A stretch of DNA of 64,000 bases from Rhizobiaceae bacterium (GTDB lineage Bacteria; Pseudomonadota; Alphaproteobacteria; Rhizobiales; Rhizobiaceae). Both the position numbers and the translations under genes were made by a program. The stretch's first letter is position 1, and each line of letters opens with the position of its first letter. Positions 1 through 64,000 of this stretch are shown here, one piece after another. The notes under the pieces were generated by a model. The model searched no databases. It was not told the origin of the DNA and was given only the letters and a program-made list of their open reading frames with translations. Location: the NCBI GenBank assembly GCA_017643495.1, contig JAEPNK010000001.1, positions 911,623 to 975,622 of the forward strand, written 5' to 3'.

Positions 1-1
1 G

Positions 2-1810
2 GATTTTTCCAAGATCCAGTCCGGCAAGATGGAACTGGAGAAAATCGAGATTGATGTCCGGGCGCTGGTCGAGGACGTGATGAGCCTTTTCTGGCAGAAG
101 GCTGAAGAAAAGAAACTGGACATGGCCTGCTTCGTGGCACCGGATGTTCCCGTTACAATTCACGGGGATCCGACCCGTTTGAACCAGGTGCTGTCCAATC
201 TGGTAAACAACGCCCTGAAGTTTACGGATTCCGGTTCCGTAACCCTTGCCCTGGAACTTGACCGGACTGTCCCATCAAGTGTTTGCCTGCGTTTCAAGGT
301 CACGGACACGGGGATAGGTATCAAGCCGGAAAACATCGGTAAGGTTTTTGAAAGCTTCAGCCAGGCTGATCAGACAACGACCCGACGTTTCGGGGGAACC
401 GGTCTTGGATTGCCGATCTGCAAACGCCTGGTAGAGGCAATGGACGGGGAAATCGGGATTGACAGTACGATAGATGTTGGCTCGACATTCCACTTCACTT
501 TGCCACTGGGAGAAGGAAGCTTTGAGCTGCGGCCAATGCCGGAAACATCGCGTTCGGTGCTGGTTGCGATGGCGCACTCAAAATCAGCAGAAGTAATTGT
601 GGATGCACTCAAGCAGGCTGGTATCCGGTACGAAATATCAGAACCGGAAGCAGGGCTTGTGATGGGCTATCACTCAATTCTGGTAGCCGATACCGGCACA
701 CTGAACAGCATCAAGAACACAGGCGACATGATGTGCGCAGTGGCTGTCACAAAACTTGGAGACAGCAGGTTTGAACAGCTCGTGGCTGCCGACAAGGCGC
801 ATGAAGCGCTTTCGCAACCACTTTCCAGTTTTGCAGTAATTGAATGCTTTGAGCGAATTGCTGCCGGAAAACCGTTGGGAAGAGACTTGCTGAAAGCAAA
901 TTCACGCAGTGAGGAAACATTGGCGGATTATTGCGGCGCAAGGGTTCTTGTGGCTGACGATAGTGCGGTAAACCGTGAAGTCATTGTACAGGCTCTTGGC
1001 CGGTTCAAAATCGAGCCGGTTGTCGTGGATGGTGGCCATGCCGCGATCAGTGAGTTTGAAAAGTCACGCTATGATCTCGTTCTCATGGATTGCAGCATGC
1101 CGGAAATCGATGGTTTTGAAACAACCGAACGTCTTCGTTCAATGGAAGCGGAACAGGGACTTGAAAGAACCCCGATAGTCGCACTTACCGCCCATATTGC
1201 CGACCAGATTGAAGGCCGTATGCAGGATGCAGGAATGGATGCCATTGTTGTAAAGCCGTTCACGATCAAGAGTATTGGTGCATGCCTCAATCAGTGGCTG
1301 GAAGCTGCAACGCCCGCTGATGACAGTGTGGAAGGCGAAGCGGGTTCTGCGTCCGGGTCAGCAGAACCTGGTGAAGCAAATGCCGTCTCTTCTGGAGCGG
1401 AAGAGAATACGCATCCGGATAACAATGAGCTTTTTGACGAAACCCTTCTCCAGAACCTGAAGGATATAGCTGGAGATGCATTTCCTGCGACACTCAAGCA
1501 GTTGCATGTGCTGTTTCTGGATTCATCGCCACAGGCCTTCGCTACGCTTCATCAGGCTGTTGATGCAGGTGATCTTGATGCAATTGCCAAGGCTGCGCAT
1601 GCACTCAAGTCAATGAGCTTGAACATTGGTGCTGCAAAACTCGGAAATGGTTGCCAAATGCTTGAAAACGCTGCCAACGACGAGGAAGCGGACAAAGTGC
1701 CTGTGCTGTTTCTGGATATCGCCCACAATTTTGCAAAGGTTGCCGATCATCTGAGGCAGGATGCACAGGACAACAAGGAAGTCGATAAACAGGCGGAAGC
1801 CGCTGGATAG
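2..1810 (+). CDS. Hybrid sensor histidine kinase, 5' end outside the window
   Basis: The frame is open from base 2, so the gene begins upstream. The visible part starts at the end of a HisKA dimerisation helix (DFSKIQSGK). It continues with a HATPase domain: N-box [10 protein letters not shown] near visible residue 66, DTGIGI at 102, GGTGLGL at 131. A region that looks like a degenerate receiver follows, then a true receiver with LVADD and the phospho-acceptor Asp363 in [11 protein letters not shown]. It ends in an Hpt domain with His533 in [12 protein letters not shown]. This is the BarA/ArcB-type architecture (HisKA-HATPase-REC-Hpt). The kinase probably phosphorylates the receiver-EAL protein 35 bases downstream, or another regulator through Hpt. 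The input domain cannot be seen. Confidence 0.93.
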
Positions 1811-1845
1811 GAACCTTTTGCCCTAGTTGTTGAAAGAATTTTAAC

Positions 1846-3105
1846 ATGCAGGGGGATAGGTTGATTGCGAAACCACCGGTGAAGCAGATGGCCCGCTACA
1901 ATTCTATACTCCTTGTCGATGATGATCCGACGCAGATTGCAATTCTGACCGCATATTTTGCAAGTCAGGGAGTAACCGGCATAAAAAGCGCCGGTGATGC
2001 AGCGAGAGCCCTGACAATCCTTGCCGAAGAACAAGCTGCTTTTGATCTGGTGGTGACCGATCTGCAAATGCCCAACATGGACGGCCTTGAGTTCCTGCGG
2101 CATCTCAAGGAGCAGAACTTCACCGGCAGCCTGGCGATCATTTCAAGTGTGCAGGAAAACCTGTTGGAACATGCGGGCCGCCTTGCAAAACTGCATGGCC
2201 TGGAGTTGTTGGGCCAGATACACAAACCCTTCACCAAACAGACTTTGGATGAGGTTTTGTTCAGCACGCCCGTCATCGCTGAATCAAGGGTTGCACAACC
2301 CGAATTTGAAACAACACCGGAAATCTTTGAGCAGGCAATTCTGGACCGTGAATTCGTTCCGTTCTACCAACCAAAAATTGACATGAAAACAGGCCGTATA
2401 ACGGGTGGTGAGGCCTTGGCGCGCTGGTTCCGGGTTACCGGTGAAAGAGTATATCCGGATGTTTTCATCCGCTTTGCCGAAAAGAACGATCTCATCAAGC
2501 CATTGACTTTCTGCCTGTTCGATCAAGTGCTCGATGACATGCGTACGTTCATGGCGATTGATCCTGACCTGCAAATCGCTGTGAACCTTGCAACAGATCT
2601 CATGATGGACATTTCGCTTCCGTCAGAATTGCGGGACAAGGTTCACCAGGCAGGCTTGAGGCCGGACAATATCAGTTTCGAGATCACGGAAAACAGCGTT
2701 ATTGATCTCGATCCCACGACGCTTGAAGTGTTGTCCAGGCTGCGGGTAGCAGATTTTGAAGTTGCCATTGATGATTTCGGTACGGGTTCATCAAACATTC
2801 AGGTGTTGCGCGATTTTCCCTATTCCGATCTGAAGATCGACAAGTCCTTCATATCAGATGCACTGGAAAACTCTTTCTCTCGTCAGACGGTACTCGCGGC
2901 TGTTGCCCTGGCACATGACCAGAAGATGCGGATCGTTGCTGAAGGCATCGAGGATCGCAAAACCTGGGATTTTGTGCGCGATGTCGGCATTGAATACGGG
3001 CAGGGCTATTTCATGGCCAAACCAATGTCGGCAGACGATTTCAGGGAGTTCGTCAGGAGCAATCCGAACGGACTGGAATGGCTTGCGGAACAGTCTGCGG
3101 CCTGA
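1846..3105 (+). CDS. Response regulator with receiver and EAL phosphodiesterase domains
   Basis: A receiver domain (ILLVDDDP near residue 21, phospho-acceptor Asp72 in VTDLQMPNMDG) is fused to an EAL domain from about residue 162 to 408. The EAL signature is Glu189-Ala190-Leu191. Residues known to be needed for c-di-GMP hydrolysis are present: Asn247, Glu279, Asp309-Asp310 in DDFGTG, Lys330, Glu366 and Gln386. It should therefore be an active phosphodiesterase rather than a binding-only EAL protein (inference). The pairing with the upstream hybrid kinase suggests phosphorelay control of c-di-GMP. ATG at 1846 has a GAAAGA-like site. A second ATG at 1888 (MARYNS) sits just before the receiver and is equally possible. 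Confidence 0.93.
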   Translation: MQGDRLIAKPPVKQMARYNSILLVDDDPTQIAILTAYFASQGVTGIKSAGDAARALTILAEEQAAFDLVVTDLQMPNMDGLEFLRHLKEQNFTGSLAIISSVQENLLEHAGRLAKLHGLELLGQIHKPFTKQTLDEVLFSTPVIAESRVAQPEFETTPEIFEQAILDREFVPFYQPKIDMKTGRITGGEALARWFRVTGERVYPDVFIRFAEKNDLIKPLTFCLFDQVLDDMRTFMAIDPDLQIAVNLATDLMMDISLPSELRDKVHQAGLRPDNISFEITENSVIDLDPTTLEVLSRLRVADFEVAIDDFGTGSSNIQVLRDFPYSDLKIDKSFISDALENSFSRQTVLAAVALAHDQKMRIVAEGIEDRKTWDFVRDVGIEYGQGYFMAKPMSADDFREFVRSNPNGLEWLAEQSAA

Positions 3106-3129
3106 TTTTCGGAAACCCGCTTGCAGTTG

Positions 3130-4287
3130 CTAATCCCTGCGCAATTCCAGCGATTTCATGGCTTCCACAGTCTCGATGCCCAGCTGGTGCATGTTGTTGA
3201 CCAGATCGTGGTGGAACAGTTCATAGACATGGTCGGCGCCTTTCTCCCCAAGCGCGGAGATGCCGTACATGAACGGCCTTCCGGCAAACACGAAATCAGC
3301 GCCTAGCCGGATTGCCCGGACCATGTCTCCTCCACTGCGGATACCGCTGTCAAAGATGATTTTTGCATCCTTGCCTGTTGCTGCTGCAATTTCGGGCAAT
3401 ACATCAATGGCCGCAGGTGCGGCTTCAAACTGTCTTCCGCCGTGGTTCGAAACCCAAATGGCATCTGCTCCTGCCTTTACGGCTGACTTCGCATCTTCGA
3501 CCGACAGGATGCCCTTGAGCACCACCGGCCCCTCCCATTGTTCCCTGACTCTGGCGAAATATTCCCAGTCAAGGCAGCCGCCGAGCTCTTCGCCAACAAA
3601 CTGGACAATGTTTCCCAGGCTGCTGATGTCGACATATTTTTCCATCACTGCAAAGCTTGGCCGCCCGCGTTTCAGGGTGCGGTAGGCCCATTCCGGCCGG
3701 CGCATGATCTGCCACAGGATGGCAGGTGTTATTTTTGGTGGGATTGATATCCCGGCCCGGCGCTGCCGCTCGCGCATGGAGGGCCATGGAACATCGGCTG
3801 TAACAACCAGCACCTTGTATCCGCTATCCTTGGCCCGCTGGATAATATCATTGCGGATTTTTTCCTGACGAGGCGGATACAACTGGAACCAGCCGTATTC
3901 ACCTGAAAGCGGGCCACAATTTTCAGGGGTGTCCGATGCAACTGTGCTGAGACAGTGGGGAATGCGATGGCGCGCTGCCGTTTGTGCAAAAATCTGCTCG
4001 GCATTCGGCCACATCAGGCTGGTGTAGCCAATGGGTGGAATTCCGAATGGAGCGCTGAATTTCTGGCCGAACAGCTCCGTTTCAACAGATGGCTGCAGAA
4101 AGCCTTTCATGAAGTTGGGGACCAGTGTTATTTTGCCAAGCGCATCATTGTTGCGATGCATGGCGGCTTCTTCACCGGTGGCGCTGTCCAAATACTCCCA
4201 TGCAAAAAAGGGAATGTTCTTTTTTGCCTTTCGGCGCAAGTCGGATATCGCCGGATAACGGTCATCAGGTAATGCTGCTACGCGCAC
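3130..4287 (-). CDS. FMN-dependent alpha-hydroxy-acid oxidase/dehydrogenase (LldD/glycolate oxidase family)
   Basis: This 385-residue protein of the flavin (S)-2-hydroxy-acid dehydrogenase family oxidises an L-2-hydroxy acid such as lactate or glycolate to the keto acid. Visible family residues are the N-terminal EYLDSATG Tyr (residue 32), the QLY Tyr, VTADVPW Asp, VVLKGI Lys, and SNHGGRQ with catalytic His and substrate Arg. The C-terminal FDSGIRSGGD and GRPFMYG segments bind the FMN phosphate. The first codon is GTG with AAGGGG upstream; no better in-frame ATG precedes the conserved start. It lies 20 bases after potI on the same strand and is probably co-transcribed with the putrescine uptake genes. 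Substrate is not determined by the sequence. Confidence 0.88.
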   Translation of the reverse strand: MRVAALPDDRYPAISDLRRKAKKNIPFFAWEYLDSATGEEAAMHRNNDALGKITLVPNFMKGFLQPSVETELFGQKFSAPFGIPPIGYTSLMWPNAEQIFAQTAARHRIPHCLSTVASDTPENCGPLSGEYGWFQLYPPRQEKIRNDIIQRAKDSGYKVLVVTADVPWPSMRERQRRAGISIPPKITPAILWQIMRRPEWAYRTLKRGRPSFAVMEKYVDISSLGNIVQFVGEELGGCLDWEYFARVREQWEGPVVLKGILSVEDAKSAVKAGADAIWVSNHGGRQFEAAPAAIDVLPEIAAATGKDAKIIFDSGIRSGGDMVRAIRLGADFVFAGRPFMYGISALGEKGADHVYELFHHDLVNNMHQLGIETVEAMKSLELRRD

Positions 4288-4307
4288 CGGGCAATTCCCC
4301 TTGTTGT

Positions 4308-5129
4308 TCAGCTTTTCTGCAGGCGCTTTTGGGTTTTCACCTGCCGTCGGGCAAGCAGGTTTGCGCCGATCACACCAACAGCTACAACGGCAACCATGAT
4401 TGTGGCAAGAGCATTGATTTCGGGCGTCAACCCAAGCCTGACCTTCGAGAAAATCACCATTGGCAGGGTGGAGGATCCCGGCCCGTTTACAAAACTGGCG
4501 ATCACCAGGTCGTCAAACGAGAGGGTGAAGGACAACAGCCAGCCAGCGATGATTGCCGGCATGATGACCGGGAGTGTGACCTGAAAGAATATCCAGGGCT
4601 GCCTGGCGCCAAGGTCCATGGCTGCTTCCTCGATCGATGTGTCGAAATCTGAAAGCCTGCCCTGAATGATCACGGCAACATACGCCATGCAGAATGTACC
4701 ATGTGCTATGATCACGGTAGTCAGTCCTCGTCCGGCAGGCCATCCAATCAGGTTTTCCATCGAGATGAAAAGCAGCAGCAGTGAAAGTCCGGTCACGACC
4801 TCCGGCATCACGATTGGTGCGGTTGCCATGCCGCTTAACAGGAGCCGTCCGCGAAACCGTCCGATCCGCGCCAGTGCATATCCTATAAGGGTGCCGAATA
4901 CAGTGCCGACAACAGCAGCACCAAAAGCAACCACCAGACTGACCCATGCAGCATCGCCAATCTGCCCGTTCTGGAACAATTCGCCATACCACCGTGTCGA
5001 CCAGCCCCCCCAGACCGTTACAAGCCGGGAAGCATTGAACGAGTAGATCATCATGATGAAGATGGGCACATACAGGATTGCATAGCCGAATGCAGCGGTA
5101 AGCAGGATCAGTGGGTGTCGCTTGCCCAT
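4308..5129 (-). CDS. potI: Putrescine ABC transporter permease PotI
   Basis: Inner-membrane permease (273 residues) of the spermidine/putrescine class. It has about six membrane helices and the EAA-like loop EEAAMDLGARQPWIFFQVTLP, which contacts the ATPase. The start is ATG at 5129 (MGKRHPLILL); the longer upstream frame is the shadow of potH. The start shares one base with the potH stop (TGATG), so the two are translationally coupled. It forms the membrane channel with PotH, energised by the PotG-like ATPase and fed by the periplasmic PotF-like protein, all in the same minus-strand operon. Assignment to putrescine rests on the PotF-type binding protein and the neighbouring catabolic genes. 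Confidence 0.92.
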   Translation of the reverse strand: MGKRHPLILLTAAFGYAILYVPIFIMMIYSFNASRLVTVWGGWSTRWYGELFQNGQIGDAAWVSLVVAFGAAVVGTVFGTLIGYALARIGRFRGRLLLSGMATAPIVMPEVVTGLSLLLLFISMENLIGWPAGRGLTTVIIAHGTFCMAYVAVIIQGRLSDFDTSIEEAAMDLGARQPWIFFQVTLPVIMPAIIAGWLLSFTLSFDDLVIASFVNGPGSSTLPMVIFSKVRLGLTPEINALATIMVAVVAVGVIGANLLARRQVKTQKRLQKS

Positions 5130-6031
5130 CAGGATCTTCCTTCCTGGCTCTGTGCATTGCGCAGGAGCATCATGGGAATGACGAGAACAGCCAACATCAC
5201 CATCGCAACAGCAGATGCCAGCGGCCAGTCGCGATTGTTGAAGAACTCGGTCCACAGCGTTTTGCCGATCATCAACTGGCCACTGCCGCCAAGCAGGGCC
5301 GGTATGATGTATTCCCCGACTGCAGGAATGAAAACCAGAAGACATCCCGCGAGAATTCCGGGCAGGGAAAGCGGCAGCGTGACCTGCCAGAATGTTTTCA
5401 GCGGCCCGGCACCAAGATCGGCGCTGGCTTCAAGAAGGTCTTCATCGAGCTTTTGAAGCGCTGCATAAAGTGGCAAAACCATGAGAGGCAGGTACGTGAT
5501 CACAATACCCGAATAGACGGCAAAATCGGTCTGCATGAGCTGGATCGGTTCCGAGATCAGGCCAAAGCTGATCAGCCAGGAATTGATGAAGCCTGTCGGA
5601 GAGTACATGCCGATAAGTGCATAGATACGCAGCAGGCTGGAGGTCCAGAACGGCAGGATGACCAGCAGCAGCAACGTGTTGCGCAAGGCATCATCTGCCC
5701 GGGCAATGACATACGCAATCGGATATCCGACGATCAGGCATGCAAGGGAGGAGATGAAGGCTATTTTTACCGAGTTCAGATAGGAGCGGATATAAAGATC
5801 GTCTGAAAACAGGAACTCGTAATTTTCCAGATCACCCACATAGGACGGTATGCCATCCAGCCATTCAAAAATCGGTGTAAACGGTGGTTGTGCCAACCGC
5901 AGGTCTGCAAGCGAAACCTGCAACACCACCAGAAACGGCACCAGGAAGAATAGCAGCAACCAGAACATCGGCAGGCCGATGACGAGCCGGGACCCGAGTT
6001 TTGAGAGAAAATCTGTTTTCGGTCCACTCAT
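5129..6031 (-). CDS. potH: Putrescine ABC transporter permease PotH
   Basis: A 300-residue permease with a membrane helix just after the N terminus (GLPMFWLLLFFLVPFLVVLQ), about six helices in all, and an EAA loop (EASADLGAGPLKTFWQVTLP). It is the usual partner of PotI in the heterodimeric channel. Its ATG overlaps the end of the ATPase gene by four bases (ATGA), and its stop shares a base with the potI start. Translation of the three genes is therefore probably coupled to give fixed stoichiometry. Family and gene order match potFGHI. Confidence 0.93.
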   Translation of the reverse strand: MSGPKTDFLSKLGSRLVIGLPMFWLLLFFLVPFLVVLQVSLADLRLAQPPFTPIFEWLDGIPSYVGDLENYEFLFSDDLYIRSYLNSVKIAFISSLACLIVGYPIAYVIARADDALRNTLLLLVILPFWTSSLLRIYALIGMYSPTGFINSWLISFGLISEPIQLMQTDFAVYSGIVITYLPLMVLPLYAALQKLDEDLLEASADLGAGPLKTFWQVTLPLSLPGILAGCLLVFIPAVGEYIIPALLGGSGQLMIGKTLWTEFFNNRDWPLASAVAMVMLAVLVIPMMLLRNAQSQEGRS

Positions 6032-7149
6032 CTGGTCAGCAGCACGGCTGCCCTCTTTTCAAAAGATATTTCCACCCGGTCACCCAAACGCACCGTCGCT
6101 TCCTCCTCGTCCCAATGCTCTGAAATGGTAAGGCGTACATGTTTGCCGCTTTTCAGGGTTATCTCGAAATGCGTGATATTGCCGAGATACATGATGTCGG
6201 TAACTCTGCCCGCAGCCTTGTTTGGAGCAGCAGCGGCCCGTCCTTTGGCTCTCGTCTTGATGAGTAGCCTTTCCGGCCGAACAGCAACCCATACCGTCTG
6301 GCCGTCCGCGAGGTCGTGTTCACCGAGAACTTCAAGCGCATTGCCGGTATCCTTGCTCTGGATTGTCTGGTTCTTGCCGCTGCCGCTTACCTGGCCTTCG
6401 AAAATGTTTACCTGGCCGACAAACCCGGCAATCATCCGGTTGGCGGGCTTTTCATAAAGTTCACGCGGGGTATCGACCTGAATGAGTTTGGCATTGTCCA
6501 TCACCCCGATCCGGGTGGCAATTGACATGGCCTCTTCCTGATCATGGGTTACCATGATGAAGGTTGTTCCTATTTCCTTCTGGATGGCGACAAGCTGGCG
6601 CTGTGTATCTTCGCGCAACTTCTTGTCCAGAGCTGAAAGTGGTTCATCAAGAAGAAGCACCTTGGGTTTCCGTGCCAGTGCGCGAGCAAGTGCAACACGT
6701 TGCCGCTGGCCACCCGACAGCTGGTGCGGTTTTCGCTTTCCGTATTCTTTCATCTGCACCAGTTCAAGCAGCTCGCTTACCCGGGCTTCTGCCTCTGCTT
6801 TTTCCCATTTGTCCTGACGCAGGCCGTAGCCAATGTTTTTCTCCACGCTCATGTGGGGGAAAAGCGCATATGATTGAAACATCATGTTGACCGGGCGCGA
6901 CCATGCGGGCGTTTCTGTAATGTCCTGGCCATCAATCCGGATGGTGCCGGAGCTGGGTTTTTCGAGTCCTGCAATCATCCGCAACAGGGTGGACTTCCCG
7001 GACCCCGAACCACCTAGCAGGCAGAAAAATTCACCTTGCTGAATATCGAGATCAACGTCGTTAACCGCCCTTACCCCGGAAAATTCCTTGCAGATGTTCC
7101 GTATGCTCAAGAAAGCGGACTGGCCGCCGGAGGCTTCGGTATTTGCCAT
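6028..7149 (-). CDS. potG: Putrescine ABC transporter ATP-binding protein (PotG/PotA type)
   Basis: ABC ATPase of 373 residues from the ATG at 7149 (MANTEASGG). Walker A GGSGSGKST is at 46-54, the signature LSGGQ at 144-148, and Walker B LLLDEP at 165-170, followed by SALDKKLRE and THDQEEA. The C-terminal third has the TOBE-type regulatory domain of this importer class. It hydrolyses ATP to drive PotHI. An in-frame ATG three codons upstream (7158) is an alternative; neither has a strong Shine-Dalgarno. The gene follows an intrinsic terminator placed after potF, so it is probably expressed by read-through at a lower level than the binding protein. Confidence 0.93.
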   Translation of the reverse strand: MANTEASGGQSAFLSIRNICKEFSGVRAVNDVDLDIQQGEFFCLLGGSGSGKSTLLRMIAGLEKPSSGTIRIDGQDITETPAWSRPVNMMFQSYALFPHMSVEKNIGYGLRQDKWEKAEAEARVSELLELVQMKEYGKRKPHQLSGGQRQRVALARALARKPKVLLLDEPLSALDKKLREDTQRQLVAIQKEIGTTFIMVTHDQEEAMSIATRIGVMDNAKLIQVDTPRELYEKPANRMIAGFVGQVNIFEGQVSGSGKNQTIQSKDTGNALEVLGEHDLADGQTVWVAVRPERLLIKTRAKGRAAAAPNKAAGRVTDIMYLGNITHFEITLKSGKHVRLTISEHWDEEEATVRLGDRVEISFEKRAAVLLTR

Positions 7150-7171
7150 GTATTGCATTGCCCGGTTCTGG

Positions 7172-7204
7172 AAAGAAAAAGAGCAGGCCCGGTTGGGCCT
7201 GCTC
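7172..7204 (-). terminator. Intrinsic terminator/attenuator between potF and potG
   Basis: On the minus strand, a perfect 10-base stem GAGCAGGCCC / GGGCCTGCTC with a four-base loop is followed by TTTTTCTTT. It begins 14 bases after the potF stop and about 20 bases before the potG start. Such a partial terminator is the usual way to make more binding protein than membrane components in ABC operons. Confidence 0.88.
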
Positions 7205-7217
7205 AAGAATATGGTCT

Positions 7218-8312
7218 TTACTGACCGGTTTTTGCCTTTGTCCATTCCCGGTTGAGAACCCGGTCCTGTTTGGCATCATAGACCGGTGAGACCCAGAGTT
7301 TTTCCTTCACCTCATCCGCGGGGAAGATGCCCGGATCTTCCAGGATTTCGCCGTCAATCAGGTCAATCGCCTTTTCGTTGGCAGAGGCGTACCAGACATA
7401 GTTTGTAATGTCGGCAGTGATTTGCGCATCCATCACAAAGTTGATGAACTTGTGAGCGTTCTCCGGATGCTTTGCGTCCGCCGGGATGGCCAGCATGTCA
7501 AACCACTGAAGCGCACCTTCCTTGGGGATTGTGTAGCTGATGCTGACACCGTTGTCTGCTTCGTCAGCACGGTCCCGGGCCTGGAAAACATCGCCGGACC
7601 AGCCCATTGCTACACAGGTATCCCCGTTTGCAAGGTCATTGATATATTGTGATGAGTGGAAGTAGCGGACATGCGGCTTGATCGCTGCAATTGCTTCCGC
7701 ACCTTTCTTGAAATCTTCCGGGTCGGTTGAACGCGGATCAAGCCCCAGATAATTCATTGCAGCCGGAATGATTTCTGTCGGTGCATCAAGCAGCGAGATT
7801 CCGCAATCTGCAAGCTTTTCGGCATTTGCCGGATCGAAAATGAGTGCAAGGCTGTCCGTCGGAGCGTCTTCACCAAGTCTCTCTTTCACCTTTTCGACAT
7901 TATAGCCGATACCCGTGGTTCCCCACATGTACACGACGGCATGTTCATTGCCGGGATCGTATTCCCCGACATTTTGCATGATCTGTCCATCCATGTTTTC
8001 CAGATTCGGCAGTTTTGACTTGTCCAGTTTCTGGAATACACCTGCCTGTATCTGTCTCGCCATGAAGGAGGCAGAAGGAACGACGATGTCATATCCTGAG
8101 GATCCGGCAAGAAGTTTTGCTTCAAGCACCTCGTTTGAATCGAAAACATCATAGGTCACCTTGATGCCGGTTTCCTCTTCGAATTTTTCGATTGTGTCTT
8201 CGGCAATATAGTCTGACCAGTTGTAAATGTTCAGGACTTTTTCTTCTTCGGCAAAGGCCGGCGCAACAAGCATGCTGGCGGCTGAAGCCATGAGAACGGT
8301 TCTGAATTTCAT
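7218..8312 (-). CDS. potF: Periplasmic putrescine-binding protein PotF
   Basis: Solute-binding protein of 364 residues. The start is ATG at 8312, preceded by GGTGAGGAAACA; longer frames have no ribosome site. A Sec signal peptide (MKFRTVLMASAASMLVAPAFA) precedes the mature EEEK. The mature chain carries PotF/SpuD landmarks: VLNIYNWSDYI, VTYDVFDSNEV, VPSASFMARQ, RYFHSSQYINDLANGD and SYTIPKEGA. These resemble E. coli PotF more than the spermidine protein PotD, so putrescine is the likely ligand (inference from remembered family sequence). First gene of the potFGHI operon, divergent from spuC. Confidence 0.94.
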   Translation of the reverse strand: MKFRTVLMASAASMLVAPAFAEEEKVLNIYNWSDYIAEDTIEKFEEETGIKVTYDVFDSNEVLEAKLLAGSSGYDIVVPSASFMARQIQAGVFQKLDKSKLPNLENMDGQIMQNVGEYDPGNEHAVVYMWGTTGIGYNVEKVKERLGEDAPTDSLALIFDPANAEKLADCGISLLDAPTEIIPAAMNYLGLDPRSTDPEDFKKGAEAIAAIKPHVRYFHSSQYINDLANGDTCVAMGWSGDVFQARDRADEADNGVSISYTIPKEGALQWFDMLAIPADAKHPENAHKFINFVMDAQITADITNYVWYASANEKAIDLIDGEILEDPGIFPADEVKEKLWVSPVYDAKQDRVLNREWTKAKTGQ

Positions 8313-8561
8313 TGTTTCCTCACCTTTGGATTGCCCGTTTTTGATGCGGGTCTGTTTGGGTTTTTCCCTTGGAAAACCAAGTTGCTGAAAGGATATCGGG
8401 TTCAATCGAATTTGCAAGTCGACAATCGATTCCACGTGCCTGGAAGATGCAGATTTTCATTGGCAACCAGATACGTGCCTGAAGGCTGCAGATGGCATTC
8501 TCGGGTGTTGCCAAAATTCAAAAGATAGGGTTCTGTGCTTTCAGGAAAACATGGAGTTATC
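8313..8561. promoter_or_regulatory. Divergent potF/spuC control region with direct and inverted repeats
   Basis: No gene is seen in these 249 bases. They contain: a CTTGG-AAAA-CCAAG palindrome at 8368-8381; two CAATCGA copies at 8403-8409 and 8423-8429; a 21-base direct repeat beginning ACGTGCCTG at 8434-8454 and 8473-8493 (18 of 21 identical, 39 bases apart); and an inverted pair TTGGCAAC (8460-8467) / GTTGCCAA (8507-8514) that brackets the second repeat copy. These look like operator sites for a regulator coordinating putrescine uptake and breakdown. No regulator gene is next to it in this window. Confidence 0.6.
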
Positions 8562-9935
8562 ATGGACCGGAAACCTAATTTCCCAGATGCCGAAAGCATC
8601 AAGAGCACAAATCTTGCCCACCATTGGCATCCGTTTACCGATACGGCCTCGCTGGGAATGGAGGATCTTCGCCTGATATCGCAGGCAAAGGGATCTCACA
8701 TCTGGGATTCGGAAGGAAACAGGATACTGGACGGCATGGCAGGCCTGTGGTGTGTGAATGTCGGGTATGGTCGTGATGAACTGGCTGATACCGCGGCTGC
8801 GCAGATGCGGGAACTTCCGTATTACAACACGTTTTTCAAATCGACCCATGCGCCGGTGGCGGCCCTTTCCGAGAAATTGGCCAGCCTTACCCCGGGCGAC
8901 CTTAACCGGATATTCTTCAATACGTCAGGTTCGGATTCCAATGATACGGTTCTGCGCATTGCCCGCACATACTGGGCCAGTCGCGGGCAGCCGGAAAAAA
9001 CCGTCATCATAGCAAGGAAGAATGCGTATCACGGCTCGACAATGGCCGGTGTCTCACTGGGAGGCATGGGTGCCATGCATGGTCAGGGTGGGCCACTGAT
9101 CCCCGATATCGTCCATATTGACCAGCCGTACTGGTATGATGAGGGGGGAGATACGGACCCGGAAGAATTCGGCCTTCAAAGGGCGCGTGCGCTTGAGGCG
9201 GAGATAGACAGGATTGGCGTAGACAAAATCGCAGCCTTCATTGCCGAGCCGATACAGGGGGCGGGGGGAGTAATTATTCCGCCGGACAGTTACTGGCCGG
9301 AAGTAATGCGTATCTGCCGCGAGCGTGACATTCTTTTCTGTGCCGATGAAGTAATCTGCGGGTTTGGCCGTCTTGGCGAGTGGTTCGGCTCGATCCACTA
9401 CGATCTCCAGCCTGACATGATATCCATGGCGAAGGGGCTTTCTTCGGCCTATCTGCCGATTGGCGCTGTAGCCTTTTCTGAAGCCCGTGCGCAGGAAATG
9501 TTTGATGCAGCCGGGGAGTTTTTCCACGGTTATACATATTCCGGCCATCCGGCCTGTTGTGCCGTTGCCTTGAAGAATATTGAGATCATCGAACGGGAGG
9601 GGTTGATAGACCGCACCCGCGATCACACAGCCCCGCTTTTCGCTGAAAAGATGAAAGCATTGGGCGATCACCCCATCGTCGGGGAAGTGAGGACAAGGGG
9701 GCTTCTGGCTGCCATTGAACTGGTTCCCGAGAAACCTTCACGAAAGCGTTTTGACAATTATGGTGAAGTTGGCACGGTTTGCCGTGATTTCTGCTTCTCC
9801 AACGGGCTGGTGATGCGTGCGGTGCGCGATTCCATGGTAGCCTCTCCCCCGCTCGTAATTACCGATGAAGAGATTGACGAACTGGTGGAAAAAGCCTGGA
9901 AATCCCTCGACCAGACATGGGCGAAAGTGAAGTAG
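8562..9935 (+). CDS. spuC: Class III aminotransferase, putrescine-pyruvate type (SpuC-like)
   Basis: PLP enzyme of 457 residues that probably transfers the amino group of putrescine (or another polyamine) to pyruvate, giving 4-aminobutanal and alanine. Landmarks shared with Pseudomonas SpuC are GMAGLWCVNVGYGR, NTSGSDSNDTVLR, YHGSTMAGVSLGGM, AEPIQGAGGV, ADEVICGFGR and the PLP lysine Lys291 in MAKGLSSAYLP. The C terminus has NGLVMRAVRDSM and SPPLVIT. ATG at 8562 follows GGAG at good spacing; an upstream in-frame ATG at 8535 is less likely. It is the first gene of a plus-strand run with two gamma-glutamyl-polyamine synthetase-like genes and an amine oxidase, divergent from the uptake operon. Confidence 0.9.
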   Translation: MDRKPNFPDAESIKSTNLAHHWHPFTDTASLGMEDLRLISQAKGSHIWDSEGNRILDGMAGLWCVNVGYGRDELADTAAAQMRELPYYNTFFKSTHAPVAALSEKLASLTPGDLNRIFFNTSGSDSNDTVLRIARTYWASRGQPEKTVIIARKNAYHGSTMAGVSLGGMGAMHGQGGPLIPDIVHIDQPYWYDEGGDTDPEEFGLQRARALEAEIDRIGVDKIAAFIAEPIQGAGGVIIPPDSYWPEVMRICRERDILFCADEVICGFGRLGEWFGSIHYDLQPDMISMAKGLSSAYLPIGAVAFSEARAQEMFDAAGEFFHGYTYSGHPACCAVALKNIEIIEREGLIDRTRDHTAPLFAEKMKALGDHPIVGEVRTRGLLAAIELVPEKPSRKRFDNYGEVGTVCRDFCFSNGLVMRAVRDSMVASPPLVITDEEIDELVEKAWKSLDQTWAKVK

Positions 9936-9943
9936 GCATCGTC

Positions 9944-11278
9944 ATGCAGGATGAAATCAGTGCCTATCTGGAGGCCAATCCAGAACCTGAAGCGGTTGAT
10001 CTTCTGATTGCGGATTCAAACGGTATCCTGCGTGGCAAGCAGTTTCCGGGAAACCAGCTGGAAAAACTGTTCGAGAAAGGGGCAAACCTTCCCTATTCCC
10101 TGATGTTTGGTGATGTCCGCGGCTCAACTCCCACAGCTTTGCTGCAACCGCCACTGGTTGGAGACCCGGATGTAACCTACAGGGTGCAGCCGGGATCCCT
10201 GCAGCCTGTTCCCTGGGCAAGCGTGCCTACAGCCCAGGTTTTTCTGCGCCCTGTCGAACAGGATGGCAGCAATGATGAAGCTGATCCGATCACTGTTCTG
10301 GAGCGGGTGGTCGACAGGCTGAACAGGGACGGGCTTCATCCGGTCATTGCACTGGAAGGCGAATTTTATCTGCTCGATCCAACGCAGACACCACCAGCAC
10401 CCGTATCTCCCGAAAACGGTTGGCCTGCTTTTGAAGGGCCGCAGGTTTATGCACTTGAGCCTTTGCAGGATGTGCAGGGTTTCATCGATACGGTCAAGCA
10501 GGTGGCGGATGCCCAGTCGATACCTCTCACTTCGGTGCTTTGTGAATATGGTGACAGCCAGTTCGAGATGAACCTCAATCACTCCGGCAAGATTGTCGAG
10601 CATGCCCGCCACATGCTGATGCTCAAGCGTGCGGTCAAGAATGTCGCTGCTGCCAATGAAACGCTTGCCAGTTTCATGGCCCAGCCGTTATCGGAAAGCG
10701 GTGGTAGCGGCTGCCATCTGCATGTCAGCTTGCTTGATGAAAAGGGTCGCAACATTTTTGCCGATGATGAAGGTCATCTTCTGAACGCCATTGGCGGGCT
10801 GATGGCAACAATGGCGCAATCCATGGCGGTGTGCGCGCCGTTTGCAAATTCCTATCGCCGTTTTCGCAAGGCAGGCTGGTCGCCGAATGCTGCAAACTGG
10901 GGGAGAAACCACCGGCTGGTCAGTCTCCGAATTCCGGTTTCAGGCAAGAACGACCTGCGGGTGGAGCATCGCATTGCCGGGGCGGACGTCAATCCGTACC
11001 TGCTCACAGCCGCCGTCCTGGCCGGCATTCATCATGGTCTTGTCAACAAGTCGGATCCCGGTCCTGAATCGCTTGAGGGTGAAGTGCCGCATCCGGGGAA
11101 TGCCTTGCCAACCCGCTGGCGCGAGGCTCTGGGTGTATTTGAGGCTTCGGAGATATTCCGGGACTATTTCGGTGAAGAGTTTTTCAAGTATTTCTGTCGT
11201 TCGAAATTTGCCGAAGAAGAGAATTTTCATCTTGAAGTTTCCGACCGGGATTACGGCTGGTGCCTTCGAACGGTATGA
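9944..11278 (+). CDS. puuA: Glutamine synthetase-like enzyme 1 (gamma-glutamylpolyamine synthetase family)
   Basis: A 444-residue member of the glutamine synthetase superfamily, in the PuuA/SpuB/SpuI group that ligates glutamate to putrescine or another amine using ATP. Visible signatures: EGEFYLLD metal/ATP region, CEYGDSQFEMNL, GGSGCHLHVSLLD with the catalytic-loop His residues, and RVEHRIAGADVNPYL. The N-terminal segment LLIADSNGILRGK is typical of the group. ATG at 9944 has AGTAGG upstream and starts 8 bases after the spuC stop. Which of the two paralogues is the true putrescine ligase cannot be decided here; one may act on a different amine. Confidence 0.88.
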   Translation: MQDEISAYLEANPEPEAVDLLIADSNGILRGKQFPGNQLEKLFEKGANLPYSLMFGDVRGSTPTALLQPPLVGDPDVTYRVQPGSLQPVPWASVPTAQVFLRPVEQDGSNDEADPITVLERVVDRLNRDGLHPVIALEGEFYLLDPTQTPPAPVSPENGWPAFEGPQVYALEPLQDVQGFIDTVKQVADAQSIPLTSVLCEYGDSQFEMNLNHSGKIVEHARHMLMLKRAVKNVAAANETLASFMAQPLSESGGSGCHLHVSLLDEKGRNIFADDEGHLLNAIGGLMATMAQSMAVCAPFANSYRRFRKAGWSPNAANWGRNHRLVSLRIPVSGKNDLRVEHRIAGADVNPYLLTAAVLAGIHHGLVNKSDPGPESLEGEVPHPGNALPTRWREALGVFEASEIFRDYFGEEFFKYFCRSKFAEEENFHLEVSDRDYGWCLRTV

Positions 11279-11308
11279 GATATCCTTGACCAAAACCACT
11301 GGTGAATC

Positions 11309-12703
11309 ATGAAAAAGGAAAAACCCGAGATCGGGCTGGATGTTTCCCCTGCTCTCGAAACCGGCTCTGCCGAAGAGCTATACAAATGGCTGCGTGACTA
11401 TCGTGTCGACGAAGTGGAATGCGTTACGCCTGATGTTGCAGGCGTTGCTCGCGGCAAGGTGATGCCGGCATCAAAGTACATCAAGGAAAGCGAAGTACGG
11501 CTTCCGATATCGTTGTTCATGACGACGATAACCGGAGATTATCCGGATATCAATTCGGAAGGATATGACGTCGATGCCGACGTTTATCTGACCCCCGATA
11601 TTGCCACGGCCCGGGCTGTTCCATGGGCAAACGATCCGTCCATCCAGATCATTCATGATGCCTACAACCGTCACGGTGATCCGGTGCCCTTTGCCCCGCG
11701 TCAGGTTCTGAAGCGTGTGATCGGCCTTTATGCAGAAAAGGGCTGGATGCCGATCGTTTCTCCGGAAATCGAGTTTTACCTGACCAAGATGAATACGGAC
11801 CCGGATTATCCGCTTGAGCCTCCGGTTGGCAGGTCGGGCAGGCAAAGCCTTTCAAACCAGGCTTACTCCCTTTCCGCAGTTGATGAGTATGACCGGGTGA
11901 TCGAACACATTTATGATTATGCTGAAGCGCAGAATCTTGAAATCGACACGATCATTCAGGAATCGGGCGCCGGCCAGCTTGAGATCAATCTGATGCATGG
12001 CGATCCTCTCAAACTTGCTGATGAGGTGTTCCTTTACAAGCGCCTTATTCGTGAAGCAGCGCTACAATGCGGCATTCATGCAACCTTTATGGCCAAACCC
12101 ATGGAGGACCAGCCGGGAAGTGCCATGCATATTCACCAGAGTGTGCTTGATTCCGGAACCGGGAAAAACATTTTTTCCAACGAAGACGGCAGTGCATCAG
12201 AACTGTTCGGTCATTTCATAGGTGGCCAGCAGAAATACATGTATGATGCCTGTGTGTTTGCTGCTCCATATGTGAATTCCTATCGGCGTCTGGTTCCCAA
12301 CATGTCGGCACCGGTCAATCTGGAGTGGGGGCATGACAACCGTTCCGCCGGATTGCGTGCGCCCCGTTCAAGTCCGGCTGCACGACGTCTGGAGAACCGG
12401 GTGGTTGGCGCGGATGCCAATCCGTATCTTGCAATCGCAGCCTCTCTTGCATGCGGTTATCTGGGCATGACCAATGCAATTGAACCGAGGGCCGAGGCAA
12501 CCATCGAGTTTGAACACCGCAGTCGGGATCTGCCATTTTCGTTGCTGGGTGCTGTTGATGCTCTGAACGCATCAAAAGACCTGAAAACGGTTCTGGGTGA
12601 GGAATTCTGTACCATTTATGCAGGTGTCAAACAGCTTGAGCATGACGAGTTCATGAAAGTAATTTCACCCTGGGAACGGGAGCATTTGCTTCTGAATGTC
12701 TGA
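11309..12703 (+). CDS. puuA: Glutamine synthetase-like enzyme 2 (gamma-glutamylpolyamine synthetase family)
   Basis: Second glutamine-synthetase-family ligase, 464 residues. It differs clearly from its neighbour but has the same landmarks: CVTPDVAGVARGKVMP, PEIEFYLT, ESGAGQLEINL, GSAMHIHQSVLD, and ENRVVGADANPYLAIAA. ATG at 11309 follows GGTGAATC. The stop shares one base with the start of the FAD oxidase gene (TGATG), so the ligase and oxidase are probably translationally coupled. This fits consecutive steps: glutamylation of a polyamine, then oxidation of the gamma-glutamyl amine. Confidence 0.89.
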   Translation: MKKEKPEIGLDVSPALETGSAEELYKWLRDYRVDEVECVTPDVAGVARGKVMPASKYIKESEVRLPISLFMTTITGDYPDINSEGYDVDADVYLTPDIATARAVPWANDPSIQIIHDAYNRHGDPVPFAPRQVLKRVIGLYAEKGWMPIVSPEIEFYLTKMNTDPDYPLEPPVGRSGRQSLSNQAYSLSAVDEYDRVIEHIYDYAEAQNLEIDTIIQESGAGQLEINLMHGDPLKLADEVFLYKRLIREAALQCGIHATFMAKPMEDQPGSAMHIHQSVLDSGTGKNIFSNEDGSASELFGHFIGGQQKYMYDACVFAAPYVNSYRRLVPNMSAPVNLEWGHDNRSAGLRAPRSSPAARRLENRVVGADANPYLAIAASLACGYLGMTNAIEPRAEATIEFEHRSRDLPFSLLGAVDALNASKDLKTVLGEEFCTIYAGVKQLEHDEFMKVISPWEREHLLLNV

Positions 12704-14013
12704 TGGCCTTGTCGCTTCTTGATGTAAATGACCGGCTGGGTCAGCACCCTTCCTCCTGGTATTCGGCCAGTGCTGCACCGCTACAGGAGTTTCCTGCAGC
12801 AGAAGGCGATCTGCGTTATGACATTGTAATTGTCGGGGCAGGGTTTAGCGGGCTTTCTTCCGCCCTTCATCTTGCTGAAGCCGGTTTCAGGGTCTGTGTT
12901 CTAGATGCCCACAGGGTCGGATGGGGCGCATCCGGTCGCAATGGAGGGCAGGTCGGTTCCGGTCAACGGATCGGGCAGGATGAACTGGAAGAGCTGGTTG
13001 GGGAAGCTGACGCACGCAAGGCCTTCGACATCGGGACAGAGGCTGCCCGGCTCGTTCGTTCCCTTGTTTCGGAGCACGATATCGAATGCGCGTATCGTCC
13101 GGGGTCGATCGAGGCTTATCACCGTTCCAGGTATGATGCCGAAGGCCGCGATTATGCGGCCATGATGGCGGAGAAATATGACTATCCGCACATGCGCTAT
13201 CTGCCTCCGGAGGAAATGCGTGAGAAGGTAGGTTCTCCCGATTATTCCGGTGGTCTGCTGGATACGCAGGCCGGGCACCTGCATCCGTTGAACTATGCGC
13301 GCGGTCTTGCCAGGGCAGCATTGCAGGCGGGTGCCGACATCTTTGAATTGAGCAGGGTAGGCAGGATCCAAGCCGGTTCACCCTGCAAGGTGGAAACGGA
13401 CCGGGCAACGATAGTCGCAGACAAGGTTGTCCTCGCAGCCAATGGTTATCTCGGCGGGCTAGACAACCATGTTGCAGACCGGGTGATGCCAATCAACAAT
13501 TTCATTGTGGCAACCGAACCGCTTGATGAAGCTGTATGCAAGTCCCTGATACGGGACGGTGAATGTGTGTATGACTCCCGTTTCGTGGTGAATTATTTCC
13601 GACTGTCGGAGGACAATCGCATGTTGTTCGGTGGTGGCGAGAATTACTCCTATCGTTTCCCCAAGGATATAGAGGCAACGGTACGCAAGCCGATGTCCCG
13701 GGTTTTCCCGCAGCTTGCTGGTGTGGGGATTGATTATGCCTGGGGGGGTACCTTGGCGATAACCTACAAGCGGTTGCCGCATTTCGAATTTCGCAAGGAT
13801 GGTATTGTGAACATCTCCGGGTATTCCGGATCGGGTGTTCACATGGCGACGATGGCAGGCAAGCTGGTTGGCGAAGCCTTGCAAGGCCAGATGGAACGCT
13901 TTGACATAATCTCAAGGTTGCCAACTCCGAAATTCCCGGGGGGAGCATCATTGCGCTGGCCCCTTCTTCCTCTTGCCTTGACCTGGTATGCATTGCGGGA
14001 CCGGCTATGGTAA
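12703..14013 (+). CDS. puuB: FAD-dependent amine oxidoreductase (PuuB-like gamma-glutamylputrescine oxidase)
   Basis: DAO-family flavoprotein, 436 residues. The dinucleotide fold DIVIVGAGFSGLSSALHLAE begins near residue 38, followed by LDAHRVGWGASGRNGGQVG, a flavin contact typical of PuuB/OrdL-type oxidases. NGYLGGLD, GGGENYSYR and ISGYSGSGVHMATMAGKL match the substrate and C-terminal FAD segments. It would oxidise gamma-glutamylputrescine made by the adjacent ligases to the aldehyde. The later Puu steps (aldehyde dehydrogenase, gamma-glutamyl-GABA hydrolase) are not in this window. Confidence 0.88.
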   Translation: MALSLLDVNDRLGQHPSSWYSASAAPLQEFPAAEGDLRYDIVIVGAGFSGLSSALHLAEAGFRVCVLDAHRVGWGASGRNGGQVGSGQRIGQDELEELVGEADARKAFDIGTEAARLVRSLVSEHDIECAYRPGSIEAYHRSRYDAEGRDYAAMMAEKYDYPHMRYLPPEEMREKVGSPDYSGGLLDTQAGHLHPLNYARGLARAALQAGADIFELSRVGRIQAGSPCKVETDRATIVADKVVLAANGYLGGLDNHVADRVMPINNFIVATEPLDEAVCKSLIRDGECVYDSRFVVNYFRLSEDNRMLFGGGENYSYRFPKDIEATVRKPMSRVFPQLAGVGIDYAWGGTLAITYKRLPHFEFRKDGIVNISGYSGSGVHMATMAGKLVGEALQGQMERFDIISRLPTPKFPGGASLRWPLLPLALTWYALRDRLW

Positions 14014-14396
14014 ACAATTCAGGCGCTCAGGCCCCCGGTCTGGCTTGGCTCTTTTTCGGAACCAGTGGACGTATTGCACGACGCTCGTTTTCACTTGCCA
14101 CATTCTTTTTGCTGTTGCTCCATGTTTTCGTGATCATCCAGCTCATCAAGGCGGATGATAATTCAGCTTCGCTGGTTTGGTGGACACTGGTTCTGTTTGT
14201 CATCGCTGCTGTTTCGCTCTGGTGTATTTTCGCGCTGATCGTCAAGCGTTTGCATGATATCGGCGTAACCGGTTTCCTGTCTCTTGCGATCGTGTTTACC
14301 GGCATGTACTTCATTGCATTCATTGTCCTCAGCCTGTGGCCGTCCCAATCTGCAACCAACAAATACGGACCTCCGCCCTTTTGGCCGGAGGCATGA
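14007..14396 (+). CDS. DUF805 small integral membrane protein
   Basis: A 129-residue membrane protein with about three hydrophobic helices. It carries DUF805 landmarks: WLFFGTSGRIARRSFSLAT at the N terminus, VKRLHDIG in the middle, and a C-terminal NKYGPPP tail. Function of the family is not known. It overlaps the end of the puuB-like gene by seven bases and precedes dapE by six, so it is part of the same transcription unit, although no role in polyamine or lysine metabolism is evident. Confidence 0.85.
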   Translation: MVNNSGAQAPGLAWLFFGTSGRIARRSFSLATFFLLLLHVFVIIQLIKADDNSASLVWWTLVLFVIAAVSLWCIFALIVKRLHDIGVTGFLSLAIVFTGMYFIAFIVLSLWPSQSATNKYGPPPFWPEA

Positions 14397-14402
14397 CTTG
14401 AA

Positions 14403-15596
14403 ATGGCACAAACACTTTCTCCGCCCGCCCGCTACCTGAGAGACCTTATCCGGTGTCCATCCGTCACGCCGAATGAGGGTGGGGCGCTGTCCTATCTGGA
14501 AGACAAGCTTGGCACGCTTGGGTTTCACGTTGAGCGGGTGACGTTTTCCGATCATGACACGCCCGATGTCGAAAACCTGTATGCACGATTGGGAAACGGT
14601 GCTCCGCATGTAATGTTTGCCGGCCATACTGATGTTGTCCCGGTTGGCGATACGGATTCCTGGTCCAGCGACCCCTTTGCCGGCGAGGTCCGCAACGGCT
14701 TCATGTACGGACGTGGTGCCGTGGACATGAAAGGCGGTATCGCCTGTTTTCTGTCAGCGGTGGAAGCTTTCCTGTCGCGCCACGACTTTTCCGGCTCGAT
14801 TTCATTTTTGATTACCGGTGATGAAGAAGGGCCTTCCGTCAACGGTACGGACAAGCTCCTGAAATGGGCCGCAGAGAAAGGCGAGACGTGGGATGCGGCG
14901 ATCGTTGGCGAACCGTCCAATCCCGAAGCGGTGGGCGATGTTATCAAGAGCGGACGGCGCGGATCACTTTCCGGCCGGGTCACCGTGCACGGGATTCAGG
15001 GGCATTCCGCCTACCCCCATCTGGCCGACAACCCTGTGCGCGGTATGGTCGATCTTCTGGATGCTTTGCTGGCCGAGCCTTTTGATCAGGGAACGGAGCA
15101 GTTCCAGCCAACCAATCTCGAAGTCACTTCGGTTGATGTCGGCAATCCGGCAACCAACGTGATCCCGGCAGAAGCGGTTGCTGGTTTCAATGTCCGTTTC
15201 AATGACACATGGGATGGCGAAAGCATGAAATCGGAAATCATTCGCCGTTTTGAGGCGGGTTCTGTCGCCGCCCGCATCCGGACCGGAAAAAAGGAACCCG
15301 TCCGGTTTTCGGTGGAATGGATTGGCAGGGTGTCACCGGTCTTTCTAACCCGGGATGACATGTTGATTGAAACTCTGTCTGAAGCAATCGCCGGCGTGAC
15401 AGGAAGCAGGCCACAGTTGACGACCGGTGGCGGCACGTCCGATGCCCGTTTCATAAAGGATTATTGTCCCGTCGTGGAGTTCGGCCTGGTTGGACAAACC
15501 ATGCACCAGGTCAATGAATGCACTTCTCTGGATGACCTCGATTGCCTGGCAAGCATATACGGCTCTTTTCTGGAACGATATTTTGCCGTTTCCTGA
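14403..15596 (+). CDS. dapE: Succinyl-diaminopimelate desuccinylase DapE
   Basis: Zinc peptidase-family enzyme, 397 residues. It removes succinate from N-succinyl-LL-diaminopimelate in lysine and peptidoglycan precursor synthesis. Metal and catalytic residues are in place: His75 and Asp77 in AGHTDVVPVGD, Asp108 in GRGAVDMKGG, Glu141-Glu142 in GDEEGPSVNG, Glu170 in GEPSNPE, and His368 in GQTMHQVNE. GHSAYPHLADNP marks the dimerisation domain. Full length. It sits six bases after the DUF805 gene. Confidence 0.95.
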   Translation: MAQTLSPPARYLRDLIRCPSVTPNEGGALSYLEDKLGTLGFHVERVTFSDHDTPDVENLYARLGNGAPHVMFAGHTDVVPVGDTDSWSSDPFAGEVRNGFMYGRGAVDMKGGIACFLSAVEAFLSRHDFSGSISFLITGDEEGPSVNGTDKLLKWAAEKGETWDAAIVGEPSNPEAVGDVIKSGRRGSLSGRVTVHGIQGHSAYPHLADNPVRGMVDLLDALLAEPFDQGTEQFQPTNLEVTSVDVGNPATNVIPAEAVAGFNVRFNDTWDGESMKSEIIRRFEAGSVAARIRTGKKEPVRFSVEWIGRVSPVFLTRDDMLIETLSEAIAGVTGSRPQLTTGGGTSDARFIKDYCPVVEFGLVGQTMHQVNECTSLDDLDCLASIYGSFLERYFAVS

Positions 15597-15604
15597 TATG
15601 TGAA

Positions 15605-15630
15605 ATTAAATAAACACACGTTCATTTAAT
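15605..15630. promoter_or_regulatory. 26-base palindrome, likely operator of the downstream TetR gene
   Basis: The site reads ATTAAAT-A-AAC-acac-GTT-C-ATTTAAT. Seven-base outer arms and three-base inner arms are exactly complementary around a four-base centre, with one mismatched pair. It is AT-rich against its surroundings and lies 35 bases before the TetR start. TetR repressors usually bind such sites and repress their own operon. Confidence 0.7.
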
Positions 15631-15665
15631 CTTGTCACCTGTTTGGAAGTATGAGATGGTGGGAC

Positions 15666-16301
15666 ATGGCTAGAACTGTCGGATCAGTTGGTGCGGAAAC
15701 CGCAAAACGTGTGCTCAAGGAGGCGCTTCGCCTTTTTGCCCGGGAAGGTTATGCGGCCGTTTCAATGCGGCAGATCGCAGGTAAATGCGGATTGCAGGCA
15801 GGTGCTCTTTATAATCACTTTCCCACAAAGCAGGCAATTCTCAACGAACTGATGGTCACCCATCTGGAGAGCCTGCTTGCTGCTTATGACGAAACACCGG
15901 ACCATGCCTCACCACTTGATGCGCTGGAGGCTTTTGCCCGTTTCCACATTGCCTATCATATCGACAAGCCGGAGGAAGTGTTCATCGCCTACATGGAGTT
16001 GCGCAACCTGGAGACCGGAAACCTCGGGCCGGTCATGAAGCTTCGCCAGCAATATGAACGTTGTTTGCGGGGAATTTTGCGAAACGGTGTTGCAAGTGGT
16101 GATTTCGAAATTGACGATGTGCCCGTAACGGCAATGGCGATCATTTCCATGATGACAGGTGTGAACACGTGGTTTCGCTATGGCGGACGTCTGAGCATCC
16201 GGGAAATCGAGACGATTTACGTGAACATGATTTTTGCACTGGTCGGAAAGAATGACCAGCGCATGGGGAACAGCACCGAAGAGGAGAGGGTGAATGTTTA
16301 A
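15666..16301 (+). CDS. TetR-family transcriptional regulator of the leucine-degradation operon
   Basis: 211 residues from ATG at 15666, which has GGTGGG at -8 (an ATG five codons upstream is weaker). The N-terminal helix-turn-helix lies at about residues 32-55 ([21 protein letters not shown]), followed by an all-helical ligand-binding domain. It overlaps the isovaleryl-CoA dehydrogenase start by eight bases, so it is the first gene of that operon and probably represses it through the palindrome just upstream. Position and class resemble the TetR-type LiuQ regulators described for branched-chain amino acid degradation, but orthology is not shown. Confidence 0.9.
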
Positions 16302-17457
16302 CGCATCGATGAACTGGTCACTGGGTGACGAGATTGAAGCCTTGCGCGAAATGACCCACCGTTTCGCCCAGGAGCGGATCAAGCCATTTGCCGCAGATAT
16401 CGACAAGACCAACGAGTTTCCTGCTCACTTGTGGAAGGAGTTGGGTGACCTTGGCTTGCTGGGGGTTACGGTTGACGAGGAATATGGCGGTGCCGGGATG
16501 GGCTATCTCGCCCATTGTATTGCGGTTGAGGAAATCGCCAGGGCATCGGCGTCTGTATCCCTTTCCTATGGCGCGCATTCAAATCTTTGCGTCAACCAGA
16601 TCAGCCTGAACGGAAACAAGGAGCAGAAGCAACAGTTTCTCCCCCGCCTGATTTCCGGAGAGCATGTTGGGGCGCTTGCCATGTCCGAACCGGGTGCGGG
16701 GTCCGATGTTGTTTCAATGTCTTTGAAGGCTGAAAAGCGCAATGACCGCTTTGTTCTCAATGGCAACAAATACTGGATTACCAATGGTCCGGATGCAGAT
16801 ACACTGGTGGTTTATGCAAAGACGGACATGGATGCAGGCTCGCGGGGCATCACCGCATTTCTCATTGAAAAGGAAATGAAAGGGTTCTCCACTTCTCCGC
16901 ATTTCGACAAGCTTGGCATGCGCGGTTCAAATACTGCGGAGCTCATTTTTGATGATGTGGAAGTTCCTTACGAAAACATTCTCGGCGAAGAGGGCAAGGG
17001 CGTAAACGTACTGATGTCCGGTCTTGATTATGAGCGGGTTGTACTTTCTTCCATTGGCATCGGCATCATGCATGCCTGTCTGGACGAGATCATGCCTTAC
17101 ATGCACGAACGCAAGCAATTTGGCCAGAAAATCGGTGATTTTCAGCTTATGCAGGGAAAAATTGCCGACATGTACACGGCGATGAACTCGTCCCGTGCAT
17201 ATGTTTATGCAGTAGCTGCCGCATGCGACCGTGGCGAGGTAACCCGGCAGGACGCGGCAGCCTGTGTGCTGTATGCGTCCGAGCAGGCCATGCAGCAATC
17301 GGTTCAGGCAGTACAGGCAATGGGTGGGGCGGGTTACCTTTCGGACAATCCTGTTTCGCGCATCATGCGGGATGCAAAACTCATGGAAATCGGTGCGGGC
17401 ACTTCCGAGATCCGGCGCATGCTGATCGGTCGGGAACTAATGAAGGAAACGGCGTGA
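16294..17457 (+). CDS. liuA: Isovaleryl-CoA dehydrogenase
   Basis: Acyl-CoA dehydrogenase of 387 residues that oxidises isovaleryl-CoA to 3-methylcrotonyl-CoA in leucine breakdown. Landmarks: [26 protein letters not shown] (typical of IVD), [33 protein letters not shown]. Glu247 in LDYERVVLS is the catalytic base position specific to IVD, while the MCAD-type Glu near the C terminus is replaced ([10 protein letters not shown]). The two neighbouring methylcrotonyl-CoA carboxylase genes confirm the pathway. The ATG overlaps the TetR gene and the stop overlaps the next GTG start. Confidence 0.96.
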
Positions 17458-17936
17458 GATACCTGCTGTTGCTGTTCATTGTGCTGGCCGGCCCGGCTCA
17501 TGCTGCGCAAACGCAAACCCGGCAGGAAGCAGTAAACGAGTGCATTTCAAACATCGACGCCCATGGTGACTGGCACCGCTGCCGGACCCTGATCTTTGAG
17601 CCTTGTCAGGATTACACGGTGGGTGACGATCAGCACATTTCCTGTCTTCAGGCGCAGAAGACGCAATGGCATGAACATCTTGAGGGTCTCATCGAAGAAC
17701 TGAATGCACGATTGACCACAGTTGGCGCAGCTTCCCTGAGCGACTCTCTTGGTCAATGGTATGAGTATCGCAGCATCAGGTGCCGGACAGCGGCAGAAGA
17801 ACGGGCTGCCATAGGCTTTGATGCAGAGGCTGCTGGAATTGGCTGCGAGATCGCCGAGACAGCTGGTCTTGTATCCGACTTGCAGAATTGCCTGGACGGC
17901 CATTCCACTTCAGCCTATTGCGCGTTGAAGGAATAG
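17454..17936 (+). CDS. Secreted cysteine-rich protein, DUF1311/LprI-like
   Basis: 160 residues starting at GTG 17454, which overlaps the dehydrogenase stop (GTGA) and has AAGGAAA seven bases upstream. A short signal peptide ([16 protein letters not shown]) exports it. The mature part has eight cysteines, enough for four disulfides, and [10 protein letters not shown], which resembles the W-x-x-YR-x3-C core of the DUF1311 (lysozyme-inhibitor LprI) family. No enzyme motif is seen. Its place between leucine-catabolic genes, with coupled translation, is unexpected for a periplasmic protein. Family assignment is moderate; function unknown. Confidence 0.78.
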
Positions 17937-17939
17937 GCC

Positions 17940-19526
17940 ATGCTTGCGTCTTACAAAACCCATGAAGAGGCGGTCGGGGCATTCCGATGGGGTCTTCCCG
18001 AGCAGTTCAATATGGCATGGGAGGTTTGCGACAAATGGGCCGAAAAAGATCCTGACCGAACCGCAATCATAGACCTTTCATCGGGCAAGCGTCTCGATGT
18101 CACGTTTGCAGAATTGAAACAGCTTTCGGACAAGCTTGCCCTGTTTTTGAGCCAAAGCGGAATTGTTCCAGGTGACCGGATTGGTGTTTTGCGTCCCCAG
18201 TCCGTGTGGACGGCGGCTGCCCATATAGCAATCTGGAAACTTGGCGCGATCTCAATGCCACTCTTTGCCCTGTTTGGGGAAGAGGCACTGAGCAGCCGTT
18301 TGGAAAATTCGGGTGCTTGTGCCGTGATTACGGATGAGACGCAAGCCAATAAACACGATCTGTTGTTTTCAGGTATCAAGAAACTGAAACATGTTGTTGT
18401 GCCGGAAACCGTACTGGAAGGCAGTCAGGTCACAGAATTCACCATGGCCGGAACCGGCCCGGATACACCAGCCTGTCTGATCTACACATCGGGGACGACC
18501 GGCTCGCCGAAGGGTGCGTTGCATGGCCATCGCATTCTTCCCGGCCATTTGCCTGGCGTGGAAATGTCCCATGACCTTTTTCCGCAATCGGGAGATGTCC
18601 TTTGGACCCCGGCTGACTGGGCGTGGATAGGGGGGCTTTTTGATGTGCTGATGCCCGGCCTGTTTCACGGAATTCCGATCGTGGCTGCCCGCATGGAAAA
18701 ATTCTCCGCTGAAAGATGTCGGGAGATCATTCGAGACGGAGGCGTGCGGAACATTTTCTTTCCCCCGACTGCCCTGCGAATGTTGAAAGCTGAAGACATG
18801 AGATTGCCCGGCCTGCGTACGGTCGCTTGCGGCGGGGAGCCGCTTGGGGCTGAAATGCTTGCATGGGGGCGGGAAGCGTTTGGCGTAACCATCAATGAAT
18901 TTTATGGCCAGACCGAATGCAACATGACGGTTTCCTCATGCAATGCATGGTTTGAACCAAGGCCCGGGTCAATCGGCAAACCGGTGCCGGGGCATGAGGT
19001 GGCTGTCATAGATGACCAGGGCAATCCGGCCGGGGAAGAAGGGGACATCGCAGTTCGTCGCGGTTCTGCTGCCATGATGCTGGAATACTGGGAAAACCCG
19101 CAGGCAACCCGGGAGAAATTCCGGGGTGACTGGCTGCTTACCGGTGACCGGGGTGTCATGGAAGGGGGCTATATACGCTTTGTAGGCCGTGATGACGACG
19201 TTATCACCTCTGCAGGCTATCGTATCGGTCCGGCCGAAATCGAGGACTGCTTGCTCAAACATGAGGCAGTGGCCTCCGTTGGCGTTATAGGCAAGCCGGA
19301 CCGGGAACGAACAGAGATCGTCAAGGCATATGTTCTGCTGCGTCAGGGGTATGAACCTTCTGGCGCGCTTTCTGCAGACTTGCAGGAACATGTCAAAACC
19401 CGGCTTGCCGCCTACGAATACCCGCGTGAAATTGAATTTGTTGATAGTCTGCCAATGACCGTGACGGGCAAAATCATCCGCAAGGAGCTTAAAGCCCGCG
19501 CCATTCGTGAAATGGAAGAAGCATGA
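17940..19526 (+). CDS. AMP-forming acyl-CoA synthetase
   Basis: Adenylate-forming enzyme of 528 residues that activates a carboxylic acid with ATP and CoA. It has the phosphate loop [16 protein letters not shown], the adenine motif [10 protein letters not shown], the hinge region [32 protein letters not shown], and the C-terminal catalytic Lys in [11 protein letters not shown]. The sequence looks like the medium-chain/acetyl group (ACSM-like) rather than acetoacetyl-CoA synthetase, which is usually longer. In this operon it may activate isovalerate, another branched or short acid, or acetoacetate; the substrate is not readable. The stop overlaps the mccB start by four bases. Confidence 0.9.
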
Positions 19527-21130
19527 CCAGGATACAGTCGAAAATCTCTGCCAAATCCCCTCAGTTCGAGGCCAATCACCAAGCCAATCTTGACCAGTTG
19601 GCAGTTGTTCGAGAAGCGGTTGACTTTGCTGCTGCCGGTGGTGGTGAAAAATCACGTGCAAGGCATCTGGGGAGAGGCAAGATGCTGCCTCGCGACCGGG
19701 TGTCCAACTTGCTTGATCCTGGCTCGCCATTCCTTGAAATCGGTCAGACAGCTTCACACAACATGTATGGTAACGACAGTCCGTGCGCGAGCATGATTGC
19801 CGGGATCGGACGTGTTGAAGGCATCGAATGCATGGTCATCTGTAATGATGCAACGGTAAAGGGCGGTACCTATTTCCCGATGAGTGTCAAGAAACACCTT
19901 CGCGCACTCGAGATCGCCCAGGAGAACCGCCTGCCCTGCATTATGTTGGTGGATAGTGGCGGAGCCAACCTGCCACAACAGGCAGAAGGGTTTCCGGACC
20001 GGGAGCATTTCGGCCGGATTTTCTATTATCAGGCAAACATGTCTGCTTTGAACATACCGCAGATCGCGGTGGTAATGGGTTCATGTACCGCTGGTGGTGC
20101 CTATGTCCCTGCCATGTCGGATGTGTCGATTATCGTCCGGGAACAGGGAACGATCTTTCTGGCTGGCCCGCCGCTGGTCAAGGCTGCAACCGGAGAGGTG
20201 GTCAGCGCGGAAGACCTTGGCGGCGGAGCCATGCATGCCAGTGTTTCAGGTGTAGCGGACTATCTTGCCGATGATGATGCCCATGCACTTGCTCTGGCCC
20301 GTCAGGCAGTTGCAAATCTCAACCGGACAAAACAGGTCCAGCATGATCTACAGCCGATAGAGGAACCTGCCTATGATCCCGATGAAATTCTCGGTGTTGT
20401 TCCGGCTGACCTCAAGACGCCATACGATGTGCGCGAGGTTATTGCCCGGGTTGTGGATGGTTCGCGTTTCGATGAATTCAAGGCCCGTTTCGGCACAACG
20501 ATCATTTGCGGTTTTGCCCATGTGATGGGCATGCCGGTCGGTATTATCGCAAACAATGGCGTGCTTTTCTCGGAAAGTTCACTCAAGGCGGCCCATTTCG
20601 TGGAGCTTTGCTCGAAAAGGAAAATCCCGCTTGTCTTCCTGCAAAACATTACCGGTTTCATGGTGGGCAGAAAATATGAAGCAGGTGGGATTGCCAAGGA
20701 TGGGGCAAAGCTGGTTACGGCGGTTGCTACCACAAAGGTTCCGAAAATCACCATGTTGATCGGCGGCTCGTTTGGAGCGGGCAATTACGGCATGGCGGGC
20801 AGGGCCTATTCACCGCGCTTCCTGTGGACCTGGCCCAATAGCCGCATTTCAGTGATGGGAGGCGAACAGGCTGCAGGGGTGCTTGCCACGGTCAAGCGTG
20901 CAAGCATTGAGGCAGGGGGCGGTAGCTGGAGCGAGGAAGAAGAAGCAGCGTTCAAGCAGCCAACGCTCGACATGTTTGAAGAACAGTCTCACCCGCTTTA
21001 TGCTTCTGCACGGCTTTGGGACGATGGAATTATCGATCCGCGAAAGACGCGCGAGGTCTTGGCCCTTTCACTTTCGGCAACCATGAATGCCGGAATTGAT
21101 GAAACCAATTTTGGCGTTTTCAGGATGTGA
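19523..21130 (+). CDS. mccB: Methylcrotonyl-CoA carboxylase, carboxyltransferase (beta) subunit
   Basis: 535 residues, full length for the family. It transfers carboxybiotin CO2 to 3-methylcrotonyl-CoA to form 3-methylglutaconyl-CoA. Carboxyltransferase landmarks are [16 protein letters not shown] at the N terminus, [65 protein letters not shown] and [20 protein letters not shown]. It works with the biotinylated alpha subunit encoded 550 bases downstream. An unusual extra gene separates the two subunits. Confidence 0.95.
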
Positions 21131-21132
21131 TG

Positions 21133-21675
21133 ATGCATAACGATCTCATCGCACGCATTCCCGGGGGCGACCGCATGGCGGGCGGAGCGGTTCTTTTTGC
21201 AATCGGTCTTGTGCTCTTCAATTATTTTGAGTTCCAAAGCCTTGCCTTTGTGCGCCTTCCTCTCGCAGCTGTCTCGGCCTACGGCTTTTTCAAGTTTTCC
21301 CAGGGGCTGGTGGAGTGGAAATATTCGAATTCCAGCCTGCACACGCTGCTCAATCAGCCGGAACATCTGTTGATCGACATTCCCTTGCACGGTGGCGATC
21401 TCACAACATTGCATGCGGTTGAGGATGTATTGATAGAGTTTTGTCGTGAGCGCAAAACGGTTTGTGTGGAGGGGCACACGGTTGATCGTCCCAATGACAT
21501 CGGAACAATTCGCCTCAAGGGTCGTCAGGCAGATGCGACGTTTGCAAGTGTTTACAGGGTTCTCGCACGTTTCAGCCTGGGCGGCACTGTTTCGGTGTTT
21601 CCACCAGCCGGAGAACAACCTGACCCGGAGATCCGCGGAAAGCGGGTTCTCATGAATGTGACAGCAAGAGGATAG
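21133..21675 (+). CDS. Membrane protein of unknown function between mccB and mccA
   Basis: I do not recognise this protein (about 180 residues). It has two adjacent hydrophobic helices at about residues 16-35 and 37-54, then a soluble domain of about 125 residues. The soluble domain has a strand-helix-strand-strand-helix-strand order: LLIDIPL, a long helix through AVEDVLIEFCRERK, VCVEGHT, IGTIRLK, FASVYRVLARF, GTVSVFPP. This suggests a ferredoxin-like fold tethered to the inner membrane (inference). GTG 21127 and ATG 21130 overlap the mccB stop; ATG 21133 has AGGA at the best spacing. It ends four bases before mccA. Confidence 0.8.
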   Translation: MHNDLIARIPGGDRMAGGAVLFAIGLVLFNYFEFQSLAFVRLPLAAVSAYGFFKFSQGLVEWKYSNSSLHTLLNQPEHLLIDIPLHGGDLTTLHAVEDVLIEFCRERKTVCVEGHTVDRPNDIGTIRLKGRQADATFASVYRVLARFSLGGTVSVFPPAGEQPDPEIRGKRVLMNVTARG

Positions 21676-21679
21676 AGCC

Positions 21680-23665
21680 ATGTTCAGGAAAATTCTGATT
21701 GCCAACCGGGGCGAAATTGCTTGCCGGGTCATGCGCACTGCCCGTTCCATGGGTATGGAATGCGTTGCGGTTTTCTCTGATGCAGATCGCAATGCCCTTC
21801 ATGTGCGGGAGGCAGACGAGGCAATTCATATCGGCCCGGCAGCAGCAAATGAAAGCTACCTGCGTGGCGAGCGCATAATTCAGGCCGCCCTCGATACGGG
21901 CGCCGAAGCAATCCATCCGGGTTACGGTTTCCTTTCGGAGAACCCCGGGTTTGTGGAAGCGGTGGAAAAGGCAGGTCTTGCCTTCATTGGTCCGTCATCC
22001 GACGCCATCCGTGCAATGGGTTTGAAGGACGCGGCCAAGAAGTTGATGGAAGAGGCGGGTGTTCCGGTTGTTCCGGGCTATCATGGTGATAACCAGGACG
22101 CCGGTTTCCTTGCCGCGGAAGCGGAGAAGATTGGCTATCCGGTCCTGATCAAGGCTCGCGCCGGAGGCGGTGGCAAGGGCATGCGCCTGGTCGAGGAGCC
22201 TAAGGGTTTCATCCCTGCCCTGGAAGGTGCTGTCCGTGAGGGGGAGGCAAGTTTTGGTGACGGGCGCGTACTTGTTGAGAAATTCATCACGTCTCCCCGA
22301 CATATTGAAATACAGGTCTTTGGTGACAGTCACGGGAATGTCGTTCACCTGTTTGAGCGAGACTGTTCATTGCAGCGTCGCCACCAAAAGGTAATCGAGG
22401 AAGCGCCGGCTCCCGGAATGACGGAAGCAATGCGTGCAGCCATGGGAAATGCTGCAGTGAAGGCAGCAAAGGCAATCAACTACTCCGGTGCTGGCACAAT
22501 CGAGTTTATTGTCGATGGTTCAAACGGTCTCCAGCCGGATGGTTTCTGGTTCATGGAGATGAACACCCGTTTGCAGGTTGAGCATCCGGTGACCGAAGCC
22601 ATTACCGGTGTTGATCTGGTGGAGTGGCAGCTTCGGGTAGCGAATGGTGAAGCCTTGCCATTGGCTCAGGATGAACTGGAAATTTCCGGACATGCTTTCG
22701 AGGCACGTCTGTATGCGGAAGATGTTCCGAAAGGCTTTTTGCCTGCAACCGGCACTCTTGAGTGGCTGGAATTCTCTGACCGGGCAAGAAACGACAGCGG
22801 GGTTGAGGAAGGTGATACCATCACGCCGTTCTATGACCCGATGATTGCCAAAGTCATAACTCACGCAGCAACGCGTGAAGAAGCACTGGCAGAACTGGAG
22901 AAGGCGCTTGGGGAGACGCAAATAGCGGGAACAGTAACCAATACTGCATTCCTGCGTGCCCTGTGTGTGCACTGCGACTTTTCCTCGGGCAAGGTGGATA
23001 CAGGCCTGATCGGGCGTGAGCTCGATTTGCTGGTTGAGCCACAGCACCTTTCCGATCATATTGTCGCACTTGCAGCCAAGCGTGTAATGGACCTGCCGCT
23101 GAGGCCGGGTGAAATGCAAAGCGCTGATTTGCATTTTGCAGATGACCCGTTTGACCTGCTTTCCGGTTTCACACTCTGGGAACCTGCCATCTGGACACAG
23201 AAGCTGGTTCTCGGCGAAGCGGTTTATGATGTTCGTGTCAGGGCATCAAACAATGAATGGGAGTGGTCAATCAGGCAGGGTGATGATGATTTTGGTGACT
23301 GGTTCACCGATCTGGAATCGGACGAGGTCGTGCTGGACACCCATGAATATGATGACCGCGTTGCCGTTTTTGCCCCCGAGGGAACATTTGAATTCACGGT
23401 GCCTGACACACTGGCAGGGAGCGGTGCCGGTGCAATGGGAGAGGGAACGATTGTTGCCCCGATGCCGGGGCTGGTGAAACAGGTCATGGCCAAGGCGGGT
23501 GACAATGTTTCGGAAGGCGACCCGGTTCTCATTCTTGAAGCGATGAAAATGGAGCATACCCTGACTGCCCCGGGTGACGGCAAACTGGCCGAAGTGAATG
23601 TGGTTGCAGGAGACCAGGTTGAAGATGGTGTAATTCTGGCTGTGATGGCGGAAAAGGAAAGCTGA
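21680..23665 (+). CDS. mccA: Methylcrotonyl-CoA carboxylase, biotin carboxylase/biotin carrier (alpha) subunit
   Basis: 661 residues, with an N-terminal biotin carboxylase (FRKILIANRGEIACRV, HPGYGFLSENP, KARAGGGGKGMRLV, FMEMNTRLQVEHPVTE), a linking BT region, and a C-terminal biotin carrier whose biotinylated Lys623 is in ILEAMKMEHTL. It uses ATP and bicarbonate to charge biotin for MccB. Length and the neighbouring beta subunit separate it from propionyl- and geranyl-CoA carboxylases. It is the last gene of the operon. The next enzymes, methylglutaconyl-CoA hydratase and HMG-CoA lyase, are not in the window. Confidence 0.95.
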   Translation: MFRKILIANRGEIACRVMRTARSMGMECVAVFSDADRNALHVREADEAIHIGPAAANESYLRGERIIQAALDTGAEAIHPGYGFLSENPGFVEAVEKAGLAFIGPSSDAIRAMGLKDAAKKLMEEAGVPVVPGYHGDNQDAGFLAAEAEKIGYPVLIKARAGGGGKGMRLVEEPKGFIPALEGAVREGEASFGDGRVLVEKFITSPRHIEIQVFGDSHGNVVHLFERDCSLQRRHQKVIEEAPAPGMTEAMRAAMGNAAVKAAKAINYSGAGTIEFIVDGSNGLQPDGFWFMEMNTRLQVEHPVTEAITGVDLVEWQLRVANGEALPLAQDELEISGHAFEARLYAEDVPKGFLPATGTLEWLEFSDRARNDSGVEEGDTITPFYDPMIAKVITHAATREEALAELEKALGETQIAGTVTNTAFLRALCVHCDFSSGKVDTGLIGRELDLLVEPQHLSDHIVALAAKRVMDLPLRPGEMQSADLHFADDPFDLLSGFTLWEPAIWTQKLVLGEAVYDVRVRASNNEWEWSIRQGDDDFGDWFTDLESDEVVLDTHEYDDRVAVFAPEGTFEFTVPDTLAGSGAGAMGEGTIVAPMPGLVKQVMAKAGDNVSEGDPVLILEAMKMEHTLTAPGDGKLAEVNVVAGDQVEDGVILAVMAEKES

Positions 23666-23754
23666 CGGAAGTTTGATCTCATCGTGTGCGATCGTGCCTC
23701 GACCTTGTCGTGATTTCTGGCAAAAAATGCGTTGTTCAGGATACACACGGATGC

Positions 23755-24630
23755 ATGCCAATGATTACCCGAAGATCTTTTGTCCTTTCAGTCTCAGCCG
23801 CCGGCCTGATTTCCCTGCCGGGAATTTCAACTGTCATGGAAAGTCGCGCTCAGGGAGTGTTCGGAAAAGCCCTGGTGGCAAAGTCGAAACTCTCCAGCCG
23901 GTTATGGCAGCAACATAACCCAGCCTCGACCATCGGGATTGATCATTCTGCCTGGGATTCGTTTCTGGCAAAACATGTCTCAACAGATGGCAATGGTGTA
24001 AACCGCGTTTCCTATGGTGCAGTGACCGAATCTGACCGGCAGCTTCTCGAAAATTACCTGAACCTCCTTCAGGAAACGGATGTGGTTACTCTCAATCGTG
24101 ACGAACAGTACGCGTTCTGGATCAATCTTTATAACGCGGCGATGGTGAAGACGGTTCTGAATCATTATCCGGTGAAGTCGGTTTTCGACATCAAGTCTGG
24201 TCTGCTGGATGCAAAGGGCCCGTTCAATGATGTGGTTGCCGTTGTAAAGGGTCAACAGCTGACGCTGGACACGATTGAAAGCGGGATTGTCCGTCCGCTT
24301 TGGAGCGATCCCCGCCTTCATTACGTATTCAATTGTGCGGCCATGGGGTGCCCCAATCTGGGCAAACGTGCTTACAGGGGCGCAACGATCAATGTCAGTC
24401 TGGATGAAGCTGCATCTGCCTATGTGAACAACCCGCGCGGCATCAGGATATGTGGCGGCAGAGTGATCGCATCAAAAATATACTACTGGTATTCAGAGGA
24501 TTTCGGAAACGACGACAAGGCAGTACTTGACCACATCCGCAATCATGCCTCGGAAAAACTGGTCCGCAGCTTGAATGGCCTGTCCAGAATTGACGCATAC
24601 GAATATGACTGGGCACTGAACGGGCGCTAG
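23755..24630 (+). CDS. DUF547 protein with twin-arginine signal
   Basis: About 291 residues. The N terminus MPMITRRSFVLSVSAAGLI has a twin-arginine export motif (TRRSFV) and a hydrophobic stretch. The mature part shows DUF547 landmarks: VSYGAVTESDRQLLENYL, EQYAFWINLYNAAMVKTV, GPFNDVV, HYVFNCAAMGCPNLGKRAY and YYWYSEDFGN. The family is widespread but without a settled activity. ATG 23755 and ATG 23761 are equally placed after GGA. It may be a separate unit; it starts 89 bases after mccA and converges on the DUF938 methyltransferase with one base between stop codons. Confidence 0.84.
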   Translation: MPMITRRSFVLSVSAAGLISLPGISTVMESRAQGVFGKALVAKSKLSSRLWQQHNPASTIGIDHSAWDSFLAKHVSTDGNGVNRVSYGAVTESDRQLLENYLNLLQETDVVTLNRDEQYAFWINLYNAAMVKTVLNHYPVKSVFDIKSGLLDAKGPFNDVVAVVKGQQLTLDTIESGIVRPLWSDPRLHYVFNCAAMGCPNLGKRAYRGATINVSLDEAASAYVNNPRGIRICGGRVIASKIYYWYSEDFGNDDKAVLDHIRNHASEKLVRSLNGLSRIDAYEYDWALNGR

Positions 24631-24631
24631 C

Positions 24632-25243
24632 CTACAGGCGAACAAAAACCGGCATGAAATTGTTTGCTGGCATGTTGTGAAGCGCCTCCAGGCGGTAGCC
24701 TGCCTTTTCGGCAACCTCCTCAACCTCGCCGATGTCCCTTACTCCAAACTCGAGGTCTTTGCTTTTTAGCCATTCCTCAAAAGTGGCGTTGCTGGGTGCA
24801 GTATGTACACCATCCTTGCGATACGGACCGTACAGGACAACCTTGCCGCCTGGACGAAGAAAGGGAAGCGCATTCATGAAAAGTGCCGGTGTCACAGCCC
24901 ATGGCGCATAGTGGATGACATTGAAAGCCAGGATTGCGGCATACCGGTTCTGTGAAAAGCCCCACTTATTTTTCGTCACATCCAGATGAACTGCCGGTTG
25001 GACATTGGACAATTGGTAATGTTCACGCCAGGCATCAATGCTGGCAAGGGAAGAAACCGGATGTTCACTGGGCTGAAAACTGTGTCGCGGGAACTTTTGC
25101 GCAAGATGTGTCACATGCTGGCCGCTACCACTTCCGATTTCGAGAACATGCCCGGATTCTTTCGGAAGGGTGTCTGTCAGTATTTGCGATATCGGTTCGA
25201 TATTGCGCTCAAAAGAGGGGGAAAATTCGCGTTTGTCTTCCAT
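24632..25243 (-). CDS. DUF938 class I SAM-dependent methyltransferase
   Basis: 203 residues from ATG 25243, preceded by AAGG; the longer frame lacks a ribosome site. The AdoMet-binding motif VLEIGSGSGQHVTHLA is near residue 33, and the chain continues with SFQPSEHP, FNVIHYAPW and GGKVVLYGPYRKDG, all characteristic of the DUF938 group. Substrate unknown. It is divergent from the PaaI-like thioesterase. Confidence 0.9.
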   Translation of the reverse strand: MEDKREFSPSFERNIEPISQILTDTLPKESGHVLEIGSGSGQHVTHLAQKFPRHSFQPSEHPVSSLASIDAWREHYQLSNVQPAVHLDVTKNKWGFSQNRYAAILAFNVIHYAPWAVTPALFMNALPFLRPGGKVVLYGPYRKDGVHTAPSNATFEEWLKSKDLEFGVRDIGEVEEVAEKAGYRLEALHNMPANNFMPVFVRL

Positions 25244-25308
25244 TTCGAAACCTTGTTCAGGGATGACTGTTCCGGCTTGCAGAATTGATACTGGCGGCCT
25301 GCAAAAAG

Positions 25309-25327
25309 TCACGATAATAATTCGTGA
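25309..25327. promoter_or_regulatory. Palindrome TCACGA-N7-TCGTGA before the acyl-CoA operon
   Basis: Perfect six-base inverted arms around an AT-rich seven-base centre. The site ends one base before the GGAGGAG ribosome site of the thioesterase gene (start 25341), in the 97-base region shared with the divergent methyltransferase gene. Position fits a repressor operator near the transcription start. No regulator gene is adjacent. Confidence 0.5.
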
Positions 25328-25340
25328 TGGAGGAGTTTTC

Positions 25341-25793
25341 ATGAAGTATAAGCTTGCGATGTCGGCAACGGAAGTTTCCGCCTATATGGATGAAGTTTTC
25401 CCTCAGGTGCGCCATCTCGGATTTGCCGTGGAAAACCTCGGTCCGGGCGAGATCACCGTCAGCATGAAGATCGGAAATGAAAGCTTGCGCCCCGGTGGTA
25501 CCGTATCCGGCCCGACCATGTTCACCCTGGCTGATTGTGCGAGCTATCTCATTATTCTGGCCCACATAGGCAAGGTGGCACTGGCGGTTACCACCAATCT
25601 GAACATAAATTTTCTGAGCAAGCCAGGTCAGAAAGACCTGATTGCCACTGCCCGTCTCTTGAAGCTTGGCAAGCGTCTGGCCGTCTGCGACATAGAGTTG
25701 CGTTCGAGAGATGAAGAGCAGCTGGTTGCCCATGCCACGGCCACTTATTCAATACCGCCGAGGAATGATGCTCCTGCTGCTTCAAGTGCCTGA
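25341..25793 (+). CDS. PaaI-family hotdog thioesterase
   Basis: 150 residues starting at ATG 25341 after a strong GGAGGAG. A single hotdog fold is indicated by LRPGGTVSGPTMFTLADCASYLIILAHIG (central helix with the family Asp) and LAVTTNLNINFLSKPGQKDLIATARLLKLGKRLAVCDIEL. It should hydrolyse acyl-CoA thioesters in the cytoplasm. It is the first gene of a six-gene run with two acyl-CoA dehydrogenase subunits, RidA-like, alcohol dehydrogenase and acetyltransferase genes, with gaps of only 11 to 36 bases. Confidence 0.87.
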   Translation: MKYKLAMSATEVSAYMDEVFPQVRHLGFAVENLGPGEITVSMKIGNESLRPGGTVSGPTMFTLADCASYLIILAHIGKVALAVTTNLNINFLSKPGQKDLIATARLLKLGKRLAVCDIELRSRDEEQLVAHATATYSIPPRNDAPAASSA

Positions 25794-25829
25794 CAGGGCG
25801 TGATACCAAGCCCGGAACGGGAGGAAATT

Positions 25830-27026
25830 ATGGATCTGGGATATTCGAAAGAGGAAAACGAATTTCGCGAGGAAGTACGAAATTTTCTTGCCGAAAATCT
25901 GCCCGAACGCATTTCCGAAAAGGTAAGGCTTGGAAAGCGTCTTGGCCGCGATGACATGGCCCGATGGCATGCCATTCTCAATGAACGCGGCTGGCTTGCG
26001 CCTGGTTGGCCTGCCGAGCATGGCGGCACCAACTGGACTGCAGTTCAGAAACATATTTTCGATGAAGAAACATGGGCTGCCGGAGCGCCCCGAACGGTCC
26101 CGTTTGGCATCAGCATGCTTGCTCCGGTTCTTCACAAGTTCGGTTCGGAAGAACAGAAGCGGCATTATCTGCCGCGTATACTTGATGGAACTGACTGGTG
26201 GTGTCAGGGATACTCCGAACCGGGAGCTGGCTCCGACCTCGCATCCTTGAGAACGTCTGCAACGCGTGATGGCGATCATTATATCGTCAATGGCCAGAAG
26301 ACATGGACCACGCTCGGTCAATACGCGAACATGATTTTCTGCCTTGTCCGCACTTCCGGGGAAGGCAAGCCGCAGGAGGGCATATCTTTCCTGCTCATTG
26401 ACATGGACACTCCCGGTGTTGAGGTTCGACCGATCATTCTGATTGACGGTGAACACGAGGTGAACGAGGTCTTCTTTGATAATGTGAAAGTCCCTGTCGA
26501 AAACCTTGTTGGCGAAGAAAACATGGGTTGGACCTATGCAAAATATCTTCTCACGCATGAACGTACCGGAACAGCAAACATCGGCAATTCGAATGCAGCG
26601 TTGCAGCGGCTAAAGAAGATTGCAGGTGAACAAAGAAAGGCTGGTCGTTCGCTGCTTGATGATCCGTATTTCGCTGCGCGTCTGGCCCGGGTTGAAATTG
26701 ACCTCGAGGCCATGAAAACAACGAACCTTCGCATTCTCGTTGATGCTGATGCTGGCGCTGCACCGGGCCCCGAAAGTTCGATGCTCAAGGTTAAGGGAAC
26801 AATCATTCGCCAGGAAATCAATGATCTGGCGCGGCGCGCGCTTGGTCCCTACGCGCTTCCGTTTTCATCCGAAGCCATGGACGAAGGCTATAATGATGAG
26901 CCGGTTGGGCCGGAATATGCAAACCCGATAGCCGCGAAATATTTCAATAACCGGAAAATGTCGATCTATGCCGGCTCCAACGAGATTCAGCGTGAGATCA
27001 TCAAAAAAACCAAGATGGACCTATAG
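25830..27026 (+). CDS. Acyl-CoA dehydrogenase, large subunit (pimeloyl-CoA dehydrogenase PimC type)
   Basis: 398 residues from ATG 25830 after GGAGG. It has the acyl-CoA dehydrogenase folds: [39 protein letters not shown], and C-terminal MSIYAGSNEIQREI. The MCAD-type catalytic Glu is absent (YAGSNE), but LLTHERTG places a Glu at the IVD-type position. The GWPAEHGG and TW-rich segments match the PimC/FadE17-like group whose members work as large subunits with a smaller partner. The partner follows after 11 bases. Natural substrate is uncertain; dicarboxylyl-CoA, steroid side chain and branched acids are all known for the group. Confidence 0.87.
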   Translation: MDLGYSKEENEFREEVRNFLAENLPERISEKVRLGKRLGRDDMARWHAILNERGWLAPGWPAEHGGTNWTAVQKHIFDEETWAAGAPRTVPFGISMLAPVLHKFGSEEQKRHYLPRILDGTDWWCQGYSEPGAGSDLASLRTSATRDGDHYIVNGQKTWTTLGQYANMIFCLVRTSGEGKPQEGISFLLIDMDTPGVEVRPIILIDGEHEVNEVFFDNVKVPVENLVGEENMGWTYAKYLLTHERTGTANIGNSNAALQRLKKIAGEQRKAGRSLLDDPYFAARLARVEIDLEAMKTTNLRILVDADAGAAPGPESSMLKVKGTIIRQEINDLARRALGPYALPFSSEAMDEGYNDEPVGPEYANPIAAKYFNNRKMSIYAGSNEIQREIIKKTKMDL

Positions 27027-27037
27027 GAAAGACGGGC

Positions 27038-28150
27038 ATGGATTTTTCTCTCAAAGATGACCGTCGAATGCTTCAGGAAACGCTGATGCGGTTTCTGGCT
27101 GACAATTATGACATCGAGAAACGCCATGGCTTTGCGATGTCTGATGAGCATTTCTCCAGGGAAATGTGGGGGCAGTTCGCCGAGCTTGGCATAATTGGCG
27201 CTCTCTTTCCCGAAAAGGTCGGCGGATACGGCGGGGAAGGTGTGGACCTGATGGTCGTTTTCGAAGCTTTGGGGCGCCATCTGGTCGTTGAGCCGTTCTT
27301 GCCTACCTTGCTTGCCGGTTCGGTTCTGGCGGGTACAGGCAACATCCACTTGCTGGAACAGGCGATTGCGGGTGACCGGTTGCTGGCACTTGCCCATGGC
27401 GAGCCGGATTCAAGATATGAGCTTGAAAGGGTTGCGACCACGGCGGTGAAAAAAGATGACGCCTGGCATGTAAGCGGCAACAAGGCTGTTGTCTTGGGAG
27501 GCAAGGCAGCAACCCATTTGGTGGTCTCCGCACGTACATCCGGTGAACAGGGCGAAGAAAAGGGTATTTCGCTTTTCCTGGTTGAAAACCGGGAATCGGT
27601 GCGTTGCCGCGATTATGCAACCTTTGACGGATACGCTGCAGCAGAAATTGTTCTTGATGACGAAGCGGCAGAGTTGCTGGGTGAGGAGGGCAATGGCTTC
27701 CCCTTGCTCGAAGAAGCCCATGCCAGGGCCATAACGGCAGTCACCGCCGAGGCACTCGGTGCGATGGAAGTGGCCAGGGCCATGACGGTTGAATACATGA
27801 AGGAACGAAAGCAGTTCGGCGTTCCCATCGGCAAGTTCCAGGCGTTGCAACACCGCATGGCAGATGTGTTGATCGAGATTGAGCAGATGCGGTCTGCCGT
27901 TATCAACACCGCAGGCCATCTTGGCGATACCCCACTGGTGCGGGAGCGTTATGCGTCCTCGGCCAAATACCTCGCCGGTACAATCGGCAGACAGGTCGCA
28001 GAAGAAGCAATCCAGATCCATGGCGGCATGGGCATGACCTGGGAATATGCTGTCGGACATTTTGCCAAACGGATCATCATGATTGATCATCTGTTCGGCG
28101 ATACAGATCATCATCTCGAGAGATACATCGCGCTGGGGCGTAACGGCTGA
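27038..28150 (+). CDS. Acyl-CoA dehydrogenase, small subunit (PimD type)
   Basis: 370-residue partner of the preceding gene. It has the fold (LFPEKVGGYGGEGVDL, RKQFGVPIGKFQALQHRMAD, QIHGGMGMTWEY), but I find no Glu at either of the two known catalytic-base positions: HARAITAVTAEALG replaces the first and the C-terminal YEG/AGxxE region is IHGGMGMT. In heteromeric acyl-CoA dehydrogenases the small subunit commonly lacks the base and shapes the FAD/substrate site, so this pair is probably an alpha-beta enzyme (inference). Confidence 0.86.
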   Translation: MDFSLKDDRRMLQETLMRFLADNYDIEKRHGFAMSDEHFSREMWGQFAELGIIGALFPEKVGGYGGEGVDLMVVFEALGRHLVVEPFLPTLLAGSVLAGTGNIHLLEQAIAGDRLLALAHGEPDSRYELERVATTAVKKDDAWHVSGNKAVVLGGKAATHLVVSARTSGEQGEEKGISLFLVENRESVRCRDYATFDGYAAAEIVLDDEAAELLGEEGNGFPLLEEAHARAITAVTAEALGAMEVARAMTVEYMKERKQFGVPIGKFQALQHRMADVLIEIEQMRSAVINTAGHLGDTPLVRERYASSAKYLAGTIGRQVAEEAIQIHGGMGMTWEYAVGHFAKRIIMIDHLFGDTDHHLERYIALGRNG

Positions 28151-28174
28151 ATTTATTCAAAACAAGGATACATC

Positions 28175-28639
28175 ATGACAATTGAAACCCGTCTGGCCGA
28201 CATGGGCATCACCATTCCCGAACCGGCAAAACCTGTTGCAAGCTATGTGGGCTTTACCCGCCATAACGATCTTGTCTTCGTTTCAGGACAATTGCCCATG
28301 GTTGATGGAAACCCCAGCCATACAGGCATTCTGGGTACGGATTCAGTAACTCTCGGAGAGGCAACAGAAGCAGCCAGGAACTGTGCGATAAATATTCTGG
28401 CACAGATTAAAGTTGCTTGTGACGGCGATCTGGAGCGGATTGTCCAGTGCATGCGCCTTGGCGGATTTGTTGCTTCCACCCCTGATTTTATTGGTCATCC
28501 CCAAGTGATCAATGGTGCTTCGGACCTTATGGCTGAAGCTCTCGGTGAACGCGGAGTTCACGCACGCGCAGCAGTCGGCGTTGCGGCATTGCCACTCAAT
28601 GCCTGCGTTGAAGTGGAGGCTACATTTGTCATTCGCTAG
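28175..28639 (+). CDS. RidA-family (YjgF/UK114) protein
   Basis: 154 residues, the size of the longer RidA subfamily (LPVASYVGFTRHNDLVFVSGQLP motif near the N terminus). The active-site Arg of RidA enzymes is present in GVHARAAVGVAALP, and a Glu-containing VEVEATFVI strand closes the protein. RidA proteins hydrolyse reactive enamine/imine intermediates made by PLP enzymes and some flavoenzymes. Here it lies in an acyl-CoA/alcohol oxidation operon, so it could deaminate or protect against an imine formed in that pathway; this is speculative. Confidence 0.88.
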   Translation: MTIETRLADMGITIPEPAKPVASYVGFTRHNDLVFVSGQLPMVDGNPSHTGILGTDSVTLGEATEAARNCAINILAQIKVACDGDLERIVQCMRLGGFVASTPDFIGHPQVINGASDLMAEALGERGVHARAAVGVAALPLNACVEVEATFVIR

Positions 28640-28675
28640 CGGGAGGTTGAGGTTGGAGCAGGCAGGAGGCGACCA

Positions 28676-29833
28676 ATGATCGGGCGTGTTCAATCGCCGA
28701 AAATCATCCGGATCGGTGGCGGGGTTGTGGAGGAAATTGCCGATGTCCTTCACCAACTCGGTCTTTCACGCCCGCTTGTCGTGACAGATGCAAACCTTGT
28801 GCAAATCGGACATGTCAAAACCTTTACAGACCTTCTTGATAAAGCCGGAATTGAGTGGAATGTTTTTGACGGTGTTGTAGAGGATCCAACCGACACTTGT
28901 CTTGATGAAGCGTTGGAAAGTTTTTCCGCCGCTCCCCATGACTGTGTGATCGGGTTTGGAGGAGGCAGCCCCATGGATACGGCAAAAGCTGTATCCTTCA
29001 TGGCTGCCAATGGCGGACATGTCCGTGACTACAAGGCACCATTCCAGATTGACAAATGCGGCGTGCCAACAATCCTCGTGCCGACCACAGGCGGAACGGG
29101 GTCGGAACTCACACGCTGGTGTGTGATTACCGATACCGGCCGTGTTGAGAAATACAATCTTTCGGGACTGGCCTGTGTTGCGACCGCTGCGCTGATCGAC
29201 TGGCAGTTCACCGTGACAAAGCCGTGGCGCATTACAGCTGACACGGCTGTTGACAGTCTGACACACGCAATGGAAGCCTATGTCAGTAGGAAGGCTTTTG
29301 CGTATACGGATGCATTCGCCCTGTCTGCCATGCCGCTGATTGCAAAACATGTTCGAACAGCCTGCAGGGAGCCTGAAAATCCGGAAGCCCGCGAAGCATT
29401 GATGTTGGCGGCATCCCAGGCCGGGATGGCATTCTCAAACGCGTCAGTTGCACTGGTCCACGGCATGAGTCGCCCGATTGGTGCCCATTTCCATGTTGCA
29501 CACGGTCTTTCAAATGCCATGCTGTTGCCAGCTGTCACGGCATTTTCTGTAAGTGCAGCACCTGCACGTTATGCCGATTGTGCACGTGTCATGGAGTGGG
29601 CAAATGACAGCGATACCGATGAGACTGCATGCAGGAAACTGGTTGAAGGATTGCGGCAACTCAATGAGGATCTGAAAGTACCTTCACCCGGTGAACTTGG
29701 GCATCACAAGGAACTGGCACAGCCAAAATTCGAACTGATGGCTGAACAGGCCCTTGCCTCCGGTTCGCCACACAACAACCCGCGTATTCCTGAAGCTGAC
29801 GAAATCGTCCGGTTGTACGAGGAAATCTGGTAG
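28676..29833 (+). CDS. Iron-containing (group III) alcohol dehydrogenase
   Basis: 385 residues after a strong GCAGGAGG site. It carries the nucleotide-binding GFGGGSPMDTAKAVS, TTGGTGSELTRWCVIT, and the metal ligands: Asp in ADTAVDSLTHAMEAY, its His, then HGMSRPIGAHFHVAHGLSNAMLLP with two more His. It should reversibly oxidise an alcohol with NAD(P), or reduce a semialdehyde; members include 4-hydroxybutyrate and butanol dehydrogenases. The operon context (acyl-CoA dehydrogenase pair and thioesterase) suggests an omega-hydroxy acid or short alcohol substrate. Confidence 0.9.
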   Translation: MIGRVQSPKIIRIGGGVVEEIADVLHQLGLSRPLVVTDANLVQIGHVKTFTDLLDKAGIEWNVFDGVVEDPTDTCLDEALESFSAAPHDCVIGFGGGSPMDTAKAVSFMAANGGHVRDYKAPFQIDKCGVPTILVPTTGGTGSELTRWCVITDTGRVEKYNLSGLACVATAALIDWQFTVTKPWRITADTAVDSLTHAMEAYVSRKAFAYTDAFALSAMPLIAKHVRTACREPENPEAREALMLAASQAGMAFSNASVALVHGMSRPIGAHFHVAHGLSNAMLLPAVTAFSVSAAPARYADCARVMEWANDSDTDETACRKLVEGLRQLNEDLKVPSPGELGHHKELAQPKFELMAEQALASGSPHNNPRIPEADEIVRLYEEIW

Positions 29834-29865
29834 GCACAACGGGTTTGACCCGGTAACCTGACCGG

Positions 29866-30360
29866 ATGAAAATCAGGGAAGAACTGCCGGGAGATGAAAA
29901 CGCCATACATGACCTTACGGTCCAGGCGTTTGAAGGCATGCCTTACAGCAATGGCGAGGAAGCTCCCATCGTCCGGCGTCTGCGCGATGACGGTGATTTG
30001 GTTCTTTCACTTGTTGCGGTTGATGAGGGCATGATGGTCGGCCACGTCGCCTTCTCGCCGGTTGCCATCAATCAGGTGAACAACGGCTGGTGCGGGCTCG
30101 GGCCGTTATCGGTTCGTCCTGACCGCCAGCGAACCGGCATTGGCAGCAGGCTGGTTCGTGAAGGACTTTCAAGAATGAAAAAGGCGGGCGCATCAGGGTG
30201 TGTCCTGATCGGAAATCCCGATTACTATTCAAGGTTCGGATTTGTCAGTAATCAGAAACTCTCCTTTGGCAAGGTTCCGTTTCCCTATGTCCAGTCCCTT
30301 TGCTTTGGGGAGCAACCGATAGCCGGAAAATTGCGGTTTGCACCCGCCTTTGGGGTCTGA
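29866..30360 (+). CDS. GNAT-family N-acetyltransferase (YhbS-like)
   Basis: 164 residues with the acetyl-CoA-binding core: GLGPLSVRPDRQRTGIGSRLVREGL (motif A, Q/R-x-x-G-x-G) and YYSRFGFV (motif B), as in the YhbS/predicted acetyltransferase group. Substrate unknown. It is 32 bases after the alcohol dehydrogenase, with only a weak ribosome site, so it may be the operon's last gene. Confidence 0.88.
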   Translation: MKIREELPGDENAIHDLTVQAFEGMPYSNGEEAPIVRRLRDDGDLVLSLVAVDEGMMVGHVAFSPVAINQVNNGWCGLGPLSVRPDRQRTGIGSRLVREGLSRMKKAGASGCVLIGNPDYYSRFGFVSNQKLSFGKVPFPYVQSLCFGEQPIAGKLRFAPAFGV

Positions 30361-30366
30361 TCATTG

Positions 30367-30401
30367 GCCTGTGCAGCCGTATCGGGAAAAGCCGCACAGG
30401 C
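30367..30401. terminator. Hairpin between convergent GNAT and SDR genes
   Basis: Perfect eight-base arms GCCTGTGC / GCACAGGC separated by 19 bases, placed seven bases after the acetyltransferase stop and 19 bases from the SDR stop. There is no clear T run on either strand, so it may block or stabilise 3' ends rather than act as a classical intrinsic terminator. Confidence 0.45.
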
Positions 30402-30420
30402 ATGAGTGTAAAACGCCGGA

Positions 30421-31173
30421 TTACAGTTTGTTGATGGAGTTCCCCCCGTCTGCAAGCATGGCGGTCCCGGTTACGAAGGACGACTGGTCAGACAGCAGAA
30501 AGAGCGCTGCCTGCGCAATCTCGTTTGGTTCCGCCATTCTCTTGAGTGCATGAAACCCCCGGACGACTGCGTGGAAATCAGGGTCATCACCTGCCATTGG
30601 AGTTTTCGTGCCTCCAGGCAACAGCGCATTCACCCGAATGTTTTCCGGCCCGTGTTCGGCAGCAAGGACTTGTGTCATGCCGATCAGACCTGCCTTGGCA
30701 GCTGCGTATGCTCCCATTCCCGGTAGGCCGATTGTGTGTCCGACGAAGGATGATGTGAACACGAGTGATCCGCCTCCGTTTTTCTGCAGGGCAGGAATCT
30801 GGTGTTTTGCCGCATGGAACCCGCTTGTAAGATTGACCCCGAGCACCTTGTTCCAGTTTTCGTCATCCATGTCCGCGATGGATGTCATGTCTCCCGTCAT
30901 GCCCGCATTGTTGAATGCCCCATCCAGTTTGCCAAACCGGGTTTCCGCCAACATTACCAGTTCTTTTGCATACTCGCTGTCTTCCACGTTGCCGGCTGCA
31001 AAAACGGCTTCGCCCCCATTCCCGGAAATCTCGTCACATATGTCTTGAAGCAGCCCGGCCCGGCGTGCGCCCAGCACAAGATTGGCACCTTCCCGGGCAA
31101 AAATTCTGGATGCTGCAGCGCCAATACCACTGCTCGCCCCGGTAATAATTATGGTCTTTCCATTGAGTATCAT
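30421..31173 (-). CDS. Short-chain dehydrogenase/reductase
   Basis: Classical SDR of 250 residues from ATG 31173 (GGAG six bases before). TGASSGIGAA binds NAD(P), NNAG is the structural motif, Ser and Tyr-x3-Lys (SSFVGHTIGLPGMGAYAAAKAG) form the catalytic triad, and LPGGTKTPMA is the substrate loop. It probably reduces or oxidises a keto/hydroxy compound. It is transcribed against the acyl-CoA operon, with its own leader that contains an unusual inverted repeat covering the ribosome site. Confidence 0.92.
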   Translation of the reverse strand: MILNGKTIIITGASSGIGAAASRIFAREGANLVLGARRAGLLQDICDEISGNGGEAVFAAGNVEDSEYAKELVMLAETRFGKLDGAFNNAGMTGDMTSIADMDDENWNKVLGVNLTSGFHAAKHQIPALQKNGGGSLVFTSSFVGHTIGLPGMGAYAAAKAGLIGMTQVLAAEHGPENIRVNALLPGGTKTPMAGDDPDFHAVVRGFHALKRMAEPNEIAQAALFLLSDQSSFVTGTAMLADGGNSINKL

Positions 31174-31176
31174 TCT

Positions 31177-31264
31177 CGTCTCCATCGGTTGAATACGAGT
31201 GATGCTTTATGGAGCATGAGAGGGTGGAGCCACCCGTTTCATGCATTCCCCAGCATTGGAGACG
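31177..31264 (-). promoter_or_regulatory. SDR leader with inverted repeat that can mask the Shine-Dalgarno
   Basis: The arms CGTCTCCA and TGGAGACG are perfectly complementary and 72 bases apart. In the minus-strand transcript the 3' arm contains the GGAG ribosome site of the SDR gene. Two small hairpins lie between: ATGCT-N6-AGCAT (31202-31217) and GGGTG-N4-CACCC (31222-31235). The layout could form a multi-branch fold that hides the ribosome site. No known riboswitch class is recognised. Confidence 0.45.
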
Positions 31265-31325
31265 TTTTAGCGGGAATGAGATTGAGAAAAGCCGGATGGC
31301 AGGATTTATCATCTGCGGGCAGCAA

Positions 31326-31351
31326 TAAAAAAAGCGGGCTGAAAAGCCCGC
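31326..31351 (-). terminator. Intrinsic terminator after the coxSLM operon
   Basis: On the minus strand GCGGGCT-TTTC-AGCCCGC is followed by seven T. It starts 25 bases after the coxM stop codon, so it ends the molybdenum hydroxylase operon. Confidence 0.85.
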
Positions 31352-31375
31352 CTTGAAGTGTTTTGTTGAACTGCT

Positions 31376-32173
31376 TCAGCCTGCAGCAGCAACTGCCCGT
31401 TTTGCCATGACCTTTACAAGGTTGGCGCGATATCTTGCATCGCCATGAAGATCGGAGAGCATGTCACCCTCGTCCACTTCAGCATCTGAAACAGCATCTG
31501 CCGACCAGTTGGACGACAAGGCATCTTCCATTCCGGTGTGCCGGAAAACGCCATCCGAGCCGGCACCTGTAACGGCAACGCGGGCATCCCCACCATTCAT
31601 CGCCACGAAAACACCGGCCATGGCATATCGCGAAGCCGGGTTCGGAAACTTCGAATAGGCAGCCTTGTCAGGAGCAGTAAAGGAAACGGCCGTGATGATT
31701 TCGTCATCCTCAAGTGCGGTTTCAAACATGCCGACAAAGAAATCTTCGGCAGGGAGTGTGCGCTTTGTTGTCATGATTTCGGCACCAAGCCCGATCATGG
31801 CTGCAGGATAGTCAGCGGCAGGATCGTTATTGGCGATTGATCCGCCAATGGTTCCCATATGGCGCACATGGGGATCACCAATATGACCGGCAAGATTGCA
31901 GATTGCCGGGCACAGGTCTGCAAGCTCGGACGAGCTTGCAACCTCTGCATGGGTAGTCGCTGCACCAATGGTCACCTTCTTCCCGTCAATCGCAATGCCT
32001 TTCATCGCATCGATATGTCTGAGGTCAATCAGGTCGGAAGGGGCTGCAAGCCTTTGCTTCATTGTCGGAATGAGTGTCATTCCGCCTGAAACGAATTTCG
32101 CATCCTCTGCTTCTGCCATTTTGGCAACGGCGTCATCAGTGCTGGTTGCCCGGTGATAAACTGTTTCGTACAT
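31376..32173 (-). CDS. coxM: Molybdenum hydroxylase FAD subunit (CoxM-like)
   Basis: 265 residues from ATG 32173 after GGAGA. FAD-binding landmarks of the medium subunit are KFVSGGMTLIPTMKQRLAAPSDLIDL near residue 27, IGAATTH, RHMGTIGGSIANNDPAADYPAA, and SRYAMAGVFVA. It passes electrons from the two [2Fe-2S] clusters of CoxS to an acceptor. It is the last gene of the S-L-M operon, 11 bases after coxL. Form I clusters of true CO oxidisers normally have the M-S-L order. Confidence 0.9.
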   Translation of the reverse strand: MYETVYHRATSTDDAVAKMAEAEDAKFVSGGMTLIPTMKQRLAAPSDLIDLRHIDAMKGIAIDGKKVTIGAATTHAEVASSSELADLCPAICNLAGHIGDPHVRHMGTIGGSIANNDPAADYPAAMIGLGAEIMTTKRTLPAEDFFVGMFETALEDDEIITAVSFTAPDKAAYSKFPNPASRYAMAGVFVAMNGGDARVAVTGAGSDGVFRHTGMEDALSSNWSADAVSDAEVDEGDMLSDLHGDARYRANLVKVMAKRAVAAAG

Positions 32174-32184
32174 GTCTGGCTCTC

Positions 32185-34545
32185 CTACTCTGCGGCTTCT
32201 TTCACGTTGGCCGCATTGATTGCCTGCCAGACCTTGGCAGATGTTGCGGGCATGGAAAGAGCATTGTTTCCAATGGCATTGGTGATTGCGTTGATAACGG
32301 CTGGCGGCGAGCCGATGGCTCCGGCCTCGCCACATCCCTTGATACCGAGCGGATTGCCCGGACATATCGTGGTTTCGTGGCTCACCATGTAGCTCGGCAG
32401 GTCATCTGCCCTTGGCATGGCATAATCCATGTATGAACCGGTAAGAAGCTGGCCGCTTTCATCATAAACAGCCTGTTCCAGCAATGCCTGGCCAACGCCC
32501 TGTGCAATGCCGCCATGTACCTGGCCTTCAACAATCATCGGATTGATGATGGTGCCGAAATCGTCAGATGCCACAAACTGGACAATCCGGGTTGTGCCTG
32601 TTTCAGGATCAACCTCGACTTCACAAATGTAGCAACCCGCTGGGAAGGTGAAGTTGGAAGGGTCATAAAAAGCACCTTCCTTGAGACCCGGCTCCATGCC
32701 TTCCGGCAGGTTATGGGCCGTGTAAGCCCCAAGACAAACTTCATGCCAGCCAAGTTTCTTGTCCGTGCCGGCCACTTTCACTTCGCCATCCTCAATGACA
32801 ATGTCACCTTCCGAGGCTTCAAGCATGTGGGCGGCAATTTTCTTGGCTTTCGCTTCCACCTTGTCGAGCGCCTTGACGATCGCGGACATGCCCACGGCGC
32901 CGGAACGGGAGCCGTAGGTTCCCATGCCGAACTGGACCTTGTCAGTATCGCCATGCACAATCTGGACATTGTCGCTCGGCAGACCAAACCGGTCACTGAC
33001 CAACTGCGGAAACGTGGTCTCGTGCCCCTGGCCATGGCTGTGGGAACCGGTCAGGATCTCGATTGTTCCGACCGGGTTTACGCGCACCTCGGCGGATTCC
33101 CACAAGCCGACACCCGCACCAAGAGATCCGACCGCGGCAGACGGGGCAATGCCGCAAGCCTCGATGTAACAAGACATTCCGATACCGCGCAGCTTGCCTT
33201 GCGACGCAGATTCAGAACGGCGTTTTTCGAACCCTGCATAGTCGGCTGCTTTCATGGCGGCTTCGAGATTGGCTTCGAAGTCGCCACTGTCATATGCCAT
33301 GATTACCGGCGTCTGATGGGGAAACTCGCGGATGAAATTCTTCCGCCGCAGTTCAGCAGGATCAATGCCGAGATCCCGCGCTGCTGTTTCCATCATGCGT
33401 TCGATCAGGTAGCAGGCTTCGGGGCGCCCTGCTCCGCGATAGGCATCAACCGGTGTCGTGTTCGTATAGGCGGTGCGGACGTTGCAGTGAATGTTGGCAA
33501 TGTCATACTGGCCTGAAAGCAGCGTCGCATAAAGATAGGTCGGCACCGATGATGAAAAGAGGGACATGTAGGCGCCGAGATTGGCAATCGTGTCGACCTG
33601 AAAGCCGACGATCCGGTTATCCTTGTCGAAACCCATCCTGGCTTTTGAGACATGATCCCGTCCATGTGCATCGGTAAGGAATGCTTCGGAGCGGTCCGCT
33701 GTCCATTTGACAGAGCAGCGTGTCTTCATGGAAGCCCACAGACAAACGATCTCTTCCGGATAGATATAGATCTTGGCTCCAAATCCTCCACCAACATCAG
33801 GTGCGATAACACGCAGCTTGTGTTCCGGCGCAACCTGGTAAAAGGCTGAAAGCACCAAGCGGGCCACATGCGGGTTCTGCGAGGTTGTGTAGAGCGTATA
33901 GTGATCCTCTGATGGTGAGTAAGTTGCCACAGCAGAGCGGGGCTCCATCGGATTGGGGGCAACGCGGTTGTTCGTGATCTCCATTTCACAAACATATGCA
34001 GCATCGGCAATCGCCTTTTCCGTTGGCTCCTTGTCGCCAATCTCCCAATCATAGATGAGGTTGCCCGGCGCTTCAGGGTGAAGTTGGGGAGCACCATCGG
34101 CCAGTGCCTGTTCCGTGGTGATGACGGCATCAAGGATTTCGTAATCCACTTCGACTGCTTCTGCTGCTGCCCGTGCACGAGCCAGGCTGTCTGCGATTAC
34201 AACTGCAACTGCATCACCCACATAACGTGCCGTTTCGGTGGCGAGGGCTGACCAGGCACCCATTTTCATTGGTGAACCATCCTTGGAATGGATCATCCAG
34301 CCGCAAATGATGTTGCCAATACCGTCGCCGGTAAGTTGTTTGCCATCGAGAACAGCCTCGACGCCTGGCATGCCTTCTGCCGGAGACTTGTTGATGCCCT
34401 TGATCTTTGCATGTGCATGTGGCGAGCGAACGAATGCCGCGTAACACTGGTTTGTCTCTCTCACATCATCGGTATATTTGCCCGATCCCGTGATGAACCG
34501 CTTGTCTTCCTTGCGCAAAACCCGTGCGCCGATACCTTCACTCAT
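32185..34545 (-). CDS. coxL: Molybdenum hydroxylase large subunit, form II CO dehydrogenase-like (CoxL)
   Basis: 786-residue catalytic subunit of the xanthine oxidase family, binding molybdopterin cytosine dinucleotide. The active-site loop at residues 368-374 is AYRGAGR. Form I CO dehydrogenases have AYxCSFR with a Cu-binding Cys at this place, so this is a form II enzyme whose true substrate is often not CO. Other motifs: DVGGGFGAK (251-258), TSQNPH, and GIKGCGEAGAIG with the catalytic Glu. ATG 34545 follows AGGAGGAATG. Physiological substrate unknown; aldehydes, N-heterocycles or CO are all possible. Confidence 0.92.
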   Translation of the reverse strand: MSEGIGARVLRKEDKRFITGSGKYTDDVRETNQCYAAFVRSPHAHAKIKGINKSPAEGMPGVEAVLDGKQLTGDGIGNIICGWMIHSKDGSPMKMGAWSALATETARYVGDAVAVVIADSLARARAAAEAVEVDYEILDAVITTEQALADGAPQLHPEAPGNLIYDWEIGDKEPTEKAIADAAYVCEMEITNNRVAPNPMEPRSAVATYSPSEDHYTLYTTSQNPHVARLVLSAFYQVAPEHKLRVIAPDVGGGFGAKIYIYPEEIVCLWASMKTRCSVKWTADRSEAFLTDAHGRDHVSKARMGFDKDNRIVGFQVDTIANLGAYMSLFSSSVPTYLYATLLSGQYDIANIHCNVRTAYTNTTPVDAYRGAGRPEACYLIERMMETAARDLGIDPAELRRKNFIREFPHQTPVIMAYDSGDFEANLEAAMKAADYAGFEKRRSESASQGKLRGIGMSCYIEACGIAPSAAVGSLGAGVGLWESAEVRVNPVGTIEILTGSHSHGQGHETTFPQLVSDRFGLPSDNVQIVHGDTDKVQFGMGTYGSRSGAVGMSAIVKALDKVEAKAKKIAAHMLEASEGDIVIEDGEVKVAGTDKKLGWHEVCLGAYTAHNLPEGMEPGLKEGAFYDPSNFTFPAGCYICEVEVDPETGTTRIVQFVASDDFGTIINPMIVEGQVHGGIAQGVGQALLEQAVYDESGQLLTGSYMDYAMPRADDLPSYMVSHETTICPGNPLGIKGCGEAGAIGSPPAVINAITNAIGNNALSMPATSAKVWQAINAANVKEAAE

Positions 34546-34623
34546 GTCATTCCTCCTCCTGTTGCCATAGGCAATGCCTGAGTGGACTTACAGCGGTCCG
34601 TCAGGCCCGATCTTTGTTCCCGA

Positions 34624-35097
34624 TTACATTTTGGATGCGGCATCCTGAATGGATTTCACGATGTTGTGGTAGCCGGTGCAGCGGCAGATATTGCCTTCCA
34701 GCTCTTCCCGGATCGCCGTTTCATCAAGTTCGCGGCCACTTTCCTTGTAGCGGCGTACCATGTCTGTGGCAGCCATAATCATTCCGGGTGTGCAGAACCC
34801 GCACTGCAATCCGTGATTTTCCTTGAAGGCCGTTTGCATTGGATGCAATTCGCTGCCATTTGCCAGACCCTCGATCGTGGTGATCTCGCTGCCATTGGCC
34901 TGGGCTGCAAGAATGGAACAGGACTTGATCGCCTTTCCGTCCATGTGGACAACACAGGCCCCGCATTGCGATGTGTCACATCCCACATGTGTACCGGTAA
35001 GACGCAGGTTTTCGCGGATGAATTCAACCAGCAGGGTCCTGTCCTCGACCTCACCGGATACATCCTTGCCGTTTACCTTGATTGATACTGACGCCAT
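34624..35097 (-). CDS. coxS: Molybdenum hydroxylase iron-sulfur subunit (CoxS-like)
   Basis: 157 residues from ATG 35097 after CAGGAGG. Plant-type [2Fe-2S] ligands Cys40, Cys45, Cys48 and Cys60 ([10 protein letters not shown]) are at the N terminus. The second cluster ligands Cys99, Cys102, Cys138 and Cys140 ([16 protein letters not shown]) are in the C-terminal helical domain. It carries electrons from CoxL to CoxM. It is the first gene of the operon; no coxD, coxE or coxF maturation genes are next to it. Confidence 0.93.
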
Positions 35098-35402
35098 TGC
35101 ATACCTCCTGAGCAACACGATATTTCATGCGGCACAAGGGTTGGATGGAAGTTTGCGGCGGGCTTTGGATGATGAGAAGACTAGCAGCAGTGCTTGCTCA
35201 AATTCCATATTTGCCACACCTGGCTTCCCTCCTGAAACCTTGGCCGTCCTGTTCGTTGTCCAAGTATTGCCTGTCTGGAAACGAATGAAAAGAGGCCATG
35301 CGAAAATCACGGCAGAAAAGCAAATGCCCGCAAGCTTTCGCAAGCGGACATTTGGCAAAACGAGAAACGCAAATCAGTCGCAGAAGTTTGGCCGGTGGCT
35401 GC
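35098..35402. other. 305-base gene-free region before coxS
   Basis: No credible coding frame is seen. The left part must hold the promoter of the minus-strand cox operon; I could not pick convincing -35/-10 elements. The right part holds a hairpin at 35322-35353 that probably ends the minus-strand nitronate monooxygenase transcript. Confidence 0.6.
35322..35353 (-). terminator. Hairpin after the nitronate monooxygenase gene
   Basis: Ten-base arms AAATGCCCGC / GCGGACATTT (one G-T pair) with a short inner stem, followed on the minus strand by GCTTTT. It begins about 50 bases after the stop at 35403. Confidence 0.55.
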
Positions 35403-36371
35403 CTAGTTGTTTAGTTCCAGCCTCTGGCGAGCTTCGCCATATTCACGGACAAGACGATCAACAAGTTCCTGTGTCGATGTGACCGACTTCACGGCACCAA
35501 TGCCTTGGCCGCATCCCCAGATGTCTTTCCAGGCCTTGGCATCTGTATTGCCGCCCGACCCGAAATCCATGGCGGAGGGGTCGCTTTGCGGAAGATTGTC
35601 CGGGTCAAGTCCTGCTCTTTCTATCGATGGTCGCAGGTAGTTTCCGTGAACGCCGGTAAACAGGTTTGTATAGAGAATGTCCTTGGCATTGTAGTCTGCA
35701 ATTGCCTGTTTGTACTCATCGCTGGCCCTTGCTTCATGGGTGGCGATGAACGGGGAGCCGATATAGGCGAGATCCGCACCCATTGCCTGGGCAGCAAGAA
35801 TGGCACCGCCATTCGCAACTGCCCCCGACAGGAGTAATGGGCCGTCAAACCATTCACGGATTTCCTGTATCAGGGCAAAAGGGGACAAGGTGCCGGCATG
35901 CCCGCCAGCACCGGCAGCAACCGCAATCAATCCGTCGGCTCCCTTGCGTATGGCGGAATTGGCATGCCGGTTGTTGATAATGTCATGGAGCACAATGCCG
36001 CCATATGAATGAACGGCATCATTGACTTCCGGAACTGCACCAAGCGAGGTAATCACGATCGGGACCTTGTATTTTACACAAAGGCGAAGATCATGCTCCA
36101 GACGGTTGTTCGATGTATGGACAATCTGGTTGACCGCAAAGGGAGCGACCGGCTTGCCCGGATTGGCGGCACGATGGCTTTCAAGTTCTTCCGTTATTTC
36201 GGCCAGCCATTCATCGAGTTGTTCGGCCGGGCGCGCATTCAGGGCAGGAAATGAACCAACAACACCCGCCTTGCATTGGGCAAGCACCAGTTTTGGGTTC
36301 GAAATGATGAACAATGGTGCGCCAACAGCAGGGACCGACAGGCGGTCTTTCAGAATATCCGGAATTGCCAA
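35403..36371 (-). CDS. Nitronate monooxygenase/2-nitropropane dioxygenase-like FMN enzyme
   Basis: 322 residues with TTG at 36371 as the likely start: AGAGGG lies just upstream and the protein then begins LAIPDILKDRLSVPAVGAPLF, the family's usual N terminus. An ATG 28 codons upstream would add a non-conserved leader. FMN-barrel motifs: VVGSFPALNAR, AVNQIVH, VITSLGAV, AVAAGAGGHAGTLSPFALIQEI and GADLAYIGSPFIAT. The family oxidises alkyl nitronates (for example propionate 3-nitronate) or acts as enoyl reductase-like flavoproteins. It lies upstream of the cox operon on the same strand but is separated from it by a hairpin. Confidence 0.87.
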   Translation of the reverse strand: MAIPDILKDRLSVPAVGAPLFIISNPKLVLAQCKAGVVGSFPALNARPAEQLDEWLAEITEELESHRAANPGKPVAPFAVNQIVHTSNNRLEHDLRLCVKYKVPIVITSLGAVPEVNDAVHSYGGIVLHDIINNRHANSAIRKGADGLIAVAAGAGGHAGTLSPFALIQEIREWFDGPLLLSGAVANGGAILAAQAMGADLAYIGSPFIATHEARASDEYKQAIADYNAKDILYTNLFTGVHGNYLRPSIERAGLDPDNLPQSDPSAMDFGSGGNTDAKAWKDIWGCGQGIGAVKSVTSTQELVDRLVREYGEARQRLELNN

Positions 36372-36387
36372 GTTACCCTCTTTTCTT

Positions 36388-36397
36388 ACGTATACGT
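36388..36397. promoter_or_regulatory. Perfect palindrome ACGTATACGT before the nitronate monooxygenase gene
   Basis: A ten-base perfect palindrome lies 17 bases upstream of the TTG start. GTATAC centres are common in GntR-type operators, but this is only suggestive. Confidence 0.35.
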
Positions 36398-36629
36398 CAA
36401 ACAGGCTTTTATGGTATTCGCATCTTGCCTGCAATGACTTTTCACGGATTTGCATATGCGGAAGAGGTCCAATTTGTTTATTCTGCCGGACGTGCGTTGC
36501 AAAAATCCGACAATGCTTTTAAGCGTATAGACTGGTTCGGAGATTGCGGATGTACAAGCAGGAACCCGCGGGCAACAAGTTTGGTGAAATGCCCGGCCGG
36601 GGCCGGACAGCAACGAATGGGGCGGCACA

Positions 36630-37829
36630 TTGGCCAATTTCGAGGCTCTGATCAGGAATGCTCTTGCATCGCAGACAGACAAATCTCCGCAAGTGCGCGA
36701 GGCTGTCTACCGCTCGTCAAGAAATGCATTGAACAGGATAATTGAGGGAAACCGCTCTCTCACCGTTGAAGCCGCAATGGCAAAGAAGGCTGAGCTTGAA
36801 GAATGCATTACACGCATTGAAGCTGAATTCTCGCCACCGCCATCAATGCCCGAGTCGCCAGACCGTTTTTTTGTGCCTGAAGATGATCCGCTATACGAGT
36901 TGCAGCAGATACTTTCAGATGGCCGCACCCCGCCGCCACAGTCTGAGCCGGAGCCCGAACCTGACCCGCACCAGGCAAATACCGGTGTAACCGGTAATGA
37001 TCCTCATCATGAGAGTGTCGAAGCCGCGTCTGATGAAGTCCACCCTGAACAGGCTCCCGGCGACCTGCGCCCGATTGAGCCTGAGCACCATTCACTTGCC
37101 GATAATGAAGTGCCTGCACTTGGGGAAGATGACTACCCGTTGGACAGCAGGATGCCGGATGGTTTCCGACAACGGCGCCGCAAGCAAAAGATCGGCATCT
37201 GGATTATTGTCACGCTTACAATTCTTGCCCTGCTTGGGTGGATTGCCTACCAGCTTTTTGTTGCTTTCCAGGATGGCTCCCTGATGGGGCTCGACAATAG
37301 CTCATCCGGTAATCCGAATTCGATTTCAAATGATGTGAACACGGCTGGATATATTACTGTGCTCAAGCCCAGTGACTTGTCCTCCCTGGTCGTTGCCGGT
37401 CGAGGCACGGCAGAGCTTGTCACCCAGCAGAACACACAGATGATCAGGGTGCGTTCCCTGCGTGATCCGGCAAACCGCGAACAGCCGGCAGAACCGCTAT
37501 TGCTCAGGTTGAAGCCCGGTGTGCTGCAGCAGATACGCAACAAGCAGGTTACAGTGGAAATCTATGCCAAGTCAGGCACAAACATGCAGGCGCAGTTCTC
37601 CGTTTCATGTGAATTCGCAAACGGTTCTGACTGTGGCCGGAAGCGCTTTGTTGCAGGCATTCAGCCACAGGCTTCGGTATTCGAGTTTGATTTCGCAGGT
37701 GTCAGCAACCTTGATGCTGATTATTTCATTGCCTTCAACACGGATACAACCAGCAATGCAGCAATCACGGGTGAGGGGGACTTGCTCGATATTGTTTATG
37801 TACGACTGAAAACCGGAGGTTCCGGTTAG
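36630..37829 (+). CDS. Single-pass membrane protein of unknown function with acidic, proline-rich middle
   Basis: 399 residues from TTG 36630 (ANFEALIRNALASQTDKSPQVREAVYRSSR). The N-terminal helix block resembles, from memory, the start of uncharacterised rhizobial proteins. A low-complexity Pro/Glu/Asp/His region spans about residues 68-175. A basic RQRRRKQK stop-transfer segment is followed by one membrane helix (IGIWIIVTLTILALLGWIAYQLF, about 188-210). The remaining 190 residues look beta-rich and periplasmic (Cys-containing CEFANGSDC). No enzyme motif is visible. It stands alone, divergent from the nitronate monooxygenase and converging on ppk2 with 15 bases between stops. Confidence 0.82.
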   Translation: MANFEALIRNALASQTDKSPQVREAVYRSSRNALNRIIEGNRSLTVEAAMAKKAELEECITRIEAEFSPPPSMPESPDRFFVPEDDPLYELQQILSDGRTPPPQSEPEPEPDPHQANTGVTGNDPHHESVEAASDEVHPEQAPGDLRPIEPEHHSLADNEVPALGEDDYPLDSRMPDGFRQRRRKQKIGIWIIVTLTILALLGWIAYQLFVAFQDGSLMGLDNSSSGNPNSISNDVNTAGYITVLKPSDLSSLVVAGRGTAELVTQQNTQMIRVRSLRDPANREQPAEPLLLRLKPGVLQQIRNKQVTVEIYAKSGTNMQAQFSVSCEFANGSDCGRKRFVAGIQPQASVFEFDFAGVSNLDADYFIAFNTDTTSNAAITGEGDLLDIVYVRLKTGGSG

Positions 37830-37844
37830 GAAACTGTTTCGCGG

Positions 37845-38732
37845 TCAGGCGCCGGCCTCATTGAAAAAGTCCGGACCATGCCCGAGTATCTTGTCATCGA
37901 TTTCCCCGATCGTTTCCGTGTCCTTTCCCTCGTAATCAAGCGATAACAGAAAATGCCGTATGGCATTGATCCGTGCCCGCCGCTTGTCGTTGGAGCGGAT
38001 AATTGTCCAGGGCGCGTGATCACTGTGTGTTTTCTCCAGCATCAGGTTACGCGCCTTTGTATATTCATCCCATTTGCTCAATGCCTTGATATCAATGGGA
38101 GAAAGTTTCCAGCGCTTCAGAAGGTTTTGTCGCCGGTCGTGGAAGCGCTTGATCTGCATTTCCTGTCCGACATTCAGCCAGAATTTGAAGAAATGAATGC
38201 CGTCCTTTACCAGCATGTCCTCGAACTCGGGTGCCTGCCGGAGGAAATTGCGGTGTTGTTCGTCTGTGCAAAAGCCCATGACAGGTTCAACACCGGCCCG
38301 GTTGTACCAGGAGCGGTCAAACATGACAAAATCGCCGCTGGTGGGCAGGTGTGCTGCATAACGCTGAAAATACCACTGTCCTTGCTCGATATCGGAAGGT
38401 TTGGAAAGTGCAACGGCCCGGGCGTGTCTCGGATTGAGGTAGCTGCGGAAGGCATTGATTGTTCCGCCTTTGCCTGCCGCATCCCGCCCCTCGAAGACAA
38501 TCACAACCCGCTCGCCGCTTTCTTGCAGCCAGCTTTGAACCTTTACCAGTTCAAGTTGTAGTCGTTTGAGGGTTTTCTCGTAGCGTTTGCGCTTGAGCTT
38601 TTCCTCATAGGGATAATTGCCACTTTGGAAGACATTGTCTTCAATCTCCGCAGGCAGGTCGGGATTGTCCAGATCAAGCTTCACAGGGTTGCCGTCTATA
38701 AGGATTTCCACCTCGGGAATATCGTTTGTCAT
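37845..38732 (-). CDS. ppk2: Polyphosphate kinase 2
   Basis: 295 residues from ATG 38732 after GGAGG. Class I PPK2: Walker [10 protein letters not shown] at 82-90, Walker B Asp139 in [17 protein letters not shown], and the lid [16 protein letters not shown]. It makes nucleoside triphosphate from polyphosphate and diphosphate, or the reverse. It is divergent from the phoR-pst-phoB cluster. A three-copy 11-base repeat resembling a Pho box lies about 90 bases upstream of its start, in its direction. Confidence 0.93.
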
Positions 38733-38822
38733 GTTTCCTCCGTGTGTGCCTGCTATCCCGTCTCTGGACCTGTCTTGCCCGGGAAACCGATACATGACAA
38801 GAGATATGTGTGCCACGGCTAT

Positions 38823-38851
38823 ATGACAGCCAGCATGAAGCCAACATGAAG
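38823..38851 (-). promoter_or_regulatory. Candidate Pho box with three 11-base repeats upstream of ppk2
   Basis: Reading on the minus strand: CTTCATG-ttgg-CTTCATG-ctgg-CTGTCAT. Each seven-base half-site starts exactly 11 bases after the previous one, as in PhoB boxes (CTGTCAT-N4-CTGTCAT). Two of the half-sites diverge from consensus. Direction points to ppk2; the divergent phoR start is 44 bases away. Confidence 0.55.
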
Positions 38852-38894
38852 AATGAAGCAGCATCGGGCAAATGAAACAGTTTGGAAGCGGCGA

Positions 38895-40190
38895 ATGAGT
38901 GATGACAACGTGATTGCCGGACAGGGCATGATCTCGCGGGAACTTGCCCTCCTGTTGCTGTCTTTGGCAGGTTTGGCTGCCGTTTTCGGCATCATGATGG
39001 TGCCGCAGCTCGCATGGCCGTTGTTTGGCGTGCTCTGCATGCTGTTTCTGGTTGGGGTCTTCGTCTATCGCAGCAACTTGCCAGTCAAGCAATCAAGGAA
39101 CCGGCCACGCTATGTGGATGCTGCAGGCAGGGATGCGCAGGTATGCCAGGCCATGGCCGAAGCGTTGCAGCACCCGGCATACATTCTGGACCAGAAGGCC
39201 GGGATCAAATACGCAAATCGCAGTGCAAACACCACTTTTGGTGTCATGGGTAGCGGTGAGTGGCTTTTCGGAAAATTCCGGCAACCCGATTTGCGTCGCA
39301 AGATCGAGGAAGGGCTGAAAACAGTCTCGCACATGCGTAGTGACTATAACGAGCCGGTACCAAACGACCGCTGGTTTTCGGTGGAAATGGCACCGATACC
39401 GGGCCTGAAAGCGGATGCAAATGATAGCCACAAGCTCTTTCTGCTGAGCTTTCACGACCTCACGGAAGTCAAGCGTACGGACAAGATGCGTTCGGATTTC
39501 ATTGCCAATGCCAGCCATGAGCTAAGGACGCCGCTTGCTTCACTGTTGGGCTACATTGAAACGATCAAGGGGCCGGCCCGCAAGGATGACAAGGCTCTGG
39601 ACCGTTTTACCGATATCATGCTGGACCAGGCCCAGCGCATGACTCGTCTGGTCAACGACCTTCTCTCCTTGAGCCGCATTGAAATGAAATCCCATGTGCG
39701 TCCTTCCGGATCGGTCAACCTGACGGAAATTGTTTCCAGCGTTGTGGTTTCCCTTGAGGAAATGGCAAAGCAGTTGGGCGTAAAGATCGAATATGAAAAA
39801 CCGGAGGCTATCCAGGTCGCTGGAGACCGGGATGAATTGTTGCAGGTTTTCGAAAACATTATCGAAAATGCATGCAAATACGGTCAGGACGGGGGACGGG
39901 TGATTGTCAGCTTGGCCGTTGAGGAAACAGGTGGTAGCCGGCAGGCTGTCATATCCGTTCGGGATTTCGGCCCCGGCATTGCTGTCGAGCATCAACACCG
40001 TATCACGGAACGGTTCTACCGGGTCGATGTGGCTCGCAGCAGGGAGAAACAGGGGACCGGACTGGGACTTGCCATTGTAAAGCATATACTTAACCGCCAT
40101 GGCACCCGCCTGAATGTAAGCTCCAAGCCTGATGAAGGTGCTGTCTTCTCCGTGAAGCTGCCATTGCACGAGTCTGTAGAAAACAAATAA
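38895..40190 (+). CDS. phoR: Phosphate-responsive sensor histidine kinase PhoR
   Basis: 431 residues from ATG 38895 (GGAAGCGGCG upstream); an in-frame ATG at 38853 abuts the Pho-box repeats and is less likely. Two N-terminal membrane helices ([39 protein letters not shown]) are followed by a PAS-like region ([19 protein letters not shown]). The HisKA domain has phospho-acceptor His208 in [18 protein letters not shown]. The HATPase boxes are [17 protein letters not shown] and [13 protein letters not shown]. It phosphorylates PhoB when phosphate is scarce. The pst, phoU and phoB genes follow in order. Confidence 0.95.
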
Positions 40191-40215
40191 TAATTATAAA
40201 TATCAAAAAGATAGA

Positions 40216-40249
40216 CTGTCACAAAACTTTACCACACAGCCTGTACTAA
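40216..40249 (+). promoter_or_regulatory. pstS: Pho box and -10 element of the pst operon
   Basis: CTGTCACAAAACTTTACC at 40216-40233 is two seven-base half-sites with four bases between, 14 of 18 matching the PhoB consensus. TACTAA at 40244-40249 starts ten bases after the box, the spacing of PhoB-activated promoters in which the box replaces the -35 element. pstS starts 103 bases further on. Confidence 0.7.
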
Positions 40250-40351
40250 TGCGCTCGAGCGGCATGCATCGTTTGTGTCGTTGACTGTGAGAAAGCCGGC
40301 GCATGAATGCCGGATAAACTGAATTCCATACCTGTTTCACGGGAGAAACCT

Positions 40352-41392
40352 ATGTCCATCAGGAAACTTACATGCCTTGCGGCTGGAGCAGCCCTGCTTG
40401 CTTCAACAGCAGTTGGTACAGCCTTTGCACGCGATCAGATCCAGATCGTTGGTTCATCAACTGTATTTCCGTTCTCTACATCTGTTGCCGAGCAGTTTGG
40501 CCAGAAAAGCTCTTTCAAGACACCTGTTGTCGAGTCTACCGGTTCCGGTGGCGGCATGAAGCTGTTCTGTGCCGGCGTTGGTGAAAATACACCTGACATT
40601 ACCAATGCATCGCGCCGTATCAAGGAAGGCGAATTCAAGACTTGTAACGACAATGGTGTTACACCTGTCGAGGTCAAGATCGGTTTTGACGGCATCGTAA
40701 TGGCCAATGCCAAGTCCGGTCCTGAGCTGAACATCACGCGTGAACAGATTTTCCTTGCCCTTGCAAAGGAAATTCCTGGTGAAGACGGCAAGATGATCCC
40801 GAACCCGCACCAGAAGTGGTCGGACATTGATCCTTCTCTGCCAAACATCAAGATTGAGGTTCTTGGCCCGCCACCAACCTCTGGTACTCGTGATGCATTC
40901 GCAGAGATCGCTCTTGAAGGCGGTGCGAAGAAAATCGAAGTGCTTGCAAACCTTCGCAAGGAAGACAAGAAGGCTTTCGGTAAAATTGCCCACGCTGTTC
41001 GTGAAGATGGCGCTTACATCGAAGCTGGTGAAAATGACAACCTGATCATTCAGAAGCTTGAAGCAAATGAAAATGCATTTGGCGTGTTCGGCTTCTCCTT
41101 CCTTGATCAGAATGCGGACAAGGTGAAGGGCGCTGTTGTTGAGGGTAACCAGCCTGAGTTCGAAAAAATCGCTGCTGGCGAGTATCCGATTTCCCGCTCA
41201 CTCTTCTTCTATGTGAAGAAAGAGCATGTCGGTGTGATCCCTGGCCTTGAAGAGTATGTTGCAGAGTTCACTGCAGAAAGCACTTGGGGTCCTGACGGTT
41301 ATCTGGCTGACAAGGGTCTGATCCCGCTTCCGGAAGCCGATCGCAAGGCAATTGCAGAATCTGCCAAGTCAATGGCTCCAATGTCATTCTGA
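40352..41392 (+). CDS. pstS: Phosphate-binding periplasmic protein PstS
   Basis: 346 residues from ATG 40352 after GGGAGA. The signal peptide ends at STAVGTAFA. Phosphate-binding loops are GSSTVFPFS, VESTGSGGGMKLFC and PPTSGTRDAF. The family lies close to the Sphingomonas/rhizobial PstS group that has INPN-less GVFGFSFLD and ISRSLFFYVKKEH segments. It delivers phosphate to PstCA. Codon choice looks more uniform than in the neighbours, as expected for a highly expressed starvation protein (visual impression only). Confidence 0.95.
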   Translation: MSIRKLTCLAAGAALLASTAVGTAFARDQIQIVGSSTVFPFSTSVAEQFGQKSSFKTPVVESTGSGGGMKLFCAGVGENTPDITNASRRIKEGEFKTCNDNGVTPVEVKIGFDGIVMANAKSGPELNITREQIFLALAKEIPGEDGKMIPNPHQKWSDIDPSLPNIKIEVLGPPPTSGTRDAFAEIALEGGAKKIEVLANLRKEDKKAFGKIAHAVREDGAYIEAGENDNLIIQKLEANENAFGVFGFSFLDQNADKVKGAVVEGNQPEFEKIAAGEYPISRSLFFYVKKEHVGVIPGLEEYVAEFTAESTWGPDGYLADKGLIPLPEADRKAIAESAKSMAPMSF

Positions 41393-41407
41393 TATGGTTG
41401 TGATTAT

Positions 41408-41434
41408 CTGCCCGGTCCTTTAGGGGTCGGGCAG
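41408..41434 (+). terminator. Strong hairpin between pstS and pstC (attenuator)
   Basis: A 27-base element starting CTGCCCGGTCC and ending GGGGTCGGGCAG pairs over 11 to 12 positions with two G-T pairs. It starts 16 bases after the pstS stop. The T run after it is weak, so it may protect the pstS 3' end and partly stop transcription. A second pair, TCCGGGA / TCCCGGA, follows before pstC. Confidence 0.6.
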
Positions 41435-41507
41435 GTTCTATTCCCTTTCCGGGACAGGGTGGGTCGCAAGGCCGTTTTCCCGGACAAGTTTTGATTGGGG
41501 GTTTCGG

Positions 41508-42896
41508 GTGGTTCCTTACATTCTTCTTGCGCTGGTGATCGTTGCTGTCGTCGGCTACATGGTCGGCAGGTCCAGGGCACTGAGTGCTGCCGGAAGCAAT
41601 ATATCCAGTCTTCATTCCCGGCCCGCATATCATGGCGGGTTTGTTGCCATTCTGGCTTCGGTACCCGGCATTGTTCTTGCTGTTCTCTGGGCTGCGCTTG
41701 CGGGGCGCGTAATGAATTCCATTGTTCGCAGTGAGTTTGGCCGCGAACTGGCCACCATGGATGTGCCTCAGGTCGAGGCTTTCCTGCGTGATGCAAAGGC
41801 AATCGCATTTGGTGGCGTAGTCGGGTTTCGTGACGAGACCAAGGAGCGCGCTGCCGAACTTTACCAGTCCATGCAATCCATCAGCGATATTGCGCTTTTG
41901 GTGGTGGTTGCCGTTATCGCTGCCCTTGGTTTCTTCTATGCCATGTCCCGGGTTTCGCAAAGCTACCGCGCCCGGCATTTTGTCGAGAAATTTGTCATGG
42001 CAGTGCTTGTTGCCTGTTCGGCAGTGGCAATCCTGACAACGATCGGCATCGTCCTTTCCCTTGTCTTCGAATCCATCCGGTTTTTCCAGAAAGTTCCGCT
42101 GTTTGACTTTCTGTTCGGTTATCACTGGTCTCCGCAAAGCGCCTATGAAGGTGCTGGCGGTGGAGGTGACGTCGACAATTCACGCGTGTTCGGTGCAATC
42201 CCGTTGTTCACGGGTACTTTCCTGATCACATTGATTGCGATCACGGTCGCCGCACCGCTTGGCTTGATGTCCGCCATATACATGGCAGATTATGCCGGCC
42301 CCAGGTTCCGCTCGGTTGCAAAACCTGTCCTTGAAGTTCTCGCGGGCATTCCAACCGTTGTTTACGGGTTTTTTGCGGCCCTGACCGTTGCTCCGGCCAT
42401 ACGGGGCTGGGGAGAAAGCATTGGGCTCTCCGTCTCGTCAGAATCGGCACTTGCTGCCGGACTGGTGATGGGAATCATGATCATTCCGTTTGTGTTGTCC
42501 CTGTCTGATGATGTCATCAACTCCGTACCGCAATCCTTGCGGGATGGTTCGTATGCAATGGGTGCAACGAAGTCGGAAACGATTAGAAGGGTTGTCCTGC
42601 CGGCTGCGCTGCCGGGCATTGTTTCTGCCCTGTTGCTCGCCATTTCGCGGGCAGTTGGGGAAACCATGATTGTGGTGATGGCGGCCGGTCTTGCTGCAAA
42701 CCTGACGTTCAATCCTCTTGAAGCAGTGACCACGGTAACGGTTCAGATTGTCACCCTGTTGGTTGGCGACCAGGAGTTTGACAGCGCAAAAACGCTGGCA
42801 GCCTTCGCGCTTGGCCTCGTCCTCTTCGTCATAACACTTTGCCTCAATGTGATCGCCCTGCGTGTGGTCCAGAAATACCGGGAACAATATGACTGA
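41508..42896 (+). CDS. pstC: Phosphate ABC transporter permease PstC
   Basis: 462 residues starting at GTG 41508 after TTGGGGG. It has about eight membrane helices: two or three in an N-terminal extension, then the permease core with GLMSAIYMADYAGPRFRSVAKPVLEVLAGIPTVVYGFFAAL and the EAA loop GSYAMGATKSETIRRVVLP. The long N-terminal half with a periplasmic loop is usual for alphaproteobacterial PstC. It pairs with PstA, whose start overlaps the pstC end by eight bases. Confidence 0.93.
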   Translation: MVPYILLALVIVAVVGYMVGRSRALSAAGSNISSLHSRPAYHGGFVAILASVPGIVLAVLWAALAGRVMNSIVRSEFGRELATMDVPQVEAFLRDAKAIAFGGVVGFRDETKERAAELYQSMQSISDIALLVVVAVIAALGFFYAMSRVSQSYRARHFVEKFVMAVLVACSAVAILTTIGIVLSLVFESIRFFQKVPLFDFLFGYHWSPQSAYEGAGGGGDVDNSRVFGAIPLFTGTFLITLIAITVAAPLGLMSAIYMADYAGPRFRSVAKPVLEVLAGIPTVVYGFFAALTVAPAIRGWGESIGLSVSSESALAAGLVMGIMIIPFVLSLSDDVINSVPQSLRDGSYAMGATKSETIRRVVLPAALPGIVSALLLAISRAVGETMIVVMAAGLAANLTFNPLEAVTTVTVQIVTLLVGDQEFDSAKTLAAFALGLVLFVITLCLNVIALRVVQKYREQYD

Positions 42897-44658
42897 TTCA
42901 CCAAACATCGCGTCTGCAGCCCTTGGTATCGAAGCCGGTTCAGAACGCCGTAAGCAGCTTGTGCGCGGCCGGTATCGCTCAGAATCCCGGTTCAAGTACA
43001 TGGGTCTCGGTGCGGTTCTGCTCTCCGTCGGCTTTCTTGTCCTGCTGCTTTCAACTGTTGTCGGCAATGGTTTGCCTGCGTTCACCTACCATTACGCAAA
43101 GCTGCCTGTTGATTTGAGCAGCGTGGAGCGTGCGGAAGTTGAAAATGCTGATTACTCGACCATTGTCAGGGACGGCATTTCCCAGGCCATGCCTTATCTG
43201 GAAGGCCGTAACGGCCGCAGGCTTGCACGCAGCATGATTACCGGAGCTGCCAATATCGAATTGCGCAATGAAGTGATTGGTGACCCCGGTCTTGTCGGTG
43301 CGAAGCGGGAAATCGGTGTGCCGGTATCAGACTTTACCGATCTCTACCTGAAGGGGCTGACTGCCCGCTCAAACGAGAGCAAGCCTGAAACGGCCCTGAC
43401 GCTGTCAGGCACCGAAGACACAGTGGAATTGAGCACCGGGTTGCCAGTATTCAACAGTTTCCTGGATCTGATCAAAGAAGTGATCGAACGTGATGTGCAA
43501 CGTGTTGAAGTTCGCCTTTCGGGCTATCGCACCCGTCTTGAACAGCAGCAGGACATCATTGCCAATTCCACCAACGAAGCCAGGGTTGAGGAAGCCAAGC
43601 AGATATCCACTGCAATCCAGGGGGAGATTTCCTCCCTTGAACAGCAGATTGAACGCCTGAACACCAGAAATACTGCAGGTGATGAACTGCAGACGCTTAA
43701 CAGTGCCATGCCCTCTTTGTTGCTGAAGGTAAATGGCGGCACTATCAAGGTTACGGAAGTCAGCGGTGCCCGGGCAAAGGGCGAAGTCATCTTGCCGGTA
43801 TCCGCCCCGCAAGCAGCAGCCGGTGACTGGACCATGCAGGTTATCCCGACGGCAGAGGAAAACCGCAAGTTTTCCGACAAAGAAGTTGCCGTAACGGATC
43901 GCCTGGTCGACGACGGGCTGATCGAGAACCGCTGGAATACGATCTTTTTTACCAAGGGTGCCAGTCGCGAACCGGAAATGGCCGGCGTCTGGGGTGCCGT
44001 GGTCGGGTCATTCTTTACAATGATCGTAACACTTATGCTGTCTTTCCCGCTGGGTGTTGCTGCAGCTGTATATCTTGAGGAGTTCGCTCCAAAGAACCGG
44101 TTGACGAGCATTATCGAGGTAAACATCAACAACCTTGCTGCCGTACCATCCATTGTATTCGGTCTGCTTGGTCTTGCTGTATTCCTGAATTTCTTCAACC
44201 TGCCGCGCTCTGCTCCGGTGGTTGGTGGTATGGTGCTGGCACTGATGACACTTCCAACAATCATCATTGCTTCACGCGCGGCACTCAAGGCAGTGCCGCC
44301 ATCAATCCGCGAAGCGGCACTTGGTGTCGGTGCCTCAAGATTGCAGGCTGTTTTCCACCATGTATTGCCCCTGGCCATGCCTGGCATGTTGACAGGGACC
44401 ATTATCGGCATGGCCCAGGCACTGGGTGAAACCGCACCCCTGCTGATGATTGGCATGGTTGCCTTCGTTGTGGATATTCCTGCAGCCCTTACTGATCCGG
44501 CTACGGTGCTTCCCGTGCAGATCTACATGTGGGCTGATTTCCCCGAACCTGGCTTCCAGCAAAAGACTGCAGCAGCAATCATGGTCCTGCTGGGGTTCCT
44601 TGTATTGATGAACGCGTTGGCAGTTCTCTTGCGCAAACGCTTCGAACGCCGCTGGTAA
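42889..44658 (+). CDS. pstA: Phosphate ABC transporter permease PstA with N-terminal DUF3333-type domain
   Basis: 589 residues from ATG 42889. A first membrane helix (GAVLLSVGFLVLLLSTVVGN) leads into a large periplasmic domain of about 320 residues that contains a coiled coil (RLEQQQDIIANSTNEARVEEAKQ and following). This matches the DUF3333 extension seen in alphaproteobacterial PstA. The C-terminal permease core has EEFAPKNRLTSIIEVNINNLAAVPSIVFGLLGLAVF and the EAA loop EAALGVGASRLQAVFHHVLP. The role of the extension is unknown. Overlap with pstC suggests coupled translation. Confidence 0.93.
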   Translation: MTDSPNIASAALGIEAGSERRKQLVRGRYRSESRFKYMGLGAVLLSVGFLVLLLSTVVGNGLPAFTYHYAKLPVDLSSVERAEVENADYSTIVRDGISQAMPYLEGRNGRRLARSMITGAANIELRNEVIGDPGLVGAKREIGVPVSDFTDLYLKGLTARSNESKPETALTLSGTEDTVELSTGLPVFNSFLDLIKEVIERDVQRVEVRLSGYRTRLEQQQDIIANSTNEARVEEAKQISTAIQGEISSLEQQIERLNTRNTAGDELQTLNSAMPSLLLKVNGGTIKVTEVSGARAKGEVILPVSAPQAAAGDWTMQVIPTAEENRKFSDKEVAVTDRLVDDGLIENRWNTIFFTKGASREPEMAGVWGAVVGSFFTMIVTLMLSFPLGVAAAVYLEEFAPKNRLTSIIEVNINNLAAVPSIVFGLLGLAVFLNFFNLPRSAPVVGGMVLALMTLPTIIIASRAALKAVPPSIREAALGVGASRLQAVFHHVLPLAMPGMLTGTIIGMAQALGETAPLLMIGMVAFVVDIPAALTDPATVLPVQIYMWADFPEPGFQQKTAAAIMVLLGFLVLMNALAVLLRKRFERRW

Positions 44659-44669
44659 AGGAGTAAAAG

Positions 44670-45482
44670 ATGAATATGCTAACGACCAAACAGCAGGAAG
44701 ATGTGTTGAGTAAGATGACGCCAAATCCAGTAAAGATTTCCGGCAAGGACGTTTGTGTCTTTTACGGTGAGAAACAGGCTCTTTTCGATGTGAACCTAGA
44801 TATTCCCGAGCGTCAGGTAACAGCCCTGATCGGGCCGTCAGGCTGTGGCAAGTCCACTTTCCTGCGTTGCCTGAACCGGATGAACGACACAATTGATATC
44901 TGTCGCGTAGAGGGTCACATCAGTCTGGATGACAAAAACATCTATGATCGCGATATCGATGTTGTTGAACTCCGTGCCCGTGTCGGCATGGTTTTCCAGA
45001 AGCCCAATCCGTTTCCGAAATCGATTTTTGAAAACATTGCTTATGGTCCGCGCATTCACGGTCTGGTGCGTTCCAAGTCCGACCTTGAGGAAGTGGTCGA
45101 AACCAGTTTGCAGCGCGCCGGACTTTTCGACGAAGTGAAGGACCGCTTGCATGAAGCAGGTACCGGGCTTTCGGGGGGGCAGCAACAGCGTCTTTGTATT
45201 GCCCGTGCCATTGCGGTGAGCCCGGAAGTGATCCTGATGGACGAACCTTGCTCGGCGCTCGATCCGATCGCCACTGCGAAGGTTGAGGAACTGATTGATG
45301 AACTTCGTGAAAACTACACGATCGTTATCGTGACCCATTCGATGCAGCAGGCAGCGCGTGTTTCGCAACAAACTGCGATGTTCCACCTCGGCAATCTGGT
45401 AGAAATCGGGGATACGGATACAATATTCACGAACCCGACTGACCAGAAAACCAAGGATTACATTACCGGTCGTTACGGCTGA
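44670..45482 (+). CDS. pstB: Phosphate ABC transporter ATP-binding protein PstB
   Basis: 270 residues after GGAG at 44661. Walker [10 protein letters not shown] at 55-63, the PstB-specific [16 protein letters not shown] segment, signature [16 protein letters not shown], Walker [14 protein letters not shown] and [18 protein letters not shown] are all present. It energises PstCA and takes part, with PhoU, in signalling phosphate sufficiency to PhoR. Confidence 0.96.
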
Positions 45483-45528
45483 TGTTGCGGGATTTATTCT
45501 CCAACCCTACTGAACAGGGAACGAACTG

Positions 45529-46206
45529 ATGAATGATCATACAGTAAAAGCCTTTGATGATGAGCTGCACCTGCTTGTTGCCAAAATATCAGAAATGGGT
45601 GGTATTGCTGAAAGCATGGTTGCCCGCTCGGTCACCGCACTCATTTCTGCCGACAAGGGCATCGGGCAGGCAGTTGTCGCCGAAGACAAGATGCTTGATG
45701 CGTTGCAGATGGAAGTGGATGACCAGGTTGTGCTGCTGATTGCCAAGCGCCAGCCCATGGCCCAGGACCTGCGCGAAGCCATCGCGGCCTTGCGTATGGC
45801 AACGGATATCGAGCGTATCGGTGACCTTGGCAAGAACATCGCACGTCGCTCCTTCCAGATTGAAGACAATCTGCCGCCGAAAAAATTGCTGCGCGGCCTT
45901 CAGCACCTGACGGATGTATCCCTGGAGCAACTCAAGGATGCGCTGGATGCATATGCCGGCAAGGATCTCGTAAAGGCAAATGCAGTGTGGGAGCGGGACG
46001 ATGAAATCGACAGCCTTTACACATCGCTCTTCCGGGAACTCCTTACCTACATGATGGAAGACCCGCGTACCATTACCTACTGCACGCATCTTCTCTTCTG
46101 TGCAAAAAACCTTGAGCGGATCGGTGACCACATCACCAATCTTTGCGAGAGCATTAATTACATGATTACAGGCGATTACCAGATGACCGCGGAAGCTGCG
46201 GAATAA
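45529..46206 (+). CDS. phoU: Phosphate signalling protein PhoU
   Basis: 225 residues made of two similar three-helix bundles with the metal-binding motifs EVDDQVVLLIAKRQPMAQDLREAIAALRMATDIERIGDLGKNIARR in the first half and DPRTITYCTHLLFCAKNLERIGDHITNL in the second, written here by their ends. It links the Pst transporter to PhoR and keeps the Pho response off when phosphate is plentiful. Normal length. Confidence 0.95.
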   Translation: MNDHTVKAFDDELHLLVAKISEMGGIAESMVARSVTALISADKGIGQAVVAEDKMLDALQMEVDDQVVLLIAKRQPMAQDLREAIAALRMATDIERIGDLGKNIARRSFQIEDNLPPKKLLRGLQHLTDVSLEQLKDALDAYAGKDLVKANAVWERDDEIDSLYTSLFRELLTYMMEDPRTITYCTHLLFCAKNLERIGDHITNLCESINYMITGDYQMTAEAAE

Positions 46207-46327
46207 CCCAAGGGATATTCCGTTTGCAAGGCGGACCCACTAAACTCATCAGAAATCAGGTTTCCCCTTACGGGGAGGATTGAGAGGAAGCGGGACTGGA
46301 AGGCAGATACAGGACAGGAACATTCCC

Positions 46328-47026
46328 ATGCACCCTAAAATAATGGTGGTTGAGGATGAAGAAGCTCTATCCGAGCTTTTGAGATACAATCTTGAAGCCG
46401 AGGGCTTTGAGGTGGAAGTTCAGGCGCGTGGTGATGATGCAGAACTGCGTTTGCGCGAGGAAGTCCCCGACCTGTTGCTTCTGGACTGGATGCTTCCCGG
46501 TCTTTCAGGAATTGAGCTTTGCCGCCGCATAAGGCTGCGTGATGAAACGGAAAAGCTTCCCGTGATCATGCTCACTGCCCGGAGTGAAGAGGCTGAGCGT
46601 ATTCGTGGCCTGTCGACCGGAGCAGACGATTTCGTGGTCAAGCCGTTTTCGGTGCCTGAACTGATGGCGCGGGTAAAGGCAATATTGCGCCGTTCCAATC
46701 CGCAGAAAATATCATCCCAACTGAGGGCAGGCGATATTGAACTCGACAGGGAAACCCATCGTATCAGCCGTAATGGACGGGAAGTGCGTCTCGGCCCCAC
46801 GGAATACAAGCTGCTCGAGTTTTTCATGAGTACACCGGGCCGGGTGTTTTCCCGTGAGCAGTTGCTGGATGGTGTATGGGGACATGACAATTATGTCGAT
46901 GAACGAACAGTTGATGTCCATGTGGGGCGCTTGCGCCGTGCAATATGCCGTGGCCGTGAACGTGACCCGATCAGGACCGTACGAGGCGCAGGTTATGCCC
47001 TCGATGACAAGTTTGCCACTGCCTGA
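46328..47026 (+). CDS. phoB: Phosphate regulon response regulator PhoB
   Basis: 232 residues from ATG 46328 (CAGGAA upstream); the frame extends further up without a ribosome site. Receiver with Asp10 and phospho-acceptor Asp53 in LLDWMLPGLSG, Thr in MLTARS and Lys in VVKPFS. The winged-helix DNA-binding domain has GPTEYKLLEFFMSTPGRVFSREQLLDGVWG, DERTVDVHVGRLRRAI and IRTVRGAGYAL. It binds Pho boxes such as those proposed before pstS and ppk2. Last gene of the operon, followed by a terminator. Confidence 0.96.
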   Translation: MHPKIMVVEDEEALSELLRYNLEAEGFEVEVQARGDDAELRLREEVPDLLLLDWMLPGLSGIELCRRIRLRDETEKLPVIMLTARSEEAERIRGLSTGADDFVVKPFSVPELMARVKAILRRSNPQKISSQLRAGDIELDRETHRISRNGREVRLGPTEYKLLEFFMSTPGRVFSREQLLDGVWGHDNYVDERTVDVHVGRLRRAICRGRERDPIRTVRGAGYALDDKFATA

Positions 47027-47055
47027 ACCGTTCCCATACCATTGTCAGAAAATGA

Positions 47056-47083
47056 AAACGCCGGAAGAATGCTTCCGGCGTTT
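47056..47083. terminator. Bidirectional terminator between phoB and gcrA
   Basis: A perfect 12-base stem AAACGCCGGAAG / CTTCCGGCGTTT with loop AATG, followed on the plus strand by GTGATTGTTTTC and on the minus strand by a T-rich TTCATTTTC. It sits 29 bases after the phoB stop and 61 bases from the convergent gcrA stop. Confidence 0.85.
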
Positions 47084-47144
47084 GTGATTGTTTTCAAGTT
47101 TATGCGCGGTCCATGCAACAATGCAGCTGCAATTGGTTCGCCTG

Positions 47145-47630
47145 TCAGGCAACCTGTTTGACTTTTCTCCGGTCGGCGGTTGGCTGGTATGCCATGCGTG
47201 AATGATATTCACAGTAGGGTGAATCATCTTTCACGCAATGTCCGCAGAAGTGGAATTCGTCAGTAGCCGGATCGCCGTGTGGCCACCGGCATGTTTTTTC
47301 AGTCAGTTCAACCAGCGAGAGTTTCTTGCACTCGGGTTCTGCAATGTCCTCAACCTTCTTGCGGCTTGGAAGGCTTGTCGGTACAGACCGTTCCTTGGCG
47401 CCGGACTTGGCCCTTGGTGCAGAATTGAAATTGCCAGCTCTTGGGGCCTGTTTGGCGCGTTTTGGCGCGCTGCTGGCAGATTTGGCCCGGCCGGACAGAC
47501 CCAGCCGGTGTACCTTGCCGATAACGGCATTTCGCGTAACTCCGCCCAGTTCGGCCGCGATCTGGCTTGCACTCAGGCCGTCAGCCCAAAGCTTTGTCAG
47601 CGTTGCCACTCTTTCATCTGTCCAGGACAT
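47145..47630 (-). CDS. gcrA: Cell-cycle regulator GcrA
   Basis: 161 residues from ATG 47630 after GGAGAGC. The N-terminal SWTDERVATLTKLWADGLSASQIAAELGG and VTRNAVIGKVHRLGLSGR helices are the GcrA DNA-binding domain. The C-terminal sigma-interacting part has CRWPHGDP, FHFCGH and PYCEYHSRMAY. A basic, Ala/Ser/Lys-rich linker joins them. In Caulobacter GcrA binds sigma70 and activates promoters that carry GANTC methylated by CcrM. It is limited to Alphaproteobacteria and is the best lineage marker here. Its upstream region holds four GANTC sites. Confidence 0.95.
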   Translation of the reverse strand: MSWTDERVATLTKLWADGLSASQIAAELGGVTRNAVIGKVHRLGLSGRAKSASSAPKRAKQAPRAGNFNSAPRAKSGAKERSVPTSLPSRKKVEDIAEPECKKLSLVELTEKTCRWPHGDPATDEFHFCGHCVKDDSPYCEYHSRMAYQPTADRRKVKQVA

Positions 47631-47773
47631 TCTTTGCTCTCCACTTGGCAGAAATCATTCTTTTGCCGGGACACAGCGTACCGGTTCCGTTCTGTTCCGC
47701 CCTGTAAATTGTTTGCCGCATCAGGTTGGCAGCCTCTTTCTGTGTGCCGCCGGAAATAAGCTAATCAGGCGCG

Positions 47774-47872
47774 GACTCTGCGCGCAAGGGTACTTGATTG
47801 GCTAAGAATCAATTTTTCCAAATATCCCCAGGATTGGGAATCGAATTTCAAATTGTTGTGGAAAGCCGAATC
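47774..47872. promoter_or_regulatory. Cluster of four GANTC (CcrM-type) sites
   Basis: GACTC at 47774, GAATC at 47806, 47838 and 47868: steps of 32, 32 and 30 bases, close to three helical turns each. The first sits in the loop of a hairpin. The region is 144 to 240 bases upstream of gcrA, whose product depends on methylated GANTC. Confidence 0.65.
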
Positions 47873-47959
47873 GGTATTGCCTGAAGCCTGTGGATTTTTT
47901 CGTATCGGCACAATTTCGCCATTTCCGCTTTCACAGGCCCGTGCGGAAGCGCTAAATTC

Positions 47960-47988
47960 TTGACCTGCGGCGACCTGCAATCTATTCT
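47960..47988 (+). promoter_or_regulatory. argD: Sigma70-like promoter of argD
   Basis: TTGACC (47960-47965), 17 bases, TATTCT (47983-47988). Transcription would begin near 47995, about 100 bases before argD and just before the leader terminator. Confidence 0.55.
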
Positions 47989-48017
47989 CGTCTGGTATAA
48001 ATTCCGCTTTTTTCAGG

Positions 48018-48046
48018 CCCGTCCGGTTGGCGGGTTTTTGTTTTTT
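48018..48046 (+). terminator. Intrinsic terminator in the argD leader
   Basis: Stem CCCGTC / GGCGGG (one G-T pair, loop CGGTT) followed by TTTTTGTTTTTT. It lies after the argD promoter and 47 bases before the argD ATG. It could attenuate argD or end a very short leader RNA. Confidence 0.65.
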
Positions 48047-48093
48047 GACCAGGAGAGCATGCAAGACGCCGACCTGGGCGCGAAAGGTTTGTT

Positions 48094-49284
48094 ATGGGAA
48101 AAGAAAATCACACCTTTGATGTGTATGCCCCGCCGCCACTGGAGTTTGTGCGCGGTGAAGGTGCCCGTCTGTACGATGGCAAAGGTGACGAATATCTGGA
48201 TTGCACTGCGGGCATCGCGGTAAACTCGCTTGGCCACGGGCATCCTCATCTGGTAGAGGCATTGAAAGGTGCAGCAGACGGAATCTGGCATCTTTCAAAC
48301 CTGTTTGCCATTCCCGGTCAGGCAAGCCTGGCAGGAAGGCTGTGTGAAAACACATTTGCTGATCGCGTCTTTTTTACCAATTCGGGTGCAGAAGCCATTG
48401 AATGTGCAATCAAGGCCGCCAGGCGGTATCATTATGCCAAGGGCAATCCCGAGCGCACAAAAATTATCACATTCGAAGGTGCATTTCACGGTCGAACGAT
48501 TGCAACCATAGCAGCCGGCGGCAATCCGAAATACACGGAAGGTTTCGGACCCCGGTCACCCGGATTTGTGCATTTGCCTCTCGGCGATGATGATGCATTG
48601 AAGGCAGCAATTGACGATGAGACGGCGGCCATTCTTGTTGAGCCGATCCAGGGCGAGGGTGGAATCCGGGAAGTCGCCATGCATGACCTCAACCGGTATC
48701 GTGAACTGTGTGATGAACACGGCATCCTGCTTGTATTTGATGAAATCCAGACCGGTGTTGCACGGACAGGGCGCCTGTTTGCCCATCAATGGTCTGATAT
48801 AGAGCCGGATATCATGGCCATAGCCAAGGGTATTGGGGCAGGTTTTCCCGTGGGCGCTTGTCTTGCCACCGAAGATGCAGCTTCCGGCATGGTGCTTGGT
48901 ACCCACGGCTCGACATTTGGTGGCAATCCTTTGGCAATGGCTGTTGGAAATGCGGTTTTGGATGTGGTGCTCGAAGACGGGTTCATGGACTCAGTCAATG
49001 AAAAAGCCCGCTCATTCCGCCAGATACTGGCAGAGATGGTCGATACATTCCCGGATTTGCTGGCGGATGTCCGGGGCAAGGGATTGCTGATGGGCATGCA
49101 GTGCAAGGTGCCCAACACGGATGTCGTCAACAAGATGCGTGATCACAAATTGCTGGTCGTGGGCGGAGGCAGCAATGTCATCCGTATATTGCCTCCCCTG
49201 GTGATCTCGGATGACGAGATTGCGATGGTAAAAGAGCGCATGATGTCCGCTCTGGGTGAATTGCAGGCCGAAAAAGATAAATAG
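48094..49284 (+). CDS. argD: Acetylornithine aminotransferase ArgD
   Basis: Class III PLP aminotransferase, 396 residues, acting in arginine synthesis (N-acetylglutamate semialdehyde to N-acetylornithine). Landmarks: [73 protein letters not shown] Lys245 in [13 protein letters not shown], and [20 protein letters not shown]. The in-frame stop TGA at 48046 leaves ATG 48094 (AAAGG upstream) as the only good start. A stronger ribosome site, AGGAG, instead serves an out-of-frame ATG at 48059. Next gene argF, 10 bases on. Confidence 0.94.
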
Positions 49285-49294
49285 TGAGTTTTAC

Positions 49295-50209
49295 ATGAGT
49301 ACCCGTCATTTTCTCGATATTTCCCAGGTTGGAGCAGATCCGCTCAAATCGATCATTGCCAATGCCCACTCCCTGAAGGGAGAACTGAAAAACGGAGGGC
49401 ATGTCAAGAAGCCGCTCGATGGCAAGATGCTTGCAATGATCTTCGACAAGCCCTCAACCCGGACACGTGTCTCTTTTGATGTCGGCATGCGTCAGCTTGG
49501 TGGGGAAACATTGTTGCTGTCAGGTTCCGACATGCAGCTTGGACGTGGTGAAACAATCGCTGACACGGCAAGGGTGCTGTCCCGCTACGTTGATGCAATC
49601 ATGATCCGCACCACGACTCACGAAAGGCTTACCGAACTGGCCGAGTACGCTACAATCCCGGTGATCAATGGTCTCACGGATGATACCCACCCTTGCCAGA
49701 TCATGGCGGATGTCATGACAATTGAGGAAAAGCTGGGTGGTTCAGCCGGTAAAAAAATTGCCTGGACCGGTGATGGCAACAATGTCCTGAATTCGCTTAT
49801 GGAAGCATCCGGCATTTTCGGGTTTGAGCTTGATATTGCCGTACCCGAAGGCCATGAGCCGGACAGCCGTTTTCTGGAGGCTGCCCGGGCTGGAGGAGCG
49901 CATATCTCGCTAGGCCAAGACCCGGTCAAGGCGGTTGCCAATGCAGATTGTGTGGTAACCGATACCTGGGCTTCCATGGGGTTTGAGGAAAAGACTTCCG
50001 GACACAACACGTTCCAGCCTTTTCAGGTCAATGCGGAATTGATGGCCAATGCCAAACAGGACGCAATATTCATGCATTGTCTGCCTGCCCACCGTGGCGA
50101 AGAGGTAACAGATGAAGTATTAGATGGTCCCCAGTCTGTGGTGTTTGATGAAGCTGAAAACCGATTGCACGCTCAAAAAAGCATTCTTCTTTGGTGTATG
50201 GAATCATGA
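49295..50209 (+). CDS. argF: Ornithine carbamoyltransferase ArgF
   Basis: 304 residues from ATG 49295. Carbamoyl-phosphate site [27 protein letters not shown], ornithine-site [28 protein letters not shown] and the catalytic [10 protein letters not shown] are present. It makes citrulline from ornithine and carbamoyl phosphate. It follows argD by 10 bases and overlaps hslO by four (ATGA). The argD-argF-hslO order is common in rhizobial relatives. Confidence 0.95.
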
Positions 50210-51177
50210 ACACTCCTCCATTTGATCGCGAATATGAACTGGTTGGCGATGATGTGGTCGTTCCGTTTGCGGTAGAGCCGCTCGACATACGCGGACGTGC
50301 TGTTCAGCTGGGCCCGATGGTTGATGAAATCATCAAGCGGCACGAGTATCCGCCTGACATTGCCTTCCTGCTGGCCGAGATGATCGTGCTGACAGTGTTG
50401 CTGGGAACCTCATTGAAATTCGACGGAAATTTCATATTGCAAACCCAGTCTGATGGCCCGGTTTCGTTGACAGTTGTGGATTTTTCAACACCCGATGCCG
50501 TGCGCGCCTATGCCAGATATGATGCAGATGCGCTCGAAAACGCGATCAAGGCGGGAAAGAATTCTCCCCGGGATCTTCTGGGAGAAGGGGTCATGGCGCT
50601 GACCGTCGATCAGGGAGAGCATATGCAGCGCTATCAGGGGATTGTTGCCCTTGATGGCATTTCCCTTGAGGAAGCTGCGCACCAGTATTTTCGCCAGTCC
50701 GAGCAGATACCAACCCGTGTCAAGCTTTCTGTTGCCCAGGTGTTGCGTCCGTCACAGGAGGATGGAAGCGTGGAAACCCTGTGGCGTGCAGGGGGCATGA
50801 TCGTCCAGTTTTTACCGGAATCCGAAGACCGGATCAGCCAGAGGGATTTGCCCGACGGGCGTGAGGATTCTGACGAGGTGGATGAGGATGATGCCTGGGT
50901 TGAGGCAACTGCCCTTGTCGGCACAATCGGCGATGATGAACTGACAGATCCCAATATTGGCGTTGAGCACCTGCTGTTCCGGCTTTTCAACGAGCATGGT
51001 GTAAGGGTTTTTGAAGGCCAGCAGGTGCTGGACAAGTGTTCCTGCAGCCGTGAACGGGTGATCGCGCTCGTTCGCAGTTTTGACGAGGAATCCGACAAAC
51101 TGGACGGGCATGACAGTTTCACCACCCAGTGTGAGTTTTGCAGTACGGTCTACAAGATCAGTGCTGATGAGTTATGA
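50206..51177 (+). CDS. hslO: Redox-regulated chaperone Hsp33
   Basis: 323 residues from ATG 50206, overlapping the argF stop. The zinc/redox switch is complete: Cys278-x-Cys280 (DKCSCS) and Cys309-x2-Cys312 ([11 protein letters not shown]). Oxidation releases zinc and turns the chaperone on during oxidative and heat stress. The acidic insertion [11 protein letters not shown] (near residue 222) precedes the linker. It is translationally coupled to argF. Confidence 0.95.
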
Positions 51178-51214
51178 ACCGGGCTTGCCGGACTTGACCG
51201 TCTAATTCAATTAC

Positions 51215-51253
51215 CAAGTTGTAACTTGTCCGATATCCGCATTGCTGTAATCT
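51215..51253 (+). promoter_or_regulatory. RND operon promoter with overlapping palindromic operator
   Basis: CAAGTT-GT-AACTTG at 51215-51228 is a 14-base palindrome. It overlaps a -35-like TTGTCC at 51226-51231, followed after 16 bases by TAATCT at 51248-51253. The exporter starts at 51285. A repressor bound here would block the promoter; its gene is not in the window. Confidence 0.5.
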
Positions 51254-51284
51254 TGCCGGCACTTGAGATCAGGCAGGGTTAGGC

Positions 51285-52730
51285 ATGTGTGGAATAAACG
51301 CATGTCAGCCAATTCGAGAATTTGCAAACATGCTGACCAGGAACGAGGAACACCAGGAATATACCGGTTCCCAGACGCAGGAACAGCGTTCGGGAACAGG
51401 TTCCGGTGTCTGGAAAATTATCACCATATCGCTGCGTGGCCTGGCACAATTCATCCTGATGGTAGCTGTCTTGTTCGGCGGAATATACGGTATGAACCGG
51501 TTGACCGCGCTCAAGGAGGAAAGGACGAAACGTCCTTCCTTCCAGACTGTTTACACCGTTCAGTCAGTGATTGCAGAGCAGGGTTCTTTCCAGCCGGACA
51601 TGCTGGTTTATGGTGAGGTGCAGGCTTCCAAGACTATTGAATTGCGTCCGCTTGTGACCGGAAAAATCATCGAGATAAATCCGGATTTACGAGTAGGCGC
51701 GCCGATAGAAAAAGGTGAATTGCTGTTTCGCATAGATCCTTTTTCCTTTGAAACTGCACTTGATACCGCCCGCTCGAATGCCGCGGAAACAAGGGCGAGA
51801 ATTGCGGAAAACGAGGCAAATATATCGATTGAAAAATCCCGTATTCGCAATCTGAAGGATCAACTGGAAATAGCAAAAAGTGATCTTGCCCGGATATCAC
51901 AGTTGCGCAGCCGGGGAACGGCAACCGCAAAGGATGTCGAGGATCGCCGGTTGATTGTCAGCCAACGCACCCAGGCACTTGAGCAAAGTGAACTTAACCT
52001 GGTTGCGGAAAATGCCCGGCTGGAACAGCAGAAGAATGTTCTCTCCCGCTTTGAGCGCTCAGTTGAGCAGGCTGAACGGGATCTTGCAGACACTTCCCTT
52101 CATGCGCCGGTCTCCGGTGTGGTCAGTGCCAACAATTCTGCCATCGGAAGATACATCGGACCAAGCGACATGACTGTGTCGATGTATGAGGCAGACAGGC
52201 TGGAAGTTCGTTTCACACTTACCGACCAGCGGTTCGGGCGAATACAGTCAGACAATGTCGGAGTGATCGGCAGGCCTGTCGAGGTCATATGGAGCATTGG
52301 CGGGGAAGAGTTTCGCTATAACGGCGAAATTGACCGGATCGGCGCGCAAATTGCATCTGCCCGGGGTGGTGTTGAAGTCATTGCGGTTATCGATGGCAAA
52401 CTTCCCGGTAACCAGCTCAGGCCCGGCGCGTTTGTCGAGATCATCGTGCCGGACAAGTCATTTTCCGATCGTTTCATGATACCCGAGACGGCCGTTTATG
52501 ACGGCGAAACGATATATGTCATCAACGAAGGGAAGCTTGAGGAACGTAAAATCCGGATTCTTGCCCGCGATGGCGATCAGGTGATCCTTGGCGGGGAGCT
52601 GAAAGAAGGCGATGAGGTCATGACCACCAGAATTGCCGAAATATCCAGGGGCTTGCGTGTCCGCACAAACAACAATGCAAGTGTTGATGGGCCTCGTGAG
52701 GAGGCTGTGTCAGAGGCAGCCACTCAATGA
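51285..52730 (+). CDS. RND efflux periplasmic adaptor (membrane fusion protein)
   Basis: 481 residues. One N-terminal membrane helix (LAQFILMVAVLFGGIYGMNRL, about residues 58-78) anchors it. The adaptor body has a first lipoyl half (LRPLVTGKIIEINPDLRVGAPIEKGELLFRID), a long alpha-hairpin coiled coil (about 155-270), a second lipoyl half (ADTSLHAPVSGVVSANNSAIGRYIG) and a beta-barrel. It bridges the RND pump to an outer-membrane channel. ATG 51285 has AGGGTTAGG upstream; ATG 51330 is an alternative that still keeps the helix. The stop overlaps the pump start (ATGA). Confidence 0.9.
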   Translation: MCGINACQPIREFANMLTRNEEHQEYTGSQTQEQRSGTGSGVWKIITISLRGLAQFILMVAVLFGGIYGMNRLTALKEERTKRPSFQTVYTVQSVIAEQGSFQPDMLVYGEVQASKTIELRPLVTGKIIEINPDLRVGAPIEKGELLFRIDPFSFETALDTARSNAAETRARIAENEANISIEKSRIRNLKDQLEIAKSDLARISQLRSRGTATAKDVEDRRLIVSQRTQALEQSELNLVAENARLEQQKNVLSRFERSVEQAERDLADTSLHAPVSGVVSANNSAIGRYIGPSDMTVSMYEADRLEVRFTLTDQRFGRIQSDNVGVIGRPVEVIWSIGGEEFRYNGEIDRIGAQIASARGGVEVIAVIDGKLPGNQLRPGAFVEIIVPDKSFSDRFMIPETAVYDGETIYVINEGKLEERKIRILARDGDQVILGGELKEGDEVMTTRIAEISRGLRVRTNNNASVDGPREEAVSEAATQ

Positions 52731-55700
52731 TCCGGCGCACCATGCCTGGCCACGGGGTCGTTAGCCTTTTTGCCCGCCATCCCAATGCAGCGAACCTGGT
52801 CATGTTGCTTATGGTGATTTTCGGCCTTGCTGCCATCGGCAAGATCAACACCCAGTTTTTCCCGACCTTTGAAACTGATCAGGTCTCGATAAGTGTCAGT
52901 TGGCCCGGTGCCAGTGCGGAAGATGTTGAAAGGAACATCATCCGTATCATTGAACCGGAAGTCCGTTTTGTCGACGGCGTCAAAACGATGATTTCCTATG
53001 CCCGGGAAGGTGCCGGTACAATTTCCCTGGAGTTCACTGCGGGCACAGATATGCAACAGGCTGTTTCCGATGTGGATGCTGCCGTCAAGACTGTAACGAA
53101 CCTGCCCGAAGAGGCAGAAACCCCGGAAGTTGCCAAACGCGCTTTTTTTGACCGGGTTGCAAGACTGTCCATCTCCGGTGACGTTCCGGAAAGCACCCTT
53201 CGTATTCATGCCAAGAAAATCCGTGATGACCTGATTGCACGCGGCATTGACAAGGTCGACATGCTTGGACTTCGGGATGAAGAATATCATGTCAAAATTC
53301 CTGACCGCGAACTCAGGCGGCTTGGCCTTTCCATCTCCGACATATCCGATGTCATAGCCCGGAACAGCCGGGATACCCCCTCGGGACAGCTCAAGGGCGA
53401 TGTGGAAAAGCAGATCAGGGCGCTTGCCGATGTGGAGAACCCTGAATCGCTCGATGATATCGAGATCAGGTCCTTCGCGTCTGGTGAAAAAGTGATGCTG
53501 GGTGATATAGCCACGATACGCCGGGCATATGAAGATGGCCAGTCAAGGGGTTTTGTGAACGGCACCCCGGCTATTCAGCTTACTGTCCAGCGCGCACCAA
53601 CGGCTGATACCCTGACAACCGCGCGCATCCTTGATGAATACCTGGAAGAGATTGAAGGGGCATTGCCACCCGGTATCACGCTCCAGAAGTATGAGGTTCG
53701 CGCAGATTCACTTGTGGAGCGCATATCCCTGCTTTTCTGGAATGGCGTTTTCGGCCTTGTTCTCGTGGTTGCCACCCTCTTCATCTTTCTCAATGCCCGG
53801 GTTGCATTCTGGGTGGCTGCAGGCATTCCCGTCGCCATGTTTGCAACGCTTGGTTTCATGCTCCTCATGGGGCAGACGGTCAACATGATCACGCTTTTTG
53901 CAATGATCATGATGCTCGGTGTCATTGTGGATGATGCGATTGTGGTTGGTGAGCATACCGCTGCTCGCTTTGCCGCCGGAGAAGGCGCCTTTGAAGCAGC
54001 CGAAAACGGGGCCGGGCGAATGCTGACACCGGTCATGGCAGCAATGCTTACGACTGCAGCAGCCTTCGGTCCGATGCTGTTGATCCGTGATGTCATCGGC
54101 CAGATCATGGGCGTCATGCCGTATGTGGTTTTTGCTGTCATTATCGCCAGCCTGGTCGAGTGTTTCCTTATACTGCCGGGACACCTTGCCCACACACTGG
54201 AACACAAGCCGAAGCGCTCATGGTCCTTCTTGCGACAGATCATTGTTGCAGCATGTGCAGGTGGGCTGCTTGTGACCATGCTCAACCGCACACCTGAAGG
54301 CAGTCCGGAATTACCGGGCCTGTCATTTTTGGCACCCTTTTTCGAAGCCCGCTCAGAGTTCGAGCCTGCCATGTTCCTGTTGTTGATCACATTGGGCGCG
54401 CTGCTCACAGGAACATTGTTTGAAGCACTGTTCTGGCTTTTGCGTCGCATTGCGCCCGGCAAACGCGCACCCGGTGAAGAAGGTTGGTTCAGGCAATGGT
54501 TTGACAGGAACTTCAATGCATTCCGGGATGGCCCGTTTGACTGGATGGTAAGGCTCTCTTTCCGCTGGCGATATGTGACCCTTGCCGTAGCACTTTCAAG
54601 TGTGATGCTTTTTGCCGTGGGGCCGATAAGGGGCGAGTTGGTGAAATTCGTGTTTTTCCCTTCTCCGGAAGCTGAAAACATACGTGCGCAGATTTACTTC
54701 AATGCCGGCATCCCGGAGGATGAGGCACTCGAAATCATCGGCAAGGTGGAGGGGGCATTGTATCAGGCCACTTCCGAACTTGAAAAAGATGAAACACCTT
54801 TGGTGAGCGCTGTTTTCAGTACCCTCGGCCAGGCCGGAAGGGGCGTGGGTGACAATTTGGCGGAGATGAGTGTCCAGCTTTCATCTTCCGAGGTGCGTAC
54901 GGTAAGAACGCCGGCGATCGTTGCTGCCTGGCGCAAGAAACTGCCAAACGTTGCAGGTGCGCGCCGTATCGCAATTTTTGAAACGCGCGGCGGTCCGCCT
55001 GGCCGGGACCTTGATGTGGAAATAACCGGCGGCAATGTCTCCGAGCTGAAACAGGCAGCACTGGAACTGCTCCCCGTTATCAGCAGTCTTGACGGGGCTT
55101 CCGGCGTTTCAGATGATTTGCCCTACGGCAAACCGGAACTGATAATGCAGTTGCGGCCGCGTGGTGCTGCACTCGGGTTTACGATTGATGAAGTTGGCAA
55201 CCAGGTCCGCCAGGCTTTCGACGGTGCAATACCGAGACGTTTTGCGCGCGGGGATGACGAGGTGACAATCCGTGTCTCTAGAACCAGCAGGGACGCGGGC
55301 GGTGACATGTTGCGCAATTTTGAATTGGTAAGTCCGGCAGGCGAATTTGTTCCGCTGGAAGAAGTGGTGTCGCTTACCGAGAAACAGGGGTTTTCCGCCA
55401 TCCAGCGAGAGGACGGCAAAACAAAGGTTTCGGTAACTGCTGACCTCAATGTGGATATTCTGACACCTGAAAAAGCCATTGAGATCCTTCAGGCGGGTGA
55501 ACTGCCGAACATCATGGCATCCAGAGGGCTGGATTACCGCTTCGGAGGAAGGGATGAGGAGCGCAAGAATGCTTTTGCTGACCTGATCCTTGGGACATAT
55601 CTGGCGCTTGGTATCATTTACATCATTCTGGCATGGGTTTTCGGAAACTATTTCCGGCCATTGGCAATCATGCTGATCATTCCGTTCGGTCTTGTCGGAG

Positions 55701-56122
55701 CGGTACTTGGACACTGGATACTGGGTTACAAGCTCACCATTCTTTCCCTGATCGGTTTGTTGGGGCTGGCTGGAATTCTGGTGAATGATTCCATCATTCT
55801 GGTAAGTCGCATGGATGAACGTCTGGAAGAAGGCGAAGACTTGTTTGAGGCAGCCACCGGCGCAAGCCGTGACCGGTTGCGCGCGGTTCTGTTAACCTCG
55901 CTGACCACCATAGGCGGCTTGGTGCCCCTGATGTTCGAGAAAAGCCTGCAGGCGCAATTCCTGTTGCCAATGGCGATCACGATTGTGTTCGGGCTTGGTC
56001 TGGCAACATTGCTTGTATTGTTTCTGGTTCCCGCCCTGATCGGTATCGGTGCAGACATCAAACTACTGTTTCAGGCTGTGTTTGGTGACCGGACGAGGCA
56101 AGGCATATACGCTGCGGAATAA
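52727..56122 (+). CDS. RND-family efflux transporter (AcrB/MdtB-like)
   Basis: 1131 residues with about 12 membrane helices and two large periplasmic loops. The N-terminal helix is followed by INTQFFPTFETDQVSISVSWPGASAEDVERNI, the family start. The proton-relay Asp402-Asp403 pair is in LGVIVDDAIVVGEH (helix 4). The C-terminal half has GLLGLAGILVNDSIILVSRMDERLEEG and LTTIGGLVPLMFEKS. The long insertion with two extra hydrophobic stretches near residues 500-590 is more than in AcrB and resembles the HAE subgroup found with single adaptors. Substrate unknown; no TolC gene is nearby. Confidence 0.92.
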   Translation: MIRRTMPGHGVVSLFARHPNAANLVMLLMVIFGLAAIGKINTQFFPTFETDQVSISVSWPGASAEDVERNIIRIIEPEVRFVDGVKTMISYAREGAGTISLEFTAGTDMQQAVSDVDAAVKTVTNLPEEAETPEVAKRAFFDRVARLSISGDVPESTLRIHAKKIRDDLIARGIDKVDMLGLRDEEYHVKIPDRELRRLGLSISDISDVIARNSRDTPSGQLKGDVEKQIRALADVENPESLDDIEIRSFASGEKVMLGDIATIRRAYEDGQSRGFVNGTPAIQLTVQRAPTADTLTTARILDEYLEEIEGALPPGITLQKYEVRADSLVERISLLFWNGVFGLVLVVATLFIFLNARVAFWVAAGIPVAMFATLGFMLLMGQTVNMITLFAMIMMLGVIVDDAIVVGEHTAARFAAGEGAFEAAENGAGRMLTPVMAAMLTTAAAFGPMLLIRDVIGQIMGVMPYVVFAVIIASLVECFLILPGHLAHTLEHKPKRSWSFLRQIIVAACAGGLLVTMLNRTPEGSPELPGLSFLAPFFEARSEFEPAMFLLLITLGALLTGTLFEALFWLLRRIAPGKRAPGEEGWFRQWFDRNFNAFRDGPFDWMVRLSFRWRYVTLAVALSSVMLFAVGPIRGELVKFVFFPSPEAENIRAQIYFNAGIPEDEALEIIGKVEGALYQATSELEKDETPLVSAVFSTLGQAGRGVGDNLAEMSVQLSSSEVRTVRTPAIVAAWRKKLPNVAGARRIAIFETRGGPPGRDLDVEITGGNVSELKQAALELLPVISSLDGASGVSDDLPYGKPELIMQLRPRGAALGFTIDEVGNQVRQAFDGAIPRRFARGDDEVTIRVSRTSRDAGGDMLRNFELVSPAGEFVPLEEVVSLTEKQGFSAIQREDGKTKVSVTADLNVDILTPEKAIEILQAGELPNIMASRGLDYRFGGRDEERKNAFADLILGTYLALGIIYIILAWVFGNYFRPLAIMLIIPFGLVGAVLGHWILGYKLTILSLIGLLGLAGILVNDSIILVSRMDERLEEGEDLFEAATGASRDRLRAVLLTSLTTIGGLVPLMFEKSLQAQFLLPMAITIVFGLGLATLLVLFLVPALIGIGADIKLLFQAVFGDRTRQGIYAAE

Positions 56123-56148
56123 TTTTTCTGCAAAAGCGGTTTTATCTG

Positions 56149-57603
56149 TCAGGCACGCCAGAAGCGCGGCATGAAGATGACGAGAACGGTGAACAGTTCC
56201 AGTCGCCCAACAAGCATCGCCGCCGTGAGTATCCATTTGGCGGGATCGTTCAGTTCCTGAAAGGTTGAAGAGGGGCCAATCAGCGGGCCAAGGCCCGGGC
56301 CGACATTTGATATTGAGGTTCCTGCAGCAGACATGGCGGTCAGAAAATCGAGGCCCGTCAGGTTTAGCAAAATGGCGATGATGCCGAAGATCATGAAGTA
56401 GACGGCAAAGAAGTTCATCACGGCAGAAGCTACCTGGTCCTCGATAATGTTCCCGTTGAAACGCATCACAAATATGCCGTTGGGATAAAAGATCTTGCTC
56501 AGGTGCTGCTTGATGGCTTCGAACATGACCTGGAACCGGAAGATCTTGATACCGCAGGATGTCGATCCGGCACAGCCCCCAATGAACATTATGCAGAAGA
56601 AGAATGTGGTGGAGCCCGGTGCCCATGTCCCGTAATCGGCATTGGCATATCCGGTTCCCGTAACGATCGAGGTAACGTTGAACGCTGCCTGCACGATCGG
56701 CAGATAGGGATCACCTTCCGGACCGGGGCCCGGGTGCATCAACCACGCAACCATGGTCAGGAAGCCCAGCACAGTGAGGAATGCCTTCACCTGTGAGTTG
56801 CGCCACAGCTTTGACGGTCGGCCCTGGTAGGCTTGCACATAAAGGATGAATGGTATCGAGCCGAGAATCATGAAGAAGATGGCTATGACGTCTACCAGAT
56901 GCCCGTCGAAATATCCCATTGATGCGTCCTTGGTTGAAAAGCCACCAGTCGCAACCGTGGTCATGCCGTGTACTGTGGCATCAAGAAAACTCATGCCGGC
57001 AAAAAGATAGGCCAGAATGCACATCAGGGTGATGACGATGAAAACAAGTGTCAGCGAACCGGAAATCTGGCGAGCGCGGGGCATGATTTTTTCCGCGGTG
57101 TCAAACGCTTCCACCTTGAAGAGCTGCATGCCACCAACCTGAAGCATTGGCAGCACCGCCACCGCCATCACGATAATGCCAAGCCCGCCAAGCCATTGCT
57201 GGATGCCACGCCAGAGCAGGATGCCGGGAGGCGCATTGTCGAGCCCGGTTATGACAGTGGAACCGGTAGTCGTGATGGCTGACATGGATTCAAAAACTGC
57301 ATCGGTAAAAGTGGGAACCACTCCCGACAGAAGATACGGAATTGCGCCGAACAATGACAGGACAAGCCACGCCACACTGGTCATTATGAATGCTTCGCGT
57401 GTGCTCAACAGTTCCCGCGTGCCCTGTGCGCCGGAATAAAGGCCCACACCGATCAGGGTGGTTATCGTACCCGTGAAGGCAAAAACCTCCCAGTCCTCAT
57501 TGCCCACAACAAGATCGGCAATCGTCGGCAGCAGCATTGCCACACCCAGCGTTGTCAGCAGGATGCCAACCGTAAGGAAAATGGGCCGTATGTTGATGAT
57601 CAT
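56149..57603 (-). CDS. trkH: Trk-type potassium uptake protein TrkH
   Basis: 484 residues with about ten hydrophobic helices. Selectivity-filter-like segments of the four M1-P-M2 repeats are seen, such as AITTTGSTVITG, TVATGGFSTKDAS, VTSIVTGTGYANADYG and MSAAGTSISNVGPG. It forms the potassium-translocating membrane subunit and normally works with the NAD-binding TrkA, which is not in the window. The start shares a base with the apaG stop (TGATG), so it is coupled to apaG in the metZ-apaG-trkH unit. Confidence 0.93.
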   Translation of the reverse strand: MIINIRPIFLTVGILLTTLGVAMLLPTIADLVVGNEDWEVFAFTGTITTLIGVGLYSGAQGTRELLSTREAFIMTSVAWLVLSLFGAIPYLLSGVVPTFTDAVFESMSAITTTGSTVITGLDNAPPGILLWRGIQQWLGGLGIIVMAVAVLPMLQVGGMQLFKVEAFDTAEKIMPRARQISGSLTLVFIVITLMCILAYLFAGMSFLDATVHGMTTVATGGFSTKDASMGYFDGHLVDVIAIFFMILGSIPFILYVQAYQGRPSKLWRNSQVKAFLTVLGFLTMVAWLMHPGPGPEGDPYLPIVQAAFNVTSIVTGTGYANADYGTWAPGSTTFFFCIMFIGGCAGSTSCGIKIFRFQVMFEAIKQHLSKIFYPNGIFVMRFNGNIIEDQVASAVMNFFAVYFMIFGIIAILLNLTGLDFLTAMSAAGTSISNVGPGLGPLIGPSSTFQELNDPAKWILTAAMLVGRLELFTVLVIFMPRFWRA

Positions 57604-57995
57604 CAGTTCAGAACCGGGTCATTGTCCGGAAGGTCGAGTGGAAATGCCGGAATCTCAACCTCGAAATATCCCCGGCTTCGATTGCGCATCGTGTACCGTC
57701 CGGACATGATGCCGGAAGGCGTGCGCAAAGGACAGCCGCTAGTGTAGGAGTAACTGTCTCCAGCAGCTATGCGCGGTTGTTCGCCAACCACACCTTCTCC
57801 CTCAACCTCTTCCACATGCCCATTGCTGTCGGTGATTCGCCAATAGCGGGAAACAAGCTGCGCCTCTTCACCGCTATTGTTCTCAATCATGACACGATAG
57901 GCCCAGAAGTAACGGGATTCTGCGGGTTCCGAGCGCTCATCGATATAAACCGGCATCACGGTAACGGAGATACCTTTGGTCGTCGCGTTGAACAT
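57603..57995 (-). CDS. apaG: ApaG domain protein
   Basis: 130 residues from ATG 57995; an upstream in-frame GTG at 58013 is weaker. The immunoglobulin-like ApaG fold is marked by GISVTVMPVYIDERS, YFWAYRVMIENNSGEEAQLVSRYWRITDSNG, GVVGEQPRIAAG and SGIMSGRYTM. The role is not settled; the E. coli gene lies beside apaH and is linked to cobalt resistance and magnesium efflux. Here it lies 58 bases after metZ and overlaps trkH by one base. Confidence 0.94.
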   Translation of the reverse strand: MFNATTKGISVTVMPVYIDERSEPAESRYFWAYRVMIENNSGEEAQLVSRYWRITDSNGHVEEVEGEGVVGEQPRIAAGDSYSYTSGCPLRTPSGIMSGRYTMRNRSRGYFEVEIPAFPLDLPDNDPVLN

Positions 57996-58053
57996 GCAAG
58001 AACTCTTTCGCACGGATCAGTGCGAAACACCTAACACAGTTTTTGACTGCCTC

Positions 58054-59241
58054 CTATAGCGCCGCTTCAAGTGCCCGGGCGACATCTTCAACGAGATCAT
58101 CAGGGTGTTCCAGACCCAGTGAAAGTCGCAATAATCCGTCGGTAATGCCGACATCTGCCCGGTCCTCTTCGGAGAGATTGCGGTGCGTGGTAGTGGCAGG
58201 GTGGGTAATAAGGCTCTTGGCATCCCCCAGATTGTTGGAGATTGACACGGTTTCAAGCGCATTGATGAAGCGGAATGCAGAGTCCTTGCCCCCTTCCAGT
58301 TCAAAGGCGACCAGTGTTGAACCCTTGTCCATCTGGCGAGCGGCAAGATCGGCCTGGGGATGCCCGGAATGGCCGGGATAGATCAGTTGGCTGATCCCCT
58401 TTTTGCCGTCCAGATAGCTCGTCACAGCTTCGGCGCTGGCAGTTTGGCGTTCCACGCGTACGGTCAGTGTTTCAAGGCCTTTCAGCAAGGTCCAGGCGTT
58501 GAAGGGGCTGAGGCTGGGGCCTGTATGACGGTAATAGTCGTGCAGGTCCTCATTGATCCATTCCTCGCTGCCAAGAATAACCCCTCCAAGGCATCTTCCC
58601 TGACCGTCAATGTGCTTGGTGGCCGAATAGACGACAATGTCGGCGCCCAACTTCATTGGCCGCTGGAAGATCGGGGTGGCGAAAACATTGTCCACGACAA
58701 GGCGCGCGCCATTCTCGTGGGCAAGATCTGCAACCGCCTGTATATCCACCAGTTCCAGGGTCGGATTGGTGGGGCTTTCCAGAAAATACACCTTGGTTTC
58801 GGGGCGCGTTGCCGCTTTCCAGGCATTCAGGTCTCTGCCATCAACAAGGGTGCACTCCACCCCGTAACGCGGCATCAGTGTTTCAACAACCCAGCGGCAG
58901 GAGCCGAAAAGGGCACGGGCTGCGACGATGTGGTCCCCGGACTTTACCTGGCATCCAATCGCAGCAGCGACTGCAGCCATGCCGGATGCAGTGCCCCGCG
59001 CCTGCTCTGCACCTTCGAGCAGACACATGCGTTCCTCGAACATGGAAACGGTCGGATTGGCATAGCGTGAATAGATATAGCCTTCTTCATCTCCCTTGAA
59101 GCGGGCTTCAGCACTTTCCGCTGTTTCGTACAGATAGCCTTGTGTCAGGTACAGGGCCTCGGAAGTTTCCCCAAACTGGCTGCGCGTAGTGCCGCCATGA
59201 ACCAGTCTGGTATCCGCCCGCCAATCGTCCCGTTTTTTCAT
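58054..59241 (-). CDS. metZ: O-succinylhomoserine sulfhydrylase MetZ
   Basis: PLP enzyme of the Cys/Met metabolism family, 395 residues. It forms homocysteine directly from O-succinylhomoserine and sulfide. Landmarks: RLVHGGTTRSQFGETSEALYLTQGY, YSRYANPTVSMFEERM, TASGMAA, ESPTNPTLELVD, VDNVFATP and PLP Lys209 in YSATKHIDGQGR. ATG 59241 follows GTGGAG. A SAM-II riboswitch and terminator occupy its leader, which supports a methionine role and shutdown when S-adenosylmethionine is abundant. Confidence 0.95.
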   Translation of the reverse strand: MKKRDDWRADTRLVHGGTTRSQFGETSEALYLTQGYLYETAESAEARFKGDEEGYIYSRYANPTVSMFEERMCLLEGAEQARGTASGMAAVAAAIGCQVKSGDHIVAARALFGSCRWVVETLMPRYGVECTLVDGRDLNAWKAATRPETKVYFLESPTNPTLELVDIQAVADLAHENGARLVVDNVFATPIFQRPMKLGADIVVYSATKHIDGQGRCLGGVILGSEEWINEDLHDYYRHTGPSLSPFNAWTLLKGLETLTVRVERQTASAEAVTSYLDGKKGISQLIYPGHSGHPQADLAARQMDKGSTLVAFELEGGKDSAFRFINALETVSISNNLGDAKSLITHPATTTHRNLSEEDRADVGITDGLLRLSLGLEHPDDLVEDVARALEAAL

Positions 59242-59258
59242 TTTTCAACTCCACAAAC

Positions 59259-59291
59259 AAAAAATCCAGAATGCGAAGTCGCTTCTGGATT
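59259..59291 (-). terminator. Terminator of the SAM-II-controlled metZ leader
   Basis: Minus-strand stem AATCCAGAA / TTCTGGATT with an inner GCG/CGC extension, followed by TTTTTTG and further T. It lies between the aptamer and the metZ ribosome site (GTGGAG), only 18 bases before the start, so it is the likely expression platform. Confidence 0.8.
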
Positions 59292-59321
59292 CCCGGCTTT
59301 GCTGTTTCCCGCAAAATTCGG

Positions 59322-59374
59322 CCCTTTAGCGACTTTTTTTACGTGGCTGCAAGCCGACCGGCCAAATCACCACG
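59322..59374 (-). ncRNA. SAM-II (metA/SAM_alpha) riboswitch aptamer
   Basis: On the minus strand the leader contains the conserved SAM-II blocks in order: CGTGGTGATTTGGCCGG, TCGGCTTGCAGCCACG, an A-rich linker, then GTCGCTAAAGGG. The GGTGATTTG and CTTGCAGCCACG core and the 3' GCTAAA, which forms the pseudoknot, match the class as known from rhizobial metA and metZ leaders. Binding of S-adenosylmethionine should lower metZ expression through the downstream terminator and ribosome site. Confidence 0.92.
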
Positions 59375-59490
59375 AATGCCGGGATGGTAACCCCGCACAT
59401 TTGTGTGGTTTAATCCAACTGGCCCTAGGCGTCAATCGAACAAGCGGTTATTTGTAGGCCGCAACCCGTTTGAAAGCCGAAAAGACCAAT

Positions 59491-60582
59491 ATGACCCGCG
59501 AAACCGGCATTTTGTCTGACAACGCCATCAAGGCGCTCCATGACCAGGGTGCGATTGTGCCCGAACGTGATTTCGACAAGGATCAGATACAGCCAGCCAG
59601 CCTTGATCTGCGTCTTGGCACCAAGGCATTCCGTATCAGGGCGTCCTTTTTGCCAGGAAAGGGAAACAAGGTATCCGGCAAACTCGAACGCTTCCAGTTG
59701 CATGAACTGGATCTGACCAAGGGTGCAATACTTGAAACCGGATGCGTTTATCTGGTGCCGTTGCTTGAGCGTCTGACATTGCCGAAAGATGTTGAGGCTT
59801 CCGCAAACCCGAAGAGTTCAACCGGCAGGCTTGATATCTTCACGCGTGTTATTGTTGACGAAAGTCAGGCTTTTGACCAGATTCCCGCCGGCTATCGTGG
59901 CCCGCTCTATCTGGAGATCAGTCCGAGTACGTTTCCCGTCGTAGTCAGAACCGGCTCCCGTCTCTCTCAGATACGTTTTCGAAAGGGCCAGACAGTGCTT
60001 GGTGACAAGGAACTGCTGGACCTGCATGATGCAGAGACATTGGTGGCTACTGCCTCTCCCAACATTCACAATGGCGGTATCGGGCTGTCAATCGACCTGA
60101 GTGGTGATGAAAACGGGCTGGTTGGCTATCGCGGCAAGCGGCATACCGGGCTGGTGGATGTGGACAAGAAGGCTGCTCACAGGATTCTGGATTTCTGGGA
60201 GCCTATCTACAACCACGGATCGCGTGATCTCGTGCTGGATCCGGACGAATTTTACATACTGGTTTCAAACGAAGCAGTACACGTGCCTCCACTTTACGCG
60301 GCCGAAATGGTGCCGTTCGATCCGCTCGTTGGGGAATTTCGGGTGCATTATGCAGGTTTCTTTGATCCCGGCTTTGGTCATGTCCATGCCGGAGGCGAGG
60401 GTGCCCGCGGGGTGCTTGAAGTGCGCAGCCACGAAGTTCCGTTCATTCTGGAACATGGGCAACTGGTCGGACGACTGGTATATGAACACATGATGGAACG
60501 TCCGGCCATGCTGTATGGCAGCGGTATGGGGTCAAATTACCAGGCGCAGGGACTCAAGCTCTCCAAACATTTCAAGAGCTGA
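59491..60582 (+). CDS. dcd: Two-domain 2'-deoxycytidine triphosphate deaminase
   Basis: 363 residues from ATG 59491 (AAAGA upstream; a TTG at 59470 is possible), about twice the size of E. coli Dcd. It looks like a duplicated dUTPase-fold protein. The N-terminal half has QIQPASLDLRLGTKAFRI, PKSSTGRLDIFTRVI and AGYRGPLYLEIS. The C-terminal half has FYILVSNEAVHVPPLYAAEM, the better-preserved HYAGFFDPGFGH motif and LVGRLVYEHM. Each half probably supplies part of the active sites. It makes dUTP for thymidylate synthesis. Two-domain Dcd is typical of Alphaproteobacteria. Divergent from metZ. Confidence 0.9.
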   Translation: MTRETGILSDNAIKALHDQGAIVPERDFDKDQIQPASLDLRLGTKAFRIRASFLPGKGNKVSGKLERFQLHELDLTKGAILETGCVYLVPLLERLTLPKDVEASANPKSSTGRLDIFTRVIVDESQAFDQIPAGYRGPLYLEISPSTFPVVVRTGSRLSQIRFRKGQTVLGDKELLDLHDAETLVATASPNIHNGGIGLSIDLSGDENGLVGYRGKRHTGLVDVDKKAAHRILDFWEPIYNHGSRDLVLDPDEFYILVSNEAVHVPPLYAAEMVPFDPLVGEFRVHYAGFFDPGFGHVHAGGEGARGVLEVRSHEVPFILEHGQLVGRLVYEHMMERPAMLYGSGMGSNYQAQGLKLSKHFKS

Positions 60583-61305
60583 TTATTCATCATCGCCGTC
60601 GGCACATTTCCAGTCCTCGGGCCGGTTCAGCCCTTCAGGCAAAACCGTTTCGGCATCTCCGCAAGCCATGTCAATTTGCCATTGTGCGATACCCTGTACA
60701 TTGGAGAGGTCGACCCCTTCCAGGCGTGTGCGATAAAAATACGCTCCGGCCATTGAATTTTCATTTTCCAGCGTAACGCCCCTGAAGTCCGCACGGGCAA
60801 GGCTGGAAAAACCGAGATCCACTCCGGATAATTTTGCATTCCGGAAATCTGCGCGAAACAGGTCGGATTTCGACATGTCAACGCCATGAAGAGTGGAACC
60901 GGCAAAACTTGATCGTATGATTTCGGATTTCTCGAAATTCGCACCTGTGAGGTTGAGATCTCCGAAATCCGTACGGGAGGCCGTTACGCCGGAAAAATCG
61001 GCATTCTTGGCGCTGGAGCCTTTCAGGGATGCACGAACAAGATTGGACTTGAAGAATTTTGCGTCATCAAGGGTCGTACCGCGAAGATCAGATGAAGACA
61101 GATCAGCCCGGCTGAAATTCGCGCCGGTGAAGTCAAAATCGGTCATGATCAGGTTGCGCTTGCGACAATCCTGCCAGTCCACTCCGGCACTGGCTTCGTC
61201 GTCGCATGCCGCCCAGGCCTGCTGGGTCATGCCTGTTCCGCCTGCTGCCAGAAATGCGATCAGGCTGGCGAAAAACAAGGCTGGTTTTGTGAATGGGGGC
61301 TTCAT
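60583..61305 (-). CDS. Secreted pentapeptide-repeat protein
   Basis: 240 residues from ATG 61305, with AGGATG nine bases upstream. A signal peptide (LFFASLIAFLAAGGTG to AWA) precedes ACDDEASAGVDWQDC. Then come some 28 tandem five-residue repeats with central L/F and A at -2 (for example ANFSRADLSSSDLRG), expected to fold as a right-handed square helix in the periplasm. The C-terminal tail has two Cys (MACG, WKCADG). No known inhibitor motif; function unknown. Its 5' end overlaps the glycosyltransferase frame by 173 bases. Its stop abuts the dcd stop with no gap. Confidence 0.83.
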   Translation of the reverse strand: MKPPFTKPALFFASLIAFLAAGGTGMTQQAWAACDDEASAGVDWQDCRKRNLIMTDFDFTGANFSRADLSSSDLRGTTLDDAKFFKSNLVRASLKGSSAKNADFSGVTASRTDFGDLNLTGANFEKSEIIRSSFAGSTLHGVDMSKSDLFRADFRNAKLSGVDLGFSSLARADFRGVTLENENSMAGAYFYRTRLEGVDLSNVQGIAQWQIDMACGDAETVLPEGLNRPEDWKCADGDDE

Positions 61306-63061
61306 GTTCATCATCCTGGAAATCAAGCCGCCCAAAAATGGCAGCTTGATGATCTGTAATATGAAATTCTTCACTTGCCAAACCGTGTGGCGTCTTTTCC
61401 CAGTGATGGGGCTTCAAAATGAGTTGAACGACTGCCTTCCAGGCAGCCACAGAAATCAGCATCCAGTATGCTGGCAGGGTAATGAGTAATGCGGCAAGAT
61501 GGTTTTGCCCCGCTGATCGCAGCACCAGCAAGGCAAGCAGGCCATAAGTGGTATAGCCCCCGACAAGGTTGAAAACCGACGTCGTCAGGAAAAATCCGTC
61601 AAACCGGTTTGAAAGGCTTCCCGGAAGATCAAACAGGGTGATGCAAAAGAAAAAGACCAGCAAAGGGTGAAGCAGCGCTGAAACGACGAGAGAGGTCAGC
61701 ACAAGATGATAGGCAAGTAGATTTCTCAGTCCGAGATCACGGCAGAATTCAAGCGGATTTCGCCCATGGACCAGAAGGGTCTGCATCCATCCCTTGAGCC
61801 AGCGGGTTCGCTGTCCTGTCCATGCTGCAAGTGTGGGCGGAGCCTCTTCAAATGTGGGCGTAGTTATGGTTTCAGTATGATAGCCCTCTCGGAAAATGCG
61901 AATGCCCAGATCGGCATCCTCTGTTACATTGTACGGGTCCCATCCTCCTACATCCTTGAGAATTGATGCTTTGAAATGGTTTGACGTGCCGCCGAGCGGG
62001 ATCGGGACTTTCCATTTTGCCAGTACTGGCAGTATGCCGGTAAACAGCGTCAGGTATTCAATCGAGAACATGGCAGTAAGCCAGTTCTGGGAGTGATTGT
62101 GGATTAATAAGGGCGCTTGGACGCATGCAAGAGAGGGTCCACCCTGGCTGAACCGGGCATGTGCCTCCCGCAACTGGCCTGGGGCAGGGCGGTCTTCAGC
62201 ATCATACAAGACAATGTATTCGCCTTTCACAAAGGGGAGTGCATAGTTGAGTGCTTTCGGCTTGGTCCGGGGCAGTGCAGGCGGCACGACAACGACTTCA
62301 AAACAGGCTGGCAGCTTGTACCGGTTGATTGCATCGAGGGTAGACAAATCATCGGCTTCACAAATCAGCTTGATGTCCAGCTTGTTCTTGGGCCAGTCCA
62401 GTTGATAGAGGTGCCTGAGCAGTTGATCAATCTGGGCTTCTTCGTCATGGAGTGCAACCAGGGCCGTATAGATTGGCAAATCTGCATCATCCGCAATTGT
62501 GCCTCCATTCAACGTGTTATGCGGTGTCCGAACACCGGCTATCACAAACCCGCGCATCACGATCACGGCCGAGTAGAACAGGGTGAGTATGGAAAACAGT
62601 AATTTGAAAGTGGCCAAAAACCAGAAATGAAAGCACGTCAAAATCAGGATTGCATAAAAGGAAAATCGCAACAGCTGGCTGGTTGCGAAGCTTTTGCAAG
62701 CCGAGTATTGCGGCCTGTGCCTGTGAAGGTTGTTGATGGCCTGGTCAAGAAGGTGCTCACGCTGCATTCGCGCAGCAAGCGCCATGCGCCGCTCCTGCGC
62801 GAGTAGCAATTGTGCTTCTTGCCAGAGTTCCCGCGAGACAACCCGGGTGATGATCAGAACGTCAATCGGCTCACAGTCAAGTTTCTGCGATACTTTCCAT
62901 GCAGCCAATATGTAAGGGTATCCGATACCGAGGCGGTTCAGTACCAGAAGTTCAGCAGGTGGTTGTCCCACACGAACACCACCGGCGTGATCACACGGAT
63001 CACGCGCAATTCTCTCCACACGTCCCACAGAGCCAGCCCCACCAGCCCGGCAGATGCGCAA
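61133..63061 (-). CDS. Membrane family 2 glycosyltransferase, start uncertain
   Basis: The frame gives up to 642 residues. After an N-terminal region of about 100 residues resembling an MshEN-type domain (LNRLGIGYPYILAAWKVSQKL), two membrane helices lead to a processive GT2 domain: ALVALHDEEAQ, LICEADD, DAEDRP (metal site), TEDADLG (base) and QRTRWLKGW (acceptor). Several helices follow. This layout matches polysaccharide synthases such as BcsA-like enzymes. The first codon of the frame is TTG at 63061 without a clear ribosome site; GTG codons downstream are alternatives. After the family's usual end (HHWEKTPHGLA) the frame runs 80 residues into the pentapeptide gene. Confidence 0.82.
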   Translation of the reverse strand: MRICRAGGAGSVGRVERIARDPCDHAGGVRVGQPPAELLVLNRLGIGYPYILAAWKVSQKLDCEPIDVLIITRVVSRELWQEAQLLLAQERRMALAARMQREHLLDQAINNLHRHRPQYSACKSFATSQLLRFSFYAILILTCFHFWFLATFKLLFSILTLFYSAVIVMRGFVIAGVRTPHNTLNGGTIADDADLPIYTALVALHDEEAQIDQLLRHLYQLDWPKNKLDIKLICEADDLSTLDAINRYKLPACFEVVVVPPALPRTKPKALNYALPFVKGEYIVLYDAEDRPAPGQLREAHARFSQGGPSLACVQAPLLIHNHSQNWLTAMFSIEYLTLFTGILPVLAKWKVPIPLGGTSNHFKASILKDVGGWDPYNVTEDADLGIRIFREGYHTETITTPTFEEAPPTLAAWTGQRTRWLKGWMQTLLVHGRNPLEFCRDLGLRNLLAYHLVLTSLVVSALLHPLLVFFFCITLFDLPGSLSNRFDGFFLTTSVFNLVGGYTTYGLLALLVLRSAGQNHLAALLITLPAYWMLISVAAWKAVVQLILKPHHWEKTPHGLASEEFHITDHQAAIFGRLDFQDDEHEAPIHKTSLVFRQPDRISGSRRNRHDPAGLGGMRRRSQCRSGLAGLSQAQPDHDRF

Positions 63062-63184
63062 GGCATGTTTATAGCCGCTGCATCATCTGCTAAAAGTTCC
63101 ACACACGGCCAGCGTAAACAATCACGCGGGCTTTGCAAAGTCATTTGAATCAGCCGTTTTTACAAATAGGTTTCTGGAGGTCTT

Positions 63185-64000
63185 GTGAAATTCCCTCTTG
63201 CTGCACTGGCCGCCTTTCTGCTCTTTGCCCCCCTGGCTTCTGCGCAGGAAGTCACGATCCCCAATTTCTGGGATGACAATGAGCGCTTTACAAAGCCTGA
63301 TCTTTCACGCCTGCCGCGCATGCGGTTTCTCACGACTACCGATTTCCCGCCGTTCAATTTCGTTGACAGGCAGAAGCAATTGGCGGGTTTCCATGTGGAT
63401 TTGGCTCGCGCGATCTGTAAAGAACTCGACATCTTGAACCGCTGTGAAATTCAGGCGATTCCCTGGGATGATCTGGTTGAAGCTCTTGAAAAAGAGCAGG
63501 GTGAGGCGATTATCGCGGGACTGGCGGTGACTTCCGATGCACGGCAAAAACTGGATTTTTCACGTCCTTACCTGCATATACCTGCCCGGTTTGTTGTTCG
63601 AAAAGATGGCGGATTTTCACCTCCTGCTTATGACGCTCTGTTCCGCAAAAAGATCGGCGTGGTCGAGAATTCCGCTCATGCAGCCTATTTTTCCAATATA
63701 TTTGCCAATCGCACTGCCACCAGCTTTGCCACACGTGCCGAAGCGCTTGATGCGCTCACGTCTGGCGATGTAGATGCGGTGTTTTCAGACGCGGTATCGC
63801 TGTCTTTCTGGCTGTCATCTGCTTCGGCTGGCGATTGTTGTGAATTTCTCGACGGCCCTTACCTGTCTCGCGAGTTTTTCGGCAACGGAATGGCCATTGC
63901 GCTTCCCGATGACAAGCCGGAACTCGTAGAGGCAATGAATTACGCCCTGTCCCGTATCAATGACCGGGGAACGTTTGCAGAAATTTACCTGCGCTATTTC
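63185..64000 (+). CDS. Family 3 extracellular solute-binding protein, 3' end outside the window
   Basis: Open from GTG 63185 (TGGAGG upstream) to the window end, 272 codons. Signal peptide KFPLAALAAFLLFAPLASA, then the amino-acid-type binding fold: LTTTDFPPFNFVDRQKQLAGFHVDLARAICKEL (first lobe), IIAGLAVTSDARQKLDFSRPYL, GVVENSAHAAYF, and DAVFSDAVSLSFWL. The end FAEIYLRYF suggests only a few residues are missing. It probably binds an amino acid or other polar solute for an ABC importer, or serves as a periplasmic sensor. Its operon partners are beyond the window. Confidence 0.9.
   Translation, partial: MKFPLAALAAFLLFAPLASAQEVTIPNFWDDNERFTKPDLSRLPRMRFLTTTDFPPFNFVDRQKQLAGFHVDLARAICKELDILNRCEIQAIPWDDLVEALEKEQGEAIIAGLAVTSDARQKLDFSRPYLHIPARFVVRKDGGFSPPAYDALFRKKIGVVENSAHAAYFSNIFANRTATSFATRAEALDALTSGDVDAVFSDAVSLSFWLSSASAGDCCEFLDGPYLSREFFGNGMAIALPDDKPELVEAMNYALSRINDRGTFAEIYLRYF

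Follow-up and report, generated by a model that had tools for sequence, protein, structure and literature searches.

The four GANTC sites that lie between gcrA and the divergent argD in this Rhizobiaceae genome probably make up a control region through which the gcrA promoter responds to CcrM (rough probability 0.7); the promoter would be gated by methylation and timed by replication. This reading draws on our sequence comparisons and on the analogous promoter of Agrobacterium tumefaciens. The array belongs to the predicted promoter of gcrA and not to argD, and the genome encodes its own CcrM (an N6_N4_Mtase plus RAMA protein, on contig C10). According to passages of PMC11514494, the 250 bp preceding gcrA in A. 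tumefaciens contain six GANTC, methylation lowers the activity of the promoter both in its own host and in Escherichia coli, and gcrA mRNA drops when ccrM is over-expressed; that test was made on another arrangement, with six sites, and the window lacks one of the core sites, at -42. The replication-timed methylation switch that the initial annotation had proposed at gcrA is thus well supported, by promoter location, by the encoded CcrM and by the repression reported for A. tumefaciens. A switch of this kind has been described in that species (PMC11514494, in the passages cited), and the array described here is a variant of it. What is new is the dissection of the ages of the sites, the way DnaA-box-like elements are interleaved with the array, the loss of the -42 site in the window genome, and a box private to gcrA.

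The array and the predicted gcrA promoter

A recount in the window (the whole 64-kb stretch of DNA that was analysed) gave exactly the four sites and the spacing of 32, 32 and 30 bases described by the initial annotation (Table 1). They occupy -242 to -148 from the gcrA start, which makes them a cluster within the 250 bp upstream of the gene, and fall in and just upstream of a conserved core promoter. The window as a whole strongly avoids GANTC (74 occurrences against 279 expected from dinucleotide shuffles); the density of the motif is 1.16 per kb there and 1.49 per kb in 400 kb sampled from the genome. The density at gcrA, for which a check had been proposed, is not ordinary, the motif being enriched several-fold at this place. 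The same is seen in 80 named relatives, all of whose loci were counted: on average 4.36 GANTC precede gcrA within 250 bp, versus about 1.02 per kb elsewhere in the loci, and four of the 80 have none in that interval.

Rarity alone is modest evidence, since the own genome (3.74 Mb) holds seven places with at least four GANTC in at most 99 bp, the gcrA array being one, when, at the sampled density, 2.3 starts of such a four-site group would be expected per genome under a Poisson model, and 0.04 in a stretch of 64 kb. The seven were collated by hand from three gapped triple-site searches that cover all placements of four sites in 99 bp; at least two of the other places look coding, and the others include a stretch between rpsT and rhodanese-dnaA and one upstream of ybjN. 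One such cluster could arise by chance, and it is the location at gcrA and the conservation that carry the weight. A crude coding/intergenic map gave P 0.018 for at least four GANTC in 463 bp, a rough value only; we did not rely on this map because chance ORFs of at least 90 aa count there as coding, and its rules probably let a chance ORF of 173 aa take the place of gcrA, and another, of 99 aa, overlaps part of the array.

The cluster upstream of ybjN (C11:1075674-1075873; L014, L261) is denser than the gcrA array, with nine GANTC in 200 bp. It adjoins a BMFP-domain gene and an ORF that we take to be Lgt-like. Of this locus 12 genus copies were fetched and 11 examined, and in each of these 11 the 250 bp upstream of ybjN contain three to nine GANTC. 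A 152-bp stretch lying between rpsT and the rhodanese-dnaA side contains seven GANTC (C10:752309-752460; L005, L262), so that the flanks of dnaA and of gcrA both hold clusters.

Table 1. Genes, GANTC sites and predicted elements of the gcrA-argD region (window coordinates; promoter positions are approximate).
Feature	Coordinates	Strand	Promoter position	Remarks
gcrA, 161 aa	47145..47630	-		ORF; Pfam PF07750 (GcrA), E 8e-56
Predicted gcrA transcription start	47751	-		About -121 from ATG, +/- few bases; inferred from S. meliloti start
Predicted gcrA -10, TAGCTT	47758..47763	-		From alignment with relatives
GANTC site 5 (GACTC; GAGTC on gcrA strand)	47774..47778		between -35 and -10, about -29	Present in window
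Predicted gcrA -35, TTGCGC	47782..47787	-		Alignment of cores
Lost GANTC site 4	47788..47792	-		TACCC in window; GACTC in most relatives
GANTC site 3 (GAATC; GATTC on gcrA strand)	47806..47810		about -61	Present in window
Box B, TGGGGATAT; other-strand weak DnaA-box match ATATCCCCA (7/9)	47822..47830	-		Order form TTGGGGAAAACC
GANTC site 2 (GAATC)	47838..47842		about -93	Present in window; genus-conserved
Box A, CTTTCCACA, DnaA-box-like (7/9)	47857..47865	-		Alignment and box scoring
GANTC site 1 (GAATC)	47868..47872		about -123	Present in window; genus-conserved
AAATCCACA, DnaA-box-like (7/9)	47889..47897	-		Stronger in several congeners
argD sigma70-like promoter, TTGACC-N17-TATTCT, without GANTC	47960..47988	+		Predicted from sequence
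argD, divergent neighbour	48094..49284	+		Class-III aminotransferase PF00202, E 3.7e-113

The promoter was placed with the help of Sinorhizobium meliloti, whose gcrA transcription start is given at -122 from the AUG in passages of PMC4414408; in three Sinorhizobium/Ensifer loci this position is 36-37 bases past the first T of a conserved TTG. From this distance we infer that TTG is the -35 element, that the GANTC pair of the core lies at about -42 and -29, and that a third site lies at about -61. The order-wide core, as aligned in most loci of the first set, has GACTC directly before the TTG, then five bases, then GAGTC, and at least 9 of the 13 fixed letters of GACTCTTG-N5-GAGTC were found in 103 of its 120 upstream regions. 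The 17 regions below 9/13, that of the window among them, were omitted from the column counts along with three duplicates, and four locus pairs with identical upstream sequence were retained in simple counts. Among the 100 distinct aligned cores, each letter of TTG is kept in 99, the GANTC directly before the -35 in 91 and the GANTC at the spacer column in 89. The core of the window has the spacer site and lacks the one adjoining the -35: its genome has lost the most conserved GANTC of the order, which stands directly before TTG in nine of the 12 genus genomes. At the spacer site, GA-TC stays and the base in the middle differs between loci (G 84, T 3, C 2 in 89 cores; G 36, T 9, C 2 in new loci), which suggests, from sequence variation, that methylation rather than the plain sequence is under selection there.

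In Rhizobium/Ensifer loci (e.g. L020 and L048) the gcrA -10, at about -135 from the ATG, reads TAGGTTAA; it includes GGTTAA, which is complementary to TTAACC, the CtrA half-site. This element is absent from the window. An extra GANTC in the gcrA leader, at about -30 to -40 from the ATG, occurs in L126-L131, L133 and many rhizobia and is missing in the window. A search for an RNA element in the gcrA-argD region gave no Rfam match there; the only match in the window and three other loci was a SAM riboswitch elsewhere, which in the window is a SAM_alpha riboswitch at 59306-59383, minus strand (73.5 bits).

Ages of the sites

The comparison of sequences gives the sites different ages, -29 and -42 being the most widespread, -61 mainly a site of the family, and -93 and -123 belonging to the clade. 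The initial annotation had raised the possibility that the spacing is not conserved in close relatives, which fails here: all four sites with a spacing of 30/32/31-32 are kept in 10 of the 12 genus genomes, the remaining two lacking site 2 in one case and site 5 in the other. Outside the genus, the full array was found among 188 loci in four distinct ones (L017, L018, L100 and L102) and in L016, which has the same sequence as the genus locus L134, and in none of the 39 class loci outside the order. The -61 partner, which precedes the spacer site by 31 or 32 bp, occurs in 84/120 first-set loci, 12/20 further loci of the family and 1/60 loci of other families.

The core reaches further. GACTCTTG was found in 20/60 order genomes outside the family and 13/20 further genomes of the family, and CTTG-N5-GANTC in 28/60 and 16/20, respectively, and in 2/39 class genomes outside the order, a set in which neither GACTCTTG nor the box TGGGGAWA described below occurs (0/39 each). 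Over the 250 bp before gcrA, GANTC averages 2.87 sites in the 60 other-family genomes, 4.05 in the 20 further ones of the family and 1.08 in the 39 outside the order. The 60 were fetched from 158 order genomes with a match, one or two per family with two exceptions, and one of their upstream regions is only 132 bases long. For the class set, 38 of 114 genomes had no gcrA match, 40 of the 76 matching ones were fetched, and exclusion of one order member left 39. Sites have been gained and lost between genera upstream of gcrA.

DnaA-box-like elements between the sites

The intervals between the GANTC sites hold conserved elements of their own. Nearly all genus members keep CTTTCCACA between sites 1 and 2 and TGGGGATA between sites 2 and 3, and several have an additional box further upstream. 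The second box takes the form TTGGGGAAAACC in much of the order, and TGGGGAWA was found on the sense strand in 98/120 loci of the first set, 35/60 of other families and 15/20 further ones of the family. Compared with the DnaA box consensus TTATCCACA, as quoted in a passage of PMC8203912, the matches in the window reach only 7/9, those of relatives up to 9/9, with a perfect box in L103. Over 120 loci, nine-mers with at most two mismatches to a DnaA box number 1.48 per locus, where a Markov null gives 0.41, a 3.6-fold enrichment. These conserved elements are the likeliest sites for an activator, with DnaA as its putative identity.

The exact 14-mer AGTTGGGGAAAACC has one copy in each of 25 of the 61 family genomes and none in the other 36, and coordinate comparison places all 25 copies directly upstream of gcrA. 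This distribution speaks for the common form of box B being an element private to gcrA, whether or not DnaA binds it, and its binder may therefore be something other than DnaA. We recognised no published description of the order-wide core or of box B, including its form TTGGGGAAAACC, in the literature examined, a search conducted largely without full texts and with subscription papers mostly outside it.

Proposed methylation control of gcrA and other readings

Since the promoter of the window has the -35/spacer plan of its rhizobial relatives, a promoter that is off when fully methylated is the best prediction. CcrM would methylate the GANTC sites late in the cell cycle, and full methylation at the spacer site, perhaps also at the upstream ones, would hinder the sigma70 RNA polymerase or an activator; gcrA would then be low in G1 while the sites are fully methylated. 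Passage of the fork would leave them hemimethylated and switch gcrA on for S phase, up to the renewed methylation of the sites by CcrM. The location of the sites, their conservation and the CcrM gene are our own observations, to which this scheme adds a predicted start site, a predicted timing and a candidate role of DnaA.

The position of the sites might invite a different regulator, a different gene or no regulation at all. GcrA binds methylated GANTC (PMC3667746, in part), GANTC is 4.4- to 4.7-fold enriched in GcrA ChIP peaks of Brucella abortus (PMC6813329, in part), and, on the strand of gcrA, the sequences of site 1 (CGATTCG) and site 3 (TGATTCT) fit the extended motif YGAKTCK quoted in PMC8725594, all of which is consistent with GcrA binding its own methylated sites and, with sigma70, activating or repressing gcrA. 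However, the spacer site of the window (AGAGTCC) does not match this motif, methylation affects the A. tumefaciens promoter even in E. coli, a host without GcrA or other alphaproteobacterial regulators (PMC11514494, in part), and no mention of autoregulation was found in the text of PMC3667746, PMC7987155 and PMC11514494 that was examined; we consider such autoregulation unlikely. It is quite improbable that the GANTC are incidental, conserved -35/-10 and transcription-factor sequences merely happening to contain them: TTG equals the GANTC sites in conservation and box B comes close, and sites come and go between genera, but the spacer site changes its middle base while keeping GA-TC, GANTC is several-fold enriched at gcrA in a window that otherwise avoids it, and methylation has a published functional effect in A. 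tumefaciens (PMC11514494, in part). Control of argD, or of both divergent genes, is very improbable even though the sites stand in the intergenic region that both genes share, at 222-320 bases from the start of argD, because argD has its own sigma70-like promoter downstream of the array and the conserved motifs are strand-specific and at a near-constant distance from the gcrA start.

A phased device, in which a spacing of three turns would allow a single protein complex to read the sites together from one face of the DNA, is hardly credible. At 10.5 bp per turn the sites fall at 0, 3.05, 6.10 and 8.95 turns, on one face as the initial annotation had stated, the 30/32/31-32 spacing recurs in most of the genus and in the four distinct loci outside it, and the distances over all loci of the first set suggested 10.5-bp phasing in an exploratory analysis. 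Yet common descent is enough to explain a constant spacing within the genus, nine of the 12 congeners have an extra site adjoining the -35 and off that face, and the order-wide 13-bp GANTC pair is off phase. In an independent set from other families, the 39 uncollapsed distances gave p 0.027, with a period of 9.5 doing better (p 0.006), and the collapsed distances (21 classes) no phasing (p 0.29); control pentamers showed no consistent phasing, GTNAC giving p 0.03 in the old set. Same-face spacing thus stands within the clade and is not established as a general rule, phasing as a general requirement not being upheld on the collapsed distances. A composite sensor of fork passage, in which CcrM sites about three turns apart and DnaA-box-like elements would be read together on one DNA face, with the gcrA-private box TTGGGGAAAACC of most of the order also binding a novel regulator, is a speculative, unlikely extension of the sequence pattern.

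The reading of the array as a CcrM-sensitive control region extends a result from a single species, A. tumefaciens, across the order by dating the GANTC sites at gcrA, and yields precise predictions, of a few bases each, on the coupling of replication to gcrA. The common form of the conserved box occurs once per genome among exact carriers, and its binder should be findable. CcrM sites had been predicted upstream of cell-cycle genes including gcrA (PMC2877005, in part), and PMC8116508 counts GANTC upstream of ctrA, its passages giving no such count that we found for gcrA.

Among known systems, the A. tumefaciens gcrA promoter PG resembles the array most in that GANTC is over-represented in the 250 bp (six sites there, in passages of PMC11514494, and four in the window), CcrM is encoded, and the lineage is a related one whose relatives have the same core promoter. 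The arrangement differs, the sites of the rhizobial relatives lying at about -61, -51, -42 and -29 and those of the window at -123, -93, -61 and -29, without -42. In Caulobacter, DnaA activates gcrA (PMC3193534 and PMC8203912, in part), which fits the candidate boxes upstream of the same regulator in the window; one DnaA box is reported there, whereas the window has three weak matches, two of them genus-conserved, interleaved with GANTC, and the GACTCTTG and box B of the order are absent from the 39 class genomes outside it. The ctrA P1 promoter of Caulobacter is likewise that of a cell-cycle regulator turned on by hemimethylation after fork passage (PMC8116508, in part). It is activated via GcrA at an upstream GANTC, whereas the window has several sites and its closest tested relative is repressed by full methylation.
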